64,000 nt of DNA from Vulcanimicrobiota bacterium (lineage in GTDB: Bacteria; Vulcanimicrobiota; Vulcanimicrobiia; Vulcanimicrobiales; Vulcanimicrobiaceae). Positions 1 through 64,000 of the stretch are shown piece by piece (the stretch's first letter is position 1; each line of letters starts with the position of its first letter). The translations under genes and the position numbers were made by a program. The notes below the pieces were generated by a model. The model searched no databases. It was not told where the DNA came from and was given only the letters and a program-made list of their open reading frames with translations. The DNA lies in the NCBI GenBank assembly GCA_027306785.1, contig DAHUZB010000028.1, positions 1-64,000 on the forward strand, in the 5' to 3' direction.

Positions 1-1
1 C

Positions 2-268
2 TTCGAACCCCAAGGAGTTTCCGGCGTGGTCGTGCTCGCCGAGTCGCACATCTCCATCCACACGTGGCCGGAACTCGGCTACGCCGCGATGGATTTCTAT
101 ACGTGCGGAGACCACACCGACCCATGGCTCGCCTGCGAGTATGCCGCGAAGGCGCTCGACGCAAGCAGCATGCTGACGACCGAAGTGAAGCGCGGCATCG
201 CGCAGCCCGGCGGGCACTTCACGCACGTCGTCACCCGCGATCACGAGACCACCGCGCTCTCGGCCTAA
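2..268 (+). CDS. speD: S-adenosylmethionine decarboxylase, C-terminal part (5' end outside window)
   Basis: This is the C-terminal 88 residues of prokaryotic AdoMet decarboxylase, which makes the aminopropyl donor for spermidine synthesis. The reading frame is open from base 2, so the gene begins upstream. The fragment contains the self-cleavage site in [12 protein letters not shown]: the Ser codon at 44-46 becomes the pyruvoyl group, with the His of IHTWPE and the Cys codon at 104-106 (YTCGD) as the expected processing and catalytic residues. The usual family length is about 120-135 residues, so roughly 40 are missing. A hairpin with a T-rich tail follows at 292. The aminopropyltransferase gene speE lies 2 kb downstream beyond an S53 peptidase gene. 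Confidence 0.93.
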
Positions 269-291
269 CCGCCGACGCGACCCTATCGGAC

Positions 292-328
292 GAGGCGCTC
301 CGCAGCACGCGGGGCGCCTCATCGTTTT
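292..328 (+). terminator. Rho-independent terminator after speD
   Basis: GAGGCGC at 292-298 pairs exactly with GCGCCTC at 314-320 across a 15-nt loop and is followed by ATCGTTTT. A second T run lies at 340-347. It fits the end of the speD transcript. Confidence 0.6.
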
Positions 329-457
329 CCGGCGTCTGTCTTTTTTTGCGTTCGGCTCGCATGCCTCGCAAAGAGGTTGCGACGGAAGTGGCCAACCTGG
401 GCCATTCCGCTCATGCCGATCATGGGCGTGCCGACGTTACGACGAAGTGGAGATCTG

Positions 458-2221
458 ATGGAACGGCGTTTCGGTGTACGGATTCTCGGAGCTGCGGCCG
501 TTGCGGCCTGTGCGCTACTCGTTGCATGCGGCGGAGGAGGGGGTGGCGGTTCGAGCATTCCGAGCGGCGGCGGAACGCCGACGCCCGTGACGAGCACGAC
601 GCCGTCGCCCACGCCCGCCGCGTCGCTCGTCCCGGGCACCGATCCCACGCTGCCCCCGCATTCGGCCTCGACGAGCGGATGGGGGCCACAGGACGTCGCG
701 AACGCATTTCAGTTCCCCGTCCAGAGCGGCTACAACGGCAAGGGGCAGACGATCGCGATCTTCGGCGATATGTCGCCCGCGCAGGCGGACATCACCCAAT
801 ACCTCACCTACTTCAACGCGGCCGGTGCCGCAACCGGGAGTTTCACCGTCGTGCCGGTCACGGGCGGCAGCACCACCGGCGACCCGGGCGGCCTCGACGA
901 AGGGACGCTCGACGTCGAAACGGTCGCGGGGCTCGCCCCGGGGGCGAACATCCGCTACTATTCGGTGCCGACCACGCTCTCGGATCAGGACTTCATCAAC
1001 GCGTACAACGCGGTGCTGCAGGATGCAACGCAGTACAACATCCACGTCTTCAACATCTCGTACGGCGGCTGCGAGGCGTACCAAGGCGTCGACTACACGA
1101 ATCCGGATCACTCCGTGCTCGCGCAGCTCGCCGCGGCCGGAATCGCGGTCGTGGCCTCCTCCGGCGATCAGGGCAACGAGTGCGGCAATCCCGTCGCGGC
1201 CACTCCGGCCAACGTGCCCGGCGTGAACTATCCGGCGTCCGACCCCAACGTTATCGGCGTCGGCGGGACGCAGACGACCACCTCGATCGCAAGCACGCTC
1301 GCTTGGAACGACGCCGTCAACGCAAACGCCGGCGGAGCCAGCGGCGGCGGTGTTTCCGTCGTCTTCACGCCGCCCCCCTCGCAGATCGGCGTTGCGGGCT
1401 TCGCCTCACAGAGCATGCGCAACGTCCCTGACATCGCGTTTCCGGCGGTGGGCGTTGCTCTCTTCGTGGGCGGCACCGGCCGCCAACTCAAAGACGGCAC
1501 CTCATGGAGCGCTCCGCAGGCTGCCGCGCTGCTCGCCGAGATCGACGAATACTGCGGCGGTTCGATTTCGCCGAGCTTTGCATCCCCGCAATCGCTCTTC
1601 TATCTCGCGTACGCGCGCTCGCCGCAAGCCTTCGTCGACGACATCGGCAACAACAATAACTACCTGAACAACACCGCGCCGTCGTATACCGCGAAGGCCG
1701 GTCCCGACAACGTCACCGGACTCGGCGAACCGCTCGGTGCGCGCGTGGCGGCCACGCTCTGCCCGAACCGCACGCCGCAGATCGTCGCTCGTTCGATGGC
1801 GCTGCCGATATCGGCAGCCTACGGCCCGTCGCACGACTTCGTGCTGAACAACGTGCCGCGGCTCCCGGGGCTGAGCGATCTCGGCGAGCGTGCCGCGGCC
1901 GCGCCCACGCGCGTGGTGCTCGTCATGCGTGCCACGCCGACGATGGCGAGCGATCTGCAGTCGGTCGCCGCGAAGCTGCGCGAGGCGGGCTTCGACGTGA
2001 CCTCGGCGAGCGGCATGGTGATCGATGCGACCGCTCCCGCCGCGACGCTCGCATCGTACTTCCGCACGTCGCTGCACGAGTACGCTCAGCCCGGTGCCGG
2101 GACGCGCTACGCCAATGCGGCGAAGATGACGCTGCCGGCCGCGATCGCGCCCTACGTGCAGAGCGTCGTCGCCGACAACCTGCGGATCGCGCGCCCGATG
2201 CTGGAGCGCGCGCACCCGTAG
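458..2221 (+). CDS. S53 family (sedolisin/kumamolisin-type) serine-carboxyl peptidase, lipoprotein, with C-terminal prodomain-like region
   Basis: A predicted exported endopeptidase of 587 residues. The ATG at 458 is chosen because it opens directly into a lipoprotein signal (ALLVAC then a Gly-rich linker); 27 further in-frame codons upstream do not look like protein. The catalytic domain runs from about residue 65 to 440. The Glu-Asp pair is E148 and D152 (EGTLD), the oxyanion Asp is D237 (SSGDQG) and the nucleophile is S349 in GTSWSAP. A calcium-site-like segment (DDIGNN, then AGPDNVTGLG) follows. Most family members carry the Pro-kumamolisin prodomain before the catalytic domain. Here the catalytic domain starts almost directly after the lipobox, and a segment resembling the second half of that prodomain sits at residues 483-583. 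The gene separates speD from speE. Confidence 0.9.
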   Translation: MERRFGVRILGAAAVAACALLVACGGGGGGGSSIPSGGGTPTPVTSTTPSPTPAASLVPGTDPTLPPHSASTSGWGPQDVANAFQFPVQSGYNGKGQTIAIFGDMSPAQADITQYLTYFNAAGAATGSFTVVPVTGGSTTGDPGGLDEGTLDVETVAGLAPGANIRYYSVPTTLSDQDFINAYNAVLQDATQYNIHVFNISYGGCEAYQGVDYTNPDHSVLAQLAAAGIAVVASSGDQGNECGNPVAATPANVPGVNYPASDPNVIGVGGTQTTTSIASTLAWNDAVNANAGGASGGGVSVVFTPPPSQIGVAGFASQSMRNVPDIAFPAVGVALFVGGTGRQLKDGTSWSAPQAAALLAEIDEYCGGSISPSFASPQSLFYLAYARSPQAFVDDIGNNNNYLNNTAPSYTAKAGPDNVTGLGEPLGARVAATLCPNRTPQIVARSMALPISAAYGPSHDFVLNNVPRLPGLSDLGERAAAAPTRVVLVMRATPTMASDLQSVAAKLREAGFDVTSASGMVIDATAPAATLASYFRTSLHEYAQPGAGTRYANAAKMTLPAAIAPYVQSVVADNLRIARPMLERAHP

Positions 2222-2258
2222 GCGGCGCTCGCAGTCGCGGCGAACCTTCGAGCCCGCT

Positions 2259-3149
2259 ATGCCGAAGACCGAATACTGGCAGTGGTATGTCGAGGAGTCC
2301 GCTCCCACCGAACAGCACCACCACGCCGTCGATCACGTCTTTTACGCCGGACGCTCCGAGTTTCAGCAAGTCTCCGTGATCAGCACGCCGGTCTTCGGCA
2401 AGATGCTGATCCTCGACGGCGACACGCAGAGTTCGCAGCACGACGAAAAGATCTACCACGAGACGCTGGTGCACCCCGCGCTCGCGGGCGCTCGCGACCG
2501 GCGCGACGTGCTCATTCTGGGCGGCGGCGAAGGCGCCACGCTGCGCGAGGTGCTACGTCACCCCGACGTGAAGCGCTGCACGATGGTCGATATCGACGGG
2601 CTGGTCGTCGATCTCTCCAAGCAGTATCTGCCGGAATGGTCGGCGGGCGCCTTCGATGACCCGCGCGCGCGGGTGATCGTGGGCGACGCGCTCGCGTTCA
2701 TGCGCGAGGATCGCGATCGCTACGGCGTGATCGTTTCCGATCTCACCGAGCCGCTCGAAGACTCGCCGAGCAACATCCTGTTCAACAACGACGTCTTCGG
2801 GCTCATCAAGTCGCGCTTGGCCGACGACGGCGTCTACGTTCTGCAAGCGAGTACCACCGCGTTCCACAACCTCTCGCTGCACTGCAAGATGGCGCGCACG
2901 CTGCGGCAGCACTACCGCTACGTCACCACCTTCTCGCATCACGTGCCGGCCTTCGATACCGAGTGGGCGTTCCTGGCCTGCAGCGACAGCGTGGATCTCG
3001 CCGCGCTCGATCCCGCCGCGCTCGATGCCTACTGCGGCAAGCTGCGGGGCCAGAATTTCTTCTACGACGGGCAGACGCACCGGCGGCTTTTCTCGCTGCC
3101 GCTCTACCTGCGGCGGGCGCTCGCGGCCTCAGGCCCCGTCTTCTCTTAA
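2259..3149 (+). CDS. speE: Polyamine aminopropyltransferase (spermidine synthase family)
   Basis: A cytosolic enzyme of 296 residues that transfers an aminopropyl group from decarboxylated AdoMet to an amine and releases methylthioadenosine. The nucleotide-binding motif is GGGEG at residues 88-92, and the catalytic Asp is D161 in VSDLTEP. The N-terminal beta-domain signature is LILDGDTQSSQHDEKIYHE (residues 50-68). The acceptor cannot be read from sequence: putrescine or agmatine are both possible, and the decarboxylase gene at 40813 looks like an agmatine producer. It starts 37 bp after the S53 gene with no clear Shine-Dalgarno sequence. The methylthioadenosine product would be used by the phosphorylase encoded at 47697-48494. 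Confidence 0.93.
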   Translation: MPKTEYWQWYVEESAPTEQHHHAVDHVFYAGRSEFQQVSVISTPVFGKMLILDGDTQSSQHDEKIYHETLVHPALAGARDRRDVLILGGGEGATLREVLRHPDVKRCTMVDIDGLVVDLSKQYLPEWSAGAFDDPRARVIVGDALAFMREDRDRYGVIVSDLTEPLEDSPSNILFNNDVFGLIKSRLADDGVYVLQASTTAFHNLSLHCKMARTLRQHYRYVTTFSHHVPAFDTEWAFLACSDSVDLAALDPAALDAYCGKLRGQNFFYDGQTHRRLFSLPLYLRRALAASGPVFS

Positions 3150-3194
3150 TGTCATAGACGGCGCAGCCCGATCCGGCTACGCTTCCGGAGGCCC

Positions 3195-3656
3195 ATGACG
3201 CACGATTTTGCGGAAGCTCCCCATCGCTGGGAGAAGGAAAAGTCGCACTTCGTCAAGCTGCTCGACCTCAAGCTCGAGAAGGTCGAGCGCGGACGTGCGG
3301 TGATGCGCATGCCGTTCCGCCCCGAGATCGCGAACGGCGCGGGCGCGGTGCACGGCGGCGCGATCGTGAGCCTGTGCGACACGGTCTTTTACGTGGCGCT
3401 CGCATCCGTGTACGGACGCGAGCAAGATACCGTTACCGTGGCCCTGCAATGCAACTTCCTGGCTCCGGCCCTGCCGCCGCACGATCTCATCGCCGAGGCG
3501 ACCGTGCTGCGCTCCGGTCGCCGCATCTGCTACGGCGAGGTGCAGGTGACGAGCAACGGCAAGCTCGTCGCGCACGCCACGCTCAACTTCCTCAACACCT
3601 ATCCCGACGAGAAAACGCCGCGCGCGGCGCTCCATTCGAAGGACGACATGTCATGA
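3195..3656 (+). CDS. PaaI-type hotdog thioesterase
   Basis: A 153-residue single hotdog-fold protein of the PaaI/YdiI thioesterase family, which hydrolyses acyl- or aryl-CoA esters in the cytosol. The family signature is visible as NGAGAVHGGAIVSLCDT (residues 46-62), with the HGG turn before the long hotdog helix, and a typical final strand (ATLNFLNTYP). Its stop overlaps the gcvT start as ATGA, so it is probably translationally coupled to the glycine cleavage operon. The substrate cannot be told from the sequence; nothing known links such thioesterases to glycine decarboxylation. Confidence 0.82.
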   Translation: MTHDFAEAPHRWEKEKSHFVKLLDLKLEKVERGRAVMRMPFRPEIANGAGAVHGGAIVSLCDTVFYVALASVYGREQDTVTVALQCNFLAPALPPHDLIAEATVLRSGRRICYGEVQVTSNGKLVAHATLNFLNTYPDEKTPRAALHSKDDMS

Positions 3657-4756
3657 CCGCATCCACCGATCTGCGGCGCACCGCGCTGTACGACGAACAC
3701 GTGCGCCTGGGCGCGCGTATGGTTCCCTTCGCCGGCTTCTCGATGCCGGTGCAGTACACGGGCGTGCTGCGCGAGCACGACGCGGTGCGACATCGCGCCG
3801 GGCTCTTCGATCTCTCGCACATGGCGCAGTTCGTGCTCGAAGGACCGAACGTCGCGGAGTGGGCCGAGACGCTCACGATCAACGCCGTGGCCTCGATGAA
3901 GCCGATGCAGGCGCGGTACAACATCTTTTGCAATCCGCAAGGCGGCGCGCACGACGACACGATCTTCTATCGCTTGGAGAATCGCTGGCTGCTCGTCGTC
4001 AACGGCGCGAACGCGGAGAAGATGTGGGAGCACATCAACGCCAATCGCGCCGAGAACGTGCACCTCACGAATCTGCACGGCCGTAGCGCCTTGATCGCGA
4101 TTCAGGGGCCGAAGTCGGTCGAGATCCTGCAGCCGCATACGAACGTGGATCTCGCGAACGTGAAGTATTACTTCTGCGCCGAGGGCACCGTGTACGGGCA
4201 TCCCGCGGTGATCGCGCGCACCGGTTACACCGGCGAAGACGGCTTCGAGCTCTTCGTCGACGGCGCGCACGCATCGGAGATCTGGAACGCGCTACTACGC
4301 GATCACGAAGGCGACGGGCTGGAAGCCTGCGGTCTCGGGTCGCGCGACGTACTGCGTCTCGAGGCCGGGATGCCGCTCTACGGTCACGAGCTCACCGAGG
4401 AGATCACGCCGGTTCAGGCGGGGCTGCAGTGGGCGCTCAAGACGGCGAAACCCGAGTTCATCGGCCGCAATGCCCTGATCGAGCAGATGGAGCGCGACGA
4501 GTACCCGCGCATCGTCGGTCTCGTGATGGAGGGCCGCGTGCCGGCTCGCGAAGGCTATAAGGTGTTCCTCGGCGACCGAGAGGTCGGCGAGGTGCGTAGC
4601 GGCTCGATGGCCCCGTCGGTCGGGGGCAAGAACATCGCGACCGCGCTCGTCGCCAAGGAAGCCGCAACCGTGGGCACCGTGCTCGCGGTCGAGATTCGCG
4701 GAACCAAACACGAGGCGACCGTGGTGCAACAACCGTTCTACAAACGCGCGAAATAA
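3653..4756 (+). CDS. gcvT: Glycine cleavage system T protein (aminomethyltransferase)
   Basis: A 367-residue cytosolic aminomethyltransferase that moves the methylene carbon from aminomethyl-lipoyl GcvH to tetrahydrofolate and releases ammonia. The start is the ATG at 3653 inside the ATGA overlap; it gives the canonical N-terminus (LRRTALYDEHVRLGARMVPF). Family features include GLFDLSHMAQ near residue 48, ARTGYTGEDGFELF in the folate-binding region and GSMAPSVGGKNIATALV near the C-terminus. Length is normal (about 360-370). It heads a complete gcvT-gcvH-gcvPA-gcvPB set. No glycine riboswitch-like leader is visible before this operon. Confidence 0.97.
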   Translation: MTASTDLRRTALYDEHVRLGARMVPFAGFSMPVQYTGVLREHDAVRHRAGLFDLSHMAQFVLEGPNVAEWAETLTINAVASMKPMQARYNIFCNPQGGAHDDTIFYRLENRWLLVVNGANAEKMWEHINANRAENVHLTNLHGRSALIAIQGPKSVEILQPHTNVDLANVKYYFCAEGTVYGHPAVIARTGYTGEDGFELFVDGAHASEIWNALLRDHEGDGLEACGLGSRDVLRLEAGMPLYGHELTEEITPVQAGLQWALKTAKPEFIGRNALIEQMERDEYPRIVGLVMEGRVPAREGYKVFLGDREVGEVRSGSMAPSVGGKNIATALVAKEAATVGTVLAVEIRGTKHEATVVQQPFYKRAK

Positions 4757-4779
4757 CGTCAGGATCAAGGAGAAGACAC

Positions 4780-5160
4780 GTGGCGCAGCCCGAAGGCCTG
4801 CTGTACAGCAAAGAACACGAATGGGTGAAGATCGAGGGCGACACCGCGCTCGTCGGCATCACCGACTACGCCCAAAACTCGCTCGGCGACATCGTCTACG
4901 TCGAGCTGCCGCGCGTCGGTAAGGCGATCTCGCAATTCGGCAACGTCGGCGTCGTGGAATCGGTCAAGGCCGTTTCCGATCTGTTCACGCCGATCGGCGG
5001 TGAAGTGCTCGAGATCAACGACACGCTCGAAAACGATCCGGCCGCCGTCAACCGCGATCCATACGGCGCGGGCTGGCTCTTCAAAGTCAAACTTGCCGAC
5101 GCGAACGAGAAGAACAATCTGCTCTCGGCCGCCGACTACGAGAAGATCGCAACCGAATAA
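4780..5160 (+). CDS. gcvH: Glycine cleavage system H protein (lipoyl carrier)
   Basis: A 126-residue lipoyl carrier that shuttles the aminomethyl intermediate between the P, T and L proteins. The lipoylated residue is K63 in VVESVKAVSD. The start is GTG at 4780, supported by AAGGAG about 8 bases upstream. The N-terminal EGLLYSKEHEWVKIEG and the C-terminal NPYGAGWL-type element (here RDPYGAGWLFKV) are both standard. No gene for the dihydrolipoyl dehydrogenase (L protein) or for lipoate attachment is in the window. Confidence 0.97.
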   Translation: MAQPEGLLYSKEHEWVKIEGDTALVGITDYAQNSLGDIVYVELPRVGKAISQFGNVGVVESVKAVSDLFTPIGGEVLEINDTLENDPAAVNRDPYGAGWLFKVKLADANEKNNLLSAADYEKIATE

Positions 5161-5187
5161 TCCCTCTCCCCGCAGGATGACCGCATA

Positions 5188-6549
5188 GTGTACACGCCGC
5201 ATACGCAGGCCGACATTCGAGCGATGCTCGACGCCATCGGCGTCGGCTCGCTCGACGAGCTGCTTGCCGTTCCCGACGCCGTCGCGCTCAAAGCCGAGCT
5301 CGATATCGTTCCCGCGCTGCCGGAGTATCAAATCGCGCGCCGCTTCGAGCACATGGCCGCGAAGAACACCGGCGTCGACGCCATCTCGTTCTTGGGCGCG
5401 GGCGCGTATCGCCACTATGCGCCGCCGGCGATCGCGACGCTCGCGATGCGCGGTGAATTCCTGACCGCGTACACGCCGTACCAGGCCGAGGTCTCGCAAG
5501 GCTATCTGCAGGCGATCTACGAGTGGCAGAGCTACATCTGCCTGCTCACCGGCATGGATATCGCGAACGCTTCGGTGTACGACGGCGCGACCGCGCTCGC
5601 CGAAGGCGCGATCATGGCGATCAACGCGAACGGACGCAAGAAGCTGCTCGTCTCGCGTGCGGTCGATCCGAACTATCGCGCGGTCCTCAAGACCTACTGC
5701 GACGGTCTCGATGTGGAGATCGACGAGCTTGCCTACACCGCCGAGGGCACGACCGATCTCGCGGCGCTGAAAGCCGCCGTCGAGAGCAAGCAGTACGCCG
5801 CGGTCGCGCTGCAATCGCCCAACTTCTTCGGGAATATCGACGTGCTCGCCGCCGATGCGCTCGCCGCGGTACGCGAGAGCGGCACGGTGCCGATTGCGGT
5901 GATCTCCGAAGCGATGTCGCTCGCCGCGCTCGCGACGCCCGCATCGTGGGGCGCGGAGATCGTGGTCGGCGAAGCGCAGAGCTTCGGCGTCGCGCCCGCC
6001 TACGGCGGCCCGTACGTCGGGTTCATCGCCGCGACCAAGGAGCACATGCGTCGCATCCCGGGCCGCTTGGTCGGCAAGTCGGTCGACAACGAGGGCCGCA
6101 CCGCCTACGTGCTCACGCTGCAGGCGCGCGAACAGCACATTCGCCGCGAACGCGCGACGTCGAACATCTGTACCAATCAGGCGCACTGCGCGCTGATCGC
6201 GACGATCTATCTCGCGCTGATGGGCAAGACCGGCCTGCGCGACGTCGCCGCGCTCAATCTCGAACGCTCGCGCGAACTCGCGACCGCGGTCTCCGCGATC
6301 GCGGGCGTGGATCTGAAGTTCGCGACGCCCTTCTTCAACGAAGTCGTCGTCGACGTGCACCAGCCCGCGAGCGCGGTGCTCGCGAAGCTGCAGGAGCGCA
6401 ATATTCTCGGCGGCGTCGATCTCGGGCGGTTCTACCCCGAGCTCTCGACCTGCATCCTGATGAACGCGACCGAGCTCACCTCGAGCGGTGAGATCGAGGC
6501 GCTTGCCACGGCACTCTCCGAGGTGGTCCATGTCCACGCTAACGTCTAA
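5188..6549 (+). CDS. gcvPA: Glycine dehydrogenase (decarboxylating) subunit 1
   Basis: The 453-residue N-terminal half of a split P protein, the PLP enzyme that decarboxylates glycine and loads the lipoyl arm of GcvH. Split P proteins are the usual form in Firmicutes, Thermotoga, archaea and many deep-branching phyla. Characteristic segments are FLGAGAYRHYAPPAI near residue 70, TPYQAEVSQGYLQAI near 92 and RERATSNICTNQA near 320. The start is taken as GTG at 5188, with a weak GGATGA element upstream. It overlaps gcvPB by 20 bp, consistent with coupled translation of the two subunits. Confidence 0.96.
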   Translation: MYTPHTQADIRAMLDAIGVGSLDELLAVPDAVALKAELDIVPALPEYQIARRFEHMAAKNTGVDAISFLGAGAYRHYAPPAIATLAMRGEFLTAYTPYQAEVSQGYLQAIYEWQSYICLLTGMDIANASVYDGATALAEGAIMAINANGRKKLLVSRAVDPNYRAVLKTYCDGLDVEIDELAYTAEGTTDLAALKAAVESKQYAAVALQSPNFFGNIDVLAADALAAVRESGTVPIAVISEAMSLAALATPASWGAEIVVGEAQSFGVAPAYGGPYVGFIAATKEHMRRIPGRLVGKSVDNEGRTAYVLTLQAREQHIRRERATSNICTNQAHCALIATIYLALMGKTGLRDVAALNLERSRELATAVSAIAGVDLKFATPFFNEVVVDVHQPASAVLAKLQERNILGGVDLGRFYPELSTCILMNATELTSSGEIEALATALSEVVHVHANV

Positions 6550-8086
6550 CGATCTCGCACTGAACGCGGCGCCGCCGCTGATCTTCGAACTCGGGCAAGA
6601 GGGCCGCGCCAACCGGTACGTCGAGGAAGGCAAGCCGCTCGAGCAGTTCTTGCCGAAGACGCTGCTGCGCGACGATCTGCCGCTACCCGACAATAGCGAA
6701 CTCGACGTGGTGCGTCACTTCACGCAACTCTCGCAGCGCACGTTCGGTATCGATCTGGGCTTCTATCCGCTCGGCTCGTGTACGATGAAGTACAACCCGC
6801 GCATCAACGACGCGATGGCGAGCAAGCGCGAGTTTGCACAGTTGCATCCCTACACGCCCGACGAGTTCTCGCAGGGCGCGCTGCAGGTGATGTACGAGTT
6901 GGAGCGCTCTCTCGCGTCGCTCTTCGGCATGGCCGCGTTCAGCCTGAATCCGTCGGCCGGAGCGCACGCCGAACTCGCCGCGCTTTTGATCGCGAAGAAG
7001 TACTTCAAAGACCGCGGCGAGACGCGTCGCGATAAGGTGATCGTCCCCGATACCGCGCACGGCACCAATCCCGCGTCGGCGGCGATGTGCGGCTTCAAGG
7101 TGATCAGCCTTCCCTCCGATGAGCGCGGCCGCGTGAGCGTCGAAGAGATCAAGAAGGTGCTCGGCGACGATACCGCCGTCTGCATGATGACCAACCCGAA
7201 CACGCTCGGCCTCTTCGAAGATCACATCCACGAAATCGCCGCGGCGGTGCACGAAGTCGGCGGTCTGATGTACTACGACGGTGCGAACGCAAACGCCATC
7301 ATGGGCAACGTGCGGCCGGGCGACATGGGCTTCGACCTGATGCACCTCAACCTGCACAAGACGTTCACGATTCCGCACGGCGGCGGTGGCGCGGGCCACG
7401 GCCCGGTCGGCGTTGCGGCGCACCTGGTGGAGTATCTGCCGACGCCGGTCGTGCGAGCCGCCCTTCGACAAGCTCAGGATGACACGCGGGCTCAGGATGA
7501 CACGCGGGCTTCCCAAAATGGGCGGCCGCTTGCGCCGAGCGATACGATGACGTTTTCGCTCGATTTCGATCGGCCCAAGTCGATCGGGCCGATGCGCTCG
7601 TTCTGGTCGAACGTCGCGCACGCGGTGCGCGCGCTTTCGTACATGTATGCGAATGGCGCGGATGGACTGAAGAAGGTCTCGCAGCTCGCCGTCCTCAACG
7701 CGAACTACGTCCGCGTGAAGGTCGCTGATTTCTTGGAGACCCCGTACCCCGAGATCTGCCGCCACGAGTTCGTCGCCTCCGCCCAAGAGCTGAAAAAGGC
7801 GACCGGCGTGAAGGCGCTCGACATCGCGAAGTCGCTGCTCGATCACGGCATGATGGCGCCCACGATGTACTTCCCGCTCATCGTGCCCGAGTGCCTGATG
7901 ATCGAGCCGACCGAGACCGAGTCGAAGGAGACGCTCGACCACTTCATCGCCGTCTTGCGCGAGATCGTCGAGACCGCGCGCAAGGAGCCCGAGACCGTGA
8001 TGGCCGCCCCGGTCACGACGGTCGTCGGCCGCGTCGACGAGACGCGCGCCGCCCGCCAACCGAACTTGAAGTGGGAGCCGGCGTAA
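6530..8086 (+). CDS. gcvPB: Glycine dehydrogenase (decarboxylating) subunit 2
   Basis: The 518-residue PLP-binding half of the split P protein. The PLP lysine is K277 in NLHKTFTIPHGGGG. The ATG at 6530 is inside the end of gcvPA and gives the expected N-terminus (PLIFELGQEGR). Other landmarks are FYPLGSCTMKYNP, SAGAHAELA and DTAHGTNPASA. It looks slightly longer than typical because of a low-complexity stretch around residues 311-335 that includes a short tandem DNA repeat. This lies between the glycine-rich active-site loop and the FDRPKSIG segment, so it is probably a surface loop and the protein remains in frame. Confidence 0.96.
   Translation: MSTLTSNDLALNAAPPLIFELGQEGRANRYVEEGKPLEQFLPKTLLRDDLPLPDNSELDVVRHFTQLSQRTFGIDLGFYPLGSCTMKYNPRINDAMASKREFAQLHPYTPDEFSQGALQVMYELERSLASLFGMAAFSLNPSAGAHAELAALLIAKKYFKDRGETRRDKVIVPDTAHGTNPASAAMCGFKVISLPSDERGRVSVEEIKKVLGDDTAVCMMTNPNTLGLFEDHIHEIAAAVHEVGGLMYYDGANANAIMGNVRPGDMGFDLMHLNLHKTFTIPHGGGGAGHGPVGVAAHLVEYLPTPVVRAALRQAQDDTRAQDDTRASQNGRPLAPSDTMTFSLDFDRPKSIGPMRSFWSNVAHAVRALSYMYANGADGLKKVSQLAVLNANYVRVKVADFLETPYPEICRHEFVASAQELKKATGVKALDIAKSLLDHGMMAPTMYFPLIVPECLMIEPTETESKETLDHFIAVLREIVETARKEPETVMAAPVTTVVGRVDETRAARQPNLKWEPA
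7461..7510 (+). repeat. REP-like repeat in coding sequence, with two perfect 18-bp tandem units
   Basis: The block begins CCCTTCGACAAGCTCAGGAT, the core of a palindromic-type repeat found in the intergenic regions of many bacterial genomes. It continues as two perfect copies of CTCAGGATGACACGCGGG at 7473-7490 and 7491-7508. Eighteen bases equal six codons, so the duplication adds AQDDTR repeats without breaking the gcvPB frame. The opposite strand reads as the familiar VILSLSKG translation of this repeat. Confidence 0.75.
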
Positions 8087-8106
8087 GGGACTCGCGCCGC
8101 CTCTTT

Positions 8107-9321
8107 TTAGTCGCTGCGCCAGGCACGTCCGGGCATCATGCGCTTCATGAAATCCCCGAAGAGCGGAACGGAGAACGAAGTATCGCCGTGTTGCGGGCTG
8201 TAGACCATACCCTTCTTGATGAGATTGCTGCGAAGCGGACCGAGGGCCTCGACACGTGCGCCCAGGACGCCCGCGATATCTCCGGATCGATAGGGCTCGT
8301 CTCCAAGCTCGGCCATTGCTCGTAAATACGTTTTTTCGCGAGGCGTCAAACGATCGAATCGAACGCGAAAGAAGCTTTCGTCCAAGCGTGCGAGCACATA
8401 GGCTCGAATCCGCTCGATATCCGAAATCGTGATCGGCGAGCGAGGTGCGGTATTCCAAGCGTGATAGGCCCACTCTTGGACGAAATACGGATACCCTTTC
8501 GTCGTTTCGAAAATCGCTTGAAGCGCGGCGTCGTCGAAATCGACGTGCTCCGCTAGTGCAGGGCGCCTGATCGCGGTGAACGCGTCGTCGCGATTCAGCG
8601 CTCCGATGCGAGGGAAATCGAAGAGCCGCTCCGCGTAGGATTTTGCGTTGCCCGCAAGTGCGGGGAGTTGCGGAAGTCCGGTCCCGACGACGACGAGCGG
8701 AAGCAGGAGCTGCGTCGTGCGGTGGACGGCCATGATGAGCGCTTCGAGCTGTTCTTTCGTGAGATACTGTAGTTCGTCGATCGCGATGAGGACCGCGCTC
8801 CCGCTTTCCGCCGCGGCCTCTCCAACCTTGATGAAAAGCTCGGTAAGATCGGTGCTGAGGATTCCCGAGTCGGCAGTTCCGATTGCCGGATCGACGCCGA
8901 GCTTGAGTGACTGCTCGTTCAGGTTGAGCGTGAGCGTGAAGCTCTTGAGTGCTTGGAGTGCGGCCTGCATCGCTCCGCCGATGCGGTCGCGCCTGCTCAT
9001 GGCGAAGAGAACGCTGCGTAGCTCCGCCGCGAGCAAGCCGATGAACTCGCCGGATTCGGTGGCCTCCAACTGCGCGACGTGGTACTCGCGTGCTTTCGCG
9101 ATATCGACCGCGCGGTTGAGGAGCACGGTCTTGCCGACCCCCCGTAGCCCGGTCGGGAGGAGACTTTTCGCGCTTCGACGCGCTCTCGCGCGTCCGAACG
9201 TAACGTCGAACGCCTCCAGTAATGCTTCGCGACCGACAAACGCGGGCGGCGGGGCGCCGGCGTTGGGGGAGTAAGGGTTCTGAATTGGATCCAAATCGAA
9301 CAACCTTTTGAATTTATGCAA
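8107..9321 (-). CDS. AAA ATPase of the ORC1/Cdc6-like, STAND-related group
   Basis: A 404-residue ATPase. Walker A is GLRGVGKT (residues 58-65) and Walker B is VLIAIDEL with D182/E183. A sensor-like VVGTGLPQLP follows, and the C-terminus (residues 310-400) looks like a winged-helix domain (LTPREKTYLRAMAEL...GDIAGVLG). It begins FVGREALLEAF, as in ATPases annotated 'ATP-binding protein' and related to archaeal Orc1. A partner or effector domain is not visible. The only in-frame start near the N-terminus is TTG at 9321, preceded closely by a stop; another TTG lies six codons in. The gene has visibly lower GC than its neighbours, stands alone and faces the gcv operon, which suggests recent acquisition. 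Its role is unknown. Confidence 0.8.
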   Translation of the reverse strand: MHKFKRLFDLDPIQNPYSPNAGAPPPAFVGREALLEAFDVTFGRARARRSAKSLLPTGLRGVGKTVLLNRAVDIAKAREYHVAQLEATESGEFIGLLAAELRSVLFAMSRRDRIGGAMQAALQALKSFTLTLNLNEQSLKLGVDPAIGTADSGILSTDLTELFIKVGEAAAESGSAVLIAIDELQYLTKEQLEALIMAVHRTTQLLLPLVVVGTGLPQLPALAGNAKSYAERLFDFPRIGALNRDDAFTAIRRPALAEHVDFDDAALQAIFETTKGYPYFVQEWAYHAWNTAPRSPITISDIERIRAYVLARLDESFFRVRFDRLTPREKTYLRAMAELGDEPYRSGDIAGVLGARVEALGPLRSNLIKKGMVYSPQHGDTSFSVPLFGDFMKRMMPGRAWRSD

Positions 9322-9429
9322 ACCTTATACAACTATACCGTTACAAATATAAGATGCCTATACCCGTGAGCGGGACAAGCGCGTCCAAAAGGGTACTCCT
9401 TTAGGCAGGCGCTTCTTGGCCGCGGGGGC

Positions 9430-9435
9430 TATAAT
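9430..9435 (+). promoter_or_regulatory. -10-like TATAAT upstream of the Nudix-dinB operon
   Basis: A perfect TATAAT lies 62 bases before the Nudix start codon. No good -35 hexamer is found at 16-18 bp spacing, so this is a weak call. The surrounding 9322-9497 gap is otherwise AT-rich near the ATPase start and carries no gene. Confidence 0.3.
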
Positions 9436-9497
9436 GGGAGTAATCGGGGGCGTCGCTTGGGGCCCCCTTCCCTATCTCCCGACGCGGGTGTTTCGAC

Positions 9498-9977
9498 ATG
9501 CGAATCAAGTATGAGGTGTCGGCCGGTGGTCTGGTCTTGCGGCGTCGCGAGACCGGATTCGATGCGTTGTTGATCGGCCGCGGCGAGCCGCGTATCTGGA
9601 CGTTGCCGAAAGGCCACGTGGAAGCGCGCGAGTCGAACGAGCAAGCGGGATTGCGCGAAGTGCGCGAAGAGACGGGATGCTGGGCCGAGATCATCACCCG
9701 GCTCAACGAGATCTCCTACTGGTTCTACGTGGGCAAAGCCAAGCACAAGAAATCCGTGACGTTCTTTTTGATGCGCTATCTCTCGGGCGACACCGCCAAC
9801 CACGATCACGAAGTGGATGAGGCGCGCTGGTTCGAAGTTCCGGCCGCGCGCAAGGCGCTCAAGTACGTCAACGAAAAGCGCCTGGTCGACATGGCGCTCG
9901 AATATATCGCCGCCAATCCCGCCGCCTTCGGCGACGTGCCCATCGTCGCGCGGACGGCCGAACAGAAGACCTCTTGA
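9498..9977 (+). CDS. Nudix hydrolase
   Basis: A 159-residue pyrophosphohydrolase with a complete Nudix box, G39-x5-E45-x7-R53-E54-x2-E57-E58-x-G60. The N-terminal YEVSAGGLVLRR and the charged LPKGHVE segment resemble the bis(5'-nucleosyl)-tetraphosphatase/MutT-like group, but the substrate cannot be assigned. It is the first gene of a tightly packed six-gene operon with scpA, scpB, a methyltransferase, nfo and dinB. Its TGA overlaps the TTG start of scpA as TTGA. Confidence 0.88.
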   Translation: MRIKYEVSAGGLVLRRRETGFDALLIGRGEPRIWTLPKGHVEARESNEQAGLREVREETGCWAEIITRLNEISYWFYVGKAKHKKSVTFFLMRYLSGDTANHDHEVDEARWFEVPAARKALKYVNEKRLVDMALEYIAANPAAFGDVPIVARTAEQKTS

Positions 9978-10786
9978 CCGACGTCGCCCCGCACGCAGAG
10001 ACGACCGAGACCGCCGAAAACGTCGACGAACGCGCACTGCGCGTTCAACTCGACGTGTTCGACGGTCCGCTCGATCTGCTCTTACACCTGATCAAAGAGC
10101 AGCAGCTCGACATCGCGACCGTACCGCTCGCGACCGTGGCCGAGCAGTATCTCGCCTACGTGCGCACGCTCGAAGACCTCGATGTGGAGGTGGCCGCCGA
10201 GTATCTGGTGATCGCGGCCACGCTCGTCTTCCTGAAATCCAAAGCGCTGCTGCCGCCGATTCCGCAAGAGTTTCTCGACGAGACCGAAGAGACGCCCGAG
10301 CAGGTGGAAGAGCGCCTGCGCCGCCGTTTGCTCGCCTACTCGAAGTATCGCGAACTCGGCGTGCAGCTCAAGTCGCGCATGGACGAGGCGAGCGGATTCT
10401 ACTTCCGCGACGCGGGCGATCCGACGAGCGAACTGCAGCAACGCTATCGCGTGGACGCCGAGAAGCTCAAACGCGCCTTCATCGCGATGCTGCAGCAGGC
10501 GCGCCCGGAGAAGCGCGAGATCGTGCGCGAGCGCGTCTCGCTCATCGCGCAGATGGATTACATCACGCGTCAGATGAAGGAGCACGGCGAAGTCTCGTTC
10601 TTCGCGCTTTGCCGCGACCTCGGCATGACGCGCGAGATCATCATCGTCACCTTCCTCGCGATTCTCGAACTGGTGCGTCGCCATCGGGTCGCCTTCGAGC
10701 AGCCCGATCTGAACGACGACATTCGCATCTTTCCGCTCCCGCCCGCTCCCGCGCCGACCGCGGAAGGCGCCGAACCACAAGGGTAA
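9974..10786 (+). CDS. scpA: Segregation and condensation protein A
   Basis: A 270-residue kleisin that bridges the head domains of SMC in the bacterial condensin. The start is a TTG overlapping the Nudix stop. The kleisin N-terminal signature FDGPLDLLLHLIKEQQLDI is at about residues 35-53, and the C-terminal winged helix (FFALCRDLGMTREIIIVTFLAILELVR) binds the SMC cap. The ends are acidic and Pro-rich. scpB follows after three bases. No smc gene is in the window. Confidence 0.95.
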   Translation: MTDVAPHAETTETAENVDERALRVQLDVFDGPLDLLLHLIKEQQLDIATVPLATVAEQYLAYVRTLEDLDVEVAAEYLVIAATLVFLKSKALLPPIPQEFLDETEETPEQVEERLRRRLLAYSKYRELGVQLKSRMDEASGFYFRDAGDPTSELQQRYRVDAEKLKRAFIAMLQQARPEKREIVRERVSLIAQMDYITRQMKEHGEVSFFALCRDLGMTREIIIVTFLAILELVRRHRVAFEQPDLNDDIRIFPLPPAPAPTAEGAEPQG

Positions 10787-10789
10787 GCC

Positions 10790-11572
10790 GTGCAGACCGA
10801 AGAGCCGATCATCGCTCCCGACGAGACCGTCGCGAGCGCCGAACCCGTCGAGACGACCGAAGCCTCCGCGCACGATGAAGCGCAGGAGCTGCATCTCGCC
10901 GCGCAGCGTATCGCGCCCGCGGTGGAGGCGTTGCTTTTCGTCGCGAGCGAACCGCTCGAGACCAAGCGCCTGGCGAAACTGACCGGTGAGGATGAAAAGG
11001 CCGTCGCGCTCGCGCTGCAGGAGCTCTCCGAGCAGTACGGCGGCAATCGCGGCGTCGTGCTGCGCGAGGTCGCGGGCGGCTATCGCCTGGCGACATCGTC
11101 GCTCGTGCGCGACGTGGTCGAAGCCTATCTGTTGCCGCCGAAGACCTCGCTCTCCACGCCCGCGCTGGAAACGCTCGCGATCGTCGCGCACATGCAGCCG
11201 GTCACCAAGAGCGAGATCGAGGCGATTCGCGGCGTGAACTCCGACAGCGTGGTCAACACGCTGCAGGATCGCGGATTGATCGGCGAAGCCGGGCGCAAAG
11301 ACGTGGTCGGCCGCCCGATGACCTATAAGACGACGCCGCTCTTCCTCGAATCGTTCGGCCTGAATTCGATCGACGATCTACCGCAGCTCGAACTCGAGCC
11401 CGGCCAGCCGCTCGAACTCAATCTGCTGCTGCCGCCGGGCGCGCAGGCCGACGCCGCACCGCAAGCGGCCGAAGCGGTCGACTCGCCCGAAGAAACCGAG
11501 CAGCCGATCGCCGAGACACCTGACGAGGCGGTTGAGAGCGACGCGGCTTCTGCCGATACTTCGAACGCATGA
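10790..11572 (+). CDS. scpB: Segregation and condensation protein B
   Basis: A 260-residue partner of ScpA with tandem winged-helix domains. The core (residues 38-190) contains VEALLFVASEPLETKRLAKL and ALETLAIVAHMQPVTKSEIEAIRGVNSDSVVNTL, both typical of ScpB. A low-complexity acidic tail of about 60 residues (Ala, Glu, Pro-rich) follows and is probably disordered. The start is GTG at 10790. The stop overlaps the next start as ATGA. Confidence 0.95.
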   Translation: MQTEEPIIAPDETVASAEPVETTEASAHDEAQELHLAAQRIAPAVEALLFVASEPLETKRLAKLTGEDEKAVALALQELSEQYGGNRGVVLREVAGGYRLATSSLVRDVVEAYLLPPKTSLSTPALETLAIVAHMQPVTKSEIEAIRGVNSDSVVNTLQDRGLIGEAGRKDVVGRPMTYKTTPLFLESFGLNSIDDLPQLELEPGQPLELNLLLPPGAQADAAPQAAEAVDSPEETEQPIAETPDEAVESDAASADTSNA

Positions 11573-12303
11573 CGACCTTCGATTCGCTCGCCGCTGAGTA
11601 CGATGCCGGACGACTGGGCTATTCGAACGAGCTCTACGGCATGCTCGAAGGCTACGGCCTTCGGGCGAATACACCGCTCCTGGATATCGGCTGCGGAACG
11701 GGCCTCGCGAGCGGCCCGCTGATTGCAAAAGGGCACGCCGTCACGGGCGTGGACCCGTCGGTCCCGATGCTCGACCTCGCGCGCCGCGCCTATCCGCGTG
11801 CCGCGTGGGTAGAAGGCGTCGCCGAGGCACTACCGTTCGAGGACCGTTCGTTCGGCGCGGTGATCAGTGCGCAGAGCTTTCACCACGTCGATCGCGCGCA
11901 GGCAATGGCGGAAATCGCGCGCGTGCTCAAACCCGGCGGCATCGTCGCGATCTGGTGGAAGCATCTCATGGGCGACGACGTGGTCAAGATCGTGCGCGAG
12001 CGCGTGGCGACCGAACTCGGCGTCGAGCCCCCGCGCAGCGGCCTGCAAGGCGGTTTTCGCGAATTTTACGCGGCGCGCTTCGCCGACAACGCGCTGCGCG
12101 TGATTCCGTGGCGCACCGCGCTGCCGCTCTCGAAGTACATGCATTACGAGCGCTCGCGGCAGTCGATTCGCGGCGCGTTCGGCGCGAATGCGGAAGAGTA
12201 TTTTGAGCGGTTGGAGAACCGCTTGCGCGAGCGTCTGCCGGCGCATGACGATCCGGTCGTGGCGCTCTCCTACACGCACTATCTCTACCTCGCAACGAAG
12301 TAA
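11569..12303 (+). CDS. Class I SAM-dependent methyltransferase
   Basis: A 244-residue methyltransferase of the Methyltransf_11 type. AdoMet motif I is LLDIGCGTGLASGPL (about residues 42-56) and the acidic motif II loop is VTGVDPSVPML. Motif IV region is GAVISAQSFHHVD and the post-motif is VLKPGGIVAIWW. The substrate is unknown; the family includes small-molecule and lipid methyltransferases. Its place between scpB and nfo in one operon gives no functional clue. Confidence 0.88.
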   Translation: MTTFDSLAAEYDAGRLGYSNELYGMLEGYGLRANTPLLDIGCGTGLASGPLIAKGHAVTGVDPSVPMLDLARRAYPRAAWVEGVAEALPFEDRSFGAVISAQSFHHVDRAQAMAEIARVLKPGGIVAIWWKHLMGDDVVKIVRERVATELGVEPPRSGLQGGFREFYAARFADNALRVIPWRTALPLSKYMHYERSRQSIRGAFGANAEEYFERLENRLRERLPAHDDPVVALSYTHYLYLATK

Positions 12304-12310
12304 CGACCGT

Positions 12311-13159
12311 ATGCGCATCGGTATCCACGTTCGCGTCTCCGGCGGATACGCGAAGGCGATCGAACACGCCCGCTCGGTGGGCTGCACCGCGATCCAGATC
12401 TTTTCCAGCAATCCGCGCAGCTATCGCACGAGCCCGCCCGACGTGCCCGCGCTACAGGCCTTCGCGCAGATGCGCCGCGAGGCGGGGATCGATCCCTGCG
12501 TCATTCACACCCCCTACCTCATCAATCTTGCAAGCGAAGATCCCAAGGTGGTCAACGGGTCGCTCGGGCTGCTGAAAGCCGATCTGGCCAGCGCGGCCGC
12601 GGGCGAGATGCGCTACGTGAATACGCATCTCGGTTCGTACGGCAAGCGGGATCGGAACGAAGGCTTCGCGGCGATCGTCCAAGCGCTCGAGCAGGTGCTC
12701 GAAACGATCGAACCCGGCGTCGACCTGGTGCTCGAAAATTCGGCGGGCGCGGGCAATCTCGCGGGCGGCACGATCGAAGAGCTCGGCCGTTTCATGCGCG
12801 CCGTCGATCATCCGCAGCTCGGCGTCTGCCTCGATACCGCGCACGCCTGGGCGGCGGGCTACGAGATCAATACGCGCGACGGCGTGCATCGCTTTGTCGA
12901 CGAAGCCGAGCGCGAGATCGGTCTCGATCGTCTGCACATGTTCCATTTCAACGACACCGAGATTCCGCTCGGCGCGAGCAAAGATCGTCACTGGCATATC
13001 GGCGAGGGGCTGATCGGTTTCGAAGGCTTCCGCGCGCTTCTCGCGCATCCGGAACTGCGCGAGAAGACCGCGATTTTAGAAACGCCGGGCGAAGACGCCG
13101 ACGATCAGCGTAACATGCAGACGATCCTCGCGATCGAACGAGGCGCGCAGCAGGCGTAG
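12311..13159 (+). CDS. nfo: Endonuclease IV (AP endonuclease)
   Basis: A 282-residue TIM-barrel metal-dependent AP endonuclease that incises DNA 5' of abasic sites in base excision repair. The start is ATG at 12311, which gives the family N-terminus MRIGIHVRVSGG. Metal-ligand motifs are present in order: NTHLGS, LVLENSAGAGN, CLDTAHAWAAGY, MFHFNDT and DRHWHIGEG. Length is normal. It lies four bases before dinB, so two DNA-lesion enzymes are encoded side by side. Confidence 0.95.
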   Translation: MRIGIHVRVSGGYAKAIEHARSVGCTAIQIFSSNPRSYRTSPPDVPALQAFAQMRREAGIDPCVIHTPYLINLASEDPKVVNGSLGLLKADLASAAAGEMRYVNTHLGSYGKRDRNEGFAAIVQALEQVLETIEPGVDLVLENSAGAGNLAGGTIEELGRFMRAVDHPQLGVCLDTAHAWAAGYEINTRDGVHRFVDEAEREIGLDRLHMFHFNDTEIPLGASKDRHWHIGEGLIGFEGFRALLAHPELREKTAILETPGEDADDQRNMQTILAIERGAQQA

Positions 13160-13163
13160 ACCG

Positions 13164-14210
13164 ATGTTCATCGTGCACGTGGACATCGACGCGTTCTATG
13201 CAAGCGTCGCCGTGCGCGATGATCCGAGCCTGCGCGGCAAGCCCGTCGCCATCGCGGGAAGTCATCGCCGCGCCGTGGTCTTGACCGCGTCGTACGAAGC
13301 GCGCCCGTTCGGGGTGCGCTCGGCGATCCCGCTCTATCGCGCGCTCGAGCTCTGCCCGCACCTCATCGTGGTGCGCCCGGAGATGGCGAAATATAAGGAG
13401 ATCTCGCGCGAGGTCTTCGCGATCTTCGGTGCGCGCGGCCACGCGGTCGAAGGACTCTCGCTCGACGAAGCATTCATCGACGTCGGTGGCGTGACACTCG
13501 ACGAGGCGGCGGCATTCGCGCAGACGATCCGTGCCGACGTGCGCGCGCAGGTGGGATTGACGATCAGCGCGGGCGTGGCGAGCGGCAAGATGATCGCAAA
13601 GGTCGCATCCGACAACTGCAAACCCGACGGTTTGCTCGCGATCGCCCCGGGAGAAGAAGCGGCCTTTCTCGCCCCGCTGCCGGTTGGCCGTTTGTGGGGC
13701 ATCGGTCCGAAGACCGCGGCGCGGTTAAACGAGCACGGCATCGGCACGATCGGCCAAGTGGCCGAGCTCGACGATGCGCGGGTGCGGCAGCTCTTCGGCT
13801 CGTGGGGCATCGAGGTGCGCGATCTCGCGCGCGGCATCGATCGCCGTACCGTGGAGCCCGAGCGCGAAACGAAGTCGATCTCGACGGAAGAGACCTTCGA
13901 ATACGACGTGCGCGACGAACGCGTGCTCATCTCCCTGCTGCGCGATTTCGCCAAGGAGCTAGGGGAGAAACTCGAACGCGAGAACTGCACCGCGTCGACC
14001 GTCGGCATCAAGATCAAGCGCGCCGATGTCCGTATCTTCGGACGCCAAACGCACTTGAGCGAACCGACGCGCGACCCACGCCGCATCTACCGCGCCGCGT
14101 TGCACTGCCTGCAGCGCGCTCATCTCAACGGCACGCCGATTCGGCTCTTAGGGCTTCGCGTCGCCTCGCTCACGCAAGGCGACGCAAAACAACTCGGCCT
14201 CTTCGGCTAG
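13164..14210 (+). CDS. dinB: DNA polymerase IV (Y-family translesion polymerase)
   Basis: A 348-residue Y-family polymerase. Catalytic acidic residues are D7 (VDIDAFYASV) and D101/E102 (SLDEAFIDV). The steric-gate region reads AFYASV and the nucleotide-binding YEARPFGVRS follows. The last residues, QLGLF (343-347), match the beta-clamp-binding pentapeptide QL[SD]LF. It closes the operon that begins with the Nudix gene. No LexA-type operator is recognisable upstream of the operon. Confidence 0.95.
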   Translation: MFIVHVDIDAFYASVAVRDDPSLRGKPVAIAGSHRRAVVLTASYEARPFGVRSAIPLYRALELCPHLIVVRPEMAKYKEISREVFAIFGARGHAVEGLSLDEAFIDVGGVTLDEAAAFAQTIRADVRAQVGLTISAGVASGKMIAKVASDNCKPDGLLAIAPGEEAAFLAPLPVGRLWGIGPKTAARLNEHGIGTIGQVAELDDARVRQLFGSWGIEVRDLARGIDRRTVEPERETKSISTEETFEYDVRDERVLISLLRDFAKELGEKLERENCTASTVGIKIKRADVRIFGRQTHLSEPTRDPRRIYRAALHCLQRAHLNGTPIRLLGLRVASLTQGDAKQLGLFG

Positions 14211-14221
14211 CGATCCGACCG

Positions 14222-14329
14222 CTATTCATCGCCCGGCGGAATAATCCGGAGCGCATCAGTCCCGACGGTCGCGGGGAGTCGGTCCGAGTGTTTCGGTCGC
14301 GTCGGATCATCCGATGCGTGCGCGTCGCT
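14222..14329 (-). pseudogene. Remnant of an exported-protein paralog with the middle deleted
   Basis: Read on the minus strand, this start-less 35-codon frame contains DDPTRPKHSDRLPATVGT joined directly to DALRIIPP and a stop. The first part matches TDNPTRPKDSSRLLATVGT near the N-terminus of the neighbouring gene at 14340-14877. The second part matches DAIWIIPP near the C-terminus of that same gene. The remnant therefore looks like a copy that lost its internal part and its signal peptide. It is too short for a functional secreted protein of this type. Confidence 0.6.
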
Positions 14330-14339
14330 TCATCGATCG

Positions 14340-14877
14340 CTAGTGTACCTCGGTCGATGAGAGGTTATGGGGCTCGGGCATGGCCGGTGGGATAATCCAG
14401 ATCGCGTCGGTCGATGGTTCCGCATCGATCAGGCGTATGAGATTGATCGGCTTCGGCCCGATAAACGGCTTCCAATAGATGAGCAGAACCTTCGTCTTCC
14501 CAACGACGAAGGGCGGCGGCAACCGGCGGCAGAGACCGTATTTTCGAATGTACTCTTGCAGACCCCAAGCATCGGTGGGCGATGTTGTCGGTGCACACCG
14601 AAGTGGAGCACCGTCGACCCTGGTGACATAGCTGAGAGAGAACGTTTCCCGTTTCCCGGTAAGCCGAATCGAGAATCGTCATCCTCTCGGAGAGCAGTGA
14701 ATCAGTCGCGTAGAAGTGGTAATCGACGATGGTGCCGACGGTTGCCAAGAGTCGGCTCGAGTCTTTCGGCCGAGTCGGATTATCGGTGATGAAAATTGGA
14801 GAGGCATCCGCGCTAAGACGCCCCCACAAGCTGCAGGTAAGTAGCGTCAAGAATGCAGCTACGGATCGCTTCGTCAC
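14340..14877 (-). pseudogene. Small exported protein gene, apparently frameshifted
   Basis: The 5' part (GTG at 14877, or ATG at 14913) encodes a signal peptide (VAAFLTLLTCSLWGRLSADA) and about 50 more residues. After about 14680 the protein-like sequence continues in a different frame, with alternating hydrophobic residues (RFSIRLTGKRETFSLSYVT, then KVLLIYWKPFIGPKPINLI) down to the stop at 14340. The original frame turns Arg/Ser-rich. A single-base indel between roughly 14665 and 14682 would restore one protein of about 180 residues. This is either a pseudogene or an assembly error. No family was recognised. It is the third member of a minus-strand series of exported proteins. Confidence 0.55.
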
Positions 14878-14976
14878 GCTACTGCGCTCCGCCGTTCTTC
14901 CCTGGTGGCCCACCGGCTAGGAAGCATTTCGGCTTTTGCAAGCCGGACTGCACATCATCGTTGCTATTGCACCCGG

Positions 14977-15519
14977 CTAGGTGCCTAGCTTCCCGTCCCA
15001 GTCGTGAGCGAAGCACGGCGAAAGGGCCGTCGTCGATTCCGTGCCGTATTCAATTCCTTGCATCCGAGTATCTGGAACGACGTGTTCCTCATCGGCGACG
15101 CGACGAATCCACTTCCCGACCGGTAGGCGCTCCGGGTCACCGGCATTGACTGTCAGCGTGAACAACGGCAGCTGGTAGGTCGGCGTCGCAAGTCCGCTCG
15201 GCGTGAAGGTGTCGCGATTCCTGAACGATACGGTCAGCCAGCCCGCGAAATCAGTGTGGAGCACGTTTCCGGCCCGGTACGATACGAAGACGCGATAGAT
15301 TTGCTTCACTTCATTGCCGTGCGAACCCGGAATGTCGGCCTCTCCGAGTCGACGCGGCATGACCGCACCAATCGCACCAAAGCGATACGGGCCGAAGGTG
15401 CATGAACTCCCTGCGCGAGGGATGGGCGGAGACAATGGGTCCGCGGTCGCGGGCCATGGCCATAGCGTTAGACTGACCACAAGTGCGACGAAGATCGCCG
15501 ATAAGACTCGCGGCGTCAT
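14977..15519 (-). CDS. Predicted secreted protein, unknown family
   Basis: A 180-residue protein with a signal peptide (VLSAIFVALVVSLTLW, cleavage near WPATA-D). The ATG at 15519 is chosen because it starts the signal peptide and overlaps the upstream stop as ATGA. It resembles the upstream lipoprotein: GNEVKQIYRVFVSYRAGN matches GDEVSQVFTINLSTGTGAGN, and both proteins end with a Cys-Phe-x3-Trp-x-Gly-Lys motif (CFAHDWDGK against CFSPAWNGK). Two conserved Cys suggest a disulfide. No known function was recognised. The region is lower in GC than the surrounding core genes. Confidence 0.65.
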   Translation of the reverse strand: MTPRVLSAIFVALVVSLTLWPWPATADPLSPPIPRAGSSCTFGPYRFGAIGAVMPRRLGEADIPGSHGNEVKQIYRVFVSYRAGNVLHTDFAGWLTVSFRNRDTFTPSGLATPTYQLPLFTLTVNAGDPERLPVGKWIRRVADEEHVVPDTRMQGIEYGTESTTALSPCFAHDWDGKLGT

Positions 15520-16469
15520 ACACTTGCTTTTCCATTCCACGCGGGAGAAAAGCACGCGGAAACGCCGATCCCGGATCCATGTTTCGCGATGTTGATGAGC
15601 TCTTTCGCGAACTCGTTTCGTATTGCATCGCCAAGCGACGCGCCGCCGGGTGCTGCTAACGCGTCGTTGATCCATGAGGAGAAATTTGCCTCAGACAGTG
15701 ACGCGTTGTTCGCTATACTAAGTTTGCCTAGATCTAAGAAAATCGCTTGATTATAGAGTGGCGTAGAGATTGGCGCCTGATACCAGACTTGGCCACTGAA
15801 CGTTTGCATAAGATAGCCCCCACCAGCGAAAGTATTACCTGCTCCGGTACCGGTCGACAGATTTATCGTGAACACTTGACTCACTTCATCACCGTTTGGT
15901 CCGGTACCGGTGTCCGTGAGACCCATCGGCTGGCCGATCGCAGCGCTGACCCCGCCAGAGCCGGTATTGCATGTTTTATGGGGTGTTGCGGGTCCCTCAT
16001 AGCTTACAACGCATCCAAAAACACACGTCGGGTAGCAGTTGGTGCTCTGGGTGGCAGTGCACGGCCCGTAGCATATGGTACCGCGCGGATTGCACACTTT
16101 CTGGCCATTGCCGCTGCCGCCGGCCCCCGGGTCGGTCCCGCCACCTCCGCCACCGCCGCCACCACCGCTACCGCCGCTACCGCCGCTACCGCCGCCACCC
16201 CACACGCATTCGGTGACATTGGGAGGGCAAACATGCGATACGAGAGCTTTCAGACCGCCTTTCGTCGAGCCGCTGAATTGCGCTGTGGCCCCGCTCGCGC
16301 TGAGGGTTGTGGCAGTCGATTGCTCGTTAGCTGATTGCTCGTTACCCTGATGCTGCACGCGAGTGGAGCTGTTCGTGCTCGGGATTAAGCTGCTATGCGA
16401 GCCGCCGGCGCAAGCTGCGAGGGAGACTGCTAGCAATCCTAGTGCCGCAGTTAATATGCGAATCTTCAA
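15516..16469 (-). CDS. Predicted Gly-rich, Cys-rich lipoprotein, unknown family
   Basis: A 317-residue protein beginning with a lipobox (LLAVSLAAC, Cys20). A Gly/Ser linker lies at about residues 90-120 and is followed by a Cys-rich stretch (about ten Cys between residues 80 and 170). The C-terminal half (from GDEVSQVFTINL) is homologous to the next gene downstream. The start is a TTG at 16469 with GTGGAAA just upstream; the lower-GC 16470-16572 gap probably holds its promoter. No enzymatic motif is visible. A surface-exposed anchored domain on a flexible linker is a reasonable inference. Confidence 0.65.
   Translation of the reverse strand: MKIRILTAALGLLAVSLAACAGGSHSSLIPSTNSSTRVQHQGNEQSANEQSTATTLSASGATAQFSGSTKGGLKALVSHVCPPNVTECVWGGGGSGGSGGSGGGGGGGGGGTDPGAGGSGNGQKVCNPRGTICYGPCTATQSTNCYPTCVFGCVVSYEGPATPHKTCNTGSGGVSAAIGQPMGLTDTGTGPNGDEVSQVFTINLSTGTGAGNTFAGGGYLMQTFSGQVWYQAPISTPLYNQAIFLDLGKLSIANNASLSEANFSSWINDALAAPGGASLGDAIRNEFAKELINIAKHGSGIGVSACFSPAWNGKASV
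16135..16200 (-). repeat. Low-complexity Gly/Ser codon run inside the lipoprotein gene
   Basis: Imperfect triplet and nonamer repeats (plus-strand unit GCTACCGCC) encode a Gly-rich linker with regularly spaced Ser. Such runs can change length by slippage without losing frame. Confidence 0.6.
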
Positions 16470-16572
16470 TTTTCCACACCCATATAAAAGTCACGTTGTT
16501 GTTGACGCTACATGCGCCAAGCTCGTCCCGTTCTTGCCCCCCGACGGCTCCTTTGACTATGGGAGCAAAGGC

Positions 16573-17019
16573 CTACGTGCGGGCGAGTGCGTGTAAGGCG
16601 TTCGCGACGTGGGCGGTTGCCATGAATTGCGAGTTGAAGGCGTAGCGGATCGTGCCGTCGCGATCGATCACGAACGTCGCGCGGCCGGGAATGATCCCGA
16701 ATGTTTTCGGCACGCCGAAGGCGCGGCGCGCACTGCCGTCGGGATCGCTCATCAGGCGGAACGGCAGGCGATGACGCGCGGCGAATTTCGCGTGCGCCTC
16801 GCCCGAATCGGAACTCACGCCCACGACGTCGGCGCCCGCATCGGTGAACGCTTCGTACGCATCGCGAAATGCGCAGGCTTCGGCGGTACAGCCCGGCGTG
16901 TCGTCTTTGGGGTAGAAATAGAGCACGAGCGGTCGCTCGAGCAGATCGCGCAACGCGACGCGCGTGCCGTCGGCGCCGACGAGGGTAACGTCGGGGGCGT
17001 GTTCACCTGCGCTTCGCAT
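16573..17019 (-). CDS. bcp: Thiol peroxidase of the Bcp/PrxQ type
   Basis: A 148-residue peroxiredoxin that reduces hydroperoxides with electrons from thioredoxin. The peroxidatic Cys is C44 in YPKDDTPGCTAEAC and the resolving Cys is C49, five residues later, the spacing of alpha2-type Bcp/PrxQ enzymes. The catalytic Thr/Pro lie in the same motif. An AAGGAG ribosome-binding site precedes the ATG. It is the last gene of a four-gene minus-strand run with GNAT, helicase and nuclease genes. Confidence 0.93.
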   Translation of the reverse strand: MRSAGEHAPDVTLVGADGTRVALRDLLERPLVLYFYPKDDTPGCTAEACAFRDAYEAFTDAGADVVGVSSDSGEAHAKFAARHRLPFRLMSDPDGSARRAFGVPKTFGIIPGRATFVIDRDGTIRYAFNSQFMATAHVANALHALART

Positions 17020-17037
17020 GCGATTGCTCCTTCGTCA

Positions 17038-17997
17038 TCAGATGTGGTCGCTGCTCCAAACACCGTCGGCGCTGCTCGGCGTTGCGGCCGTCTTCAGCCA
17101 GCGTTCGCCGCTGCGGCTGAGCGCGGCGGCCATGAACGTCGCGTCGCTCCGCTTTCGTACGGCGGCGCGCGGCAGGTGCTCGCGTGCGCCGTCGGGCGGC
17201 AGCCACCCCGTCACGCGATGCAGGTCGCCCGCCGCGCTGCGCAGCAGCGACGGTACCAGGCGCGCCGCATCGGCGTCGGCGAAGCCGAACTCGTCGAGCA
17301 AGAATGCGTCGTGCTCGGGCGCACGCACGCCGAGGACATACGCGGCGATGCCGCGCCCGCGCCGCACCACGAGATCGGTCTGCACGCCGACGGGATGCTC
17401 GGAGCCGTGCCGCATCCGCAGACGAATCCACTCCCACACGAGCGGCGTGCGTACCATGCCCCACGGCCGCGAGCGTTCGCCGAGTTCGAAGCAGCGCCGC
17501 ACGCCCGGCCAGTCGCCGTCGTCCAGGCGCTGCACCTCGATGCGCGGCGTCACCAGGCCGTCCACGCGCAGCGAGATCGAACGCGAAGGCAGTTCGGCAA
17601 AACCGATCGCCGTGTAAAACTGCGGGCGAATGCCGCTGAACAGGTACGCGACGTCGATGCCGTCGGCGCGCGAGCGGTCGAGCAGCGTCGCGAGCATGGC
17701 GCTTGCGTACCCGCGCCCGCGATACTCTTCGGGCGTAAAGACGGCGCCGATGCCGATCGCGCGAAGCCGATGCTCGCCGAAATGGATCGTGCGCTCGTAA
17801 CGCTTTATCGACGCCACGAGGCGATCGCCGTCGAAGAAGCCGAGCAGTCGAAAGTGACGGCGACCGTAGCCGCTTCGCGCGATCTCCTCGGTCTGCGCGA
17901 TGTACGTCGCGAGGTCGCGGTGCCCGGCCCACATCGATGCCGAGCGCGGCAGCACCTCGCGCGCATAGGTGTCGAAATCAAGGGGCGCGAGTCTCAC
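17038..17997 (-). CDS. GNAT family N-acetyltransferase, Eis-like
   Basis: A 319-residue protein whose N-terminal half is a GNAT domain with the acetyl-CoA loop EEYRGRGYASAML (about residues 90-102). The order GIGAVFTPEEYRGRGYA, then AYLFSGIRPQFYTAIGF resembles Eis-type acetyltransferases, but the protein is shorter than typical Eis (about 400). The start is GTG at 17997, overlapping the helicase stop as GTGA. The substrate is unknown. Confidence 0.75.
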   Translation of the reverse strand: MRLAPLDFDTYAREVLPRSASMWAGHRDLATYIAQTEEIARSGYGRRHFRLLGFFDGDRLVASIKRYERTIHFGEHRLRAIGIGAVFTPEEYRGRGYASAMLATLLDRSRADGIDVAYLFSGIRPQFYTAIGFAELPSRSISLRVDGLVTPRIEVQRLDDGDWPGVRRCFELGERSRPWGMVRTPLVWEWIRLRMRHGSEHPVGVQTDLVVRRGRGIAAYVLGVRAPEHDAFLLDEFGFADADAARLVPSLLRSAAGDLHRVTGWLPPDGAREHLPRAAVRKRSDATFMAAALSRSGERWLKTAATPSSADGVWSSDHI

Positions 17998-20063
17998 GGC
18001 CGGCGCAATTCCTCCAAAAACTCCGGCGCGGTCACGCCGCGGGTGGCGCGGCCCGATGCCGAGACGAGCAGTTCGCCGCTTGCGCGCGCGAGGGCGTAGT
18101 CGAAGGCGCGGCGCTCTTCGGCGTTATAGGCCTCGCGCGTCTTCGCGCGGTAGAGATAGTACGAGAACTTCGCGGTGCGTGAAGCGCGTGCATCGCCGAC
18201 GTTTTCCTTCGGAATCATGCCGAGCTTGGGGCTGAAGAGAAAGGCATCCGGCACGTACCAGCGCGGGAACGAGCCCGCGCGCGCGTCGGGCACCGCCACG
18301 TACGAAAACTCGCGCCCGCGGGCGGCATCGATGCTGAGTAGATGCACGAAGCCCTCGGCGGCATCGGGCTCGCACGATTCGAGATCGCTCTCCGCGCGCG
18401 TCTGCGCGTAGTGCAGCAGATCTCCGAGCGTCGCATGCTCGCGCTGCGCCGCATAGTCGCGCAGCCTCGCGTGCAAGCGACGGAGCACGAGTTGCTGCGA
18501 GCGTGCGCGCGCCGAATCGGGCGCGCCTTCCGCCGCGAGCGCGTCGCTCCATACCATGCGCAGCAGCTCGCCGAGGCCGATCCGCGGCAACGCCGCAACC
18601 CAGCGCGCGCGTTGCTCGCGAAAGCGCACGAGCCGTGCCCGTGCCGAGTCGCTCAGGGCCGCATCGCGCTCCCCGTGCAGTACGTTCCAGCCCAGGCGCA
18701 GGTCGCGGCGCGGATCCCAGCGCCCGCTGCGTGTCGTCGGCGCGTTCTCGCCCTCCAGGTTGAAGAGCGCGGTCTGCGCATCCGGCGGCTCGGCGCAGAG
18801 CGTCGCGAGCGATGCATCGGAGAGGTTCAGCGCTCGGCCCGCGAGCACACGCAGCAGGTATTCGTGGCGGAACGGGTCCCAGAGCGTCCAGAGCAGTGCG
18901 ACCGCATCGAGTGCGCGCCGGTCCGCGAAGAGATTCACGTCTCCGGATACCGCAACCGGAATCCCGGCGTCGAGCAGCGCCTCCTCGTAGCGATGCACGT
19001 CGCCCACCGAGCGGAAGATCAGCGCGATCTCGTGCGGCGGGGTGCCCGCTCGCTCGCGTTCGGCCACCCGTTCGGCAATCGTCCGCGCCTCTTCGCGCTC
19101 GTCGGCGGCGCGAAACAGCGAGATCGGCGCGCGCCGCCCGATGCGATGGGCCGTACGCAACTCGATGGTCGTGGCGACGCCGTCGAAGGCACGATCGGGC
19201 CGGGCCCCGCGAAACGTGCTCGTCGCGGCGCTCGCATCGCCTGCGAGCGTGACGCCGCGCAGGTTAGGAAAGAGCCGTTCGAGCAGCGCGCGCTCCCCGA
19301 GCGTGGATTCTTGTGCATCGTCGATCGACGCGAAACGATAACGCGCCTGCATCTGCGTGCGTACGTTCTCATCGGAATCGAGCAGTTCGATCGCGGCGGC
19401 GATCGCGTCGCGCCCGGTCATGCGTCCGCGCTCGGCCACGAGCGCGACGTAATAGTCGTAGAGGCGCGCGAGCACGCGCGCGAGGTCGACCTCGCGTTGA
19501 TACTGCCGCTCCAACTCGCGCGCATCGACGTCGAGCGAGTCGCGATAGGCGTCTTTGGTGGCGTAGAGCAGATCGGGATGGGCGAAATTCGGCGGTTTCG
19601 CGTAGAACTCGGTTGCGCCCGCGAGCGCCCGGTCGAGTAGCGTCGCGGGTGAGATCAGCGCGCCGCGCAGTTTGCGAATCAGGCGAAACGCCGATTCCAG
19701 AAAACGCTCCGGCGAGCGCAGACCGGGAACCTCGGGATCGATCTCGCCCGCGACGAGTTCGTCCCATTCGAGCGCGAAGAGGGACTGCGCCCCGTGCGCA
19801 AAGAGCGCGGCGGCGTCGACGTCGTCGATCAATGCGATCGCGCGCCCTCCGAGCGCGAGGACCTCGCTCGCGACAGCCGCAAGCTCGTGGGGATCGGCGA
19901 GCGCGAGCACCGGCGCATCGGGAAACGCCGCAGCGATGCGCTCGCGGCGTGCGCGCAGGGCCGTGCTCTTGCCGGTGCCGCAGGCGCCGATGATCGCAAG
20001 CGCAACGTCGAGATCGGCGTCGACCGCTGCGCGCTGAAGCTCGTCGAGCGTGCGCTCGTTCAT
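17994..20063 (-). CDS. UvrD/RecB-family superfamily 1 helicase
   Basis: A 689-residue SF1 helicase. Motifs in order: Q motif (LDELQRAAVDA), Walker A GACGTGKST (about residues 27-35), Walker B region IDDAQES in place of DEAQ, motif III LAGDASAATSTFRGA, motif V LLSIDAARGREFSYVAVPD and motif VI EERRAFDYALARASG. The usual DEXQ and GDxxQsIY residues are changed, so unwinding activity may be altered. The start overlaps the stop of a PD-(D/E)XK nuclease gene (ATGA), which makes a helicase-nuclease pair reminiscent of AddAB or AdnAB. A role in double-strand break end processing is the likely inference. Confidence 0.82.
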   Translation of the reverse strand: MNERTLDELQRAAVDADLDVALAIIGACGTGKSTALRARRERIAAAFPDAPVLALADPHELAAVASEVLALGGRAIALIDDVDAAALFAHGAQSLFALEWDELVAGEIDPEVPGLRSPERFLESAFRLIRKLRGALISPATLLDRALAGATEFYAKPPNFAHPDLLYATKDAYRDSLDVDARELERQYQREVDLARVLARLYDYYVALVAERGRMTGRDAIAAAIELLDSDENVRTQMQARYRFASIDDAQESTLGERALLERLFPNLRGVTLAGDASAATSTFRGARPDRAFDGVATTIELRTAHRIGRRAPISLFRAADEREEARTIAERVAERERAGTPPHEIALIFRSVGDVHRYEEALLDAGIPVAVSGDVNLFADRRALDAVALLWTLWDPFRHEYLLRVLAGRALNLSDASLATLCAEPPDAQTALFNLEGENAPTTRSGRWDPRRDLRLGWNVLHGERDAALSDSARARLVRFREQRARWVAALPRIGLGELLRMVWSDALAAEGAPDSARARSQQLVLRRLHARLRDYAAQREHATLGDLLHYAQTRAESDLESCEPDAAEGFVHLLSIDAARGREFSYVAVPDARAGSFPRWYVPDAFLFSPKLGMIPKENVGDARASRTAKFSYYLYRAKTREAYNAEERRAFDYALARASGELLVSASGRATRGVTAPEFLEELRRP

Positions 20064-21316
20064 CGGCCGAACCGCTCGCGGTCGTCATGCGGGCGATCGA
20101 TGCACGCGTTCGCATAGGCGCAGTACGTGCAGGCCGACGGATCGCTCGTCGCGGGGAACTGCTGCAGCGCGCCCGAGGTGAGATCGCGGCAGATCTCGAT
20201 CATGCGCGCGCGCGCGCGTTCGAGATCTGCGACCGCGATCGTGCCGGTCGTCGGCTCGCCGCGCAGGCGTTCCGGCGCCGCGACCGGCACCACTTCGAGC
20301 GAGACCGGTTGCACGTCGAGCAGCGCGTCTTTCAGCGGGATCAGTGCGAGCCGCGTGACGCGATCGCCGAGCGCCGTCCGTGCCCAATAATAAAACGGCA
20401 ATTGAAAATCACGGAACTCGCGCACCTTGTCGCGGTACTCCGCCGCGCTGGTCGCGATCGAACCGGTCTTGTAGTCGTAGATGCTCACGGCGCCGGTGCG
20501 ATCGTCGCGATCGAGGCGATCGATGTAGCCGATAAAGGCGAAGCCGTCGAGATCGAGATCGGCTGCGATCTCGCGTCCGATGACGGTGAACGGCGCGCGT
20601 CGCGCCTCCGCGAGTAGCCAATCGATGTAGCGCACGGCGGTGCGCTGCGCTCGGCGCTTCTGCAATTCCAGTTCGACCGCGGTGCCGAAATCGGCGCGAA
20701 AGCGTTCGAACGACCAGTTGACGTAGCCCGACAAGCGCGTACGCATCTGCGTCTCGTGCGTCGGATCCGGCTGCGGAAACTCGGCGTGAAAATCTTCGAG
20801 CGCCGCGTGAAAGGCGGTCCCGTAGGTGGAAGCCGAGGAGCCGGCGTCCTCCACCGCCGAGCAGACGTAGCGATAGAACCACTTGCGAGCGCACTCCGCA
20901 TACGCGTTGAGCGCCGAGGCACTGAAGTGCGACTGTCGCGCGCGTACGCCCGAGCGTGTATCGGGCGACGCGGGCGCGGCGAGGTCGAACGCGCGAGGAT
21001 CTTCCTCGTCGGCGATGTCGGCGAGCGTATCGAGTTCGAAGAGGGTCGCAATCTCGCTTTCGTCACCGAGCGAACCGACACGGCGCGCGAAGAGCAGCAC
21101 GGCATCGCGCGCAGGCGCCGGTAGCGCGAGCCGTTCGTGCGCGATGGCATCGAGCAGCGGTCCCACGCGTGCCGCGACGGTTGCGTAGGCGGCGGCGACG
21201 TCGTGCGGCACGCCCGAGCAAGGCGAGCGCAGCGCTCGTATGAGCGCCGCCTCGTCGCGGGTGCGCGCCCATGCGCGGAGATCGGTGATGAAAGCGTCGG
21301 CCAGAAGTCGGTTCAC
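20060..21316 (-). CDS. PD-(D/E)XK nuclease with AddB-type iron-sulfur cysteines
   Basis: A 418-residue protein. The RecB/AddB-type nuclease domain starts at SASALNAYAECARKWFYRY (about residue 130), which holds the first Cys. The nuclease core has GYIDRLD and the catalytic IYDYKTG. A C-terminal cluster CTYCAYANAC supplies three more Cys, the arrangement of the 4Fe-4S cluster in AddB and Cas4. The N-terminal 110 residues (DEAALIRALRSPCSGV) resemble a leftover of a UvrD-type domain without helicase motifs. The start is GTG at 21316. It is translationally coupled to the helicase gene, and the two proteins probably act together. Confidence 0.82.
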   Translation of the reverse strand: MNRLLADAFITDLRAWARTRDEAALIRALRSPCSGVPHDVAAAYATVAARVGPLLDAIAHERLALPAPARDAVLLFARRVGSLGDESEIATLFELDTLADIADEEDPRAFDLAAPASPDTRSGVRARQSHFSASALNAYAECARKWFYRYVCSAVEDAGSSASTYGTAFHAALEDFHAEFPQPDPTHETQMRTRLSGYVNWSFERFRADFGTAVELELQKRRAQRTAVRYIDWLLAEARRAPFTVIGREIAADLDLDGFAFIGYIDRLDRDDRTGAVSIYDYKTGSIATSAAEYRDKVREFRDFQLPFYYWARTALGDRVTRLALIPLKDALLDVQPVSLEVVPVAAPERLRGEPTTGTIAVADLERARARMIEICRDLTSGALQQFPATSDPSACTYCAYANACIDRPHDDRERFGR

Positions 21317-21380
21317 GGTGCTGATCGAAGGTTACAGGTCGCACCAGGCGCCCCTGCCGTTGCCGTATAATGGCGTGAGC

Positions 21381-21950
21381 ATGCGGCGAATTATCATCGG
21401 AATCAGCGGCGCGAGCGGCAGCGCGTACGGCTACATGGCCCTGCAGGCGCTGCGCGCGATCGGCGGCGTGGAGACGCACCTCGTGCTCAGCGACGCGGCG
21501 AGCCGCACCATCAGCCTCGAGACCGAGATGCGCGTCGACGATTTCGAAGCGCTCGCCGACGTCGTGTATCGCGACGACGACCTCGCGGCGGCCATCTCAT
21601 CGGGCTCGTTCATCACCGACGGCATGATCGTGATCCCGTGCTCGATGAAGAGCGCGAGCGCAATCTGCTACTCCCTCAACGGCAATCTACTCGTGCGCGC
21701 CGCCGACGTGTGCGTGAAAGAGAAGCGTAAGCTCGTGATGGTCGTGCGCGAAACGCCGCTGCACCTCGGGCACCTGCGCACGCTCACGCAACTCGCCGAG
21801 ATGGGCGCGGTGATCCTCCCGCCGATCCCCGCCATGTACGCGCAACCGCAGACCGTCGACGACATCGTCGCCCACACCGTCGGCAAAGCCCTCGATCAAT
21901 TCGGCATCCCGAACGAACTCTTCAAACGCTGGCGCACGCCTGGGGCTTGA
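21381..21950 (+). CDS. ubiX: Flavin prenyltransferase UbiX
   Basis: A 189-residue enzyme that prenylates FMN to make the cofactor of UbiD-type decarboxylases. Family motifs are GISGASGS at the N-terminus, IVIPCSMKSASAICYSLNGN in the middle and RETPLHLGHLRTLTQLAEMGAVILPPIPAMY in the second half. The ATG at 21381 is used because upstream in-frame sequence is not protein-like. No ubiD gene is within the window, so the client decarboxylase lies elsewhere. Confidence 0.94.
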   Translation: MRRIIIGISGASGSAYGYMALQALRAIGGVETHLVLSDAASRTISLETEMRVDDFEALADVVYRDDDLAAAISSGSFITDGMIVIPCSMKSASAICYSLNGNLLVRAADVCVKEKRKLVMVVRETPLHLGHLRTLTQLAEMGAVILPPIPAMYAQPQTVDDIVAHTVGKALDQFGIPNELFKRWRTPGA

Positions 21951-22025
21951 TGGGTTTTCGCGGACTGGTTTTTTTGTATGGCATCTGATCTATTTCTGAA
22001 AAGCGATGCCGGGCAGGCGTTTTGC

Positions 22026-22163
22026 GGGGCGTGGATGGGCTTTGCCGCGGGGCGTCTGAGAACGAGCGGAGCCAGGATTGGCGAGAGCGAGTTCGAGGCG
22101 AGCGCCTATTTTCACACGAGGTGAAAATAGGTGCGTCCCCGCGGCAAAGCCCAGCCGCGCCCC
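22026..22163. repeat. Nested inverted repeat (27-bp outer arms, 11-bp inner hairpin)
   Basis: The outer arms at 22026-22052 and 22137-22163 are inverted copies with 25 of 27 matches (core GGGCTTTGCCGCGGGG). Inside them a perfect 11-bp hairpin, CCTATTTTCAC at 22105-22115 and GTGAAAATAGG at 22121-22131, surrounds a 5-nt loop. The element fills most of the 21951-22174 gap between ubiX and a convergent gene. It encodes nothing recognisable and could be a non-autonomous mobile repeat (MITE-like) or a structured RNA. Confidence 0.65.
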
Positions 22164-22174
22164 ACCAAACGCAG

Positions 22175-22930
22175 TCACCGCACCGCCACAAGCCGCTCCG
22201 CGAGGGCGATGTCGGTGACGCGGTCGACGTTGACGCCGGTTTCGGGATAGGGGGAGACGATCGCGCGCGCCGGGGCGCCGAGGAGTTGCGAGGCGCGTGT
22301 TTCGGCGGCGGCAATGGTGAGGCGGCCGAGCGCGAAGCGGGCGAGGGTCGGCAGCCCGAAGATGCGGGCGAGGTGCAGCGGATTTTTGCGCGCGGCGCCG
22401 AGCTGCTCGATGAACGCGGTGAGCGCGGGAAGCACCCGCGGTTTGATCGCGATGAAGCCGCCGCCGCAGTACGTTCCGTCTTTCAAGCGTGCCCAGGTGT
22501 GCGGTACGTCGGGAAAGGCGCGCTCGTGGACGGATCGCTCGATGCACTCGTAGCCGATGTCGGGATCGCGCTGCGCCGCGCGTACGATGAAGTCGTCGAT
22601 CGCTTCGGGGGTGAGGACGGGCAGGTCCGACGCGCTCACGAGGACGAGATCGTCGGGCGGGAGTTCGGCGAGACCGTTCGCGAGGCTGATGCGAATCTTC
22701 TCGCCGTCGGGGCGGCGTTCGTCGGCGAGCGCGAGTGCGGGATGCGCGTGCGCGGCGGGCGGAGCGACCACGATGATGCGCGCGACGCGTTCGCTTGCGC
22801 GTAGGGCGCGCAGCGTGCGTTCCACGAGCGTCGCGCCGCCGATTTCGACGAAGGCTTTATTCGGCGCGCCGGGCTGCGCGGCGGCAACGTCGTCGGGCGG
22901 TCCGCCCGCGAGAACGACGGCGGTCGTCAT
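22175..22930 (-). CDS. Nucleotidyltransferase (MobA/IspD-like fold)
   Basis: A 251-residue protein with the nucleotide-binding start TTAVVLAGG, a variant of the usual LAGGxGxR in which the expected Arg is absent (LAGGPPDDVAAAQPG), then NKAFVEIGGATLVERTL. The metal-binding Asp lies in LVSASDLPVLT. The C-terminal VNVDRVTDIALAE resembles the Asp-x-Asp element of sugar-phosphate and IspD-type cytidylyltransferases. It overlaps ispE by four bases, so a role near isoprenoid precursor synthesis is possible but unproven, because IspD itself has a different motif set. Confidence 0.72.
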   Translation of the reverse strand: MTTAVVLAGGPPDDVAAAQPGAPNKAFVEIGGATLVERTLRALRASERVARIIVVAPPAAHAHPALALADERRPDGEKIRISLANGLAELPPDDLVLVSASDLPVLTPEAIDDFIVRAAQRDPDIGYECIERSVHERAFPDVPHTWARLKDGTYCGGGFIAIKPRVLPALTAFIEQLGAARKNPLHLARIFGLPTLARFALGRLTIAAAETRASQLLGAPARAIVSPYPETGVNVDRVTDIALAERLVAVR

Positions 22931-23796
22931 GCCGGGTTACCGCGCCATGCCGCGGCGTGCGCAAAGCGCGTGGGAAAGCGGAGATACGATGCATCGAGCG
23001 CGAGCCGCGCGTCGATCGCGGCGATCGTCTCCGCATCGCGCGCGAGCGTGAAGACGGCCGAGCCGGAGCCCGAGAGCAAGGCGTTGTGCGCGCCCGCGGC
23101 ACGGAGCGCGTCGAGCGCGGTTGCGACCTCGGGCACGGATGCGGCGATCACCTCGTGGAAATCGTTGCCGAGCAGATGCGCGACCTCGTCGAACTCCCCG
23201 CGCTGCAGCGCCGTGAGTGCGGCGATCGAGCTCGAAGCGTTGCGCGGGCGCGTCGGGCGCGGATGGGCGTCGAGTTGCGCGTAGGCATCGGCGGTGGAGA
23301 CGGCGGCCGGCGGTTTGACGACGAGCACGTGCCACGCAGGTAGCGCGCCCACCGCGGTGACGCGTTCGCCGGTGCCTTCGACGAGCGCACCCGACTGCGC
23401 GAGAAAGAACGGCACGTCGGAGCCGAGCGAGCGCGCGATCGCAAGCCAATCGCGGTCGTAGGAGCGTCCGAAGTCCCCGCGCATCGCGGCGAGCAGCACC
23501 GCGGCCGCGTCGCTCGATCCGCCGCCCAGACCGGCCTGGGTGGGGATTCGCTTGTGCAGCGTCACCTTCGCGCGCAGTTCGGCGTCGACGGCGCGGCAGG
23601 CACGGACCACGAGATTGCGCTCGTCGGCGAGCGCGGCGTCATCGCACGCGAACGAGAACGCGGCGGCGGCCTCGATGCGCAGGTCGTCGGCGAGCGCGAG
23701 CGGCACCATCAGGCTGCGCAGGGCATGATAGCCGTCGTCGCGGCGCTGCAGCACCTCGAGCGTCAGATTGATTTTGGCGGGACACGCAATCGTCAT
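22927..23796 (-). CDS. ispE: 4-diphosphocytidyl-2-C-methyl-D-erythritol kinase
   Basis: A 289-residue GHMP kinase of the non-mevalonate isoprenoid pathway. The start is the ATG at 23796, giving the standard PAKINLTLEVLQRRDDGYH N-terminus. The GHMP ATP loop is PTQAGLGGGSSDAAA (about residues 88-102) and the C-terminal motif is LLSGSGSAVF. It is divergent from the glycosidase gene at 23863 with 66 bp between the starts. No other MEP-pathway gene is certain in the window. Confidence 0.94.
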   Translation of the reverse strand: MTIACPAKINLTLEVLQRRDDGYHALRSLMVPLALADDLRIEAAAAFSFACDDAALADERNLVVRACRAVDAELRAKVTLHKRIPTQAGLGGGSSDAAAVLLAAMRGDFGRSYDRDWLAIARSLGSDVPFFLAQSGALVEGTGERVTAVGALPAWHVLVVKPPAAVSTADAYAQLDAHPRPTRPRNASSSIAALTALQRGEFDEVAHLLGNDFHEVIAASVPEVATALDALRAAGAHNALLSGSGSAVFTLARDAETIAAIDARLALDASYLRFPTRFAHAAAWRGNPA

Positions 23797-23862
23797 CGGA
23801 AGCAACCGCCCTATTCCGGTCGCAACGGAGGGGCGCCTGCGCCGAGCGCGTAACCGCGAGAT

Positions 23863-26316
23863 ATGGGACCGAGCTACGACGCACAACACAACGAGTATTG
23901 CGCGTACGTCCTACCCGAGTCGCAGACGCCGTACGGCATGCTGCTCGGCAATTACAAAGCCTACGCGCAATCCACCGCCAAGGGAGGCGTGCGCGGCCTC
24001 TGGGATGCCGATACCGATCAGATCATCTTCGGTACGCATCAGATCGCGTATCGCGTCGGCTCCGGGCAGACGCTCTTTCCGCATCAGATCGTGCGTGAAT
24101 TCACGTTCGTTCCCTACGCGCAGATCGCGGAGTTCACGCTCGAAAACCGCGTGCACGTCACCGAGGCGTTCTACGTGCCGTTCGGTCCGGCGTTCGATCG
24201 CGCGGTCGCGTTCGTGGTGGACGTCACGCTCTACAATCCGGGCGCCGAGGCATTGACCGTAACGCTCTTTCCGTGGGCGATGCTCGTCGGTCAACGATTT
24301 TACGGCGAACCCGAGGCCGAAGTCTCCGCCTGGTCGGAACGCGATTTCATCTGCTCGCGCAACGTGCAAACCGGCGCCGAGCGCTGGTGGGGCGGCTCGC
24401 GCGAGCCGCACGCGACCGATATCTCGGTGCGCGAGCAAGTGCTCGTCGAGAACATGCGCAACGGCTCGCTGCTCGGCGACGATCTGCCCGCCTTCGAAGG
24501 CGCGTCGGTCGGGCCGAGCACGTTCGTCGGGCGGCGCATCTTCGGGGCGATGGAGTATCGCATCGACGTCGCGCCCGGCGCGCGCGAATCGCTGCGGCTC
24601 GCGGTCGTCTATCACAAAGACGGCACCGAGCGCAGCCGCCCGGTGCTCGAACGTCTGCTCGCCGATCGCCGCGCGCTGCACGATACGCAGCGCTTCTATG
24701 CCGAACACTTGGCCGATGCGCGCTTTCTCACGCCTTCGCCCGCGATCAGCCGCGGCGTCGTGTGGGCGAAAGCGAACATGCTGCGCATCGTCAAGGAGTA
24801 TCCGATCGGCTGGGGCTCCACCAACTCCCCGCCTTCGGACATTCTCGTCTCGCGCGATACCTCGTGGTTCGTGCACGGTTTCGACTATTTCATGCCGAAC
24901 TTCAGCCGCGACGCGCTCGAAGTCTTCAACGATTTCATCGACGAGTCGGGGCTGATGATCGAGTACGTGCGCGGCGTCAACGGGTACAAAACCGCCTACG
25001 ATCTGAACATCAACGACGACACGCCGCTGCATCTGGTCGCGATGCTGCATCATTACAACGCCACGCTCGACGACGCGTGGGCGCGCGAACGCCTGCATCT
25101 GGTGGTGAAGCTCGCCGATTACATGCTCTCGCAGCGAGACGATCAGGGGCTGCTCTTCTGCCGGGCCAAAGGCGTGGATATGTACGGCATCTCGTCGTGG
25201 CGGAACATCATCCCGTACTACACGCTCGACGGCGCGGTCACCGAGATCAACGCCGAAGGCGTCTTTGCGCTCGAAGCGGCGGCGATGCTCTGCGCGGTCG
25301 CGGGCGATATGGAGCACTGGGAGCGCTACGCGCAGGAGGCGCAGAACCTGCGCGCCGCGATGATGGAGTATCTGTTCAATAGCGATACCGGCGGCTTCGT
25401 ACTCAACTACGATCAGGAGAAAAACTACCAAGACAGCTTTACCGCCGATGAAGTCTTTCCGGTGCTCTTCGACGTGGCCAATCCCGACGAGCGACGCGCG
25501 ATTCTCAAGCGACTGCTCGAAGCGGATTTCGTGACGCCGGTCGGCTTGCGCACGATCTCCACGGCCGATGCGTGGTATTTTCCCTCGTACGGATTCGGAC
25601 TGCTCGGCGGCGTGTGGCCCGATCTCACGCTCTGGTTCGCGGTCTCGCTCGCACGCAACGGATTCACGGGCGAGTGCGTGCGCTTTCTCGATGCGATCGC
25701 GGAGACGATGGAGGTGGGCAGCGCGCGCAACACCGTGCCGGGTGAGTTCGCGGAATGGTTCGACGGCGGTTCGTTCGCCAATCGCGGCATGTATCTCTCG
25801 CCGTGGACCGGCGCGAAATATCTGTGGGCCGTCGCGGAAACGATCGGCGGGCTCGACGGGTATCGCACGAGCGGACGCCCGCACCTCACGCCGCTGCGCC
25901 CCGAGGGATGGCAATGGCTCGCCGCCGCGCGCGTGCACTGGGGCGGACGGCGCTGCAGTTACGTGATCGATCTCAAGAACGACGCGATCTACGGCGATAT
26001 GCCCGAACTCTCGGCGGAAGAGCCGTTCTCGTGCATCTACGCCGGGCGCGACGTAAGCGAAGAGGTCACGGTCTCGCCGGTCGAGGTTGGCGCGCTCGCA
26101 TTCGAAGACGAAAGCGGCGCGGTGCGGATCTTCCTCGGCAACTTGCTCGATCGCGAGCGCAACGTGCTCGTGGAGTTTCGCGGCCGCACGGCGCGCGTGG
26201 CGATGAAGGCGGGCGAGTTGCGCGAGGTACAGATGATCGGCAAGGCCTCCGATCGCAAGGCGCGCGCGGCGAAGCTCGACGTCGTTCGTACGGCGCCGAG
26301 CCGCGTGCGCGCGTGA
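23863..26316 (+). CDS. Large glycoside hydrolase-like protein, (alpha/alpha)6-barrel, debranching/MGH1-like
   Basis: An 817-residue protein. The N-terminal 270 residues are beta-rich (EFTLENRVHVTEAFYVPFG), and the C-terminal part is a helical-barrel catalytic domain (from about residue 300: VVWAKANMLRIVKEYP, SRDTSWFVHGFDYF, EINAEGVFALEAAAML, SADAWYFPSYGFGLLGG-like, YLSPWTGAKYLWAV). This order is that of GH63/amylo-alpha-1,6-glucosidase-like enzymes. No signal peptide is visible, so the site of action is probably the cytosol. Its TGA overlaps the GTG start of the GalT-like gene, which suggests joint work on a hexose or glucan. The exact family and substrate are not decided here. Confidence 0.75.
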   Translation: MGPSYDAQHNEYCAYVLPESQTPYGMLLGNYKAYAQSTAKGGVRGLWDADTDQIIFGTHQIAYRVGSGQTLFPHQIVREFTFVPYAQIAEFTLENRVHVTEAFYVPFGPAFDRAVAFVVDVTLYNPGAEALTVTLFPWAMLVGQRFYGEPEAEVSAWSERDFICSRNVQTGAERWWGGSREPHATDISVREQVLVENMRNGSLLGDDLPAFEGASVGPSTFVGRRIFGAMEYRIDVAPGARESLRLAVVYHKDGTERSRPVLERLLADRRALHDTQRFYAEHLADARFLTPSPAISRGVVWAKANMLRIVKEYPIGWGSTNSPPSDILVSRDTSWFVHGFDYFMPNFSRDALEVFNDFIDESGLMIEYVRGVNGYKTAYDLNINDDTPLHLVAMLHHYNATLDDAWARERLHLVVKLADYMLSQRDDQGLLFCRAKGVDMYGISSWRNIIPYYTLDGAVTEINAEGVFALEAAAMLCAVAGDMEHWERYAQEAQNLRAAMMEYLFNSDTGGFVLNYDQEKNYQDSFTADEVFPVLFDVANPDERRAILKRLLEADFVTPVGLRTISTADAWYFPSYGFGLLGGVWPDLTLWFAVSLARNGFTGECVRFLDAIAETMEVGSARNTVPGEFAEWFDGGSFANRGMYLSPWTGAKYLWAVAETIGGLDGYRTSGRPHLTPLRPEGWQWLAAARVHWGGRRCSYVIDLKNDAIYGDMPELSAEEPFSCIYAGRDVSEEVTVSPVEVGALAFEDESGAVRIFLGNLLDRERNVLVEFRGRTARVAMKAGELREVQMIGKASDRKARAAKLDVVRTAPSRVRA

Positions 26317-27215
26317 TTCGCGATCCCCTCACCGGCGAGCGCACGCTGCTCGGCCGCACGCGCGCCGCGCGGCCGGACGAATATCGCGACGGACCCTCGG
26401 CGGCATGTCCGTTCTGTCCGGGCAACGAGTCGCAGACGCCGCCGGAGATCGCGCGGTACGGTGACGAGCGCGCGTGGCGCGTGCGCGCCTTCGCCAATAA
26501 GTATCCGGCGATCGCGCCGCCCGAAGGCATGCACGAAGTGATCGTGGATGCGCCCGATCACGCCGCCGAGATCACCGCCGACGGGATGCGCATGTGGCGC
26601 GAGCGCTACCTCGCGGCGCGCGCGGCGTTCCCCGACGCGGTTCCGGTGCTCTTCAAAAATCGCGGTGCGCACGCGGGCGCCACGATCCGTCATCCGCACG
26701 CGCAACTGATCGCGCTGCGCGACGAACCCGTGCGCTTCGCCGCGATGCGCGCACGCGGCGCGGCCCATCGCGCGCGCACCGGGCGCTGCTCGTGGTGCGA
26801 TGAGGCGACTCGCGCGCGTGCGACGGGTCTCGCGGTGCGCGAATCGGCCGATGCGATCGCCTATGTGCGCGAGCACGCCCGCTTCGGCTGGGCGCTCACG
26901 ATCGTGCCGTTCGAGTGCACCGCTTCGCTAGCGAACGCCGACCCGGCGACATGGTCGGCAGCGGGCAGCTTGCTCGGCGAGGCCGTGCGCGCGCTCCTCG
27001 CGCAGCTCGGCGACGAGGCGCCGTTCAACGTGCTCGTGCCGAGCGACGCGCTCGCCGCCGCCGGGGAGTTCCACTGGCATCTGGAGCTGGTGCCGCGCCT
27101 CGCGACCTTCGCCGGCTTCGAGCTCGCCAGCGGAATGTACATTCGATCGGCCGCTCCGCAGGAGTCGGCGGAGCGCTGGCGCCGAATGTTCACCCTCCCG
27201 CATGGATCCATCTAA
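26313..27215 (+). CDS. Galactose-1-phosphate uridylyltransferase-like HIT-superfamily enzyme
   Basis: A 300-residue protein of the GalT family, which moves nucleotidyl groups between hexose-1-phosphates through a uridylyl- or adenylyl-His. The active site HPHAQ is at residues 127-131. Zinc-type CPFC (32-35) and CSWC (159-162) pairs are visible. The start is GTG at 26313 (GTGA overlap with the glycosidase gene). It is somewhat shorter than E. coli GalT (348), and no galK or galE is adjacent, so an ADP- or UDP-glucose phosphorylase role is also possible. Confidence 0.82.
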   Translation: MIRDPLTGERTLLGRTRAARPDEYRDGPSAACPFCPGNESQTPPEIARYGDERAWRVRAFANKYPAIAPPEGMHEVIVDAPDHAAEITADGMRMWRERYLAARAAFPDAVPVLFKNRGAHAGATIRHPHAQLIALRDEPVRFAAMRARGAAHRARTGRCSWCDEATRARATGLAVRESADAIAYVREHARFGWALTIVPFECTASLANADPATWSAAGSLLGEAVRALLAQLGDEAPFNVLVPSDALAAAGEFHWHLELVPRLATFAGFELASGMYIRSAAPQESAERWRRMFTLPHGSI

Positions 27216-27696
27216 GCGCTTCCCCACCCTCGTCATGGCCGCCGGCGTGGTCGTGCTCCTCATCGCGATCGTCTTCGGCGAGCGCATGGGCGACCGCGTC
27301 TTCGTGCGGGAGAACGCGAGCAACGGCTCGGGCCTCGAGACGATGCCGGTGATCACCCCGATCCCGGCGCCGACCACCGTGCCCTACGGTCCGAACTGGA
27401 AAGACTCGCAGACCCTCGCGGCCGCGCCGGATCCGGGCTTCCCCGATCCGCGCATCCCCCCGAAGGCGCTGCCCACGGCGACGCCGCGGCCGACCCCGAG
27501 CCCGACGCCGCGCTGGACGCCGAACCCGAATATTCCGATCTGGGATCAGACCCCGCCGCCGAGCCCGGGCGCGTCGCCGAGCACCGCGCCCGTGCGGCCC
27601 TCGGCGAGCGAGAGCGCCTCGCCCTCGCCCAGCAGCGCGCCCTCGCCGGCTCCGGCCACGGCCGCGGCGGTCGAAGGAGCCACGCCCACGCCCTAA
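27202..27696 (+). CDS. Membrane-anchored Pro/Ser/Thr-rich protein, unknown function
   Basis: A 164-residue protein with one N-terminal transmembrane segment (LVMAAGVVVLLIAIVFG, residues 10-26) and an extracytoplasmic region dominated by Pro, Ser, Thr and Ala in PTP/PSP repeats. No folded domain is recognised. It overlaps the GalT-like gene by 14 bp. The repetitive codons (CCG, CCC, ACG) match the high-GC host. Confidence 0.6.
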   Translation: MDPSKRFPTLVMAAGVVVLLIAIVFGERMGDRVFVRENASNGSGLETMPVITPIPAPTTVPYGPNWKDSQTLAAAPDPGFPDPRIPPKALPTATPRPTPSPTPRWTPNPNIPIWDQTPPPSPGASPSTAPVRPSASESASPSPSSAPSPAPATAAAVEGATPTP

Positions 27697-27743
27697 GACT
27701 TGTCTCTAATGTCTCCATTGGAATCGCCTGATACGATGGGAAC

Positions 27744-28634
27744 ATGGAAGAGAAGGGCACCCTCACCGTCAAGCGCGGGCTCGCGCAAATGCTCAAGGGC
27801 GGCGTCATCATGGACGTCGTCACCCCCGAACAGGCCGTCATCGCGCAAGAGGCGGGCGCCGTCGCCGTTATGGCGCTCGAGCGCATCCCCGCGGAGATTC
27901 GCGCGCAAGGCGGCGTGGCGCGTATGAGCTCGCTCGAACTGATTCAAGGCATCATGGATGCGGTCACCATCCCGGTGATGGCCAAGGTGCGTATCGGGCA
28001 TTTCGCCGAGGCGCAGGTGCTGCAGTCGATCGGTGTCGACTACATCGACGAATCCGAAGTGCTCACGCCCGCCGACGATCTCTATCACGTCGACAAGCAT
28101 GCGTTCACCACGCCGTTCGTCTGCGGCGCGCGCGATCTCGGTGAAGCGCTCCGCCGCATCACCGAAGGCGCCGCGATGATTCGCAGCAAGGGTGAGGCGG
28201 GCAGCGGCAATATCGTCGAGGCCGTGCGCCACATCCGCGCGATCAAAGACGCGATCTCCACGCTCACCTCGATTCCGAAGGAAGAGCTCGTGGCTCGCGC
28301 GCGCGATATCGGCGCCTCGTACGAACTCGTGCGCGACGTCGCCGAGACCGGCAAACTTCCGGTGGTCCTCTTCTGCGCGGGCGGCGTCTCGACGCCGGCG
28401 GACGCCGCGCTCATGATGCAACTCGGCGCCGAAGGCATCTTCGTCGGCAGCGGCATCTTCAAATCGAACGATCCCAAGAAGTTCGCGCGTGCGATCGTCG
28501 ACGCGACGACGCACTACAACGATCCCAAGATCGTCGCCGACGCCTGCCGTTCGCTCGGCACCGCCGACGCGATGCCGGGCATCGACGTACGGAAGCTCGC
28601 CGAATCCGAGCTGCTCTCCACGCGAGGCAACTGA
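27744..28634 (+). CDS. pdxS: Pyridoxal 5'-phosphate synthase subunit PdxS
   Basis: A 296-residue (beta/alpha)8 enzyme that builds PLP from ribose 5-phosphate, glyceraldehyde 3-phosphate and ammonia channelled from PdxT. The two catalytic lysines fall exactly where expected, K81 (MAKVRIGHF) and K149 ([10 protein letters not shown]), and D24 (IMDVV) is present. The C-terminal region for oligomer contact is intact. PdxT follows with a TGATG overlap. The biotin and decarboxylase genes in the window include several PLP enzymes that use this cofactor. Confidence 0.97.
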
Positions 28635-29245
28635 TGCCGTACCTGGTCGGCGTGCTCGCGCTGCAGGGCGACGTGGTCGAACACGCCGCCGCGCTCGAGC
28701 GTGCCGGTGCGCGGGCGATCGCGGTGAAGACGCTCGCCGACCTGGATCGCGTCGACGCGCTCGTGATCCCCGGGGGCGAATCGACGACCGTCGTGCGCTT
28801 GCTCGACCGCTTCGGCCTCGCCGCGCCGATTAAGTCGCGCGTGCGGGCGGGAATGCCGCTCTGGGGCACGTGCATGGGGATGATCGTCGCGGCGCACGAC
28901 GTCGCGGGGATGGATCAGCCGACGCTCGACCTCATCGATATCACCGTTCGCCGCAACGCGTTCGGGCGCCAGAACGAGTCGGCCGAGATCGAGATGGTGA
29001 TTCCGGTGCTCGGCCCCGACCCGTTCCCGGCGATCTTCATTCGCGCGCCGTGGATCGAACGCGTCGGTCCCTCGGTCGAACTGCTGGCCGAGCGCGACGG
29101 GCACGGCGTGATGGTACGCCAGGGCAACGTGCTCGGTACCTCGTTCCATCCCGAGCTCACCCGCGATCATCGGGTCCACGCGTATTTTCTCTCGATGATC
29201 GACGATGCGAAGCAAGACGTAGGGAAGGCTTCCTCCGCCGCGTAA
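28634..29245 (+). CDS. pdxT: Pyridoxal 5'-phosphate synthase glutaminase subunit PdxT
   Basis: A 203-residue class I glutaminase that supplies ammonia to PdxS. The nucleophile is C80 in WGTCMGMI (more often GTCAGMI), the oxyanion element is PGGEST (residues 46-51) and the His/Glu pair lies in SFHPELT. The start overlaps the pdxS stop by one base. Confidence 0.96.
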   Translation: MPYLVGVLALQGDVVEHAAALERAGARAIAVKTLADLDRVDALVIPGGESTTVVRLLDRFGLAAPIKSRVRAGMPLWGTCMGMIVAAHDVAGMDQPTLDLIDITVRRNAFGRQNESAEIEMVIPVLGPDPFPAIFIRAPWIERVGPSVELLAERDGHGVMVRQGNVLGTSFHPELTRDHRVHAYFLSMIDDAKQDVGKASSAA

Positions 29246-29256
29246 CCTTTCCCACG

Positions 29257-29550
29257 ATGAGTTCGCACGCGGCCGCTCCGGACGCATCCGCGACCGGCTT
29301 TCAAGGGCAGATCCCGGCGCTCGAGCCGTTGCTCACCGAGGTGATCGCAACGCTGGCGCTCGCTGCTCATGCGTACCTTGCGGACGAGAACGGCAGGCAG
29401 CCCGATATCGCCTCGGCGGAAGCCGCGATCGACGTTGCGACCGCGGCCTTCGAACGGGTCAAAGAAAGGTTGCGGCCGGACGAACGGTTAGCCGTCACGC
29501 AAATGCTGACCGAGACCCGATTGATCTTCGTACGAAAGCGAGGCATGTGA
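29257..29550 (+). CDS. DUF1844-like small protein
   Basis: A 97-residue mostly helical protein. The pattern of a hydrophobic first helix (LLTEVIATLALAAHAYL), an Ala-rich DxxxAxxxID helix and a final ExLxELR-like segment (LTETRLIFVRKR) resembles DUF1844, a small family of unknown function often found in deep-branching phyla. It follows pdxT by 11 bases, and its last codons lie within a strong terminator hairpin. Confidence 0.6.
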   Translation: MSSHAAAPDASATGFQGQIPALEPLLTEVIATLALAAHAYLADENGRQPDIASAEAAIDVATAAFERVKERLRPDERLAVTQMLTETRLIFVRKRGM

Positions 29551-29573
29551 TGCGCCTCGCTTTCGTCGTTTTT
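29532..29573 (+). terminator. Rho-independent terminator of the pdxST operon
   Basis: ACGAAAGCGAGGC (29532-29544) pairs perfectly with GCCTCGCTTTCGT (29554-29566) across nine bases, followed by CGTTTTT. The left arm is inside the end of the DUF1844-like gene. Confidence 0.88.
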
Positions 29574-29614
29574 ACGCCCGTTCGCCGCCCACTCGAGCTT
29601 GGAGGAGAGCATTC

Positions 29615-30145
29615 GTGAGCGACGTCCTCGTCTTGAACTTCACCTACGAAGCGCTGAACATTACGAGCTTCCAGCGCGCGGTCAAATTGCTCTTCGCCGG
29701 TAAGGCGGAGATCGTGCACAACCGCGACCGGATCTTGGCGTCGCGCACCTACGAGATGCGCATGCCGTCGATCATCAGGATGCTGTACTACATCCGCCGC
29801 CCGATGCAAAAGGTCGCGCTCACCAAAAAGAACGTGCTGATTCGCGACGATCACACCTGTCAGTACTGCGGGATTCGCGGCGAGCGGCTGATGACGGTCG
29901 ATCATGTGGTGCCGAAGAGCCGCGGCGGCCCCTCGACGTGGGAGAACCTCGTCTGCGCGTGTATGCGCTGCAACAACCGCAAGAACAATCGCACGCCCGA
30001 CGAGTGCAACCTGAAACTGAAGAAGAAGCCGCGGCAACCCAAGTACATTCCGTGGATTCAGATCAAGCGCAACACGCTCCCCGACGAGTGGGGCAAGTTC
30101 TTGTTCCTCTACAACGTCTCGATCGAAGAACGCGTCGAAGCGTAG
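29615..30145 (+). CDS. HNH endonuclease domain protein
   Basis: A 176-residue protein with an HNH nuclease core: CQYCG (zinc pair), then TVDHVVPKSRGGPSTWENLVCACMRCNNRKNNR, which holds the catalytic His (DHVVP), the Asn and the second zinc pair CxxC. An N-terminal segment of about 75 residues (VLVLNFTYEALNITSFQRAVKLLFAGKAEIV) is typical of the stand-alone housekeeping HNH family found in many phyla. The GTG start has GGAGGAGAG about eight bases upstream. The cellular role of this subfamily is not established. Confidence 0.87.
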   Translation: MSDVLVLNFTYEALNITSFQRAVKLLFAGKAEIVHNRDRILASRTYEMRMPSIIRMLYYIRRPMQKVALTKKNVLIRDDHTCQYCGIRGERLMTVDHVVPKSRGGPSTWENLVCACMRCNNRKNNRTPDECNLKLKKKPRQPKYIPWIQIKRNTLPDEWGKFLFLYNVSIEERVEA

Positions 30146-30149
30146 TCGT

Positions 30150-31151
30150 ATGACGACGATGCGGGCCATGGCGATGCGCTCGCCGGGCGGTGCCGACGTG
30201 CTCCACGCGGTCGAGATGCCGATTCCCGAACTGCGCGCTCCGCACGATATCCGCGTGCGGCTTCGTGCGGCGGCGCTGAATCCGGTCGATTACAAGATCC
30301 GCGCGAACGGCGGCTACGGGGAGAATCCGATTCTTGGCTGCGACGGCGCGGGCGTGGTGGAATCGGTCGGCGCGGAGGTCACGCGCTTCGCGGCGGGCGA
30401 CGAGGTCTATTTCATGAACGGCGGGTACGGCACCGAGCAGGGAACGTACGCGCAGTACATCGTGCTCGACGAACGCTATGCCGCGCGCAAACCCTCCACG
30501 CTCGATTTCGTTCACGCCGCGGCCATCCCGCTCGTGCTGATCACCGCCTGGGAGTCGCTGCACGATCGCGCAGGCATGCGCGAGGGCGACGCGGTGTTGA
30601 TTCAAGCGGGCGCGGGAGGCGTGGGCCACATCGCCGTTCAGCTTGCGCGCATCGCCCGCGCGCGCGTAGCGGTGACGGTCAGCGGCGAGGCGAAAGCGGC
30701 GCTCGCCGGCGAGCTCGGCGCGGAGCGCACGATCGCCTATCGCACCGAAGACGTCGGCGACGCGGTGCGCGCCTGGAGCGGTAAAGACGGCGCCGATGTC
30801 GTCTTCGACACGGTCGGCGGCGCGACGTTCGATGCGAGCCTCGCGCTGCTCGCGCCGTACGGTCGTTTGGTGACGTGCGCATCGCGCGCGCTCCCGACCG
30901 GCGACGGCGCGGCGGCGTTTCAGCGCAATCTCCGGATCGGCTACACCTGGATGCCCGCGCCGCAGGTCTTTCGCATGCACGACCGGCGCGTGCACCAGAC
31001 CGAGATTCTGGAGCGCGGCGCGCACCTGGTCGAGTCGGGCGCGCTGCGCGTGGTCGTCGGCGCAACGTTCGATCTCGCCGACGTCGCCGTCGCGCACGAA
31101 GCGCTCGAACGCGGAAGCGTGACCGGCAAGATCGCGCTCGCGATCCCCTAG
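30150..31151 (+). CDS. MDR-superfamily NADP-dependent oxidoreductase (quinone reductase-like)
   Basis: A 333-residue medium-chain dehydrogenase/reductase without catalytic zinc ligands. The GroES-like N-terminus has ALNPVDYKIRANGG and GCDGAGVVESVG. The Rossmann loop is QAGAGGVGHIAVQLARI (about residues 152-168). The C-terminal signature is VTGKIALAIP. It is convergent with the tetR gene and overlaps its stop by four bases. The substrate is unknown; quinones or enones are usual in the family. Confidence 0.85.
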   Translation: MTTMRAMAMRSPGGADVLHAVEMPIPELRAPHDIRVRLRAAALNPVDYKIRANGGYGENPILGCDGAGVVESVGAEVTRFAAGDEVYFMNGGYGTEQGTYAQYIVLDERYAARKPSTLDFVHAAAIPLVLITAWESLHDRAGMREGDAVLIQAGAGGVGHIAVQLARIARARVAVTVSGEAKAALAGELGAERTIAYRTEDVGDAVRAWSGKDGADVVFDTVGGATFDASLALLAPYGRLVTCASRALPTGDGAAAFQRNLRIGYTWMPAPQVFRMHDRRVHQTEILERGAHLVESGALRVVVGATFDLADVAVAHEALERGSVTGKIALAIP

Positions 31152-31762
31152 CGGATGAAGCCGCGGACGAACCCGCGCAGCATCGTATCGAGGAGCGTGT
31201 CGGTCGGCGTGGCCGGAAATTGCGGGCAGGTCAGCTTTAAGGCGACCATGCCGTGCAGCGCCGACCAGAGCGCGTCGGCGATCGGCTGCGCCTCGCCGCC
31301 CGGCTGCAGACGCCCGGCCGCGGCGAGTTCTGCCACGGGGCCGATCAAGGCGCCGTAGGCGCGCTCTCCGGGGCCCTGTCGGCCCGTCTCCCGCTCCAGC
31401 AGGCTCGCCGTCATCTCGGGGTCTTCCATGAACATCAGGCGGTACGTTTCGGGGTGGTCGAGCCCGAACGCCACGTAGGCGCGCCCGACCGCTTCCAGCC
31501 GCGCGGCGGGATCCGCGATCGCGGCGCACGCCTCGAACGACGCGGCTAGCTCCTCAAAGCCTTGATCCATCAGGCTCGCGGCGATCGCATCGCGATTTTC
31601 GAAGTACTGGTAGATCGCCGCCGCCGAGTAGTCGATCGCCTCGGCGATCCGGCGCATCGTGAGCGCCCGGTACCCCTCGCCGAGCACGATACCTCGCGCG
31701 GCGCGCAGGATCTCCGCGCGAAGCTCCTCGCGTTGCCTGCTCCGTCGCTCTGTCGCCTTCAT
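31148..31762 (-). CDS. TetR family transcriptional regulator
   Basis: A 204-residue repressor. The N-terminal helix-turn-helix reads ALTMRRIAEAIDYSAAAIYQYFENRDAI, the classic TetR form, followed by a WHG-type C-terminal ligand domain. Start choice: the ATG at 31762 is preferred over 31774 because the latter lies inside a -10 hexamer (TATGCT). With that promoter the transcript would begin at or next to 31762, so it would be leaderless. It is divergent from the epimerase gene at 31868 and probably controls it and itself. Confidence 0.88.
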   Translation of the reverse strand: MKATERRSRQREELRAEILRAARGIVLGEGYRALTMRRIAEAIDYSAAAIYQYFENRDAIAASLMDQGFEELAASFEACAAIADPAARLEAVGRAYVAFGLDHPETYRLMFMEDPEMTASLLERETGRQGPGERAYGALIGPVAELAAAGRLQPGGEAQPIADALWSALHGMVALKLTCPQFPATPTDTLLDTMLRGFVRGFIR

Positions 31763-31769
31763 CGTCGCC

Positions 31770-31808
31770 AGCATACCGCTTGACAATATGAACGGTCAAC
31801 GGTACGAT
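31770..31808. promoter_or_regulatory. Divergent overlapping promoters with TetR-type inverted repeat
   Basis: Plus strand: TTGACA (31780-31785), 17 bp, TACGAT (31803-31808), for the epimerase gene. Minus strand: TTGACC (31799-31794), 18 bp, TATGCT (31775-31770), for tetR. The inverted repeat TTGAC-N10-GTCAA (31780-31799) covers both -35 hexamers, so one bound repressor dimer could block both directions. Confidence 0.65.
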
Positions 31809-31867
31809 GAACGCCGTTAACTAAACAATGTTCAGAATAACGAACTTAGTTCACGGAGGCGGAAATC

Positions 31868-32818
31868 ATGGGTATGACAGCCATCATCGGTGCGAGCGGG
31901 GCTATGGGGAGAGAGATCGGTCGGCGCCTCGCCGGACGGGGCGAGGCGTTCGTTGCCGTCGGACGGGATGCGGGGCGGCTCGAGCGCCTCTTCGCCGGAT
32001 CGCCCGCGCAGTGTCGCGTCTGGGATACCCGCAGCGCGGAGACGCTCGTTCCGGCGCTCGCGGATGTGGATACGATCGTCTACGCGATCGGGGTCGAGTA
32101 CTGGAAGTTCGAGCTGCATCCGCTGCTCGTGCAGCGGGCGCTCGACGCGGCACGCGCGGCGGGCGTCAAGCGATTCATGCTGATCGGTACGGTCTATCCG
32201 TACGGCCGCCCGCAAACCGCGCTCGTTTCGGAAGGTCATCCGCGTGCGCCGCACACCTTCAAAGGGCGCAAACGCAAAGAGCAAGAGGATTTGGTCCTGG
32301 GCGCGCATCGGTCGGGCCTCTTCGAAACCGTCGTGTTGCGTCTGCCCGATCTGTACGGCCCGGGTATGGAGAAGAGCCTCATGACCGACGTGTTTGCGAA
32401 CGCCCCGCTCGGAAGGAGCTCCGCGCTCCTCGGTCCCGCGGATCGTCCGCACGAGTTCGCCTTCATCCCCGACTGCGCCGAGGTGACGTTGCGTCTGCTC
32501 GACGAGCCGCGGGGATACGGGCGCTTTTGGAACTACGCCGGTCCGGGCAGCATCACGCCGCGTGCGTTCGCGGACGAGATCTATCGCCGGTGCGGTGCCG
32601 CGCCGCGCTATACGATCGCGACGAAGGGGCTGTTGCGGCTCTTCGGGTTGTTCAACCCGATGATGCGCGAGTTGGTCGAGATGCACTACCTCGTCACCGA
32701 ACCGGTCTTACTCGACGACGGCAAGTTGCGTGCGCTGCTCGGCTATCTGCCGAAGACGCCGTATGCTCGGGGCATCGCACTCACGCTCGCCGGCACTCCG
32801 GAGCCCGTTCCGGCCTAG
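31868..32818 (+). CDS. NAD(P)-binding epimerase/SDR-like protein
   Basis: A 316-residue atypical/extended SDR protein. The dinucleotide loop is IIGASGAMGREI near the N-terminus and the active-site-like region is TVYPYGRPQ. GGAGG at 31855-31859 supports the ATG at 31868. A homologue lies at 59419-60360; the two share, for example, LFNPMMRELVEM against LFNPIMRELIEM and PVLLDDGKLRALL against PVLLDDRDLRRLL. It is divergent from tetR. The substrate is unknown. Confidence 0.82.
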   Translation: MGMTAIIGASGAMGREIGRRLAGRGEAFVAVGRDAGRLERLFAGSPAQCRVWDTRSAETLVPALADVDTIVYAIGVEYWKFELHPLLVQRALDAARAAGVKRFMLIGTVYPYGRPQTALVSEGHPRAPHTFKGRKRKEQEDLVLGAHRSGLFETVVLRLPDLYGPGMEKSLMTDVFANAPLGRSSALLGPADRPHEFAFIPDCAEVTLRLLDEPRGYGRFWNYAGPGSITPRAFADEIYRRCGAAPRYTIATKGLLRLFGLFNPMMRELVEMHYLVTEPVLLDDGKLRALLGYLPKTPYARGIALTLAGTPEPVPA

Positions 32819-32825
32819 GTCGGTC

Positions 32826-33674
32826 TCACGGACAGGCGAGGACGTAGGCGTCGAGCGCCGGATGCTTGAGCAGCGCGTAAAACCCGGCGGCTTTCGCCTG
32901 TGGGCAGTACGTCGAGAGAAACGTCGCCGTGCTCGTGACATCGGTGTACTCGACGGTAAAGACCGCTTTGCCGCTCGCGCGCATCGGCGCGAGCAGCGAG
33001 CACGATCCCTGGGCCCAACAGCTCTCTTCGAGCCCGAAATCGAACGACGGCAGCAACTGCGCGAGTTGGTCCGGGTCGTTCTTGAGCGCGACGGCGAGCC
33101 CGCGCCGGTGCGCGAGCGAGGCGATCCACGTGTTGAACGCGATCTGGTCGGCTGCGCTCAGCGGAAAGCCGGTGTCATTCTGATAGCCGTCCACGTTGTC
33201 GGGCTCCACGCCGTCGAACCCCTTGCTCTTGCACATGTCGAAGCGCGCGGTCATGATCGGCGCGAGCAACGAGATCTGCCGAATATCGAGCCAATTCTCG
33301 TTCGGAAATCCGGCGTAGACGTTGCCGATCACCGCTTTGGGGAATGCGGAGGCGTCGGGGCGGTAATTCTCCCACGATCCGACATCGATGTAGCAGATCA
33401 CATGACGGCCGAGCCCGTGCAGCAGCGCGACGTCGGCGGCAGTTGCGTCGAAGGCGTCGAGATCGTAGATCGTCGCGGACGAGGTGGTATCGAGCGGCGC
33501 CGAGAGGATCCACTGAAACGAATCGGACGTCGATGGCACCCACGCCGGACCCGACGAAGCGCTCGCGCTCGGAATCGGCGACGGCGGCGCGGCGACCGCG
33601 AGCGTGCCGCCCCCGCCGCCCGCGCCGCAGGCCGCGAGCAGCAGGGTCGCGAGCAGCATCCAGGCACATCTCAT
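32826..33674 (-). CDS. GH114-like (endo-alpha-1,4-polygalactosaminidase/TM1410) lipoprotein
   Basis: A 282-residue exported TIM-barrel protein. The lipobox LLAAC (Cys16) and a Gly/Pro/Ser linker precede the domain. Family hallmarks are WQWILS-like FQWILSAPLD, VICYIDVGSWENYRPD and FDGVEPDNVDGY, the last carrying the acidic catalytic pair expected for GH114. The ATG at 33674 overlaps the photolyase stop (ATGA). The likely role is hydrolysis of a galactosamine-containing exopolysaccharide, inferred from the family. Confidence 0.85.
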   Translation of the reverse strand: MRCAWMLLATLLLAACGAGGGGGTLAVAAPPSPIPSASASSGPAWVPSTSDSFQWILSAPLDTTSSATIYDLDAFDATAADVALLHGLGRHVICYIDVGSWENYRPDASAFPKAVIGNVYAGFPNENWLDIRQISLLAPIMTARFDMCKSKGFDGVEPDNVDGYQNDTGFPLSAADQIAFNTWIASLAHRRGLAVALKNDPDQLAQLLPSFDFGLEESCWAQGSCSLLAPMRASGKAVFTVEYTDVTSTATFLSTYCPQAKAAGFYALLKHPALDAYVLACP

Positions 33675-35203
33675 ACGCACGCGTCCCCGGCTAAACGCGC
33701 TCGCAACTCGTTCGCCCGGGCGGCGATCGCGGTGCGCTTTCGCTCGTCCATCTTTTCCCACGAGCGTACGATCATGCTCATGCGTTGATTCTTCGCGAAT
33801 CGCTCGCGGTTGCGTGCGATGAAGTCCCAGTAGAAGGTGTTGAACGGGCAGGCGCGTTCGCCCACGGCATCTTTGCGATCGTAGCTGCAGCCGCCGCAGT
33901 AGTTCGACATCTTGTCGATGTAGTTGGCGGAGGCCGCGTAGGGCTTCGTGCCGACCACGCCGCCGTCGGCGTGCAGCGTCATCCCGATCACGTTCGGTAC
34001 CATTACCCAGTCATATCCGTCGACGAACATCGCCCAGAACCAATCGTTGAGCTCCTGCGGATTCACGCCCGCGATCAGCCCGAAGTTGCCGAGGATCATC
34101 AGGCGCGGAATGTGGTGCGTCCACCCGCTTTCGTGCACGGCGTCGAGTACGTCGCGCATGCAGCGCATCGCGGTCTCGCGCGTTCGATACAACGAAGGGA
34201 GCGGAAGCCGCGCATCGAGCGCGTTGCGCGTGCGGTACTCCGGCATGAAGCGCCGGTAGATGCGCCAGACGAATTCGCGCCAGCCGATCAGTTGGCGAAT
34301 GAAGCCCTCGGCCGACTGCAGGCGCACGGCGCCCGTGCGATAGGCGGCTTCGGCCATGCGCGCGAGCTCGAGCGGATGGAGCAGACCCACGTTGATCGCG
34401 GCCGAGAGGCGCGAGTGGTTGAGCACCCGTTCACCCGCGATCATCGCGTCTTCATACGGGCCGAACGCGTCGAGCCGATGCTCGATGAAATCTCGGGCCG
34501 CCGCGAGCGCGTCGTCGCGCGTGACCGGCAGATCCCACGTGCCGATCTCGCCCGGGTGGTCGCCGAAGTGCCGCTCCACCATCGCGATGACGTCGCGCAC
34601 GCTCGGCGTCGGCGCGGGCACGTACGGCCGCGCAAAGCGCAGGCCCGCTCGCGGCGGCTCCCGATTCTCCGCGTCGTAATTCCACGCGCCGCCTTCGGGC
34701 TCGCCGTTCGCGTCGACGAGCAATCCGGTTTTGCGCCGCATCGCGCGATAAAACGTCTCCATGGTCAACCGCTTCTTGCCCGCGAAGAGCGCATCGAACT
34801 CGGCGTCCGTCGAGATGAAGTTGCAGTGCGGCGTGATCTCGAGGGCGATACCGCGTTCGCGCACGATCGCCGCGAAACGCTGCGCCGGAAGATACTCCGA
34901 TTGCTCCATCATGCGAATGCGCTCGGGCGCGAAGCGCGCGATATGCGCGTCGAAGGCGGCGGCGAAATCGGGCGACTCGCGATGGTAGTCCACGCGGAAG
35001 CCCCGTGCTTCGAGAGCGGCGGCGTACTCGCGCATCGCGGCGTAGATCAGCACGAGCTTGCGCTTGTGGTAGCGAATCAGTTTCGCACGGGCGACCGATT
35101 CGATCATCAGCACGACCGCTTCGCCGGGATCGATGCCCGCGAGCGCGCTATTGAACGGCGAGCATTGATCGCCCGTGATCCAAATCGTCGTGCGGGGGGT
35201 CAC
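33671..35203 (-). CDS. phrB: Iron-sulfur bacterial cryptochrome/(6-4) photolyase (PhrB type)
   Basis: A 510-residue FeS-BCP family protein that repairs (6-4) photoproducts with light, using FAD. Four cysteines that bind the 4Fe-4S cluster are at C348, C436, C439 and C452 (YCGGC, ERACPFN), within two positions of those in Agrobacterium PhrB. Other signatures are WITGDQCSPFNSAL at the N-terminus, RQLIGWREFVW and VMVPNVIGMTLHADGG. The GTG at 35203 is used (GTGA overlap with the upstream gene). The long open frame upstream is an antisense-composition artefact. Confidence 0.92.
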   Translation of the reverse strand: MTPRTTIWITGDQCSPFNSALAGIDPGEAVVLMIESVARAKLIRYHKRKLVLIYAAMREYAAALEARGFRVDYHRESPDFAAAFDAHIARFAPERIRMMEQSEYLPAQRFAAIVRERGIALEITPHCNFISTDAEFDALFAGKKRLTMETFYRAMRRKTGLLVDANGEPEGGAWNYDAENREPPRAGLRFARPYVPAPTPSVRDVIAMVERHFGDHPGEIGTWDLPVTRDDALAAARDFIEHRLDAFGPYEDAMIAGERVLNHSRLSAAINVGLLHPLELARMAEAAYRTGAVRLQSAEGFIRQLIGWREFVWRIYRRFMPEYRTRNALDARLPLPSLYRTRETAMRCMRDVLDAVHESGWTHHIPRLMILGNFGLIAGVNPQELNDWFWAMFVDGYDWVMVPNVIGMTLHADGGVVGTKPYAASANYIDKMSNYCGGCSYDRKDAVGERACPFNTFYWDFIARNRERFAKNQRMSMIVRSWEKMDERKRTAIAARANELRARLAGDACV

Positions 35204-36702
35204 GAAACGGCCGCGGGCCGCGGGATCGGAACCGCGCCGCAGAACGCGCGCTGCCATGCGGCGTCGATCTTCTCGCGCGTGGGCTTTTCGATCGCGGCGG
35301 CCACGCAGCCGTCGGGACGCACGACGAGCACAGCCGGAAGTTTGAGATGCCAACGCTTCGGTGCGACCGGCACCCGGATGTGCGGGAGATCGAGCGGGAG
35401 CTCGCCCACCACGACGAGCGCAGCCTCGCCGCGACGCCGGCGATTGATCCGCGTGCCGTCGGGCAGGCGCAGATCGTCGATGCGACGCCCCGCGAGCGGA
35501 TGGCGGCTGTCGACGAGCGGCGAGGTCGTGTAGCGGCCGCTCAGCATGCCGAGCGCGCGACAGAGCTTGCGCTGCATGCCGCGCCCGCGCACCGCGCGCC
35601 ACATCGTGCGGGCGGCGAACTGTTTGGTGCGCGGCGAAAAACCGAGCGCGACCCGCGTGAGCCGATCCGTATAGCGCTCCACGGTATCGGTCACCATCTC
35701 GCGCCGCTCGATATCGTAGCTTTCAAAGAGCGCGGCGTCGCGATCGCCGTCGCGCAGGGTCCAGGCGAGTTTCCACGCCAGATTCGCGGCGTCTTGAATG
35801 CCCGCGTTCATGCCTTGACCGCCCGCCGGGCTGTTGAGGTGCGCTGCATCGCCCGCAAGCGCCACGCGCCCGACCACGAACGCCTGCGCGTGGCGGCGAT
35901 GAATTTTGAAGAGCGAGTTCCACAGCGTGGTCGTCTCGACGTCGCCGAAGACCATGCGCAAGCGCTCGCGATGAGCGGCGGGCGAAAGCGCTCGTTCGGA
36001 ATCTTCGTCTTTTCCGAGCGAGGCGATCACGCGCCAGGTGCGCGGCGCGAAGCGGATTGCCGCGCAGAAGCCGGGCTGATCGATGCGCACCCGCGCGAGC
36101 GCATCCTCACCCGGATCGTTTTCAAGGATCTCGTCGCTCAGCACGATGCGCGAGTCGTAGGTCATGCCTTCGAGCGAGAGTCCAAGCGCGTGGCGCACGA
36201 TCCCGTGCGCGCCGTCGCAGCCCACCACGTACGCACCGCGCACGGTGCGCTCGGTGCCGTCGATGCGGTACGCGACGTCGACGTGGCGCGAATCCTGCGC
36301 GAGCCCCGTGACCTCGGCGCCGATGCGCAGATCGCAGAGCGGGTTCGCCGCGACCAACGCGCGCAGAATGCGCTCGGTCTCGTTCTGCGGCAGCACGATT
36401 ACGCCCGGATCCTCGACCACGTCGTCGACGGCGGTAAAATCGACCGAGAGCAGCGTGGCGTCGGTGCAGGCGTTCAGTGCACGAAAGGTCGTAACGAAGC
36501 TCCCCGACGCGCGCAGCGCGTCGTACACGTCCCAATCGCGCAGAATCTCCTGCGTGCGGGGCCAGATCACGACGGCGCGCGACTCGCGCACCGGTTCCGG
36601 CGCGCGCTCGAGCAGGATCGAGCGCACCTCGTAGCGCGCCAAACCAAGCGCGAGCGAGAGCCCGACCGGCCCGCCCCCGACGATGATTACTGGCGCATCC
36701 AC
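35200..36702 (-). CDS. FAD-dependent aromatic-ring monooxygenase (PheA/TfdB family)
   Basis: A 500-residue flavoprotein hydroxylase. FAD motifs: VIIVGGGPVGLSLALGLAR (GxGxxG, near residue 5), VVGCDGAHGIVRHALGL (DG motif) and RVALAGDAAHLNSPAGGQGMN (GD motif). The GTG at 36702 has a strong GGAGGAGG upstream. It is the first gene of an operon with photolyase and GH114 genes and is divergent from bioA with only 18 bp between start codons. The substrate is unknown. A second family member lies at 60378. Confidence 0.9.
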   Translation of the reverse strand: MDAPVIIVGGGPVGLSLALGLARYEVRSILLERAPEPVRESRAVVIWPRTQEILRDWDVYDALRASGSFVTTFRALNACTDATLLSVDFTAVDDVVEDPGVIVLPQNETERILRALVAANPLCDLRIGAEVTGLAQDSRHVDVAYRIDGTERTVRGAYVVGCDGAHGIVRHALGLSLEGMTYDSRIVLSDEILENDPGEDALARVRIDQPGFCAAIRFAPRTWRVIASLGKDEDSERALSPAAHRERLRMVFGDVETTTLWNSLFKIHRRHAQAFVVGRVALAGDAAHLNSPAGGQGMNAGIQDAANLAWKLAWTLRDGDRDAALFESYDIERREMVTDTVERYTDRLTRVALGFSPRTKQFAARTMWRAVRGRGMQRKLCRALGMLSGRYTTSPLVDSRHPLAGRRIDDLRLPDGTRINRRRRGEAALVVVGELPLDLPHIRVPVAPKRWHLKLPAVLVVRPDGCVAAAIEKPTREKIDAAWQRAFCGAVPIPRPAAVS

Positions 36703-36720
36703 GCGAAAACGTCCTCCTCC

Positions 36721-37908
36721 ATGCTTCAGGTACGATCCCGCCTCTGGCTTCCGTTCACCCAGATGCAGTCCTTCGATGCGGCCGCACGGACCTTCGTGCG
36801 CGGCGAAGGCAGCATGCTCGTCGATGCGCGCGGCAACCGCGTCTACGACGCGGTGAGCTCGATTTGGACGATCGTTCACGGCCACGGGCATCCCGCCTTG
36901 GTCGAGGCGATCGCCGCGCAGGCGGCGCGACTCGATCATGCCACCACCCTCGGCGCCTCCAATCCGGTCGCCGAAGAGCTGGCCGCGCGTTTGTGCGAGC
37001 TGACCGGGACGGACTACGCGTTTTTCGGCGGCGACGGCGCGAGCGCGATCGAGGCAGCGCTCAAGATGGCGCTGCAGTACTGGCAGCAGAACGGCGCGCC
37101 CGAACGTACGCGCTTCGTGCGATTGGTCGATTCGTATCACGGCGACACGGCGGGCGCGATGAGCCTTTCCGATATCGCCGTCTTCAAATCGCGCTTCGGC
37201 GCGGTGCAGTTCGAGAGCATTCCCTTCGACGATGACGAGGCGCTGCGCGCGCCCGACGTGGCCGCGGTGATCGTCGAACCGATCGTTCAGGCCGCCGCCG
37301 GCATCCGGATCGTGCCGCACGAGCGCTACGCCGCGCTGCGCGACTGCGCGCCGCTCGTCATCGTCGACGAGATCGCCACCGGGTTCGGCCGAACGGGAAC
37401 GATGTTCGCGTTCGAACAATTGGCGTTGCGGCCCGATATCGTCTGCGTGGGCAAAGGCATCACCGGCGGCATCCTCGCGCTCTCGGCCACGCTCGCGAGC
37501 GAGCGCATTTTCGCCGCGTTCCTCGGCGCCCCGGAAGAGCGCAAGCAGTTCTTTCACGGGCACTCCTTCGCGGGCAACCCGATCGCGTGCGCGGCGGCGC
37601 TCGCCTCGCTGCGGCTCTTCGAGCGCGAAGGCACGCTCGCGCGAGCGGCTGCGATCGCACGGCGCAGCGCGGCGCGGCTCGAGCGGCTCGCGCGGCATCC
37701 GCGCGTGCGCGAGACGCGGCAAGCCGGAACGATGATCGGGATCGAACTGCGCGAGCCGGGCAGCGGCGCGGCCGTCGCAAGCGCGCTCTACGAGCGCGGC
37801 GTCTTCACGCGCCCGATCGGCGAGACGATTCAGTTCGTACCGCCGCTCTCTTCGAGCGACGCCGAGGTCGAGAGCTTTTTCGATGCGCTCGAGGCGGTGC
37901 TCGCATGA
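36721..37908 (+). CDS. bioA: Adenosylmethionine-8-amino-7-oxononanoate aminotransferase
   Basis: A 395-residue PLP enzyme that makes 7,8-diaminononanoate from KAPA using AdoMet as amino donor. The N-terminal LWLPFTQMQ is diagnostic for BioA, which supports the ATG at 36721. The PLP lysine is K245 (VCVGKGITGG) and the PLP-binding Asp is in VIVDEIATGFGRTG. There is no Shine-Dalgarno sequence upstream and almost no room for a promoter outside the divergent gene. It starts the bioAFDB operon. Confidence 0.95.
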   Translation: MLQVRSRLWLPFTQMQSFDAAARTFVRGEGSMLVDARGNRVYDAVSSIWTIVHGHGHPALVEAIAAQAARLDHATTLGASNPVAEELAARLCELTGTDYAFFGGDGASAIEAALKMALQYWQQNGAPERTRFVRLVDSYHGDTAGAMSLSDIAVFKSRFGAVQFESIPFDDDEALRAPDVAAVIVEPIVQAAAGIRIVPHERYAALRDCAPLVIVDEIATGFGRTGTMFAFEQLALRPDIVCVGKGITGGILALSATLASERIFAAFLGAPEERKQFFHGHSFAGNPIACAAALASLRLFEREGTLARAAAIARRSAARLERLARHPRVRETRQAGTMIGIELREPGSGAAVASALYERGVFTRPIGETIQFVPPLSSSDAEVESFFDALEAVLA

Positions 37909-39005
37909 GCTATCTCGACCGTCTCGCAGCCGAACTCGACGCGATCCGCGCACGGGGCCGCTACCGAAGCGTGCGCACGCATCACATCGAACACGCGATC
38001 GACTTCTCGTCGAACGACTACCTGGCGCTCGCGACCGACAAACGCGTGGTGCTTGCGCTCAAGCAGGCCTCACGCGCGGGCTCGGGCGGCGCGCGCCTGC
38101 TGGGCGGACGTCATCGCGAGCATTCGATGCTCGAAGAGGAGCTCGCGGCGTGGCTCGGGCGCGAACGCGCGCTGCTCTTCTCGTCGGGCTACCACGCCGC
38201 GCTCGGTGCGATCTCGGTGCTCGCGCATGCGGTCTCGCACGTGTACTCCGATGCACTCAACCACGCATCGCTGATCGACGGCATGCGCCTCACGCGGCTC
38301 CCGCGTACCGTCTATGCGCACGCGACGCTGCCGCCGCGCGCGCGGCGCGAGCATCCGGCGCTGATCGTCACCGAATCGATCTTCAGCATGGACGGTGACG
38401 CACCGGATCTGCGCGCGCTGCTGGCCGAACTGCACGACGACGACGTGCTGCTCGTCGACGAAGCGCACGCGCTCGGCGTGGTGGGCCGCGAGGGCGCCGG
38501 GCGGGCGTACGGCATCGACGATCCGCGCGTGGTGGTGATGGGGACGCTCTCGAAATCGCTCGGCGCCCACGGCGGCTTCGTCGCGGGCCCGGCCGTGCTG
38601 ATCGAAGCACTCGTGAACATGGCGCGCACCTTCATCTTCGATACCGCGTTGCCGCCCGCGATTGCCCTCGCCGCTCGCGTGGCGGTGAAGATCGCGCGCA
38701 CCGAAGAGGATCGCCGCGAGCGTTTGCACGCGAGCGTACGTCACTTGCGCGCCGGGCTCGCTTCGCTCGGCCTGCCGGTGATCGAGGATCCTTCGCCGAT
38801 CGTGCCCGTCGTGCTCGGCGGCGAAGCGCGCGCGGTGCGCATCGCCGAGACGCTCGCCGCGGCACGCATCGTCGCACCGGCGATTCGTCCGCCGACCGTG
38901 CCGCAAGGGAGTTCGCGGTTGCGACTCTCGCTGCGCAGCGATATCTCCACCGATCATGTCGATCTGCTCGTAGAAAAGCTTGCATCGTGCCTCGCTACTT
39001 CATAA
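37905..39005 (+). CDS. bioF: 8-amino-7-oxononanoate synthase
   Basis: A 366-residue alpha-oxoamine synthase that condenses pimeloyl-thioester with alanine. Typical segments are FSSNDYLALA, GSGGARLLGGRHREH, LLVDEAHALGVVG and the PLP lysine in GTLSKSLGAHGG. The ATG at 37905 overlaps the bioA stop (ATGA), and the 3' end overlaps bioD by 19 bp. Confidence 0.95.
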   Translation: MSYLDRLAAELDAIRARGRYRSVRTHHIEHAIDFSSNDYLALATDKRVVLALKQASRAGSGGARLLGGRHREHSMLEEELAAWLGRERALLFSSGYHAALGAISVLAHAVSHVYSDALNHASLIDGMRLTRLPRTVYAHATLPPRARREHPALIVTESIFSMDGDAPDLRALLAELHDDDVLLVDEAHALGVVGREGAGRAYGIDDPRVVVMGTLSKSLGAHGGFVAGPAVLIEALVNMARTFIFDTALPPAIALAARVAVKIARTEEDRRERLHASVRHLRAGLASLGLPVIEDPSPIVPVVLGGEARAVRIAETLAAARIVAPAIRPPTVPQGSSRLRLSLRSDISTDHVDLLVEKLASCLATS

Positions 39006-39640
39006 CCGGAACCGATACCGACGTCGGCAAGACGCGCGTCACCGCCGCGCTCGCGCTCGCGTTACGCGAGGCCGGGCACGCCCCGACGATCGTGAAGCTC
39101 GTGCAGACGGGACTGCCGCCGCAGGTGCCCGGCGACGCGCAGCACGCGGCCTCGCTCGCGGGCGCGCGCCCGCTCGAACTGGTGCGCTACGCCAAGCCCG
39201 CCGATCCGTGGTCGGCGGCGCTCGCCGAGGGCGCACCGACGGTCGCCGCGCGCGATCTGCTCGACGGCATCGCGCATCTGGGCGATGCGATGGTGGCAGA
39301 AGGCGCGGGCGGGCTGCTCGTGCCGCTCAACGAGCACGAACACTTCGGGCATCTCGCCGCGCTCGGCGAGCTGCCTGCGATCTTGGTCGTAGGCTTGCGC
39401 TTGGGCTGCTTGAACCACGCGCTGTTGACGATCGACTACTGCGCGCGCGCGGGGATCTCGCTTGCGGGCGCCGTGCTGACCGAGCGCTTCGGTCCCACCG
39501 ACGCCGACTACCGCGAGGACGTGATCCGCACATTGCAGGGAAACGTGCGGATTTTCGGGATTCTGCCATTCGACAACGACGAAGCCGCGTCGGTCCGAAC
39601 GGGCGCGCGGCTCTTTGACACCCTGGTACGAGGACAGTAA
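38987..39640 (+). CDS. bioD: Dethiobiotin synthetase
   Basis: A 217-residue ATP-dependent carboxylase that closes the ureido ring. The P-loop is TGTDTDVGKT (about residues 7-16) and the second ATP/substrate motif is EGAGGLLVPL. The start is GTG at 38987 inside the end of bioF, which implies coupled translation. Confidence 0.94.
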   Translation: MPRYFITGTDTDVGKTRVTAALALALREAGHAPTIVKLVQTGLPPQVPGDAQHAASLAGARPLELVRYAKPADPWSAALAEGAPTVAARDLLDGIAHLGDAMVAEGAGGLLVPLNEHEHFGHLAALGELPAILVVGLRLGCLNHALLTIDYCARAGISLAGAVLTERFGPTDADYREDVIRTLQGNVRIFGILPFDNDEAASVRTGARLFDTLVRGQ

Positions 39641-39648
39641 CGACACCC

Positions 39649-40632
39649 GTGTCTCACCCCACGATCGAAGCCGCACGCCTGCGCGTGCTCGACCAAGGAT
39701 TGCCCGCCGATCGCACGCTGCTCGAAGCGCTCGCGCAATTGCCCGACGCCGACGTACCCGATCTGCTCGCGCTCGCCGACGCGGTGCGCGAGAAGTTCTG
39801 CGGCAACGGTATCGCCGTCGAAGTGCTCTACAACGCGAAGAAGGGCGGCTGCTCCGAAGATTGTCATTTCTGCTCGCAGAGCGCGCGCTTCGCGACCGAG
39901 GTCGACGCCGAGCCGTTCTCGAGCGTCGAAGGCTTCGTCGAGGCGGCGCGCGCGGCGCATCTGCGCGGCGCGAGCGAATTCTGCATCGTCGTCGCGGTGC
40001 GCGGCCCGTCGACGAAGCTGCTCGACCGCGTCTGCGAAGCCGTGCGGCTGATCAAAGCGGAACTGCCGCTGAAGATCGCCGTCTCGCTCGGCATCATGAC
40101 CGAGCCGCAGATCGCGCGCCTGGTCGAGGCGGGCGTGGACAAGGTCAACCACAATTTGGAGACCTCGCGCCGGTATTTCTCCTCGGTCTGCACCACGCAC
40201 ACGTTCGACGAGCGGATGACCACGCTCGAACTCGTGCGCAAGCACGATCTGGAAGTCTGCTGCGGCGGCATCATCGGAATGGGCGAGACGATCGAGGATC
40301 GCATCGACTTTCTCTGCACGCTCCAGCAGCTCGAGCCCGAAGAGGTGCCGATCAACTTCCTGAACCCGCGCCCCGGTACGCCCTTCCAAGATCGCTCGCT
40401 CGTGGAGCCGATCGAGGCGCTGCGCTTCGTCGCGATGGCGCGCCTCGCGCTGCCCAAGGCGCTCGTACGCTTCGCGGGCGGCCGCGAGATCACGCTGCAG
40501 GGACTGCAGGATCTGGGCATGCGCTCGGGCGCGAGCGGGATCGTGCTCGGCAACTACTTGACGACGAGCGGCCGCAACGACGAAGATGATTTCGCAATGT
40601 TGAACCGTCTCGGTTTCGAGGTGATGGCGTAG
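39649..40632 (+). CDS. bioB: Biotin synthase
   Basis: A 327-residue radical SAM enzyme that inserts sulfur into dethiobiotin. The radical SAM cysteines are C68, C72 and C75 (GGCSEDCHFCSQ). Residues for the auxiliary cluster region (YFSSVCTTHTFDERM, INFLNPRPGTP) are present. The GTG start follows bioD by eight bases. A terminator hairpin follows 40 bp after the stop. No early pimelate gene such as bioC or bioH is in the window. Confidence 0.96.
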   Translation: MSHPTIEAARLRVLDQGLPADRTLLEALAQLPDADVPDLLALADAVREKFCGNGIAVEVLYNAKKGGCSEDCHFCSQSARFATEVDAEPFSSVEGFVEAARAAHLRGASEFCIVVAVRGPSTKLLDRVCEAVRLIKAELPLKIAVSLGIMTEPQIARLVEAGVDKVNHNLETSRRYFSSVCTTHTFDERMTTLELVRKHDLEVCCGGIIGMGETIEDRIDFLCTLQQLEPEEVPINFLNPRPGTPFQDRSLVEPIEALRFVAMARLALPKALVRFAGGREITLQGLQDLGMRSGASGIVLGNYLTTSGRNDEDDFAMLNRLGFEVMA

Positions 40633-40672
40633 CCGCGTGCAGCAAGTCGCGCGTGCTCGACGCAGTCCCGAT

Positions 40673-40702
40673 GGATCGCTGCTAGCGGCGATCCGATTTT
40701 TT
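40673..40702 (+). terminator. Rho-independent terminator of the biotin operon
   Basis: GGATCGC (40673-40679) pairs perfectly with GCGATCC (40688-40694) across an 8-nt loop, followed by GATTTTTT. Confidence 0.82.
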
Positions 40703-40761
40703 GGCGCGCCCTAGGGGAATCATATGCTGATCGAGTTGTGTCGCGCGCCTCGGCACGGGGG

Positions 40762-40780
40762 CCCCGCGCCGTGCGCGGGG
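40762..40780 (+). promoter_or_regulatory. GC-rich hairpin in the leader of the decarboxylase gene
   Basis: CCCCGCGC (40762-40769) pairs perfectly with GCGCGGGG (40773-40780) across CGT. It lies 32 bp before the start codon of the decarboxylase gene. A TATGCT at 40723-40728 may be the -10 of that promoter. No known riboswitch class is recognised. Confidence 0.4.
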
Positions 40781-40812
40781 GGCGCGAAGGCCGGGCCGGA
40801 GCGCCATTAAAA

Positions 40813-42297
40813 ATGGATCAGAGTAAAGCCCCGTATTTTCAGGCGCTGCTCGAGTACGTCGACTCGGGCGTGCAGCCGTTTCACACGCCCGGCCACATGC
40901 AGGGCCACGGCGCCGATCAGGCGTTCCGCGAGTTCGTCGGCGACAACATCCTCGCGATCGATCTCACGCCGATGCCGGGCATCGACGATCTGCTGCAGCC
41001 GATGGAAGCGATCAAAGAAGCGCAGGAGCTCGCGGCCGAAGCGTACGGCGCCGATCACACGTTCTTTCTGATCAACGGCTCGACGAGCGGCAATCAGTGC
41101 ATGATGATGACCGCGGTGAATCCGGGCGAGAAGATCGCCGTGCCGCGCAACTCGCACAAATCGATGCTCGGCGGCCTCGTGATGAGCGGCGCGCATCCGA
41201 TCTACATGCAGCCAGCGGTAGATCAGTCGATGCACATGGACAACTCGGTGACGCCCGAGACCGTGGAGCGCACGCTCGACGAACATCCGGATATTAAAGC
41301 CGTCTACATCGTGTCGCCGACGTATTACGGCGTCGCGGCCGATCTGGTCTCGATCGAGCGCATCGTGCACGAACGCGGCAAGCTGCTGCTCGTGGACGAA
41401 GCGTGGGGCCCGCATTTCAAATTCCATCCGGCGCTGCCGCTCTCGGCGACCGAGGCGGGCGCCGATATGTGCATCAACTCCACGCACAAAATGCTCTCGG
41501 CGTTTTCGCAGTGCGCGATGCTGCATCACATCGGCGATCGCGTGCGGCTGGATCGCTTGAAGGCCGTGCTCAAGATGTTTCTCTCCACGTCGCCCAATCT
41601 GCCGATGGTCGCCTCGCTCGACGTGGCGCGGCGACAGATGGCGACCGAAGGACCCGCGCTGCTCTCGCGTACGATCGAACTCGCCGAAGAGGTGCGCCGC
41701 CGACTCAACGAGATCGAGGGCCTCTACTGCTTCGGCGAAGAGCTGCAGGGCCGCGAAGGCGTCTTCGATCTCGATCCCACCAAGGTGACGGTACGCGTGA
41801 CCGGCCTCGGCTACACCGGCTACGAGGCCTCGGAGCTGCTGCGCCGCCGTTACAACATCCAAGTCGAACTCGCCGATCTTTTTAACGTCGTCGCGCTCTT
41901 CACGATCGGCACCACGCGCGAAGCTGCCGAACGCTTCGTGAACGCGTTCGAAGAGCTCGCGCGCGACGATCGCGCCGTCGATATGTACGCGCCGTCGGGC
42001 ATCCTCGACGAGCGGATGAACCGGGGCAGCTACCAGTTGCCCGCGATCCCGCCGATGCGCATGCTCCCGCGCGACGCCTTTCTCGCCGACACCGAGTTCG
42101 TGCCGTTCAAAGAATCGGCTGGCCGCATCTGCGCGGAGACGATCTCGCCCTATCCGCCGGGCATTCCGGTGATCTCACCCGGCGAAGAGATCACCGAGGA
42201 ACTGATCGACTACCTGCGTCTCGAAATTCGCGCCGGCGTGCGCATCCAGGGCCCGTACGACGACGAACTCAAAAAGATCCGCGTGGTGCGAGCGTAA
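40813..42297 (+). CDS. Orn/Lys/Arg decarboxylase, SpeA-like arginine decarboxylase
   Basis: A 494-residue PLP decarboxylase of the aspartate-aminotransferase fold (group III). The N-terminal FHTPGHMQG is diagnostic and the PLP lysine is K226 (INSTHKMLSAFSQ). The length matches Bacillus SpeA (about 490), which lacks the N-terminal wing domain of the enterobacterial acid-stress enzymes. The product is probably agmatine, although lysine or ornithine cannot be excluded. The ATG at 40813 has GGAG about 11 bases upstream. It would feed the aminopropyltransferase encoded at 2259. Confidence 0.9.
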   Translation: MDQSKAPYFQALLEYVDSGVQPFHTPGHMQGHGADQAFREFVGDNILAIDLTPMPGIDDLLQPMEAIKEAQELAAEAYGADHTFFLINGSTSGNQCMMMTAVNPGEKIAVPRNSHKSMLGGLVMSGAHPIYMQPAVDQSMHMDNSVTPETVERTLDEHPDIKAVYIVSPTYYGVAADLVSIERIVHERGKLLLVDEAWGPHFKFHPALPLSATEAGADMCINSTHKMLSAFSQCAMLHHIGDRVRLDRLKAVLKMFLSTSPNLPMVASLDVARRQMATEGPALLSRTIELAEEVRRRLNEIEGLYCFGEELQGREGVFDLDPTKVTVRVTGLGYTGYEASELLRRRYNIQVELADLFNVVALFTIGTTREAAERFVNAFEELARDDRAVDMYAPSGILDERMNRGSYQLPAIPPMRMLPRDAFLADTEFVPFKESAGRICAETISPYPPGIPVISPGEEITEELIDYLRLEIRAGVRIQGPYDDELKKIRVVRA

Positions 42298-42342
42298 CGC
42301 TTCGGCGCAACGTGAAGCGTTGGTCGCGTATGCTCGACGGGT

Positions 42343-42966
42343 ATGCAAACCCTCGAGATTCGACCCAAGATCCTGTACTATGGAACGCCCGTCGCGCTGA
42401 TCGCGACCGCGAATGAAGACGGGAGCGCGAACCTCGCGCCCATCTCGTCCTCGTGGGCGCTCGGCTATACGCTTGTGCTCGGGATCGGGGCTTCATCGCA
42501 GACGTATGCGAATCTCGTTGCGCGACCGCAACTGACGATCAACGTCCCGAGTCCGGCGCTCGTGGAGCACGTCGAGCGGCTCGCACCGCTCACCGGGCGC
42601 GATCCCGTTCCCGCCGAGAAGCAGGCGCAGTTTCGTACCGAGCGCCGGAAGTTCGAGGCGGCCGGATTGACGCCGCTGCCGTCGCTCGAGGTGCTGCCGC
42701 CTCGCGTCGCGGAGTGTCCGCTGCAATTCGAAGCGGTCGTCAGCGCGCTCCGTCCGCTTGCGGATGACGGATTTGCGGCGATCGTCGAGGCGCGCGTGCT
42801 GCGAGTTCACGCGCATGCGGAGATCGTGGCCGAGCGGGAGCACATCGACGTCGCGAAGTGGCATCCGCTGCTCTACGTGTATCGCCACTACTTCGGGCGC
42901 GGGACCTACCTCGGCCGAACGTTTCGCGCCGAGACGAGCTATGTCGTCGCGGGCCGTGACCGGTAA
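42343..42966 (+). CDS. Flavin reductase-like FMN-binding split-barrel protein
   Basis: A 207-residue protein with the flavin reductase-like fold. VALIATANEDGSANLAPISSSWALG (residues 17-41) and QTYANLVARPQLTINVPS are the family's FMN-binding strands. Such proteins reduce flavin for monooxygenases or act as FMN-dependent reductases. Nothing nearby identifies a partner, but two FAD monooxygenase genes are in the window. It is flanked by unrelated genes and appears to be transcribed alone. Confidence 0.82.
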   Translation: MQTLEIRPKILYYGTPVALIATANEDGSANLAPISSSWALGYTLVLGIGASSQTYANLVARPQLTINVPSPALVEHVERLAPLTGRDPVPAEKQAQFRTERRKFEAAGLTPLPSLEVLPPRVAECPLQFEAVVSALRPLADDGFAAIVEARVLRVHAHAEIVAEREHIDVAKWHPLLYVYRHYFGRGTYLGRTFRAETSYVVAGRDR

Positions 42967-43069
42967 TTCGCCGAGAAGGGATCCCTTCCACAGCATCTAG
43001 GGTGCAACAAAAGGGGCAGCCCCGAGATATGGGTAAGTCCCGGGTACACTCCCTGGGAAGCGAGGGTCA

Positions 43070-44614
43070 TTGGTGGCGGTTAAAGCGCAGTCCATCTCCC
43101 CGAGTTGGGAGCTCTCCCAACTCCTCGATATCTTCCCCTTGCCGATCCGGCAAGCACTCGTCCGACTCCCCAATCTCGAAGAGCTGATCGAAGTGGTGCT
43201 CGATCTCGGCCGCCCCCCCGAGGCGCGGTTTTCGAGCGATTTTCGGTATCTCTCCGAGACGCCGGTCTCGAATGAGGACATCGCGCACGTATGTTCGCGC
43301 ATCTCGGCGTTCGGTGCGGATAACCGCGCCGGCATCGAGCAGACGCTGCATCGCATCAGCGCGATTCGGAATCGACAAGGAAAGATCGTCGGTCTCACCT
43401 GCCGCGTGGGGCGCGCCGTGTACGGCACGATCGATATCGTGCTCGACGTGCTGCGCAGCGGCAAGTCGATCTGCCTGCTCGGGCGTCCGGGCGTCGGCAA
43501 GACGACGATGCTGCGCGAGTGCGCGCGCATACTCTCCGAAGATCGCAAGCGCGTCGTGATCGTCGATACGTCGAACGAGATCGCGGGCGACAGCGATATT
43601 CCGCATCCGGGCATCGGCCTCGCGCGCCGCATGCAAGTCCCCAATCCGGCCCTGCAGCACGGCGTGATGATCGAAGCGGTCGAGAATCACATGCCCGAAG
43701 TGATCGTGATCGACGAGATCGGCACCGAGGCCGAAGCGGCGGCCGCGCGTACGATCGCCGAACGCGGCGTCGCGCTGATCGGCACGGCGCACGGGCAGAC
43801 GCTCGAAAACCTGCTGATGAACCCGACGCTCTCCGATCTGCTCGGCGGCATCAGCGCGGTCACGCTCTCCGACGAAGAGGCGCGTCGTCGCGGCACGCGC
43901 AAGACCGTGCTCGAACGCAAGGCGCCGCCCACGTTCGATATCCTGGTCGAGATTCAGGATCGCGATCGGCTCGCGATCCACAAGAACGTGGCCGAGGTGG
44001 TCGACGCGCTGCTACGCGGTTACCAGCCGCAGCCGGAGATTCGTCAACGCACCGCGAGCGGCGACGTGGCGATCGTGCAGGAAGCCGATACCGAATCGAT
44101 GCCGCACGTCTCGGATGCGTACGATCATCACGACCATCACGACGAGCAGATCGATAAGCCGCTACTGCTCTTTCCGTACGGCGTTTCGCGCAACAAGATC
44201 GAACGCGCCGTACACAACCTGCGCGTCAACGCCGCGATCGCGCGCAATTGGGACGAGGCCGACGTGGTGCTCACCCTCAAAACGCTCGAACGCAAGGGGC
44301 AGCCGAAGCTCAAGCAGATCGCATCCGACAACGTGCCGATCTATTCGATCAAGACCAACACGACGACGCAGATTCAAACGGCGCTGCGCGACGTGTTCAA
44401 CCTCGGCTCGATCGATCATGAGGAGATCGCGCTGCGCGAGGCCGAGGAGGCCGTCTACCAGGTGCTGCTCACCAATCAGGCGATCGAGCTCTCGCCGCAA
44501 ACCTCGTACGTGCGGCGCATGCAGCATCAGCTGGCCGAGAAGTATCGCCTGCAGTCGCGCAGCACCGGGCTCGAACCCAACCGGCGCGTGCGTATCTTCA
44601 AACTCCCCGAGTAG
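43070..44614 (+). CDS. Ycf45/SpoIIIAA-like AAA ATPase with C-terminal R3H-type domain
   Basis: A 514-residue ATPase. Walker A is GRPGVGKT (residues 138-145) and Walker B is EVIVIDEIG (D215/E216). The arrangement PGIGLARRMQVP, then GTAHGQTLENLLMNP is shared by plastid/cyanobacterial Ycf45 and SpoIIIAA. A His/Asp-rich linker (YDHHDHHDEQ, about residue 350) leads to two further domains, and the C-terminus (QHQLAEKYRLQSRSTGLEPNRRVRIF) fits an R3H nucleic-acid-binding motif. The start is TTG at 43070 or GTG at 43073. The molecular role is unknown. Confidence 0.85.
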   Translation: MVAVKAQSISPSWELSQLLDIFPLPIRQALVRLPNLEELIEVVLDLGRPPEARFSSDFRYLSETPVSNEDIAHVCSRISAFGADNRAGIEQTLHRISAIRNRQGKIVGLTCRVGRAVYGTIDIVLDVLRSGKSICLLGRPGVGKTTMLRECARILSEDRKRVVIVDTSNEIAGDSDIPHPGIGLARRMQVPNPALQHGVMIEAVENHMPEVIVIDEIGTEAEAAAARTIAERGVALIGTAHGQTLENLLMNPTLSDLLGGISAVTLSDEEARRRGTRKTVLERKAPPTFDILVEIQDRDRLAIHKNVAEVVDALLRGYQPQPEIRQRTASGDVAIVQEADTESMPHVSDAYDHHDHHDEQIDKPLLLFPYGVSRNKIERAVHNLRVNAAIARNWDEADVVLTLKTLERKGQPKLKQIASDNVPIYSIKTNTTTQIQTALRDVFNLGSIDHEEIALREAEEAVYQVLLTNQAIELSPQTSYVRRMQHQLAEKYRLQSRSTGLEPNRRVRIFKLPE

Positions 44615-44624
44615 CGAAGCATCG

Positions 44625-44660
44625 CGCTGCTCTAGCCTCCTTCGGGCGGCTAGAGCAGCG
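44625..44660. terminator. Bidirectional hairpin between convergent genes
   Basis: CGCTGCTCTAGCC (44625-44637) pairs perfectly with GGCTAGAGCAGCG (44648-44660) across ten bases. It sits 11 bp after the ATPase stop and covers the stop of the convergent PilZ gene. No long T tract follows on either strand. Confidence 0.6.
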
Positions 44661-45339
44661 TGATCTCGCCGGTTTCCGAGATGAGAAAGCGAGTATCGTA
44701 GGCGACCAGCTCGTCGCCTTTTTTTACGCGGCTGTGCACGTTGAATCGATGCGCGGGCGTCTGTCCCGCACGCTTGACCAAACCGCCGTAGAAGAGTTTG
44801 AGCAGCGGCGTCTGTCCCGGCTTCGGTGCTTCGAGCCGCTGCTGCGAGACGAGCATCGCCACGATCTTCTGCTGCAGCGCGAGCGGGAGCAGGCGGTACG
44901 CGTCGTCGACCCTCTCGCTGATCTCTTGGTTCTGCATCTTGCGGCGGTCGGGCTCGGGCTCGTCGTTGACGTAGCGCACGATCGCGTCCCAGTGGTCCGC
45001 GGCGACGCCGAGAAAGGCGACCATGTAGCGATTCCAGGTCTTGCCTTGATGCTCGACGGTGTCGTTGCGCACGGCGCGCACGCGCAGCGGGATCGTCGTC
45101 TCGCGAATGCGGGCGACGACGGTATATTCGCTCGCCGCGATCTCGCGATCGATCATGAACATCAGGCCGTTCGGCGAAATCTCCAGGCCGACCGCTTGGT
45201 GGCCGTCGCCCTCGTCCTGCGGCGTCGGCCGGTACGACAGGGGAAAGGCTCCCGCGCGGCGCGCGTACTGGCGCCGGTCGCCCGCGCGTCCCAGAAACCA
45301 CTCGATGATCTCGCTGAACATCGAACCGCCAAAAGACAT
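44650..45339 (-). CDS. PilZ domain protein
   Basis: A 229-residue cytosolic protein with an N-terminal PilZ domain (about residues 20-110). The c-di-GMP signature is present as RRQYARR (R22-R28) and LEISPNG (residues 52-58). The usual Asp/Asn before x-S-x-x-G is Glu here, so binding should be tested. The C-terminal 100 residues are not recognised. The ATG at 45339 has GGAG nine bases upstream; a second ATG at 45321 is possible. It is divergent from tmk. Confidence 0.78.
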   Translation of the reverse strand: MSFGGSMFSEIIEWFLGRAGDRRQYARRAGAFPLSYRPTPQDEGDGHQAVGLEISPNGLMFMIDREIAASEYTVVARIRETTIPLRVRAVRNDTVEHQGKTWNRYMVAFLGVAADHWDAIVRYVNDEPEPDRRKMQNQEISERVDDAYRLLPLALQQKIVAMLVSQQRLEAPKPGQTPLLKLFYGGLVKRAGQTPAHRFNVHSRVKKGDELVAYDTRFLISETGEITLL

Positions 45340-45369
45340 GCTGCGCAGCTCCGTCGAAGACCGGCGGCG

Positions 45370-45978
45370 ATGTTCATCACCGTCGAAGGCATAGAAGGCT
45401 GCGGCAAGAGCACCCTCCTTGCCGGCCTGTCCGAGCGTTTACGCGACGAGGGGCGGGAAATCATCGTCACGCGCGAACCCGGGGGCAGCCCCGCGGGCGA
45501 CGCCGTGCGCGCGATCTTTCTCGATCCCGCGCTCGTGGTCGCGCCGCTCACCGAGGCCTTTCTGATCAATGCCTCGCGGGTGCAGCACGTGCTCGAGACG
45601 ATCGAGCCCGCGCTGCGGCGCGGCGCCGCGGTGCTGTGCGACCGCTATGTCGATTCGACGCTCGCCTACCAGGGGTACGGACGCGGCATCGATCTCGCGC
45701 TGCTACGGAGCGTCTGCGACGCGGCAACGGGCGGATTGATGCCCGAGGCGACCTTCATCCTCGATGTCCCGGTCGCGATCTCGCGCGAGCGTGTCGCATC
45801 GCGCCGTGCCGCGCTCGATCGCGTGGAGGCCGAGGACGACGCATTCCACGAGCGCGTGCGTCGCGGCTATCTCGACCTCGCCCGAACCGCGCCGCGCTAT
45901 CACGTGATCGACGCGACCAAGAGCGCCCGCGACGTGCTCGCCGACGCGCTCGGCGTGATCGCGGGGATCGCCGCGTGA
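45370..45978 (+). CDS. tmk: Thymidylate kinase
   Basis: A 202-residue kinase that phosphorylates dTMP. The P-loop is EGIEGCGKST (residues 6-15), the base-binding region is REPGGSPAGDAVR and the DRYVDSTLAYQGYGR motif binds dTMP. The LID region ERVASRRAALDRVEAED carries the Arg residues. The stop overlaps the holB start (GTGA), an arrangement common in bacteria. Confidence 0.95.
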   Translation: MFITVEGIEGCGKSTLLAGLSERLRDEGREIIVTREPGGSPAGDAVRAIFLDPALVVAPLTEAFLINASRVQHVLETIEPALRRGAAVLCDRYVDSTLAYQGYGRGIDLALLRSVCDAATGGLMPEATFILDVPVAISRERVASRRAALDRVEAEDDAFHERVRRGYLDLARTAPRYHVIDATKSARDVLADALGVIAGIAA

Positions 45979-47021
45979 GCGAGCTGCATTTCGACGTCGT
46001 CGGTGCGGACGGTCCGAAGGCGTACTTCGAGCGCCTGACGCGCGAGACGATCTCGCACGCATATCTCTTTACCGGTCCGCCGGGCGTGGGGAAGAAGACC
46101 TTCGCGCGAAGGCTGGCGCAGTCGCTGCTCTGCGAGAAACGCGAGTCGGGCGTGCTCGGATACGACGGCACGTGTGCGTCGTGTCGCCTCTTCGCGAGCA
46201 GCGATGCCGCGCGTCACCCAGACTTCCTGGAACACACCGGCGTGCTGAAGATCGGCGACAGCGACGCCGCGATGGGCTTTTACGAAGGCGAGGAGTTGAC
46301 CGCGCGCGATCTCGTGCGGCAGCTCTCGATGCAGTCGTATAGCGGCGGACTGCGGGTGCTGCTGCTCGGCGATATCGATTTCGCCACGCATCATGCGGCG
46401 AATGCACTACTGAAATTCTTCGAAGAGCCGCCGCGCGGCGTGATTCTGCTACTCACCACCTCCACGCCCGGACGCCTGCTCGTGACGATTCGCTCGCGTC
46501 TGATCGAGTTGAGATTCTCGTCGCTCTCGCAGGCACAGGTGCGCGGGATTCTACGCGAGTCGGGCTACGAGGACGATCGAGCCGATCTCGGTGCGGCGCT
46601 CGGCGGCGGCAGCGTGACGCGCGCGATCGCCGCGCTCGCCGACGACGAAGAGTCGCTGCGCGGTCAAGTCGCGCAGTGGTTCTTCACCGTGATCGGGGGG
46701 ACGTCGCCGGAGACCGGCTGGGCTACCCGCGAGACGCTGGGCGACGGTCTCGAGGTGCTGAAATCGCTCGTGCGCGACTGGATGGCGCTCGCCGCGGTCG
46801 GAGCGGATGCACCGCTGATCGCGGTGGATTACGCGCACGACCTGCGCGAACTGCCTGCTCTCGCCGCGGATGACGCGCTCGCGATGCTCGCGAAACTCGA
46901 CGATGCGCAGCGACTCGCGCGCACGAACGTGAGTCCGCAGATGGTGAGCGAACTCGTTCGAATGGCGCTGACGGGCGCCGCGCTTACCAGAAGCCGCGAA
47001 ACGCGATCGAGTCGTAGGTGA
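45975..47021 (+). CDS. holB: DNA polymerase III delta' subunit
   Basis: A 348-residue clamp-loader subunit. A Walker-A-like loop is GPPGVGKK (residues 34-41). Three of the four usual zinc cysteines are visible (C53, C67, C70). The conserved ALLKFFEEPPRGVILLLTT and the SRxxxxxF-type RSRLIELRF follow. The start is GTG at 45975. Its 3' end overlaps the convergent membrane-protein gene by 38 bp. Confidence 0.88.
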   Translation: MSELHFDVVGADGPKAYFERLTRETISHAYLFTGPPGVGKKTFARRLAQSLLCEKRESGVLGYDGTCASCRLFASSDAARHPDFLEHTGVLKIGDSDAAMGFYEGEELTARDLVRQLSMQSYSGGLRVLLLGDIDFATHHAANALLKFFEEPPRGVILLLTTSTPGRLLVTIRSRLIELRFSSLSQAQVRGILRESGYEDDRADLGAALGGGSVTRAIAALADDEESLRGQVAQWFFTVIGGTSPETGWATRETLGDGLEVLKSLVRDWMALAAVGADAPLIAVDYAHDLRELPALAADDALAMLAKLDDAQRLARTNVSPQMVSELVRMALTGAALTRSRETRSSRR

Positions 47022-47688
47022 CGGCGAAGGGAAACGCCAGGTAGGCGAGCACGATCGCGCGTACGAGCGCCATTACGATCTCGTATCCGAAGAGGCCGAG
47101 GTGCGGCCCGACCAGGATCGAGACGGCCTGCGGAACGTAGATCCAGCCGATCACGAAGGCGACGGCGAGGAGAATGCAGGGCACGTAGTTCGCGCGCACG
47201 GCGCGGATCGACCCCGAGAGCGCGAGCCCGCCCGGTAACCCGCCGATCGCGGCGGCCGGGATGGTGAGAATCAAGAAGAAGTACGCGATCAACTGCAGCA
47301 GCAGTTGCACGTAACCGCCGAGGATGCTCCCCACGTACCCCGCGGCGAAGGCGAGAAATTGGAAGCCGATCGCGGCGAGCACGATGCCCGAGGCTTTGCG
47401 CTTGCCCTCTTCCCACGCATCGTCGAAGCCCGCCTTATAGCCGCGCGCCGTGTTGTTCGCCTGAATCACGGCGACGCCGAAGGCGAAGAGATAGACGATC
47501 TGCACGATCATCTGAAAGAGACCGCTGCCGAGTCCGCCGAGCGGATCGGTCATGAAGCCGCTGAAGTGCGAGACGAGCACGTCGATCAGCGCGGCGAGCA
47601 AGGGAAGTGCGAGGATCGACGGGTGCGTCGCAAGGTATGCGAACGCCCGTGCGTAGATGCCGTAATCGACCCGTTGCCCGCCGCGCAT
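46984..47688 (-). CDS. Multi-pass membrane protein, unknown function
   Basis: A 234-residue protein with about five or six transmembrane segments (for example ILALPLLAALIDVLVSHF, LFQMIVQIVYLFAFGVAVI, LILTIPAAAIGGLPGGLAL, CILLAVAFVIGWIYVP). Between them is the polar segment GYKAGFDDAWEEGKRKA. It resembles DUF4013/DUF6159-type bacterial membrane proteins only in general layout. It follows mtnP by eight bases on the same strand and so is probably cotranscribed with it. Confidence 0.65.
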   Translation of the reverse strand: MRGGQRVDYGIYARAFAYLATHPSILALPLLAALIDVLVSHFSGFMTDPLGGLGSGLFQMIVQIVYLFAFGVAVIQANNTARGYKAGFDDAWEEGKRKASGIVLAAIGFQFLAFAAGYVGSILGGYVQLLLQLIAYFFLILTIPAAAIGGLPGGLALSGSIRAVRANYVPCILLAVAFVIGWIYVPQAVSILVGPHLGLFGYEIVMALVRAIVLAYLAFPFAVTYDSIAFRGFW

Positions 47689-47696
47689 CGTCTGCG

Positions 47697-48494
47697 TTAC
47701 GCCCGTGCGCCTTGCAGCGCGTGACGACACCCGCAGTCGGCGTTCACGTCGATGTTCGCCACGATCTTGCCGATCGCGTTCTTCACGCGTTCGTTGTTCT
47801 TGGCGAAGACTTCCATCACTTCGTGGTGCGAAACCGGGGCGATGCCTTCGATTCCGACGTCGTAATCGGTGATGAGCGAGATGTTCACGTAGCACATCTC
47901 GAGCTCGCGCGCGAGATAGGCTTCGGGGTACTGCGTCATGTTGATGACTTCCCAGCCCTGGCTCTGAAACCACTTTGATTCCGAGCGGGTGGAGAAGCGC
48001 GGACCCTGGATCACGACGACCGTACCGGTCTCGTGCGTCTCGATACCGAGCGATTTCAGCGCATCGATCGCGATCGGCCGCAGCGTCGGGCAGTACGGAT
48101 CGGCGAAACTCACGTGCGTGGTGATCGGACCGTCGTAGAAGGTGTCCTTGCGGCCGCTGGTGCGATCGACGAGCTGATCGCAGACCACCATCGAGCCGGG
48201 CTTCACGTGCTTCGCAAGCGAACCGCACGCGTTCGGGCCGATGATCGACTTGACGCCGAGGCTCTTCATCGCCCAGGCGTTCGCGAGATAGTTGATCGAT
48301 TGCGGCGGGAAGCGGTGATCCTTGCCGTGACGCGGCAGAAACGCCACGCGTTTACCCGCGATTTCGCCGAGCGCGATGCGATCGCTCGGCGCTCCGTAGG
48401 GGGTCTCGATCCACACTTCGCGCGCGTTTTCGATCAGCGAGTAGAAGCCCGAGCCGCCGAAAACGCCGATATCGGCGCGCAGTTCTCCGTCCAT
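47697..48494 (-). CDS. mtnP: S-methyl-5'-thioadenosine phosphorylase
   Basis: A 265-residue purine phosphorylase of the MTAP family, which cleaves methylthioadenosine to adenine and methylthioribose 1-phosphate. Motifs are GGSGFYSL at the N-terminus, LPRHGKDHRFPP for phosphate, NACGSL, and INMTQYPEAYLARELEMCY with TDYDVGIEG for the nucleoside. A GGAGAG ribosome-binding site precedes the ATG at 48494. It would recycle the product of the aminopropyltransferase. Confidence 0.92.
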   Translation of the reverse strand: MDGELRADIGVFGGSGFYSLIENAREVWIETPYGAPSDRIALGEIAGKRVAFLPRHGKDHRFPPQSINYLANAWAMKSLGVKSIIGPNACGSLAKHVKPGSMVVCDQLVDRTSGRKDTFYDGPITTHVSFADPYCPTLRPIAIDALKSLGIETHETGTVVVIQGPRFSTRSESKWFQSQGWEVINMTQYPEAYLARELEMCYVNISLITDYDVGIEGIAPVSHHEVMEVFAKNNERVKNAIGKIVANIDVNADCGCRHALQGARA

Positions 48495-48539
48495 GCTCTC
48501 CAGATTCTTTCGGTTTGGGGTGAAAGGTGACGATGGCGG

Positions 48540-48573
48540 GTTTTCGAGGTGAAGGGTCGGTCCCCTCGAAAAC
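48540..48573. repeat. Perfect 10-bp inverted repeat upstream of the solute-binding protein gene
   Basis: GTTTTCGAGG (48540-48549) and CCTCGAAAAC (48564-48573) are perfect inverted copies separated by 14 bp. The repeat ends eight bases before the start codon, so it may be an operator or a leader hairpin near the ribosome-binding site. Confidence 0.5.
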
Positions 48574-48580
48574 GCGGAGC

Positions 48581-50197
48581 ATGCGCCGGATCGTTGCATT
48601 GCTCGCGGGGCTCATGATGCTGGCAGCCTGCAGCCGGGAGGCGGTGACCGCGCAGGGCGGCCGCCACGCGTGGACGCATCCGCACGTGCTGCGCATGGCC
48701 GACCTGGCCGAGCCCGATAGTCTCAATCCCTATCTCTCGCAGATGGATATCAGCTACGAACTGACCTCGCTCGTCTATTCGTACCTGATCGTCTCCGACG
48801 ATCGCGGGCACCTGATCGGCGATCTCGCGACCGCGGTGCCGACGATCGCGAACGGCGGCATCTCCCGCGACGGGCGAACCTACACCTACCATCTGCGCCG
48901 CGGCGTGCGCTGGCACGACGGCGTGCCCTTCACCGCGCAGGACGTGATCGCGTCGTGGCGCGCGGTCGTGAACCCGCATAACCTCACGATCTACCGGGAA
49001 GGGTACGATCGCGTCGCGAGCATCGCGGCGCCGAATCCGTATACGGTCGTGGTGCATCTGCGCGAGCGCGACCCCGCGTTCGTCACGCAGTTCTTCGCGC
49101 CGCTGCAGGAGGGCGCCAAGCCGATTCTTCCCGCGCACATCCTCGCGCACACCGATTTCAACCACGGCGAACTCACCCGCACGATGATCGGTACCGGCCC
49201 CTTCAAGCTCGTCTCGTGGCGGCGCGGCGAGGGGATGACCTTCGTGCGCAACGACGACTATTTTCGCGGTCGGCCGAAACTACGGCGCATCGTGTTCTCG
49301 GTGATCCCCGATGCGCAGACGATCCTCACCCAGTTGCGCACGCATACGATCGATCTCGCGATCACGCCGGTCGCCGCGCTCTATCCGCAATACCGTACGC
49401 TCGACGGCTATACCGTGGGCACCGCGAAGTGGAATCAGCAGGCGCTGATCGTCGTCAACGGCGGGAAGCCGGGCCTCGGCGACGCGACGGTACGGCGCGC
49501 GATTACGATGGCGATCGATCGGGGCGAACTGATTCGCGACGTCACGCACGGTGTGGACGAACCGACGCACGATATCATCGCGCCGACCGCGCTCGGTTAC
49601 GTGCGGCGCCCGGCGATTCCGTACGATCCGGCGGCGGCGAACGCGCTGCTCGAACGTGCCGGCTGGAAACGCGGCTCGGACGGCGTACGCGAGAAGAACG
49701 GCGTGCGTCTCTCGTACACGATCGCGACCATCGCGGGGTCGGATACCTATCAGCAGGTGCCGATTCTCATGCAGCAAGAGCTGCGCGCGGTCGGGGTCGC
49801 GCTCGCGATTCGCGCCTATCCGTACAAGCAGATCTTCAGTCCCGATGGACCGATCGACCGCTACACGTACGACATGGCGATCTACGGAAGCACGCTCTCA
49901 TGGGATCCCGATTCGCACGTCTACTACGGTTGCGATCAGTGGTTCCCGAAAGGGCAGAACTACTATCGCTACTGCGATCCGCGCTACGATGCGTTGGAGC
50001 GTGCCGGGCTCGCGACCGACGATCCCGTTCGGCGCGCGAAGATCTACGCGCGTGCCGATGCGATTCTCTGGAACACCGCCGCCTATTTTCCGCTCTTTCA
50101 GGCGCGCCGCATTCTGGTGTACAACTCCGACCTGCGGAACTATCGTCCGAATCCTACCGCCACGCCGTGGTGGAACGCGTGGCAGTGGGATATCTGA
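48581..50197 (+). CDS. ABC transporter solute-binding lipoprotein, family 5 (peptide/nickel type)
   Basis: A 538-residue extracytoplasmic binding protein. The ATG at 48581 opens a lipoprotein signal (ALLAGLMMLAAC). The family 5 domain contains LRRGVRWHDGVPFTAQDV near residue 110 and IGTGPFKLVSW near 205, both typical of OppA/DppA. The ligand is probably an oligopeptide or similar small molecule. No permease or ATPase gene is adjacent, so it is an orphan here. Its stop abuts the stop of the convergent repressor gene (TGATCA). Confidence 0.9.
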   Translation: MRRIVALLAGLMMLAACSREAVTAQGGRHAWTHPHVLRMADLAEPDSLNPYLSQMDISYELTSLVYSYLIVSDDRGHLIGDLATAVPTIANGGISRDGRTYTYHLRRGVRWHDGVPFTAQDVIASWRAVVNPHNLTIYREGYDRVASIAAPNPYTVVVHLRERDPAFVTQFFAPLQEGAKPILPAHILAHTDFNHGELTRTMIGTGPFKLVSWRRGEGMTFVRNDDYFRGRPKLRRIVFSVIPDAQTILTQLRTHTIDLAITPVAALYPQYRTLDGYTVGTAKWNQQALIVVNGGKPGLGDATVRRAITMAIDRGELIRDVTHGVDEPTHDIIAPTALGYVRRPAIPYDPAAANALLERAGWKRGSDGVREKNGVRLSYTIATIAGSDTYQQVPILMQQELRAVGVALAIRAYPYKQIFSPDGPIDRYTYDMAIYGSTLSWDPDSHVYYGCDQWFPKGQNYYRYCDPRYDALERAGLATDDPVRRAKIYARADAILWNTAAYFPLFQARRILVYNSDLRNYRPNPTATPWWNAWQWDI

Positions 50198-50515
50198 TCA
50201 GCTCAGGATCTTGATGAACGTGTCGGTCAGACGGTTCATCTCCGCCTGATCGATCGTGCCGCTCTTTCCCGGGCGCAGGCACTGGGCCATGCTTGCGGTC
50301 ATCAGTTGAATCGTCGCGCGTTCGAGCGCGGCCTTCGCCGCGCCCATCTGGTGCGCGATCGCGTGGCAGTCCCGCCCCTGCTCGATCATGCGGTGCACGG
50401 CCCGCACCTGTCCCTCGACGCGGCGTAGCCGTGCGAGGATCTCCGCGGTCGTCTCCGGTTCGAGCTGGAGTCTTCCTTCCGCCGCCACCGGAAGTTCGCG
50501 CGCTTTTCTTGCCAT
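50198..50515 (-). CDS. CsoR/RcnR/CstR-family repressor, lacks the copper-site His
   Basis: A 105-residue all-helical DNA-binding repressor (DUF156). The signature LRRVEGQVRAVHRMIEQGRDC holds the first Cys, C50. The second is C79, 29 residues later, the CsoR/CstR spacing. The His that sits four residues before the second Cys in copper-sensing CsoR is Ser75 here (TASMAQC). Without that ligand the two Cys fit a persulfide-sensing CstR-type protein better than a Cu(I) sensor. Its divergent target operon ends with sulfide:quinone oxidoreductase. Its own promoter predicts a leaderless transcript starting at the ATG. Confidence 0.88.
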   Translation of the reverse strand: MARKARELPVAAEGRLQLEPETTAEILARLRRVEGQVRAVHRMIEQGRDCHAIAHQMGAAKAALERATIQLMTASMAQCLRPGKSGTIDQAEMNRLTDTFIKILS

Positions 50516-50521
50516 GGGGTT

Positions 50522-50573
50522 ACTGTAGCCTCGAAAGGCCCCGGTTGCAATACCCTAGGGGGTATGGTATAAA
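50522..50573. promoter_or_regulatory. Divergent promoters sharing one palindromic -35, with CsoR/CstR-type operator
   Basis: TTGCAA (50545-50550) is its own reverse complement. On the plus strand it is followed after exactly 17 bp by TATAAA (50568-50573), seven bases before the ATG at 50581. On the minus strand it is followed after exactly 17 bp by TACAGT (50527-50522), six bases before the repressor ATG. The palindrome ATACCC-TAGG-GGGTAT (50550-50565) lies in the plus-strand spacer and resembles known CsoR/CstR boxes. Repressor binding there would block the pump/SQR operon and touch the shared -35. Confidence 0.82.
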
Positions 50574-50580
50574 GCGAGTC

Positions 50581-50823
50581 ATGGCTACTTCGAATCCTCT
50601 CCTCATTCAGGCCCGCGATCGCGGTTGGAAGGTCGAGGCCGCGGTGCGCGGCATCGCCGGTACTCTGGTGCTCGCGAGCGTGCTGCTCGCGTTGCGCGAC
50701 ATCCGTTGGCTCTGGCTCACGGCCTTCGTCGGCGCGAACCTACTGCAATCGTCGCTCACCGGATGGTGCTTGATGTCGAACTTTCTCGCGATGCTCGGGG
50801 TGGGACGCGAGAAGCATGCCTAG
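50581..50823 (+). CDS. DUF2892/YgaP-type small inner-membrane protein
   Basis: An 80-residue protein with two transmembrane helices (GTLVLASVLLAL, then LWLTAFVGANLLQSSL) and the family ending TGWCLMSNFLAMLG, in which Cys follows GW. This domain is often fused or adjacent to rhodanese in persulfide-handling loci. The ATG at 50581 is at the predicted transcription start. No Shine-Dalgarno sequence precedes it. It is the first gene of the pump/SQR operon and overlaps the adaptor gene by eight bases. Confidence 0.85.
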   Translation: MATSNPLLIQARDRGWKVEAAVRGIAGTLVLASVLLALRDIRWLWLTAFVGANLLQSSLTGWCLMSNFLAMLGVGREKHA

Positions 50824-51964
50824 GCGCACCTTCGCGCTCATTGCGGCTGCCGCGGCACTTGCTTCGGGCTGCTCGGCGCATACGACCGGCGGCGCGGCCG
50901 CCGCGGAGAGCGTTCCCGTACGGACGGCGCAAGCCCGCACGGCGTCGTTCTCCGCTCCGCTCGAGCTCTCGGGATCGCTCGCGGCCGTTCGCAGCGTGAC
51001 GCTCGGCGCCGCCTCCGCCGGACGCATCGTCGCGGTGAACGTGCGCGTCGGCGACACGGTGCATGCGGGCGAATTGCTCGCGCAGGTCGATCCCACCATG
51101 TACAGCGCGCAACTGGCCGGCGCACGCGCCGGTGCCTCCGCGGCGGCCGATAGCGAACGCGCCGCGGATGCGGCGGTCGCTCAGGCGCAAAGCCGCCTGA
51201 CGCTCGCCGAGAGCACGGCGCGCCGCATGAGCGCGCTCTATGCCGCGGGTGCCATCTCGAAACAGCAGCAAGACGAATCGCAGGCGGGCGCTGCCTCGGC
51301 GCGCGCGGCGTACGCACAGGCGCAGGCCGGCCTTCAGGCCGCGCGCGGCCTCTCCGCACAGGCGCAAGCGGGCGTTTCGGCGGCCGCCGTACCGCTCGAA
51401 AACGCCTCGGTCACCGCGCCGTTCGACGGCGTCGTCACGCAGAAGCTGGTGGAGCCCGGCGCCGTCGTCGGCGCGGGCACGCCGATCGTCGCCGTGCAGA
51501 ACACGAGCGACCTCGAGCTCGACGTCGCTCTGCCCGAGGATCGCGCGGCGTCGCTGATGCCGGGCACCGCAGTCAACGTGGCGGTCGACGCGCTCGCGGG
51601 CGCCGCGATCTCCGGCCGCGTGCGCGCGGTCGTTCCCTCGGAGAATCCGGCGCTGCGCTCGGCAACCGTGCGCATCGCGATCGCGCCGCACGCGGGCCTG
51701 CTGCCCGGGATGTTCGCGCGCGTTCGTATCGGCGGCGCGCCCGAACGCGGTGTCGGCGTTCCGGTCGCCGCGCTCGTCACGCGAGCGGGCCAATCCGGCG
51801 TCTTCAGCGTCACCGCGAACACGGCGAGCTTCATTCCCGTGCAAACCGGCGCTTCGAGCGGCGGCCTGATCGAAGTGACCGGTGTGAAACCCGGGACGAC
51901 CGTCGCGGTGAGCAACCTTGCGCGTCTGACCGAAGGCGCGACCGTGAGCACGGAGCCGCGATGA
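50816..51964 (+). CDS. RND efflux periplasmic adaptor (membrane fusion protein), lipoprotein
   Basis: A 382-residue adaptor. The lipobox is LASGC (near Cys19). The lipoyl-like half-motif GRIVAVNVRVGDTVHAGELLAQVD and its partner VTAPFDGVVTQKLVEPGAVV flank an Ala-rich helical hairpin (about residues 90-190). The beta-barrel and membrane-proximal domains follow. It docks an RND pump to an outer-membrane channel, so the cell should have an outer membrane. Its stop overlaps the pump start (ATGA). Confidence 0.92.
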   Translation: MPRRTFALIAAAAALASGCSAHTTGGAAAAESVPVRTAQARTASFSAPLELSGSLAAVRSVTLGAASAGRIVAVNVRVGDTVHAGELLAQVDPTMYSAQLAGARAGASAAADSERAADAAVAQAQSRLTLAESTARRMSALYAAGAISKQQQDESQAGAASARAAYAQAQAGLQAARGLSAQAQAGVSAAAVPLENASVTAPFDGVVTQKLVEPGAVVGAGTPIVAVQNTSDLELDVALPEDRAASLMPGTAVNVAVDALAGAAISGRVRAVVPSENPALRSATVRIAIAPHAGLLPGMFARVRIGGAPERGVGVPVAALVTRAGQSGVFSVTANTASFIPVQTGASSGGLIEVTGVKPGTTVAVSNLARLTEGATVSTEPR

Positions 51965-54900
51965 GCGCGACCAATCTGCCCGGACGCATCGCGCGCTACT
52001 TCCTTACCTCGAAGCTGACGCCCGCGATCCTCATCGCGATCGCGGTGTGGGGTTTGCTCGCGATCTTCCAGACGCCGCGTCAAGAGAATCCGCAGATCAC
52101 GATGCCCGCGGCCACGATCGTGACGCGCTATACGGGCGCGAGTTCGGAAGAGGTGCAGCGCTTGGTCACCGAGCGCGGCGAGCGCGTGCTGCAAGAAGTT
52201 CCCGGTATCGAGCACATCTACTCGACCTCCACGCAGGATGCGTCGATCATTACCGTGCTCTTTCACGTGGGCGACGATCCGACCAAATCGTTCGTCAACC
52301 TCTACGATCAGATCTACGCGCATCTGAACGAACTGCCGCCGGGTGCATCGCAGCCGCAGATCACGCCGCTTTCCGTCGACGACATTCCGATCGTCGTGCT
52401 CACGCTGCACGGCAGCAGCTACGATCGCGGCGAGCTCACGCTCGCGGCGGAGCGTCTGATCGACGCGGTGCGTCCGATCGACGGCGTATCGACCATCGAT
52501 ACCTACGGCGGACGTCCGCGCGAAGTCAACGTCACGCTCGATCCCACCAAACTCGCCGCATACGGTATTTCGCCGCTGCAGATCGCACGCGCGCTCGGCG
52601 TCTCGAACGTATCGAGCCCGGTCGGTACGCTGCGCGACGGCGGTAACGAGATCTCGGTTCACGCGGGCACCGCGTATTCGAGCCTCGATCAGGTGCGCTC
52701 GCAGATCGTCAACGTCAGTAACGGGCAGCCGGTGACGCTCGGTCAAGTCGCCGAGGTACGCCTGGGCTTCGCGCCCGACGAGACGAGAACGCAATTCGGC
52801 TACGGCGGTGCCTCGCGCGCGAAGGACGCGGCACCGCAGCCCGCGGTGAGCATCGCGATCGCCAAGAAGGCCGGCACCAACGCGGTGACGATCGCGGATC
52901 GCGTGCTCGCCGCCGTCAACACGACGGAGCTTCCTCCGGGGGTGCACGTCACCGTCACCCGCAACGACGGCAACAAAGCCAATCTCGCCGTCAACGAACT
53001 CATCGAACGATTGGCCGAGGCGATCGTGATCGTCGTGCTGCTGCTGCTCGTGCTCGGCTGGCGCGAGGCGCTGATCGTCGCGACGGCGATCCCGCTCACG
53101 CTCTTCGTTACCCTCGGCGTCGGCATGCTGACCGGTCAGTCGATCAACCGCATCACGCTCTTCGCGTTGATCCTCGCGCTCGGGCTCCTGGTCGACGACG
53201 CGATCGTGATCGTGGAGAATATCCACCGTCACTTCCACGCCGAACCGGATCGGCCGCGCAGCGAATCGACGGTGCGCGCCGTGGCGGAGATCGGCAGCCC
53301 GACGACGCTCGCCACCGTCACCGTCATGCTCTCGTTTCTGCCGATGCTCTTCGTGACCGGAATGATGGGCCCGTACATGCGCCCGATTCCGCTCAACGTT
53401 CCGGTCGCCATGATCGCCTCGCTGCTCATCGCGTTCGCGATCACGCCGTGGGTCGCCATGCGTCTGCTCGGAAAGACGAAGCCGAAAGTCGAACACGGCA
53501 TACCGCGCTTCGTGCGTCCGTTCCGCAATTTGCTCTCGCGTCTGCTCGACGACGCGCGTCTCGGCAAGCTGTTCCTCGTCGGGCTGCTCGTCGCGTTTCT
53601 GATCAGCGCCGCATTGCCGGTCGCGACGCTCGTGAAGTTCCGTATGCTGCCGGACGCAAACGAAACCTCGTTCCTCGTCGCGATCGACGCCCCGCCCTCG
53701 AGCAGCGTCGCGCAGTCCGCGGCGATCGCCGATGCGGTCGGCGCGAAGCTCGCGACCTACCCCGAAGTGACGAATTACCAAGTCTTCTCGGGCATCAACC
53801 CCGTCCCCGATCTCGCTGCGCTGCTGCAGGGCACGGTCTTTCGCAATGCGGCGAATCAGGCCGACATTCGCGTGAACCTGTTGCCGAAGGCGGATCGTAA
53901 GGTGCAATCCGCGCCGTTCGTGGCGCAGATTCGCCCCGAACTGCAAAAGATCGCGGCATCCTACGGTGCGACGCTGCGGATTCTTCAAGTGCCGCCCGGG
54001 CCGCCCGTGCGCGACACGATTCTCGCGAAGATCTACGGGCCCGATCCCGAGGTACGACGCGCGATCTCTTCGCGGATCATCGGCATGATGCAGCGCGAAC
54101 CGGGTGTGGTCGACATCGATCCCAGCTACAAGGGGCTGCCCTCGGCGATCCAACTGCGGATCGACCAGCGGAAGGCCGCGCTCGCCGGCGTCGATGCGGA
54201 ATCGATCGCGCAGACGCTCGGCATGGCGCTGCACGGCGCGAGCGTCTCCACCCTGCACACGCCGAGCGACTCGCGCCCGGTCGGCATCTTCCTGCGCTTC
54301 GCGCCGCAATTCCGGCGCGATGCCGCGGCGCTCGGATCGGTGATGTTGCCGACGCGCGACGGCGGTCTCGTCCCGCTTTCGGCGGTGACGGATGTGGTCG
54401 CGACCGATACGGCGCAGCCGCTCTACCGTGACGACTACGAGAGCGTTACGTACGTCGGCGCCGATATGGCCGGACGCAGCTCGACCTACGCGGTGATCAG
54501 CATGGCGCTGCAACTCGCGCGACATCCGCTTCCCGCGGGTTACCGCGTGGATTGGGGCGGCGAATGGCATCTCACCAACACCGTCTTCGCCGATCTCGGA
54601 CGCGCGATGCTGATCGCGTTCATCCTGATCTACTTCCTGCTCGTCGCGCGCTTCCGCTCGTTTACGATTCCGCTCGTCGTGCTCGCGGCGGTGCCGCTCG
54701 CCGTGATCGGCGTGCTGCCCGGCTTCGCGCTGCTCGCGCCGTTCGGCGTCTACTTCTCGGCGACCGCGATGATCGGGTTGATCGCGCTCATCGGAATCGT
54801 GGTGCGAAACTCGATCATCTTGATCGAGTTCATCCAAGATAAACTCAAAGACGGTGTCGTGCTGCGGGATGCGCTCGTCGAAGCGGCGACCGCGCGCACG

Positions 54901-55395
54901 CGCCCGATCTTTCTCACCGCCGCGGCAGGCGTGCTTTCCTCGGTCGTGATCGCGGCGGATCCGGTGTGGAGCGGTCTCGCGTGGGCGCTCGTCTTCGGCA
55001 TGACCGCGTCGGCCGTGCTCTCGGTGCTCGCGATCCCGCTCATCTACAGCCGCGTCGCCGCCGGAAAGAGTGCCGCGCCGCGCGCCGAGGAGGCCCCCGT
55101 GGAACAGCGCGGACTCGAAAGCTTCGTGGAGTTCCCCGAACTCGACGGCTTCGTGCTCGAAACGCTTACGCTTCCGCGCATGCTCGAAGGCGAGAGCGTG
55201 GAGCTCGACGCCGAGGTCTTCCGCGGTGAAGGCGACGCGGTCGATGCGGTCGCGCGACTCGCCGGCGCATTCCGCGTGGATCGCTCGCGCATCTCATTCT
55301 CAAGTGCCTACGGACACCTACAAGGACAACAGTATCTCGTGCTACGTTCCGCCGACGGTAACGCGCCTTCGTGGAGGCCGTTCGAACATGCGTAA
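51961..55395 (+). CDS. RND family efflux permease with an unusual C-terminal extension
   Basis: A 1144-residue inner-membrane proton-driven pump of the AcrB/CzcA superfamily. It has the usual 12-helix plan with two large periplasmic loops. The proton-relay pair is D412/D413 in LLVDDAIVIVENIHRH, matching AcrB D407/D408. The substrate class (drug, metal or anion) cannot be assigned reliably. After the last helix the protein continues for about 107 residues (from about 1038), an acidic, Leu/Phe-rich segment that is absent from standard RND pumps and should face the cytoplasm. It lies between adaptor and channel genes with overlapping ends. Confidence 0.92.
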   Translation: MSATNLPGRIARYFLTSKLTPAILIAIAVWGLLAIFQTPRQENPQITMPAATIVTRYTGASSEEVQRLVTERGERVLQEVPGIEHIYSTSTQDASIITVLFHVGDDPTKSFVNLYDQIYAHLNELPPGASQPQITPLSVDDIPIVVLTLHGSSYDRGELTLAAERLIDAVRPIDGVSTIDTYGGRPREVNVTLDPTKLAAYGISPLQIARALGVSNVSSPVGTLRDGGNEISVHAGTAYSSLDQVRSQIVNVSNGQPVTLGQVAEVRLGFAPDETRTQFGYGGASRAKDAAPQPAVSIAIAKKAGTNAVTIADRVLAAVNTTELPPGVHVTVTRNDGNKANLAVNELIERLAEAIVIVVLLLLVLGWREALIVATAIPLTLFVTLGVGMLTGQSINRITLFALILALGLLVDDAIVIVENIHRHFHAEPDRPRSESTVRAVAEIGSPTTLATVTVMLSFLPMLFVTGMMGPYMRPIPLNVPVAMIASLLIAFAITPWVAMRLLGKTKPKVEHGIPRFVRPFRNLLSRLLDDARLGKLFLVGLLVAFLISAALPVATLVKFRMLPDANETSFLVAIDAPPSSSVAQSAAIADAVGAKLATYPEVTNYQVFSGINPVPDLAALLQGTVFRNAANQADIRVNLLPKADRKVQSAPFVAQIRPELQKIAASYGATLRILQVPPGPPVRDTILAKIYGPDPEVRRAISSRIIGMMQREPGVVDIDPSYKGLPSAIQLRIDQRKAALAGVDAESIAQTLGMALHGASVSTLHTPSDSRPVGIFLRFAPQFRRDAAALGSVMLPTRDGGLVPLSAVTDVVATDTAQPLYRDDYESVTYVGADMAGRSSTYAVISMALQLARHPLPAGYRVDWGGEWHLTNTVFADLGRAMLIAFILIYFLLVARFRSFTIPLVVLAAVPLAVIGVLPGFALLAPFGVYFSATAMIGLIALIGIVVRNSIILIEFIQDKLKDGVVLRDALVEAATARTRPIFLTAAAGVLSSVVIAADPVWSGLAWALVFGMTASAVLSVLAIPLIYSRVAAGKSAAPRAEEAPVEQRGLESFVEFPELDGFVLETLTLPRMLEGESVELDAEVFRGEGDAVDAVARLAGAFRVDRSRISFSSAYGHLQGQQYLVLRSADGNAPSWRPFEHA

Positions 55396-56674
55396 ACTCG
55401 CCATCCTCGCGCTCGCAAGCGCGATTGCCGGATTGCCGCTGATCGGGCGCGCCGCGACGCCGCTCTCGCTCGATCAGGCGATCACGATCGCGCTCCGAGG
55501 GAACCTCGACTATCGTCAGGCGCAAGCGCGCGCCGAGGCGATCGCGGGAAAGCTCCGTCAAGCCAACGCCCCCAAAGCGCCGTCGCTCGCGCTCTCGGAT
55601 ACCTACCAGTACGCGAATCCGGTCGCCAAGCTCAGCACGCCGGTGGGTTCGATTCCGTTCAGCACGGTAAACGCGACCAACGTGCCGCTGCTCTCGCTTC
55701 AGTACACACTCTTCGACGGCGGTGCGATCGCGGCACAAGCGGGCGCCGCGGCCGCCGATCTCTCGGCCGCCGAGGCGCAAGTGCAGGAATCCCGCGGGTC
55801 CACGATCGCCGTGGTCTCCAAGGCGTACTACGATCTCGTTGCGGCACTGCAGATGAAGGCGGTGGCGGATCACGGCGTCGATGTGGCGCGCGCGCACGAA
55901 CGTGAAGCGCGCACGATGCTCTCCGCGGGCACGATTCCGCGCGCCGATCTGCTTCGTGCGCAGGCCGAGCTCGCGGGCGAAGACGTCAACGCGATTGCGG
56001 CCGCGAACGCGGTGGCGCTCGCGCAGACCTCGCTCGACAACGTGCTCGACGTTCCGCTGACGACCGACTATCAGCCGACCGATCCGCTCGCGGCGTCCGC
56101 GCCGGAGTTCCGTCTCGAGAGTTTGCTCGCATCGGCTCATAGCGCGCGCGGCGAGTTGATCGCCGCACGCTTTGCGGTCGAGGCGGCGAAACACGCGATC
56201 GCGGCCGCACGCGCGGGCAGCATGCCCCGCGTGAACGCGGTCGTCGCCGACGGCAACACGCAGCCCGCGGTCGTCGGGGGCTATCACAATCAATTCAGCG
56301 TCGGACTCTCGGCCGTGTGGACGCTCTTCGATAACGGCTACACCGCCGGACGCGTGGCGGAAGCCGATGCGGGTCTGCGCGAAGCCGAGCTCGGTCTCGA
56401 GCAGATGACCAATGCGGTGGATTTGCAGGTACGGCAAGCCTATCTCAACGTCAACGATGCGCAGGCTCGCGTGGGTGCCGCGCAGCGGCTGGTCACGTTC
56501 AGCGACGAGAACCTGCGTCTCGCGCAAGTACGGTACCGTGGCGGCGTCGGCACCGCACTCGAACTTCAGGACGCCGATCTGCGCGATCGCACCGCGCATC
56601 AGACCCTCACCCAAGCTCAAGCCGCATTGCGGCAGAGCGTCGTGCAGCTTCGCTACGTGGCGGGGTTACTGTGA
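55388..56674 (+). CDS. TolC-family outer-membrane efflux channel
   Basis: A 428-residue outer membrane factor. It has a signal peptide (LAILALASAIAGLPL, cleavage near GRAA) and two Ala-rich repeats of the OEP fold, SLDQAITIALRGNLDYRQAQAR for the first and ELIAARFAVEAAKHAIAAAR for the second. The ATG at 55388 overlaps the pump gene by eight bases. Together with the adaptor and pump it forms a complete tripartite exporter. Confidence 0.9.
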   Translation: MRKLAILALASAIAGLPLIGRAATPLSLDQAITIALRGNLDYRQAQARAEAIAGKLRQANAPKAPSLALSDTYQYANPVAKLSTPVGSIPFSTVNATNVPLLSLQYTLFDGGAIAAQAGAAAADLSAAEAQVQESRGSTIAVVSKAYYDLVAALQMKAVADHGVDVARAHEREARTMLSAGTIPRADLLRAQAELAGEDVNAIAAANAVALAQTSLDNVLDVPLTTDYQPTDPLAASAPEFRLESLLASAHSARGELIAARFAVEAAKHAIAAARAGSMPRVNAVVADGNTQPAVVGGYHNQFSVGLSAVWTLFDNGYTAGRVAEADAGLREAELGLEQMTNAVDLQVRQAYLNVNDAQARVGAAQRLVTFSDENLRLAQVRYRGGVGTALELQDADLRDRTAHQTLTQAQAALRQSVVQLRYVAGLL

Positions 56675-56692
56675 CGGCGCAAGGAGTGATCG

Positions 56693-58114
56693 ATGAACAT
56701 CCTGATTCTCGGCGCCGGCTTCGCGGGGCATACGGCGGCGCTGCACCTCTCGCACCTGGTTCGGGGTAAGGCGCGCATCACGGTCGTCGCGCCGAAGAAC
56801 CGGTTCACGTGGTTTCCCAGTCTGATCTGGGTCGGCACCGGCACGATGAGCGAGGAACGCGTGCACTTCGAACTCGCGCCGGTCTACGAGAAACTCGGCA
56901 TCGAGTACGTGGACGGACGCGCCGAGGTGATCGCACCCGACGATCGCACCGTCACCGTGCGCCTTCCCGACGGATCGACGCAAACGATTGCGTACGATTA
57001 CGTGCTCAACGCGACCGGTCCGTATCTCAACTTCGAGGCGACGCCGGGCCTCGGGCCCGCGCATGGAACGACGCAGAGCGTCTGCTCGGTGGAGCACGCG
57101 GTCGCGGCGCGCGACGCCTATCTGGAGAGCGTCCGCGCGATGGAGCGCGGTACGCGGCAGCGCCTGGTCGTCGGCGTCGGACATCCGACCGCTACGTGCG
57201 AGGGCGCCGCGTTCGAATACATCATGAATCTCGATTGGGATCTGCGCAATCGCGGCCTGCGCGATCGCGCGGAACTGGTCTGGCTGACCAACGAGCCCGA
57301 CCCCGGCGATTTCGGCGTGGACGGCGTCGAGACGCGTAAGCGCGGCAGCGTGGTCACGGGCAAGGCGCTCGTGCAGATGCTCTTCGACGAGAACAACATC
57401 AAGACGATGATCGCGGCGGGCGTCACGAAGGTGGAGCCGGGCATCCTCAGCTACGATCAGGTCGGCGTCGATCCCGGCACGCTCACCTACGATTTCGCGA
57501 TGCTCATCCCGCAGTTTCGCGGGATTCCGATGAAGTACGTGGCGCGCGACGGCAGCGACATCACCGAGAAGATGGCGGCACCGAACGGCTTCATGCGCGT
57601 CGACGCGGATTACACGCCCAAGCCGTACGACGAGTATCGCGCGAACGATTGGCCGGCGCTCTACCGCTCACCGCACTACGAGAACGTCTATGCCGCCGGA
57701 ATCGCCTTTGCGCCTCCGCATCCGCTCTCGAAAGGGAAGAAGACCGCGGCGGGCACCGTGATTCAGGCGACGCCGCCGCGCACGGGGATGGCATCGGGGA
57801 TTATGGGCCGCACAGTCGCCTACAACATCGCCGATCAGATCGCGGGACGCGAGCCCTCGCATCACGCGCGCATGAGCGAGATGCCCGCCGCGTGCATCGC
57901 GTCGATGGGAAAATCGATCTGGAACGGATCGGCCGCATCGATCATCATGGTGCCGGTCGCTCGCGACTTTCAGAAGTATCCCGAGTACGGGCGCGATATG
58001 AACCTGTGCGATCTCGACGTCGGCATCGGCGGCGCGTGGACGAAGCGTCTGCTGCACGACGCCTTCATGTGGAAACTGCAAGCCAAACCCGGCTGGCAGA
58101 TGATACCGGAGTAA
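56693..58114 (+). CDS. sqr: Sulfide:quinone oxidoreductase-family flavoprotein
   Basis: A 473-residue FAD disulfide-reductase-like protein of the SQR/FCSD group, which oxidises sulfide to polysulfide or persulfide and passes electrons to the quinone pool. The FAD loop is ILGAGFAGHTAAL at the N-terminus. Three cysteines lie where SQR has its redox Cys: C131 (SVCSVEHA), C169 (ATCEGAAFEY) and C401 (PAACIASMG). It is longer than type I SQR (about 430), so the subtype is undecided. AAGGAG precedes the ATG. It is cotranscribed with the pump genes. Confidence 0.88.
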   Translation: MNILILGAGFAGHTAALHLSHLVRGKARITVVAPKNRFTWFPSLIWVGTGTMSEERVHFELAPVYEKLGIEYVDGRAEVIAPDDRTVTVRLPDGSTQTIAYDYVLNATGPYLNFEATPGLGPAHGTTQSVCSVEHAVAARDAYLESVRAMERGTRQRLVVGVGHPTATCEGAAFEYIMNLDWDLRNRGLRDRAELVWLTNEPDPGDFGVDGVETRKRGSVVTGKALVQMLFDENNIKTMIAAGVTKVEPGILSYDQVGVDPGTLTYDFAMLIPQFRGIPMKYVARDGSDITEKMAAPNGFMRVDADYTPKPYDEYRANDWPALYRSPHYENVYAAGIAFAPPHPLSKGKKTAAGTVIQATPPRTGMASGIMGRTVAYNIADQIAGREPSHHARMSEMPAACIASMGKSIWNGSAASIIMVPVARDFQKYPEYGRDMNLCDLDVGIGGAWTKRLLHDAFMWKLQAKPGWQMIPE

Positions 58115-58120
58115 GAAACG

Positions 58121-58228
58121 ATGGGAAAATTTTGGCGATATTTTTGGCCGTATCAGTTCTGGCGCTTCATCGTCATCAATAGCAAGATGTTCGCCATCGC
58201 GCGGGGCTGGATCGGCCCCGCCCACTAA
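58121..58228 (+). CDS. 35-residue aromatic small protein downstream of SQR
   Basis: An ATG six bases after the SQR stop opens a 35-residue frame, beginning MGKFWRYFWPYQFWRF and continuing with hydrophobic and basic residues to GPAH. Ten of the 35 residues are Phe, Trp or Tyr. The pattern fits a membrane-surface or single-helix peptide rather than random GC-rich coding, and the segment is clearly richer in A/T than its flanks. Its stop overlaps the convergent marR stop. It probably is the last gene of the pump/SQR operon. Function unknown. Confidence 0.6.
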   Translation: MGKFWRYFWPYQFWRFIVINSKMFAIARGWIGPAH

Positions 58229-58647
58229 AGGTGAAGGCGGGCGAGCACCGCTCGCTGTTCCGCGTTCAGGCGTGCGAGAAGGTTGCGGCGCACCGAGGCG
58301 GCGTGCACCGGCTGCGCAGCGGCGAGCGCCTCGCGACCGGCGCGGGTGAGCGTAACGCTCGAGCCGGTCTCGGGCGACTTCGCGCGCTTGATCAGGCCGC
58401 GCGCGTGCATGCGCGTGAGTTGGTGCGAGATGCGGCTCTTATCCCATTCGAGCGCCAGGGCGAGATCGCGCTGCGTCGTCGCTCCGCCGTTCTCGGCCAC
58501 GCGGAGCAGCACGCGATACTCCGCCGCCGAGATGCCCGTCGCCCCCGCGACCTCACGTTCGACATGGGAGAGAACCGCTTCCGCGGTGCGCTCGAACGCG
58601 CGCCACACCGCGAGCTCCGAGTCGCTCAAGCGATCGTTTGCCGTCAT
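58225..58647 (-). CDS. MarR family transcriptional regulator
   Basis: A 140-residue winged-helix repressor. The recognition helix region is TTQRDLALALEWDKSRISHQLTRMHARGLIKR, and the wing follows at SPETGSSVTLTRAGREAL. It is divergent from an SDR gene at 58711. Its promoter has TTGTCA, 17 bp, TACAAT, with the ATG nine bases after the -10, so its transcript is probably leaderless. The inducer is unknown. Confidence 0.9.
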   Translation of the reverse strand: MTANDRLSDSELAVWRAFERTAEAVLSHVEREVAGATGISAAEYRVLLRVAENGGATTQRDLALALEWDKSRISHQLTRMHARGLIKRAKSPETGSSVTLTRAGREALAAAQPVHAASVRRNLLARLNAEQRAVLARLHL

Positions 58648-58655
58648 CGACGCTC

Positions 58656-58717
58656 ATTGTACACGCCTGGGGTTGACATGACAACCTCTAGCCGCCTACA
58701 CTGGTTTGATATGTCAA
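58656..58717. promoter_or_regulatory. Divergent marR/SDR promoters with two palindromic sites
   Basis: Minus strand (marR): TTGTCA (58684-58679), 17 bp, TACAAT (58661-58656). Plus strand (SDR gene): TTGACA (58673-58678), 18 bp, TACACT (58697-58702). GGTTG-N6-CAACC (58671-58686) overlaps both -35 hexamers. A second palindrome, TTGATATGTCAA (58706-58717), overlaps the SDR start. Both are plausible MarR sites. Confidence 0.7.
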
Positions 58718-59406
58718 CAATGCATGCGGCGCTCATCGTCGGCGCTTCGCGCGGCATCGGCTACGCACTGGTCGAAACATATCTGCATCGGGGATGGCGC
58801 GTGGTCGCAACCGCGCGAGCCGGGCGCGACGGCGCACTTCCCGGCCTCCGCGATGCGATGCGCGATCGGCTCGAGATCGAGACGCTCGATATCACCCGGT
58901 CGACCGAGATCGAAGCGTTAGCGGTTCGTCTGAGCGGCCGCCGCTTCGAACTCCTGCTCGTGAACGCGGGCACGAAGAGCGACGAGACCGAAGCGCTTGC
59001 GGATGTCTCGACCGACGAGTTCGCGCGCGTGATGCACACGAACGCGCTGAGTCCCATGCGGGTCGTCGAGCGCTTCGCTCCGCTCGTTACGCCCGACGGA
59101 ACGATCGCGGTCATGTCGTCGGGTCAAGGCAGCGTCGCGAACAACACGAGCGGCGGGCGCGAGGTCTATCGCGCGAGCAAGGCGGCGCTCAACTCGCTCA
59201 TGCGCTCGTACGCCGCTCGCAGCGCGGTGCAGGCGCGAACGTTATTGCTGCTCGCGCCGGGGTGGATTCGCACCGATCTGGGCGGCCCCGACGCGCCGTT
59301 CGGTCTCGAAGAAGCGATTCCGCCGCTCGTCGAGACGATCGAGGCACAGCGCGGGCGCCCGGGCCTTCGCTATCTCGATCGCTTCGGGAGCGACGTACCC
59401 TGGTAG
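58711..59406 (+). CDS. Short-chain dehydrogenase/reductase
   Basis: A 231-residue classical SDR. The NAD(P) loop is IVGASRGIGYALVE, the NAG motif is LLVNAGTKSD and the catalytic Tyr/Lys pair is in EVYRASKAALN. The ATG at 58711 is preferred (58720 is possible); it lies nine bases after the -10, so translation is probably leaderless. It is controlled in all likelihood by the divergent MarR protein. The substrate is unknown. Confidence 0.87.
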   Translation: MSTMHAALIVGASRGIGYALVETYLHRGWRVVATARAGRDGALPGLRDAMRDRLEIETLDITRSTEIEALAVRLSGRRFELLLVNAGTKSDETEALADVSTDEFARVMHTNALSPMRVVERFAPLVTPDGTIAVMSSGQGSVANNTSGGREVYRASKAALNSLMRSYAARSAVQARTLLLLAPGWIRTDLGGPDAPFGLEEAIPPLVETIEAQRGRPGLRYLDRFGSDVPW

Positions 59407-59418
59407 GCGCGTCGCACT

Positions 59419-60360
59419 TCAGGGGAGCGCCGCAAGAGTCCGGTCGATCGCGGTGACGTAATCCGTCGCGGAAAAGCCGTCGAGCAGACGACGTAGGTCG
59501 CGATCGTCGAGGAGCACCGGCGCGGTGTGAAGGTACGACATCTCGATGAGTTCGCGCATGATCGGATTGAAGAGTCCGATCGTGGCGAGCGCGGCGCTTC
59601 CGAGCGCGAAATAGCGCGGCTTGGTGCCGGCGCGCCGAAAGGCTTCATCACCGAGGATCTTTTGCGAGACGGTGCCGGATCCGGCGAAGTTCCATGCGCG
59701 GCCGTATGCGCGCGGCTGCGCGATCAGGCGCGCCACGAGTCTCCCGAGGTCGGGAACGTAGCAGAATTGATGCGGCGTCTCGATCGGTCCGAGCAGGTTC
59801 GCGCGTCGCCCCTGGGTGGCCGCGAGAAAAACGTCGTTGACGATGCTGAGCGGAGCACCCGGACCGAAGAAATCGGGCACCCGCAAGATCGCGCCTTGCA
59901 CGAAGCCGTTCGCGTGCGCATCGAGCACGAGGTCTTCTTGGATCTTACGGAAGCGGCCCTTGCGGGTGTGCGGCTCGCGCGGGTGATCTTCGGCGACGAA
60001 CGGCCGTTGCGGTCGCCCGTACGAATAGACCGGTGAGATGAGGAGAATCCGCGCGACTCCGCAGGCGCGGATCGCGTCGAGCGTGCGCTGCATGTAGAGC
60101 GGATGCAGCGCGAATCGGTTATAGGGCACGGCGACCAGGTAGATCACCGTATCCGCGCCCTCGAGCGCGGGCGCGATCGTGGCGGGAAGCTCCGGATTCC
60201 ACGTTCGCAGTTCTACGCGCGGCTCGTCGGCAAAGTGTCGGCGAAGCGTCTCAAGGGTGCGCCCGACGGCGCGGCAGCCGCCGTACCGCTCGATGAGTTC
60301 ACGAACAATGGCACGACCGGATTGGCCCGATGCGCCGAGGACGGCGACGGTTTCTTGCAT
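59419..60360 (-). CDS. NAD(P)-binding epimerase/SDR-like protein, paralog of 31868-32818
   Basis: A 313-residue Rossmann protein beginning VAVLGASGQSGRAIV. It shares length, domain order and several long motifs with the protein at 31868-32818 (SPVYSYGRPQ against GTVYPYGRPQ; GLFNPIMRELIEM against GLFNPMMRELVEM). GGGAGAGAG precedes the ATG at 60360. It follows a FAD monooxygenase gene by 17 bp and is the last gene of a minus-strand cluster. The substrate is unknown. Confidence 0.82.
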   Translation of the reverse strand: MQETVAVLGASGQSGRAIVRELIERYGGCRAVGRTLETLRRHFADEPRVELRTWNPELPATIAPALEGADTVIYLVAVPYNRFALHPLYMQRTLDAIRACGVARILLISPVYSYGRPQRPFVAEDHPREPHTRKGRFRKIQEDLVLDAHANGFVQGAILRVPDFFGPGAPLSIVNDVFLAATQGRRANLLGPIETPHQFCYVPDLGRLVARLIAQPRAYGRAWNFAGSGTVSQKILGDEAFRRAGTKPRYFALGSAALATIGLFNPIMRELIEMSYLHTAPVLLDDRDLRRLLDGFSATDYVTAIDRTLAALP

Positions 60361-60377
60361 GTGCTCTCTCTCCCGCG

Positions 60378-61859
60378 CTATGCGCGTTGTAGCGGAGACG
60401 ACGCGACCGGAGCGTCGCTCGCGAGTTGTCGCGAAAGGATCTCGATGATCTCGTCGACCGCGTTCGAATCGTCCGACGGCCGTTCGTACGCGACATATCC
60501 GTCGGGCCGAATCACGAGAAGCGCCGCGTTGTTGCTCGCGCGCATCTCTACGGCATCGGGGAATCGCTCCCGTACCTCACGTGATAGCGAACCGATTCGA
60601 GTCTCCGGTGCAACGAGGATAAAGCGCGAACCGAGCGCGCCGCGCAAGGACTCGTCGAAACAGCGGCGGCCGGACCCGGCGACGATGGGACTTCCGTGAT
60701 AGGCGATGCCGAGTCCGGAGAGCCGATCGACGAATCCGTGTTGCAGGGCGGGCAGGTGCGTGAGGATCGGGATGGCGGCGTCGCGGAACCCGCGGGCGAT
60801 CGGATTACGAACTCCGAGCGCGTTCGTGAGAAAATGCGTCGCTTCGATCACACCGCGCACGATGGGCTCTCGCTCCTGCGTGTAACTCGCGAGCAACGCC
60901 TCACGTGCACCGCCGCGTACCGTAAACGCCAGTTTCCAGGCGAGATTCCAGGCATCGTGCAATCCGGTATTCATCCCTTGCCCACCGAACGGGCTGTGAA
61001 TGTGGGCGGCGTCACCGGCGATGAACGTGCGGCCGCGCTGCATGCGGCTCACGCAGCGATGATGGATGCGAAAGTAGCTCGACCAGACGAGCGACTCGGC
61101 GACCGGGCCGCCCGATACGCGCTCGGCGAGCACGCGATTGACGAGCTCCAAGGAGGGAGCTTCGCCCTCGGCTTCGTCGATCACGGCGACGAGGCGTCGC
61201 CTGGTTCGCGAGATCGGGAAGATCGCAAGCGGACCATCGGCACTCGGGCAGAGCTGCATCTCGTCGGCCGGGAGCGCATCATTCGTCATCACGTCGGCGA
61301 GCATGTACTGCTGCGGATAGGCATCGCCCGCGAACTCCAGCCCCAGCGCTTCGCGCACCGTGCTATGGGCGCCGTCGCAGCCGACCGCGAAGCGCGCCGT
61401 GACGAGTTCGCGCGCGCCCGCGCGCTCGAGGATCGCTTCCACGCCGCCGTCGATCTCGCGAAGCGAGGTGAGTTCGATGCCGTATTCGACATCCGCGCCG
61501 CGCCCTCGGAGACGTTCGAGCAGAATCCGCTCCGTCACGTCCTGCGGTACCATCGCGACGTAGCGATACGGTGTTCCGCTCGGTTCGAAGGCGATGCGCC
61601 CGAGCGTGCGTTCGCGCGAAGCGAAGGCGACGCCCGTCACACGGTTCGCGGCCTCGAGGAACGGCTCGGCGAGGCCGGCCATCTCGAAGATTTCCAACGT
61701 TCGCGGAAAGACGGCGAGCGCTTTGGAATGCTGCGATTGCGCCTCGTGCCGTTCGATCAGACGTACGCGCAAGCCGCGGCGCACGCAGTCGTTTGCGAGA
61801 AAGAGTCCGACCGGGCCGGCACCGACGATCAGCACGTCGGTCTGTACGGGTTCGCTCAT
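60378..61859 (-). CDS. FAD-dependent aromatic-ring monooxygenase (PheA/TfdB family)
   Basis: A 493-residue flavoprotein hydroxylase. FAD motifs are LIVGAGPVGLFLANDCVRRG near the N-terminus, VGCDGAHSTVREALGL and RTFIAGDAAHIHSPFGGQGMN. It is related to the protein at 35200-36702. It begins seven bases after the AraC-family gene, so the regulator and enzyme are cotranscribed. Aromatic polyketides, phenols or antibiotics are common substrates in the family; the actual one is not known. Confidence 0.9.
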   Translation of the reverse strand: MSEPVQTDVLIVGAGPVGLFLANDCVRRGLRVRLIERHEAQSQHSKALAVFPRTLEIFEMAGLAEPFLEAANRVTGVAFASRERTLGRIAFEPSGTPYRYVAMVPQDVTERILLERLRGRGADVEYGIELTSLREIDGGVEAILERAGARELVTARFAVGCDGAHSTVREALGLEFAGDAYPQQYMLADVMTNDALPADEMQLCPSADGPLAIFPISRTRRRLVAVIDEAEGEAPSLELVNRVLAERVSGGPVAESLVWSSYFRIHHRCVSRMQRGRTFIAGDAAHIHSPFGGQGMNTGLHDAWNLAWKLAFTVRGGAREALLASYTQEREPIVRGVIEATHFLTNALGVRNPIARGFRDAAIPILTHLPALQHGFVDRLSGLGIAYHGSPIVAGSGRRCFDESLRGALGSRFILVAPETRIGSLSREVRERFPDAVEMRASNNAALLVIRPDGYVAYERPSDDSNAVDEIIEILSRQLASDAPVASSPLQRA

Positions 61860-61866
61860 CGGTATC

Positions 61867-62661
61867 CTAGGCCCGCTGCTCGATGCTGCGGTATGCGCTC
61901 GGTGTCAGGCCGGTATGACGTTTGAACGTGCGGCAGAAATAGGCGTGCGTGGTGAATCCGACACGGCGGGAAATCTCTTCGATGCTCACGCGTTCCTTTC
62001 CGAGTAACGCTTTCGCGGCATCGACGCGCAGGCGCGTGATGCACTCGTGCGGCGTCTCGCCCGTGCTCGCCTTGAATTGTCGCAGCGCGGTGTAAGGGCT
62101 TAGCCCGACCTCGCTTGCGATGTCGGAGAGCGTGATCGGCTCGGCGATGTGGAGTTCAATGAAGCGCAGCATGCGCTGCACGCGCATGCCGATACGGAGG
62201 TCTCGGCGGCCTCCCTCGTACGAACGAATCGAGGCGAGATCGAACAGCTCACACATGATCGAATCGAACTCCTCATTGTCGAAGCACGCGGCTGCACGCA
62301 TGACGTAGCCGATCGCGTCATCGACGGCGATGACCGAAGATTTGAAGAGCGGATCGACCTCCGAATCGACGGCGCTCGGGTCGAGGGTAAGGATGAAGTT
62401 TGCGTTCGGTTGACGTCGGAAATGCGCGCATGCATACTGCACGTCCGGCATCCCGACGGTCACGGCTCCCGGTGTGAGCACGTGTTCCCGCCTCCCGTAG
62501 CGATACCGCCACTTCCCGGCGACGGTGAGATTCATGGCATAGCCGGAGTTCGTCTGCGTCAGCATTCGCGCCGAGCGATCCGGCGAGTATCGGTACAAAC
62601 CGATCGTCGCGGCGCGCGTCATGCGAATCGGCACGAGCGAACCGCATCCAAAATCGAACAT
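61867..62661 (-). CDS. AraC family transcriptional regulator
   Basis: A 264-residue activator. The C-terminal double helix-turn-helix is LSDIASEVGLSPYTALRQFKASTGETPHE and SIEEISRRVGFTTHAYFCRTFKRHTGLTPSAYR. The N-terminal 150 residues form a cupin-like sensing domain (GAVTVGMPDVQYACAHF). AAAGGAA about nine bases upstream supports the ATG at 62661. The 130-bp AT-rich gap 62662-62791 before it probably holds its promoter. Confidence 0.9.
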   Translation of the reverse strand: MFDFGCGSLVPIRMTRAATIGLYRYSPDRSARMLTQTNSGYAMNLTVAGKWRYRYGRREHVLTPGAVTVGMPDVQYACAHFRRQPNANFILTLDPSAVDSEVDPLFKSSVIAVDDAIGYVMRAAACFDNEEFDSIMCELFDLASIRSYEGGRRDLRIGMRVQRMLRFIELHIAEPITLSDIASEVGLSPYTALRQFKASTGETPHECITRLRVDAAKALLGKERVSIEEISRRVGFTTHAYFCRTFKRHTGLTPSAYRSIEQRA

Positions 62662-62791
62662 GCGGATGGTTCCTTTCGGCTGCGAAGGCGAGGGAATTCA
62701 CGCGCCACCGTGTTCTTCGTCACCATAGCGCAGGGCCGTCGATAATGGCAAGAAAACACAATAAAGGCGTCAATATATGACAAGCTTTAGA

Positions 62792-63799
62792 TCAGCCGCC
62801 CGTAATGACGACTTTGCCGATCTGCTTGCGGCTCGCGAAATAACGATACGCGTCCTTCGCTTCTCCGAATTCGAACGCGCGCGAGATCACCGGCTGCAGT
62901 CGGTTGGCTGAAATCGCCCGATTCATCGCCTCGAAGCCGGTGCGGCTACCGACGTAGGTGCGGCGGAGCATGATCGGATTGAATAGGCAGCGCGGATCGA
63001 ATGTCGCGTCGGTCAACGCGGCGATGAACGTCACGACGCCTCCCTCCGCGGTAGAGGCGACGGAGCGCGCCAACGTCTCGATCGAGCCGGTCTCGACCAC
63101 GTGCTCCACGCCGCGCCCGCCGGTTCGTTCGCGTACGGCGCGATCCCAGTCCGGGGTGGTGACGTAGTTGATGACCTCGTCCGCACCGAGCTCGCGCAGA
63201 CGCTGCGCCTTGGCGTCGGACGAGGTGATCGACACGACCGTTGCGCCGAACAATTTGGCGAACTGCAGCGCGAAGATTGCGACGCCGCCGGTGCCGATCG
63301 TGAGCACGGACTCGCCCGGGAGGATGGGGCGGGGGCCGATCAGGGCCGACCACGCCGTGAGGCCTGCGCACGGCAGCGCTGCGCCTTCCTCGAACGAGAG
63401 GTGCTCCGGCAGTTTGACGAGAGCATTTTCGTGCACGGCGGTGAGCTCGGCGAGCATGCCGTCGCGCGTGCAGCCGAATTGATCGGTTGCTACGCGCAAC
63501 GAGAACGGCCCGTCGATCCAAGCCGGAAAATACGTCGCCGCGACGCGATCGCCGACGGCGAATCGGCTGACGGCCTCGCCGACGGCGACGACCTCTCCCG
63601 CTCCGTCCGAGAGGGCGACCGCCCCCGGGCGCCCGGCGACGGGATAGATTCCGTCGAGGATTCTGAGATCGCGATTATTTACCGATCGCGCGTGGATATC
63701 GACCACGACTTCGTGCGGACCGGGCTGCGGTTCAGCGCGGTCGCGCAGCGCGAGTCCTTCGAGGCCGGCGCCGAGGCGCTCGAAAATATATGCTTGCAT
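62792..63799 (-). CDS. MDR-superfamily alcohol dehydrogenase/quinone reductase-like protein
   Basis: A 335-residue medium-chain reductase. The Rossmann segment is VLTIGTGGVAIFALQFAKLFGA (about residues 165-186), and the GroES-like N-terminus has SVNNRDLRILDGIYP. Catalytic zinc Cys residues are not evident, so it is the zinc-free type. It follows a SnoaL-like gene by 12 bases. It is distantly related to the reductase at 30150-31151. Confidence 0.85.
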   Translation of the reverse strand: MQAYIFERLGAGLEGLALRDRAEPQPGPHEVVVDIHARSVNNRDLRILDGIYPVAGRPGAVALSDGAGEVVAVGEAVSRFAVGDRVAATYFPAWIDGPFSLRVATDQFGCTRDGMLAELTAVHENALVKLPEHLSFEEGAALPCAGLTAWSALIGPRPILPGESVLTIGTGGVAIFALQFAKLFGATVVSITSSDAKAQRLRELGADEVINYVTTPDWDRAVRERTGGRGVEHVVETGSIETLARSVASTAEGGVVTFIAALTDATFDPRCLFNPIMLRRTYVGSRTGFEAMNRAISANRLQPVISRAFEFGEAKDAYRYFASRKQIGKVVITGG

Positions 63800-63811
63800 C
63801 GTGGCCGTGCT

Positions 63812-64000
63812 TCAGACGATGAACTGATAATCGACGAGAATGCGGCCCTCGGCGTCGACTCGGAGCACCTCGAGACCGACGGCGAGGACTTCGTCCGCTT
63901 TGCCGTCCAGCATCTCCCAGTGGAAAGTGACGACGTCGCGGAGCGCCTGTGCATCCTGCACGGCGCGGAATCGCCGTCCGCCGTCGCGTACGTTTCTGTT
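63812..64000 (-). CDS. SnoaL-like/NTF2-fold protein, C-terminal part (5' end outside window)
   Basis: The frame is open to the window edge and gives 62 residues. It has the SnoaL-like ending: VVTFHWEMLDGKADEV, then a D-x-EGRILVDYQF strand pattern. NTF2-fold proteins of this kind are small enzymes or binding proteins, often beside oxidoreductase genes. The gene is cotranscribed with the downstream MDR reductase gene. Its true start is outside the window. Confidence 0.65.
   Translation of the reverse strand, partial: NRNVRDGGRRFRAVQDAQALRDVVTFHWEMLDGKADEVLAVGLEVLRVDAEGRILVDYQFIV

Follow-up and report, generated by a model that had tools for sequence, protein, structure and literature searches.

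Why is a complete RND efflux pump encoded in one operon with a sulfide:quinone oxidoreductase (SQR)? Drug resistance is the best-known role of the RND superfamily, and repressors of the CsoR family, one of which faces this operon, are classic guards of copper export. For most RND pumps, to our knowledge, no natural substrate has been established, and the bacterial disposal of SQR-made polysulfide or sulfur is poorly understood. The window, the whole stretch of 64,000 nucleotides that was analyzed, comes from a Candidatus Eremiobacterota MAG, a soil-type bacterium. An earlier note on this DNA had interpreted the pump as an exporter for a product or toxic form of sulfur oxidation.

Gene arrangement of the locus

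All seven genes were found, and the locus was confirmed at positions 50198..58228. A divergent repressor gene on the minus strand is followed on the plus strand by genes for a DUF2892/YgaP-like transmembrane protein (50581..50823; PF11127, 2.9e-11), an RND periplasmic adaptor, or MFP (50816..51964; TIGR01730, 8.6e-53), an RND permease of 1144 aa (51961..55395; PF00873, 4e-173), a TolC-type outer-membrane channel (55388..56674; PF02321, 8.5e-49, and TIGR01844), an SQR (56693..58114) and a microprotein of 35 aa (58121..58228). The overlaps are 8 nt for DUF2892/adaptor, 4 nt for adaptor/permease and 8 nt for permease/TolC, and the gaps are 18 bp between TolC and SQR and 6 bp between SQR and the 35-aa ORF. 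The gene order and the junction distances of the earlier note (overlaps, gaps of 6-18 bp) match the sequence. A promoter and terminator scan of the plus strand, from the operator to the end of SQR, found no such sites at a strict consensus threshold, which also missed the proposed operon promoter itself. Separate transcription of SQR was one of the refuting conditions set by the earlier note; no SQR promoter was seen in this strict scan.

A CstR-type repressor and its operator

The repressor (50198..50515, minus strand) has the DUF156 fold, as indicated by PF02583 (3.5e-20) and by CsoR-family PDB matches. In an ungapped alignment to CsoR and CstR structures, the window repressor has two cysteines and Ser at the position of the CsoR copper-ligand His, and all orthologues keep these residues in a C-N24-S-N3-C pattern. 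In CstR proteins, per- or polysulfide relieves repression by joining the protomers through S-S links. The name "CstR-like repressor" is borne out by these residues in the window protein and its orthologues, and the missing copper-ligand His suggests that the operon is not responsive to copper only.

A predicted promoter, TTGCAA-N17-TATAAA, was read from the sequence at 50545..50573 on the plus strand, and its hexamers and 17-bp spacing are conserved in the orthologues. The spacer between -35 and -10 is filled by a predicted CstR operator, ATACCCTAGGGGGTAT (50550..50565, no strand assigned), of the form ATACCC-N4-GGGTAT, which is near-invariant across the aligned loci. The 3.14 Mb genome of the window organism has one exact operator site, and the next best site has 3 mismatches; with a single exact site, a larger CstR regulon in this genome was set aside. 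In one genus, the pump and SQR are unlinked, yet the operator is present at both promoters, with 2-4 mismatches in the SQR-promoter copy. The operator is also present at DUF302 in L097. None was found at the SQR loci of repressor-less genomes, or at the SQR of two lineages that have the pump. Judged by motif, the CstR-type repressor is predicted to control sulfide-detoxification genes. Rhodanese and DUF302 genes are also present at other places in the window genome.

A microprotein adjoins the SQR

The SQR belongs to a subfamily of about 475 aa and has the FAD fold (Pyr_redox_2). Its best PDB match is the Acidithiobacillus ferrooxidans SQR (2.8e-38), and C131, C169 and C401 align with the Acidithiobacillus redox cysteines, which are kept across SQRs. 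With respect to the published SQR types I-VI, NCBIfam gave only a weak sub-threshold match, to type III seleno (61.6/525 bits). The phage collection held no relevant SQR.

A microprotein of 35-53 aa adjoins every checked SQR of the window subfamily, in four phyla. The changes within the 35-aa ORF fall mainly on third codon positions, with 9-11 synonymous versus 2-3 nonsynonymous codons, which indicates coding selection. A small aromatic ORF had already been noticed in the operon; its presence holds, but its partner is SQR and not the pump. A search of open-access text found nothing on a small subunit of SQR. By sequence comparison, the microprotein is a previously unannotated companion of all SQRs checked in this subfamily.

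Recurrence of the module within and outside the phylum

The core module CstR-DUF2892-MFP-RND-TolC is present in about 29 of the 149 phylum genomes. The order repressor-DUF2892-RND-SQR, which the earlier note had allowed might be unique to the window genome, recurs: SQR stands at the 3' end of the module in 7 genomes from 5 genera, with pump identities of 65-88%. Both this recurrence and the coding selection on the 35-aa ORF speak for an operon arrangement that is not due to chance. The module is present in 18 of the 22 genomes with SQR (8/11 by genus; Fisher 1.8e-5). The majority of the module copies have no adjacent SQR, and the pump is therefore not tied to SQR alone. An obligate pairing of pump and SQR was rejected, since most modules in the phylum end in DUF302, in a DUF2249 protein (DUF2249-Crp) or in nothing. 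Near one repressor of the phylum (L112), a ZIP-like transporter and a P-type ATPase appear to be encoded, and a sulfite-dehydrogenase-like gene adjoins another repressor (L105).

Plasmids of proteobacteria and cyanobacteria also encode related RND pumps, no more than 4 kb from an SQR of another type that is about 30% identical to the SQR of the window. All of the proteobacterial SQR records (19/19) have an RND gene within 4 kb, and separate plasmid searches from SQR and from RND ended at the same loci. The neighbors there are genes for DUF2892, rhodanese, persulfide dioxygenase, cydAB and ArsR/SmtB, and the TGWC motif of the window DUF2892 protein aligns with the plasmid DUF2892 proteins beside SQR and RND. 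No sulfur partner genes were found near three distant RND controls of multidrug type. The sulfur linkage of the pump is well supported, as far as sequence can tell, because the CstR residues, the operator, the module conservation, the motif-level co-regulation of unlinked genes and the plasmid linkage all point to it.

What the pump may export

The three parts of a tripartite RND pump are present, namely adaptor, permease with proton relay, and outer-membrane channel. The proton-relay Asp pair, Arg and Thr are conserved in the permease. Its C-terminal extension of about 112 aa (55057..55395) is a predicted beta domain, based on an alignment of 14 and an AlphaFold model (pLDDT 82). The extension matches no Pfam family, and assignment to a known fold was dropped when no PDB fold match was obtained. 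In the tree, the sulfur-linked pumps of Eremiobacterota and plasmids form one clade with weak support (0.65). Low cysteine content as an adaptation to sulfur was left out of the argument because pumps outside a sulfur context have just as few cysteines.

Of the readings that compete with sulfur export, the one that survives best, although unlikely, is a general pump that removes organic toxicants such as electrophiles, quinones or antimicrobials and was placed under reactive-sulfur control, much as MarR/MexR couple multidrug pumps to sulfane sulfur in known bacteria. The AcrB-superfamily fold and the conserved proton relay agree with it, and sulfane sulfur induces multidrug regulators in other bacteria (PMC8614764). 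However, the AcrB deep-pocket phenylalanines are not conserved in a low-identity alignment, and the curated models for HAE-1 multidrug (AcrB-like) pumps score well under cut-off (504/1250 and 357/940 bits). The partners across phyla are sulfur genes, whereas the distant multidrug-type pumps lack them.

Slightly less likely is efflux of metals or metal sulfides, in which sulfide stress would mobilize or complex metals for export and SQR would only be a regulon-mate. Metal-sulfide export was suggested by the Azospira authors (PMC5358917), and the L112 neighbors and the copper-guarding tradition of the CsoR family also fit. On the other side, Ser replaces the copper-ligand His in all repressor orthologues, and A/Q/A stands at the three CusA Met positions in a low-identity alignment. 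The HME-type (CusA/CzcA) model TIGR00914 is far under cut-off (340/701 bits), and the pump is far from CusA in the tree. A copper exporter in particular was rejected, as both the repressor His and the CusA Met triad are missing.

Export of a partly oxidized sulfur anion (thiosulfate, sulfite, polythionate) or of a lipid-linked sulfur compound, instead of zero-valent sulfur, is improbable. DUF302 occurs in sox clusters (PMC5037610), and the gene beside the L105 repressor would suit such a substrate. Arg in place of AcrB pocket residues is a weak pointer, and it was discarded as a sign of an anionic substrate since a non-sulfur relative has it too. For such anions, the CstR operon of S. aureus uses a TauE-type exporter and not an RND pump (PMC5480029), and a sulfite-making dioxygenase is absent from the window operon. 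Mere neighborhood of SQR and pump without functional tie is disfavored as very improbable: the majority of the phylum's SQR loci have the pump elsewhere, but the recurrence in five genera, the common operator when unlinked and the cross-phylum linkage speak against it.

A model of operon function

The whole operon is probably a reactive-sulfur stress operon, and reactive sulfur apparently switches it on. In this model, the sequence itself shows the genes, the operator, the conserved gene order, the shared motif behind the co-regulation and the linkage across phyla. At rest, transcription would be blocked by the CstR-type repressor, bound to its operator in the -35/-10 spacer. By analogy with known families, persulfide or polysulfide from sulfide oxidation would modify its two cysteines and release it from the DNA. 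One mRNA would then yield the DUF2892 membrane protein, the adaptor-permease-TolC pump, SQR and the microprotein. SQR, as in its family, would oxidize sulfide to zero-valent sulfur and pass the electrons to quinone. The microprotein would probably aid SQR folding or membrane docking, a role that, like that of the DUF2892 protein, we infer.

The pump would most likely take up the SQR product in the periplasm or the outer leaflet and expel it from the cell, be it polysulfide, S8 or a low-molecular-weight persulfide. That its substrate is a sulfur species is a plausible reading, held with less than even confidence, and zero-valent sulfur is the substrate favored by the model. More tentatively, SQR may form a sulfide-disposal machine together with the microprotein as an obligate partner and an RND-TolC pump dedicated to the task. 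Sulfide oxidation would take place at the membrane, and the pump would receive the zero-valent sulfur and drive it out across the outer membrane. This would be the first RND pump with sulfur itself as natural substrate, and the microprotein would be an undescribed small subunit of the whole SQR subfamily.

Known counterparts and significance

The claim that no dedicated tripartite pump had been described was too strong. In Azospira suillum PS, the H2S-induced operon Dsui_3440-3443, flagged by fitness data, combines RND pump, adaptor and SQR, and its deletion left the H2S oxidation rate unchanged (PMC5358917). Compared by description, that operon has another gene order, and the paper names neither a CsoR/CstR nor a TolC gene (PMC5358917). 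RND genes near sulfane-sulfur ArsR regulators were also noted (PMC12423496). These loci (SqrR/BigR/sHdrR type) share DUF2892, RND, SQR and rhodanese partners on plasmids, but their repressor is ArsR/SmtB instead of CsoR-type and their SQR is of another type, about 30% identical to the one in the window. The S. aureus cst operon (cstR, tauE, cstA, cstB, sqr) likewise has a two-Cys CsoR-family repressor by SQR and an exporter in the regulon (PMC5480029), whereas the window has an RND-TolC exporter, DUF2892 and a microprotein, without sulfurtransferase or dioxygenase. TTHA1953 of Thermus thermophilus is also a two-Cys CsoR-family regulator of sulfur oxidation, but it regulates distant Sox genes, its operator lacks the G/C tract, and the available text reports no RND pump (PMC10318464). 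The overall interpretation of the earlier note thus stands in part, carried by the CstR residues, gene order, common operator and cross-phylum linkage. The theme is not wholly new; the CstR-controlled RND-SQR version, its regulon and the SQR microprotein are.

A little-studied pump class next to SQR and sulfur sensors recurs in several phyla, and it probably serves the clearance of toxic sulfur products. Since this class is partly found in the tractable Paracoccus, Rhizobium and Methylocella, direct testing is feasible. The microprotein is a candidate for an overlooked SQR subunit. If the substrate is a sulfur species, the finding would tie sulfide defense to the drug-resistance pump superfamily.

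Operon organization and predicted regulation

The window belongs to a 3.14 Mb MAG, and the closest named relatives are Candidatus Eremiobacterota. All seven genes named by the earlier note were found intact: the repressor (50198-50515, minus strand) and, divergent from it, the DUF2892-MFP-RND-TolC-SQR-microprotein genes (50581-58228, plus strand). The tight spacing was also verified, with overlaps of 8, 4, and 8 nt for DUF2892/MFP, MFP/RND, and RND/TolC and gaps of 18 bp (TolC-SQR) and 6 bp (SQR-microprotein). A convergent MarR gene, which is not kept in relatives, has a 4-nt overlap with the microprotein stop. Two genes adjoining the operon and kept in the genus were read as methylthioadenosine phosphorylase (47697-48494; sulfur salvage) and a nickel/peptide-type solute-binding protein (48581-50197).

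In an ungapped alignment of the repressor, a CsoR/DUF156-family member, to solved CsoR-family proteins, its two cysteines align with both family cysteines, and a serine occupies the position of the copper-ligand histidine. This C...S...C pattern is common to the repressor orthologues and argues, at the sequence level, for the CstR-like repressor proposed earlier. The second-ranked structure for the repressor was 7mq1, which we take to be pneumococcal CstR.

The predicted operator ATACCCTAGGGGGTAT (50550-50565) lies in a TTGCAA/TATAAT-like promoter and takes up its 17-bp spacer. The window genome has a single copy of this operator, which is nearly invariant across genomes whose pumps differ by at least 30%. 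Within 50568-50581, the predicted -10 (TATAAA) ends 7 nt upstream of the DUF2892 ATG, which would give the mRNA almost no leader in the window's genus; the leader is longer in relatives from genus g25.

The RND pump

The proton-relay residues of RND pumps are present in the window pump, the CusA methionine triad is absent, and the pump scored well below the cut-off of curated multidrug and metal models. In the tree, it was placed apart from AcrB, MdtBC, and CusA and near plasmid sulfur-linked pumps, with weak support (0.65) for a common origin with the latter. Many, not all, RND orthologues are extended at the C-terminus by about 112 aa that include an FPELDGF motif (window 55057-55395). The extension was predicted as a beta domain (pLDDT 82), with no family match and no PDB fold match, and should be cytoplasmic from RND topology.

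Distribution of the module and its link to SQR

Of 149 genomes searched in the phylum, about 29 (about 13 genera) have both the CstR-type repressor and the pump, a count that takes in copies cut by contig ends, one without DUF2892, and a few rearranged. The order is mostly CstR-DUF2892-MFP-RND-TolC. SQR and the microprotein stand at the module 3' end in seven genomes of five genera; the SQR-bearing order, for which the earlier note had proposed a conservation search, thus recurs. Other module copies carry a Pfam-confirmed DUF302 gene or a DUF2249-Crp protein. Both DUF302 and SQR are attached to the module at two loci (L041 and L061). At another, L097, the DUF302 gene has its own copy of the predicted operator, and cydAB, read by eye, lies near the module.

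The gene directly 3' of the pump operon at L098 (12057-13016; orthologues in L099-L104) encodes a fusion of a DUF2249 (TusA-like) domain with a Crp-type cNMP-binding/HTH protein, and an apparent heme-copper oxidase gene adjoins it. In genus g20, a sulfite-dehydrogenase-like molybdoenzyme gene (L105 12239-13162; L112 1491-2414) adjoins the CstR repressor.

The module is present in 18/22 SQR genomes. By genus, the co-occurrence of SQR and the module was 8/11 versus 13/70 (Fisher p 1.8e-5), and counting in this way removes relatedness only partly. In genus g25, where the pump and SQR are on separate contigs, the predicted operator was found with 2-4 mismatches and the same promoter context at 7/7 SQR promoters examined. 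It was absent at the SQR loci of three repressor-less genomes (best 6-7 mismatches) and of two lineages that do have the pump.

Searched against 72,556 plasmids, the SQR and the RND of the window converged on the same records. With a Rhizobium rhizogenes pair as queries, an RND gene was within 4 kb of SQR in 19/19 proteobacterial and 2/12 cyanobacterial SQR records, as counted from search-result tables. Annotated plasmid loci contain DUF2892-MFP-RND, SQR, and ArsR/SmtB repressors, part of them also with rhodanese, a persulfide-dioxygenase domain (Blh model), TolC, DUF302, or cydAB. The neighbourhoods of five RND relatives (two Polaromonas, Sphingopyxis, Roseibium, and Alloyangia) showed no sulfur-gene context, and likewise those of three distant RND controls. 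The SQR on the proteobacterial and cyanobacterial RND plasmids is of another, shorter type than the window SQR, which indicates that RND came to be paired with more than one SQR.

The SQR-associated microprotein

In four phyla, one SQR subfamily is followed immediately 3' by a conserved aromatic microprotein of 35-53 aa. It was found in every locus of this subfamily with the 3' side present, covering about 22 Eremiobacterota loci (with or without the pump), two Melainabacteria-type loci (32-34% GC), and Thiodictyon, Sulfurovum, and Marivivens plasmids, whose copies are hypotheticals of 52-53 aa. The window copy MGKFWRYFWPYQFWRFIVINSKMFAIARGWIGPAH (58121-58228) is downstream of SQR, as are those of loci L034 and L036; further copies are at 7564-7722 (L050), 7592-7753 (L051), and 7477-7635 (L052). 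The microprotein was not seen next to the other SQR type. The Marivivens copy as query against the plasmids returned exactly three records, those with this SQR, the two distant ones at E 0.03-0.06. Substitutions between congeners fall mainly on third codon positions, and no fitting Pfam or NCBIfam family was found. The microprotein is basic, with 11/35 aromatic residues, and we infer a peripheral membrane helix anchoring or assembling SQR.

Relation to known sulfur-responsive systems

An RND-SQR operon in Azospira is induced by H2S and gave a fitness signal, and its deletion left the H2S oxidation rate unaltered (PMC5358917), a result consistent with detoxification instead of energy gain. RND genes have been noted in the vicinity of sulfane-sulfur ArsR regulators, in a section that gives no functional test of the pump (PMC12423496). 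The CstR regulon of S. aureus includes sqr and a TauE-type exporter (PMC5480029). On these grounds, we call the window operon a new, CstR-controlled variant of a class that was partly noticed before.
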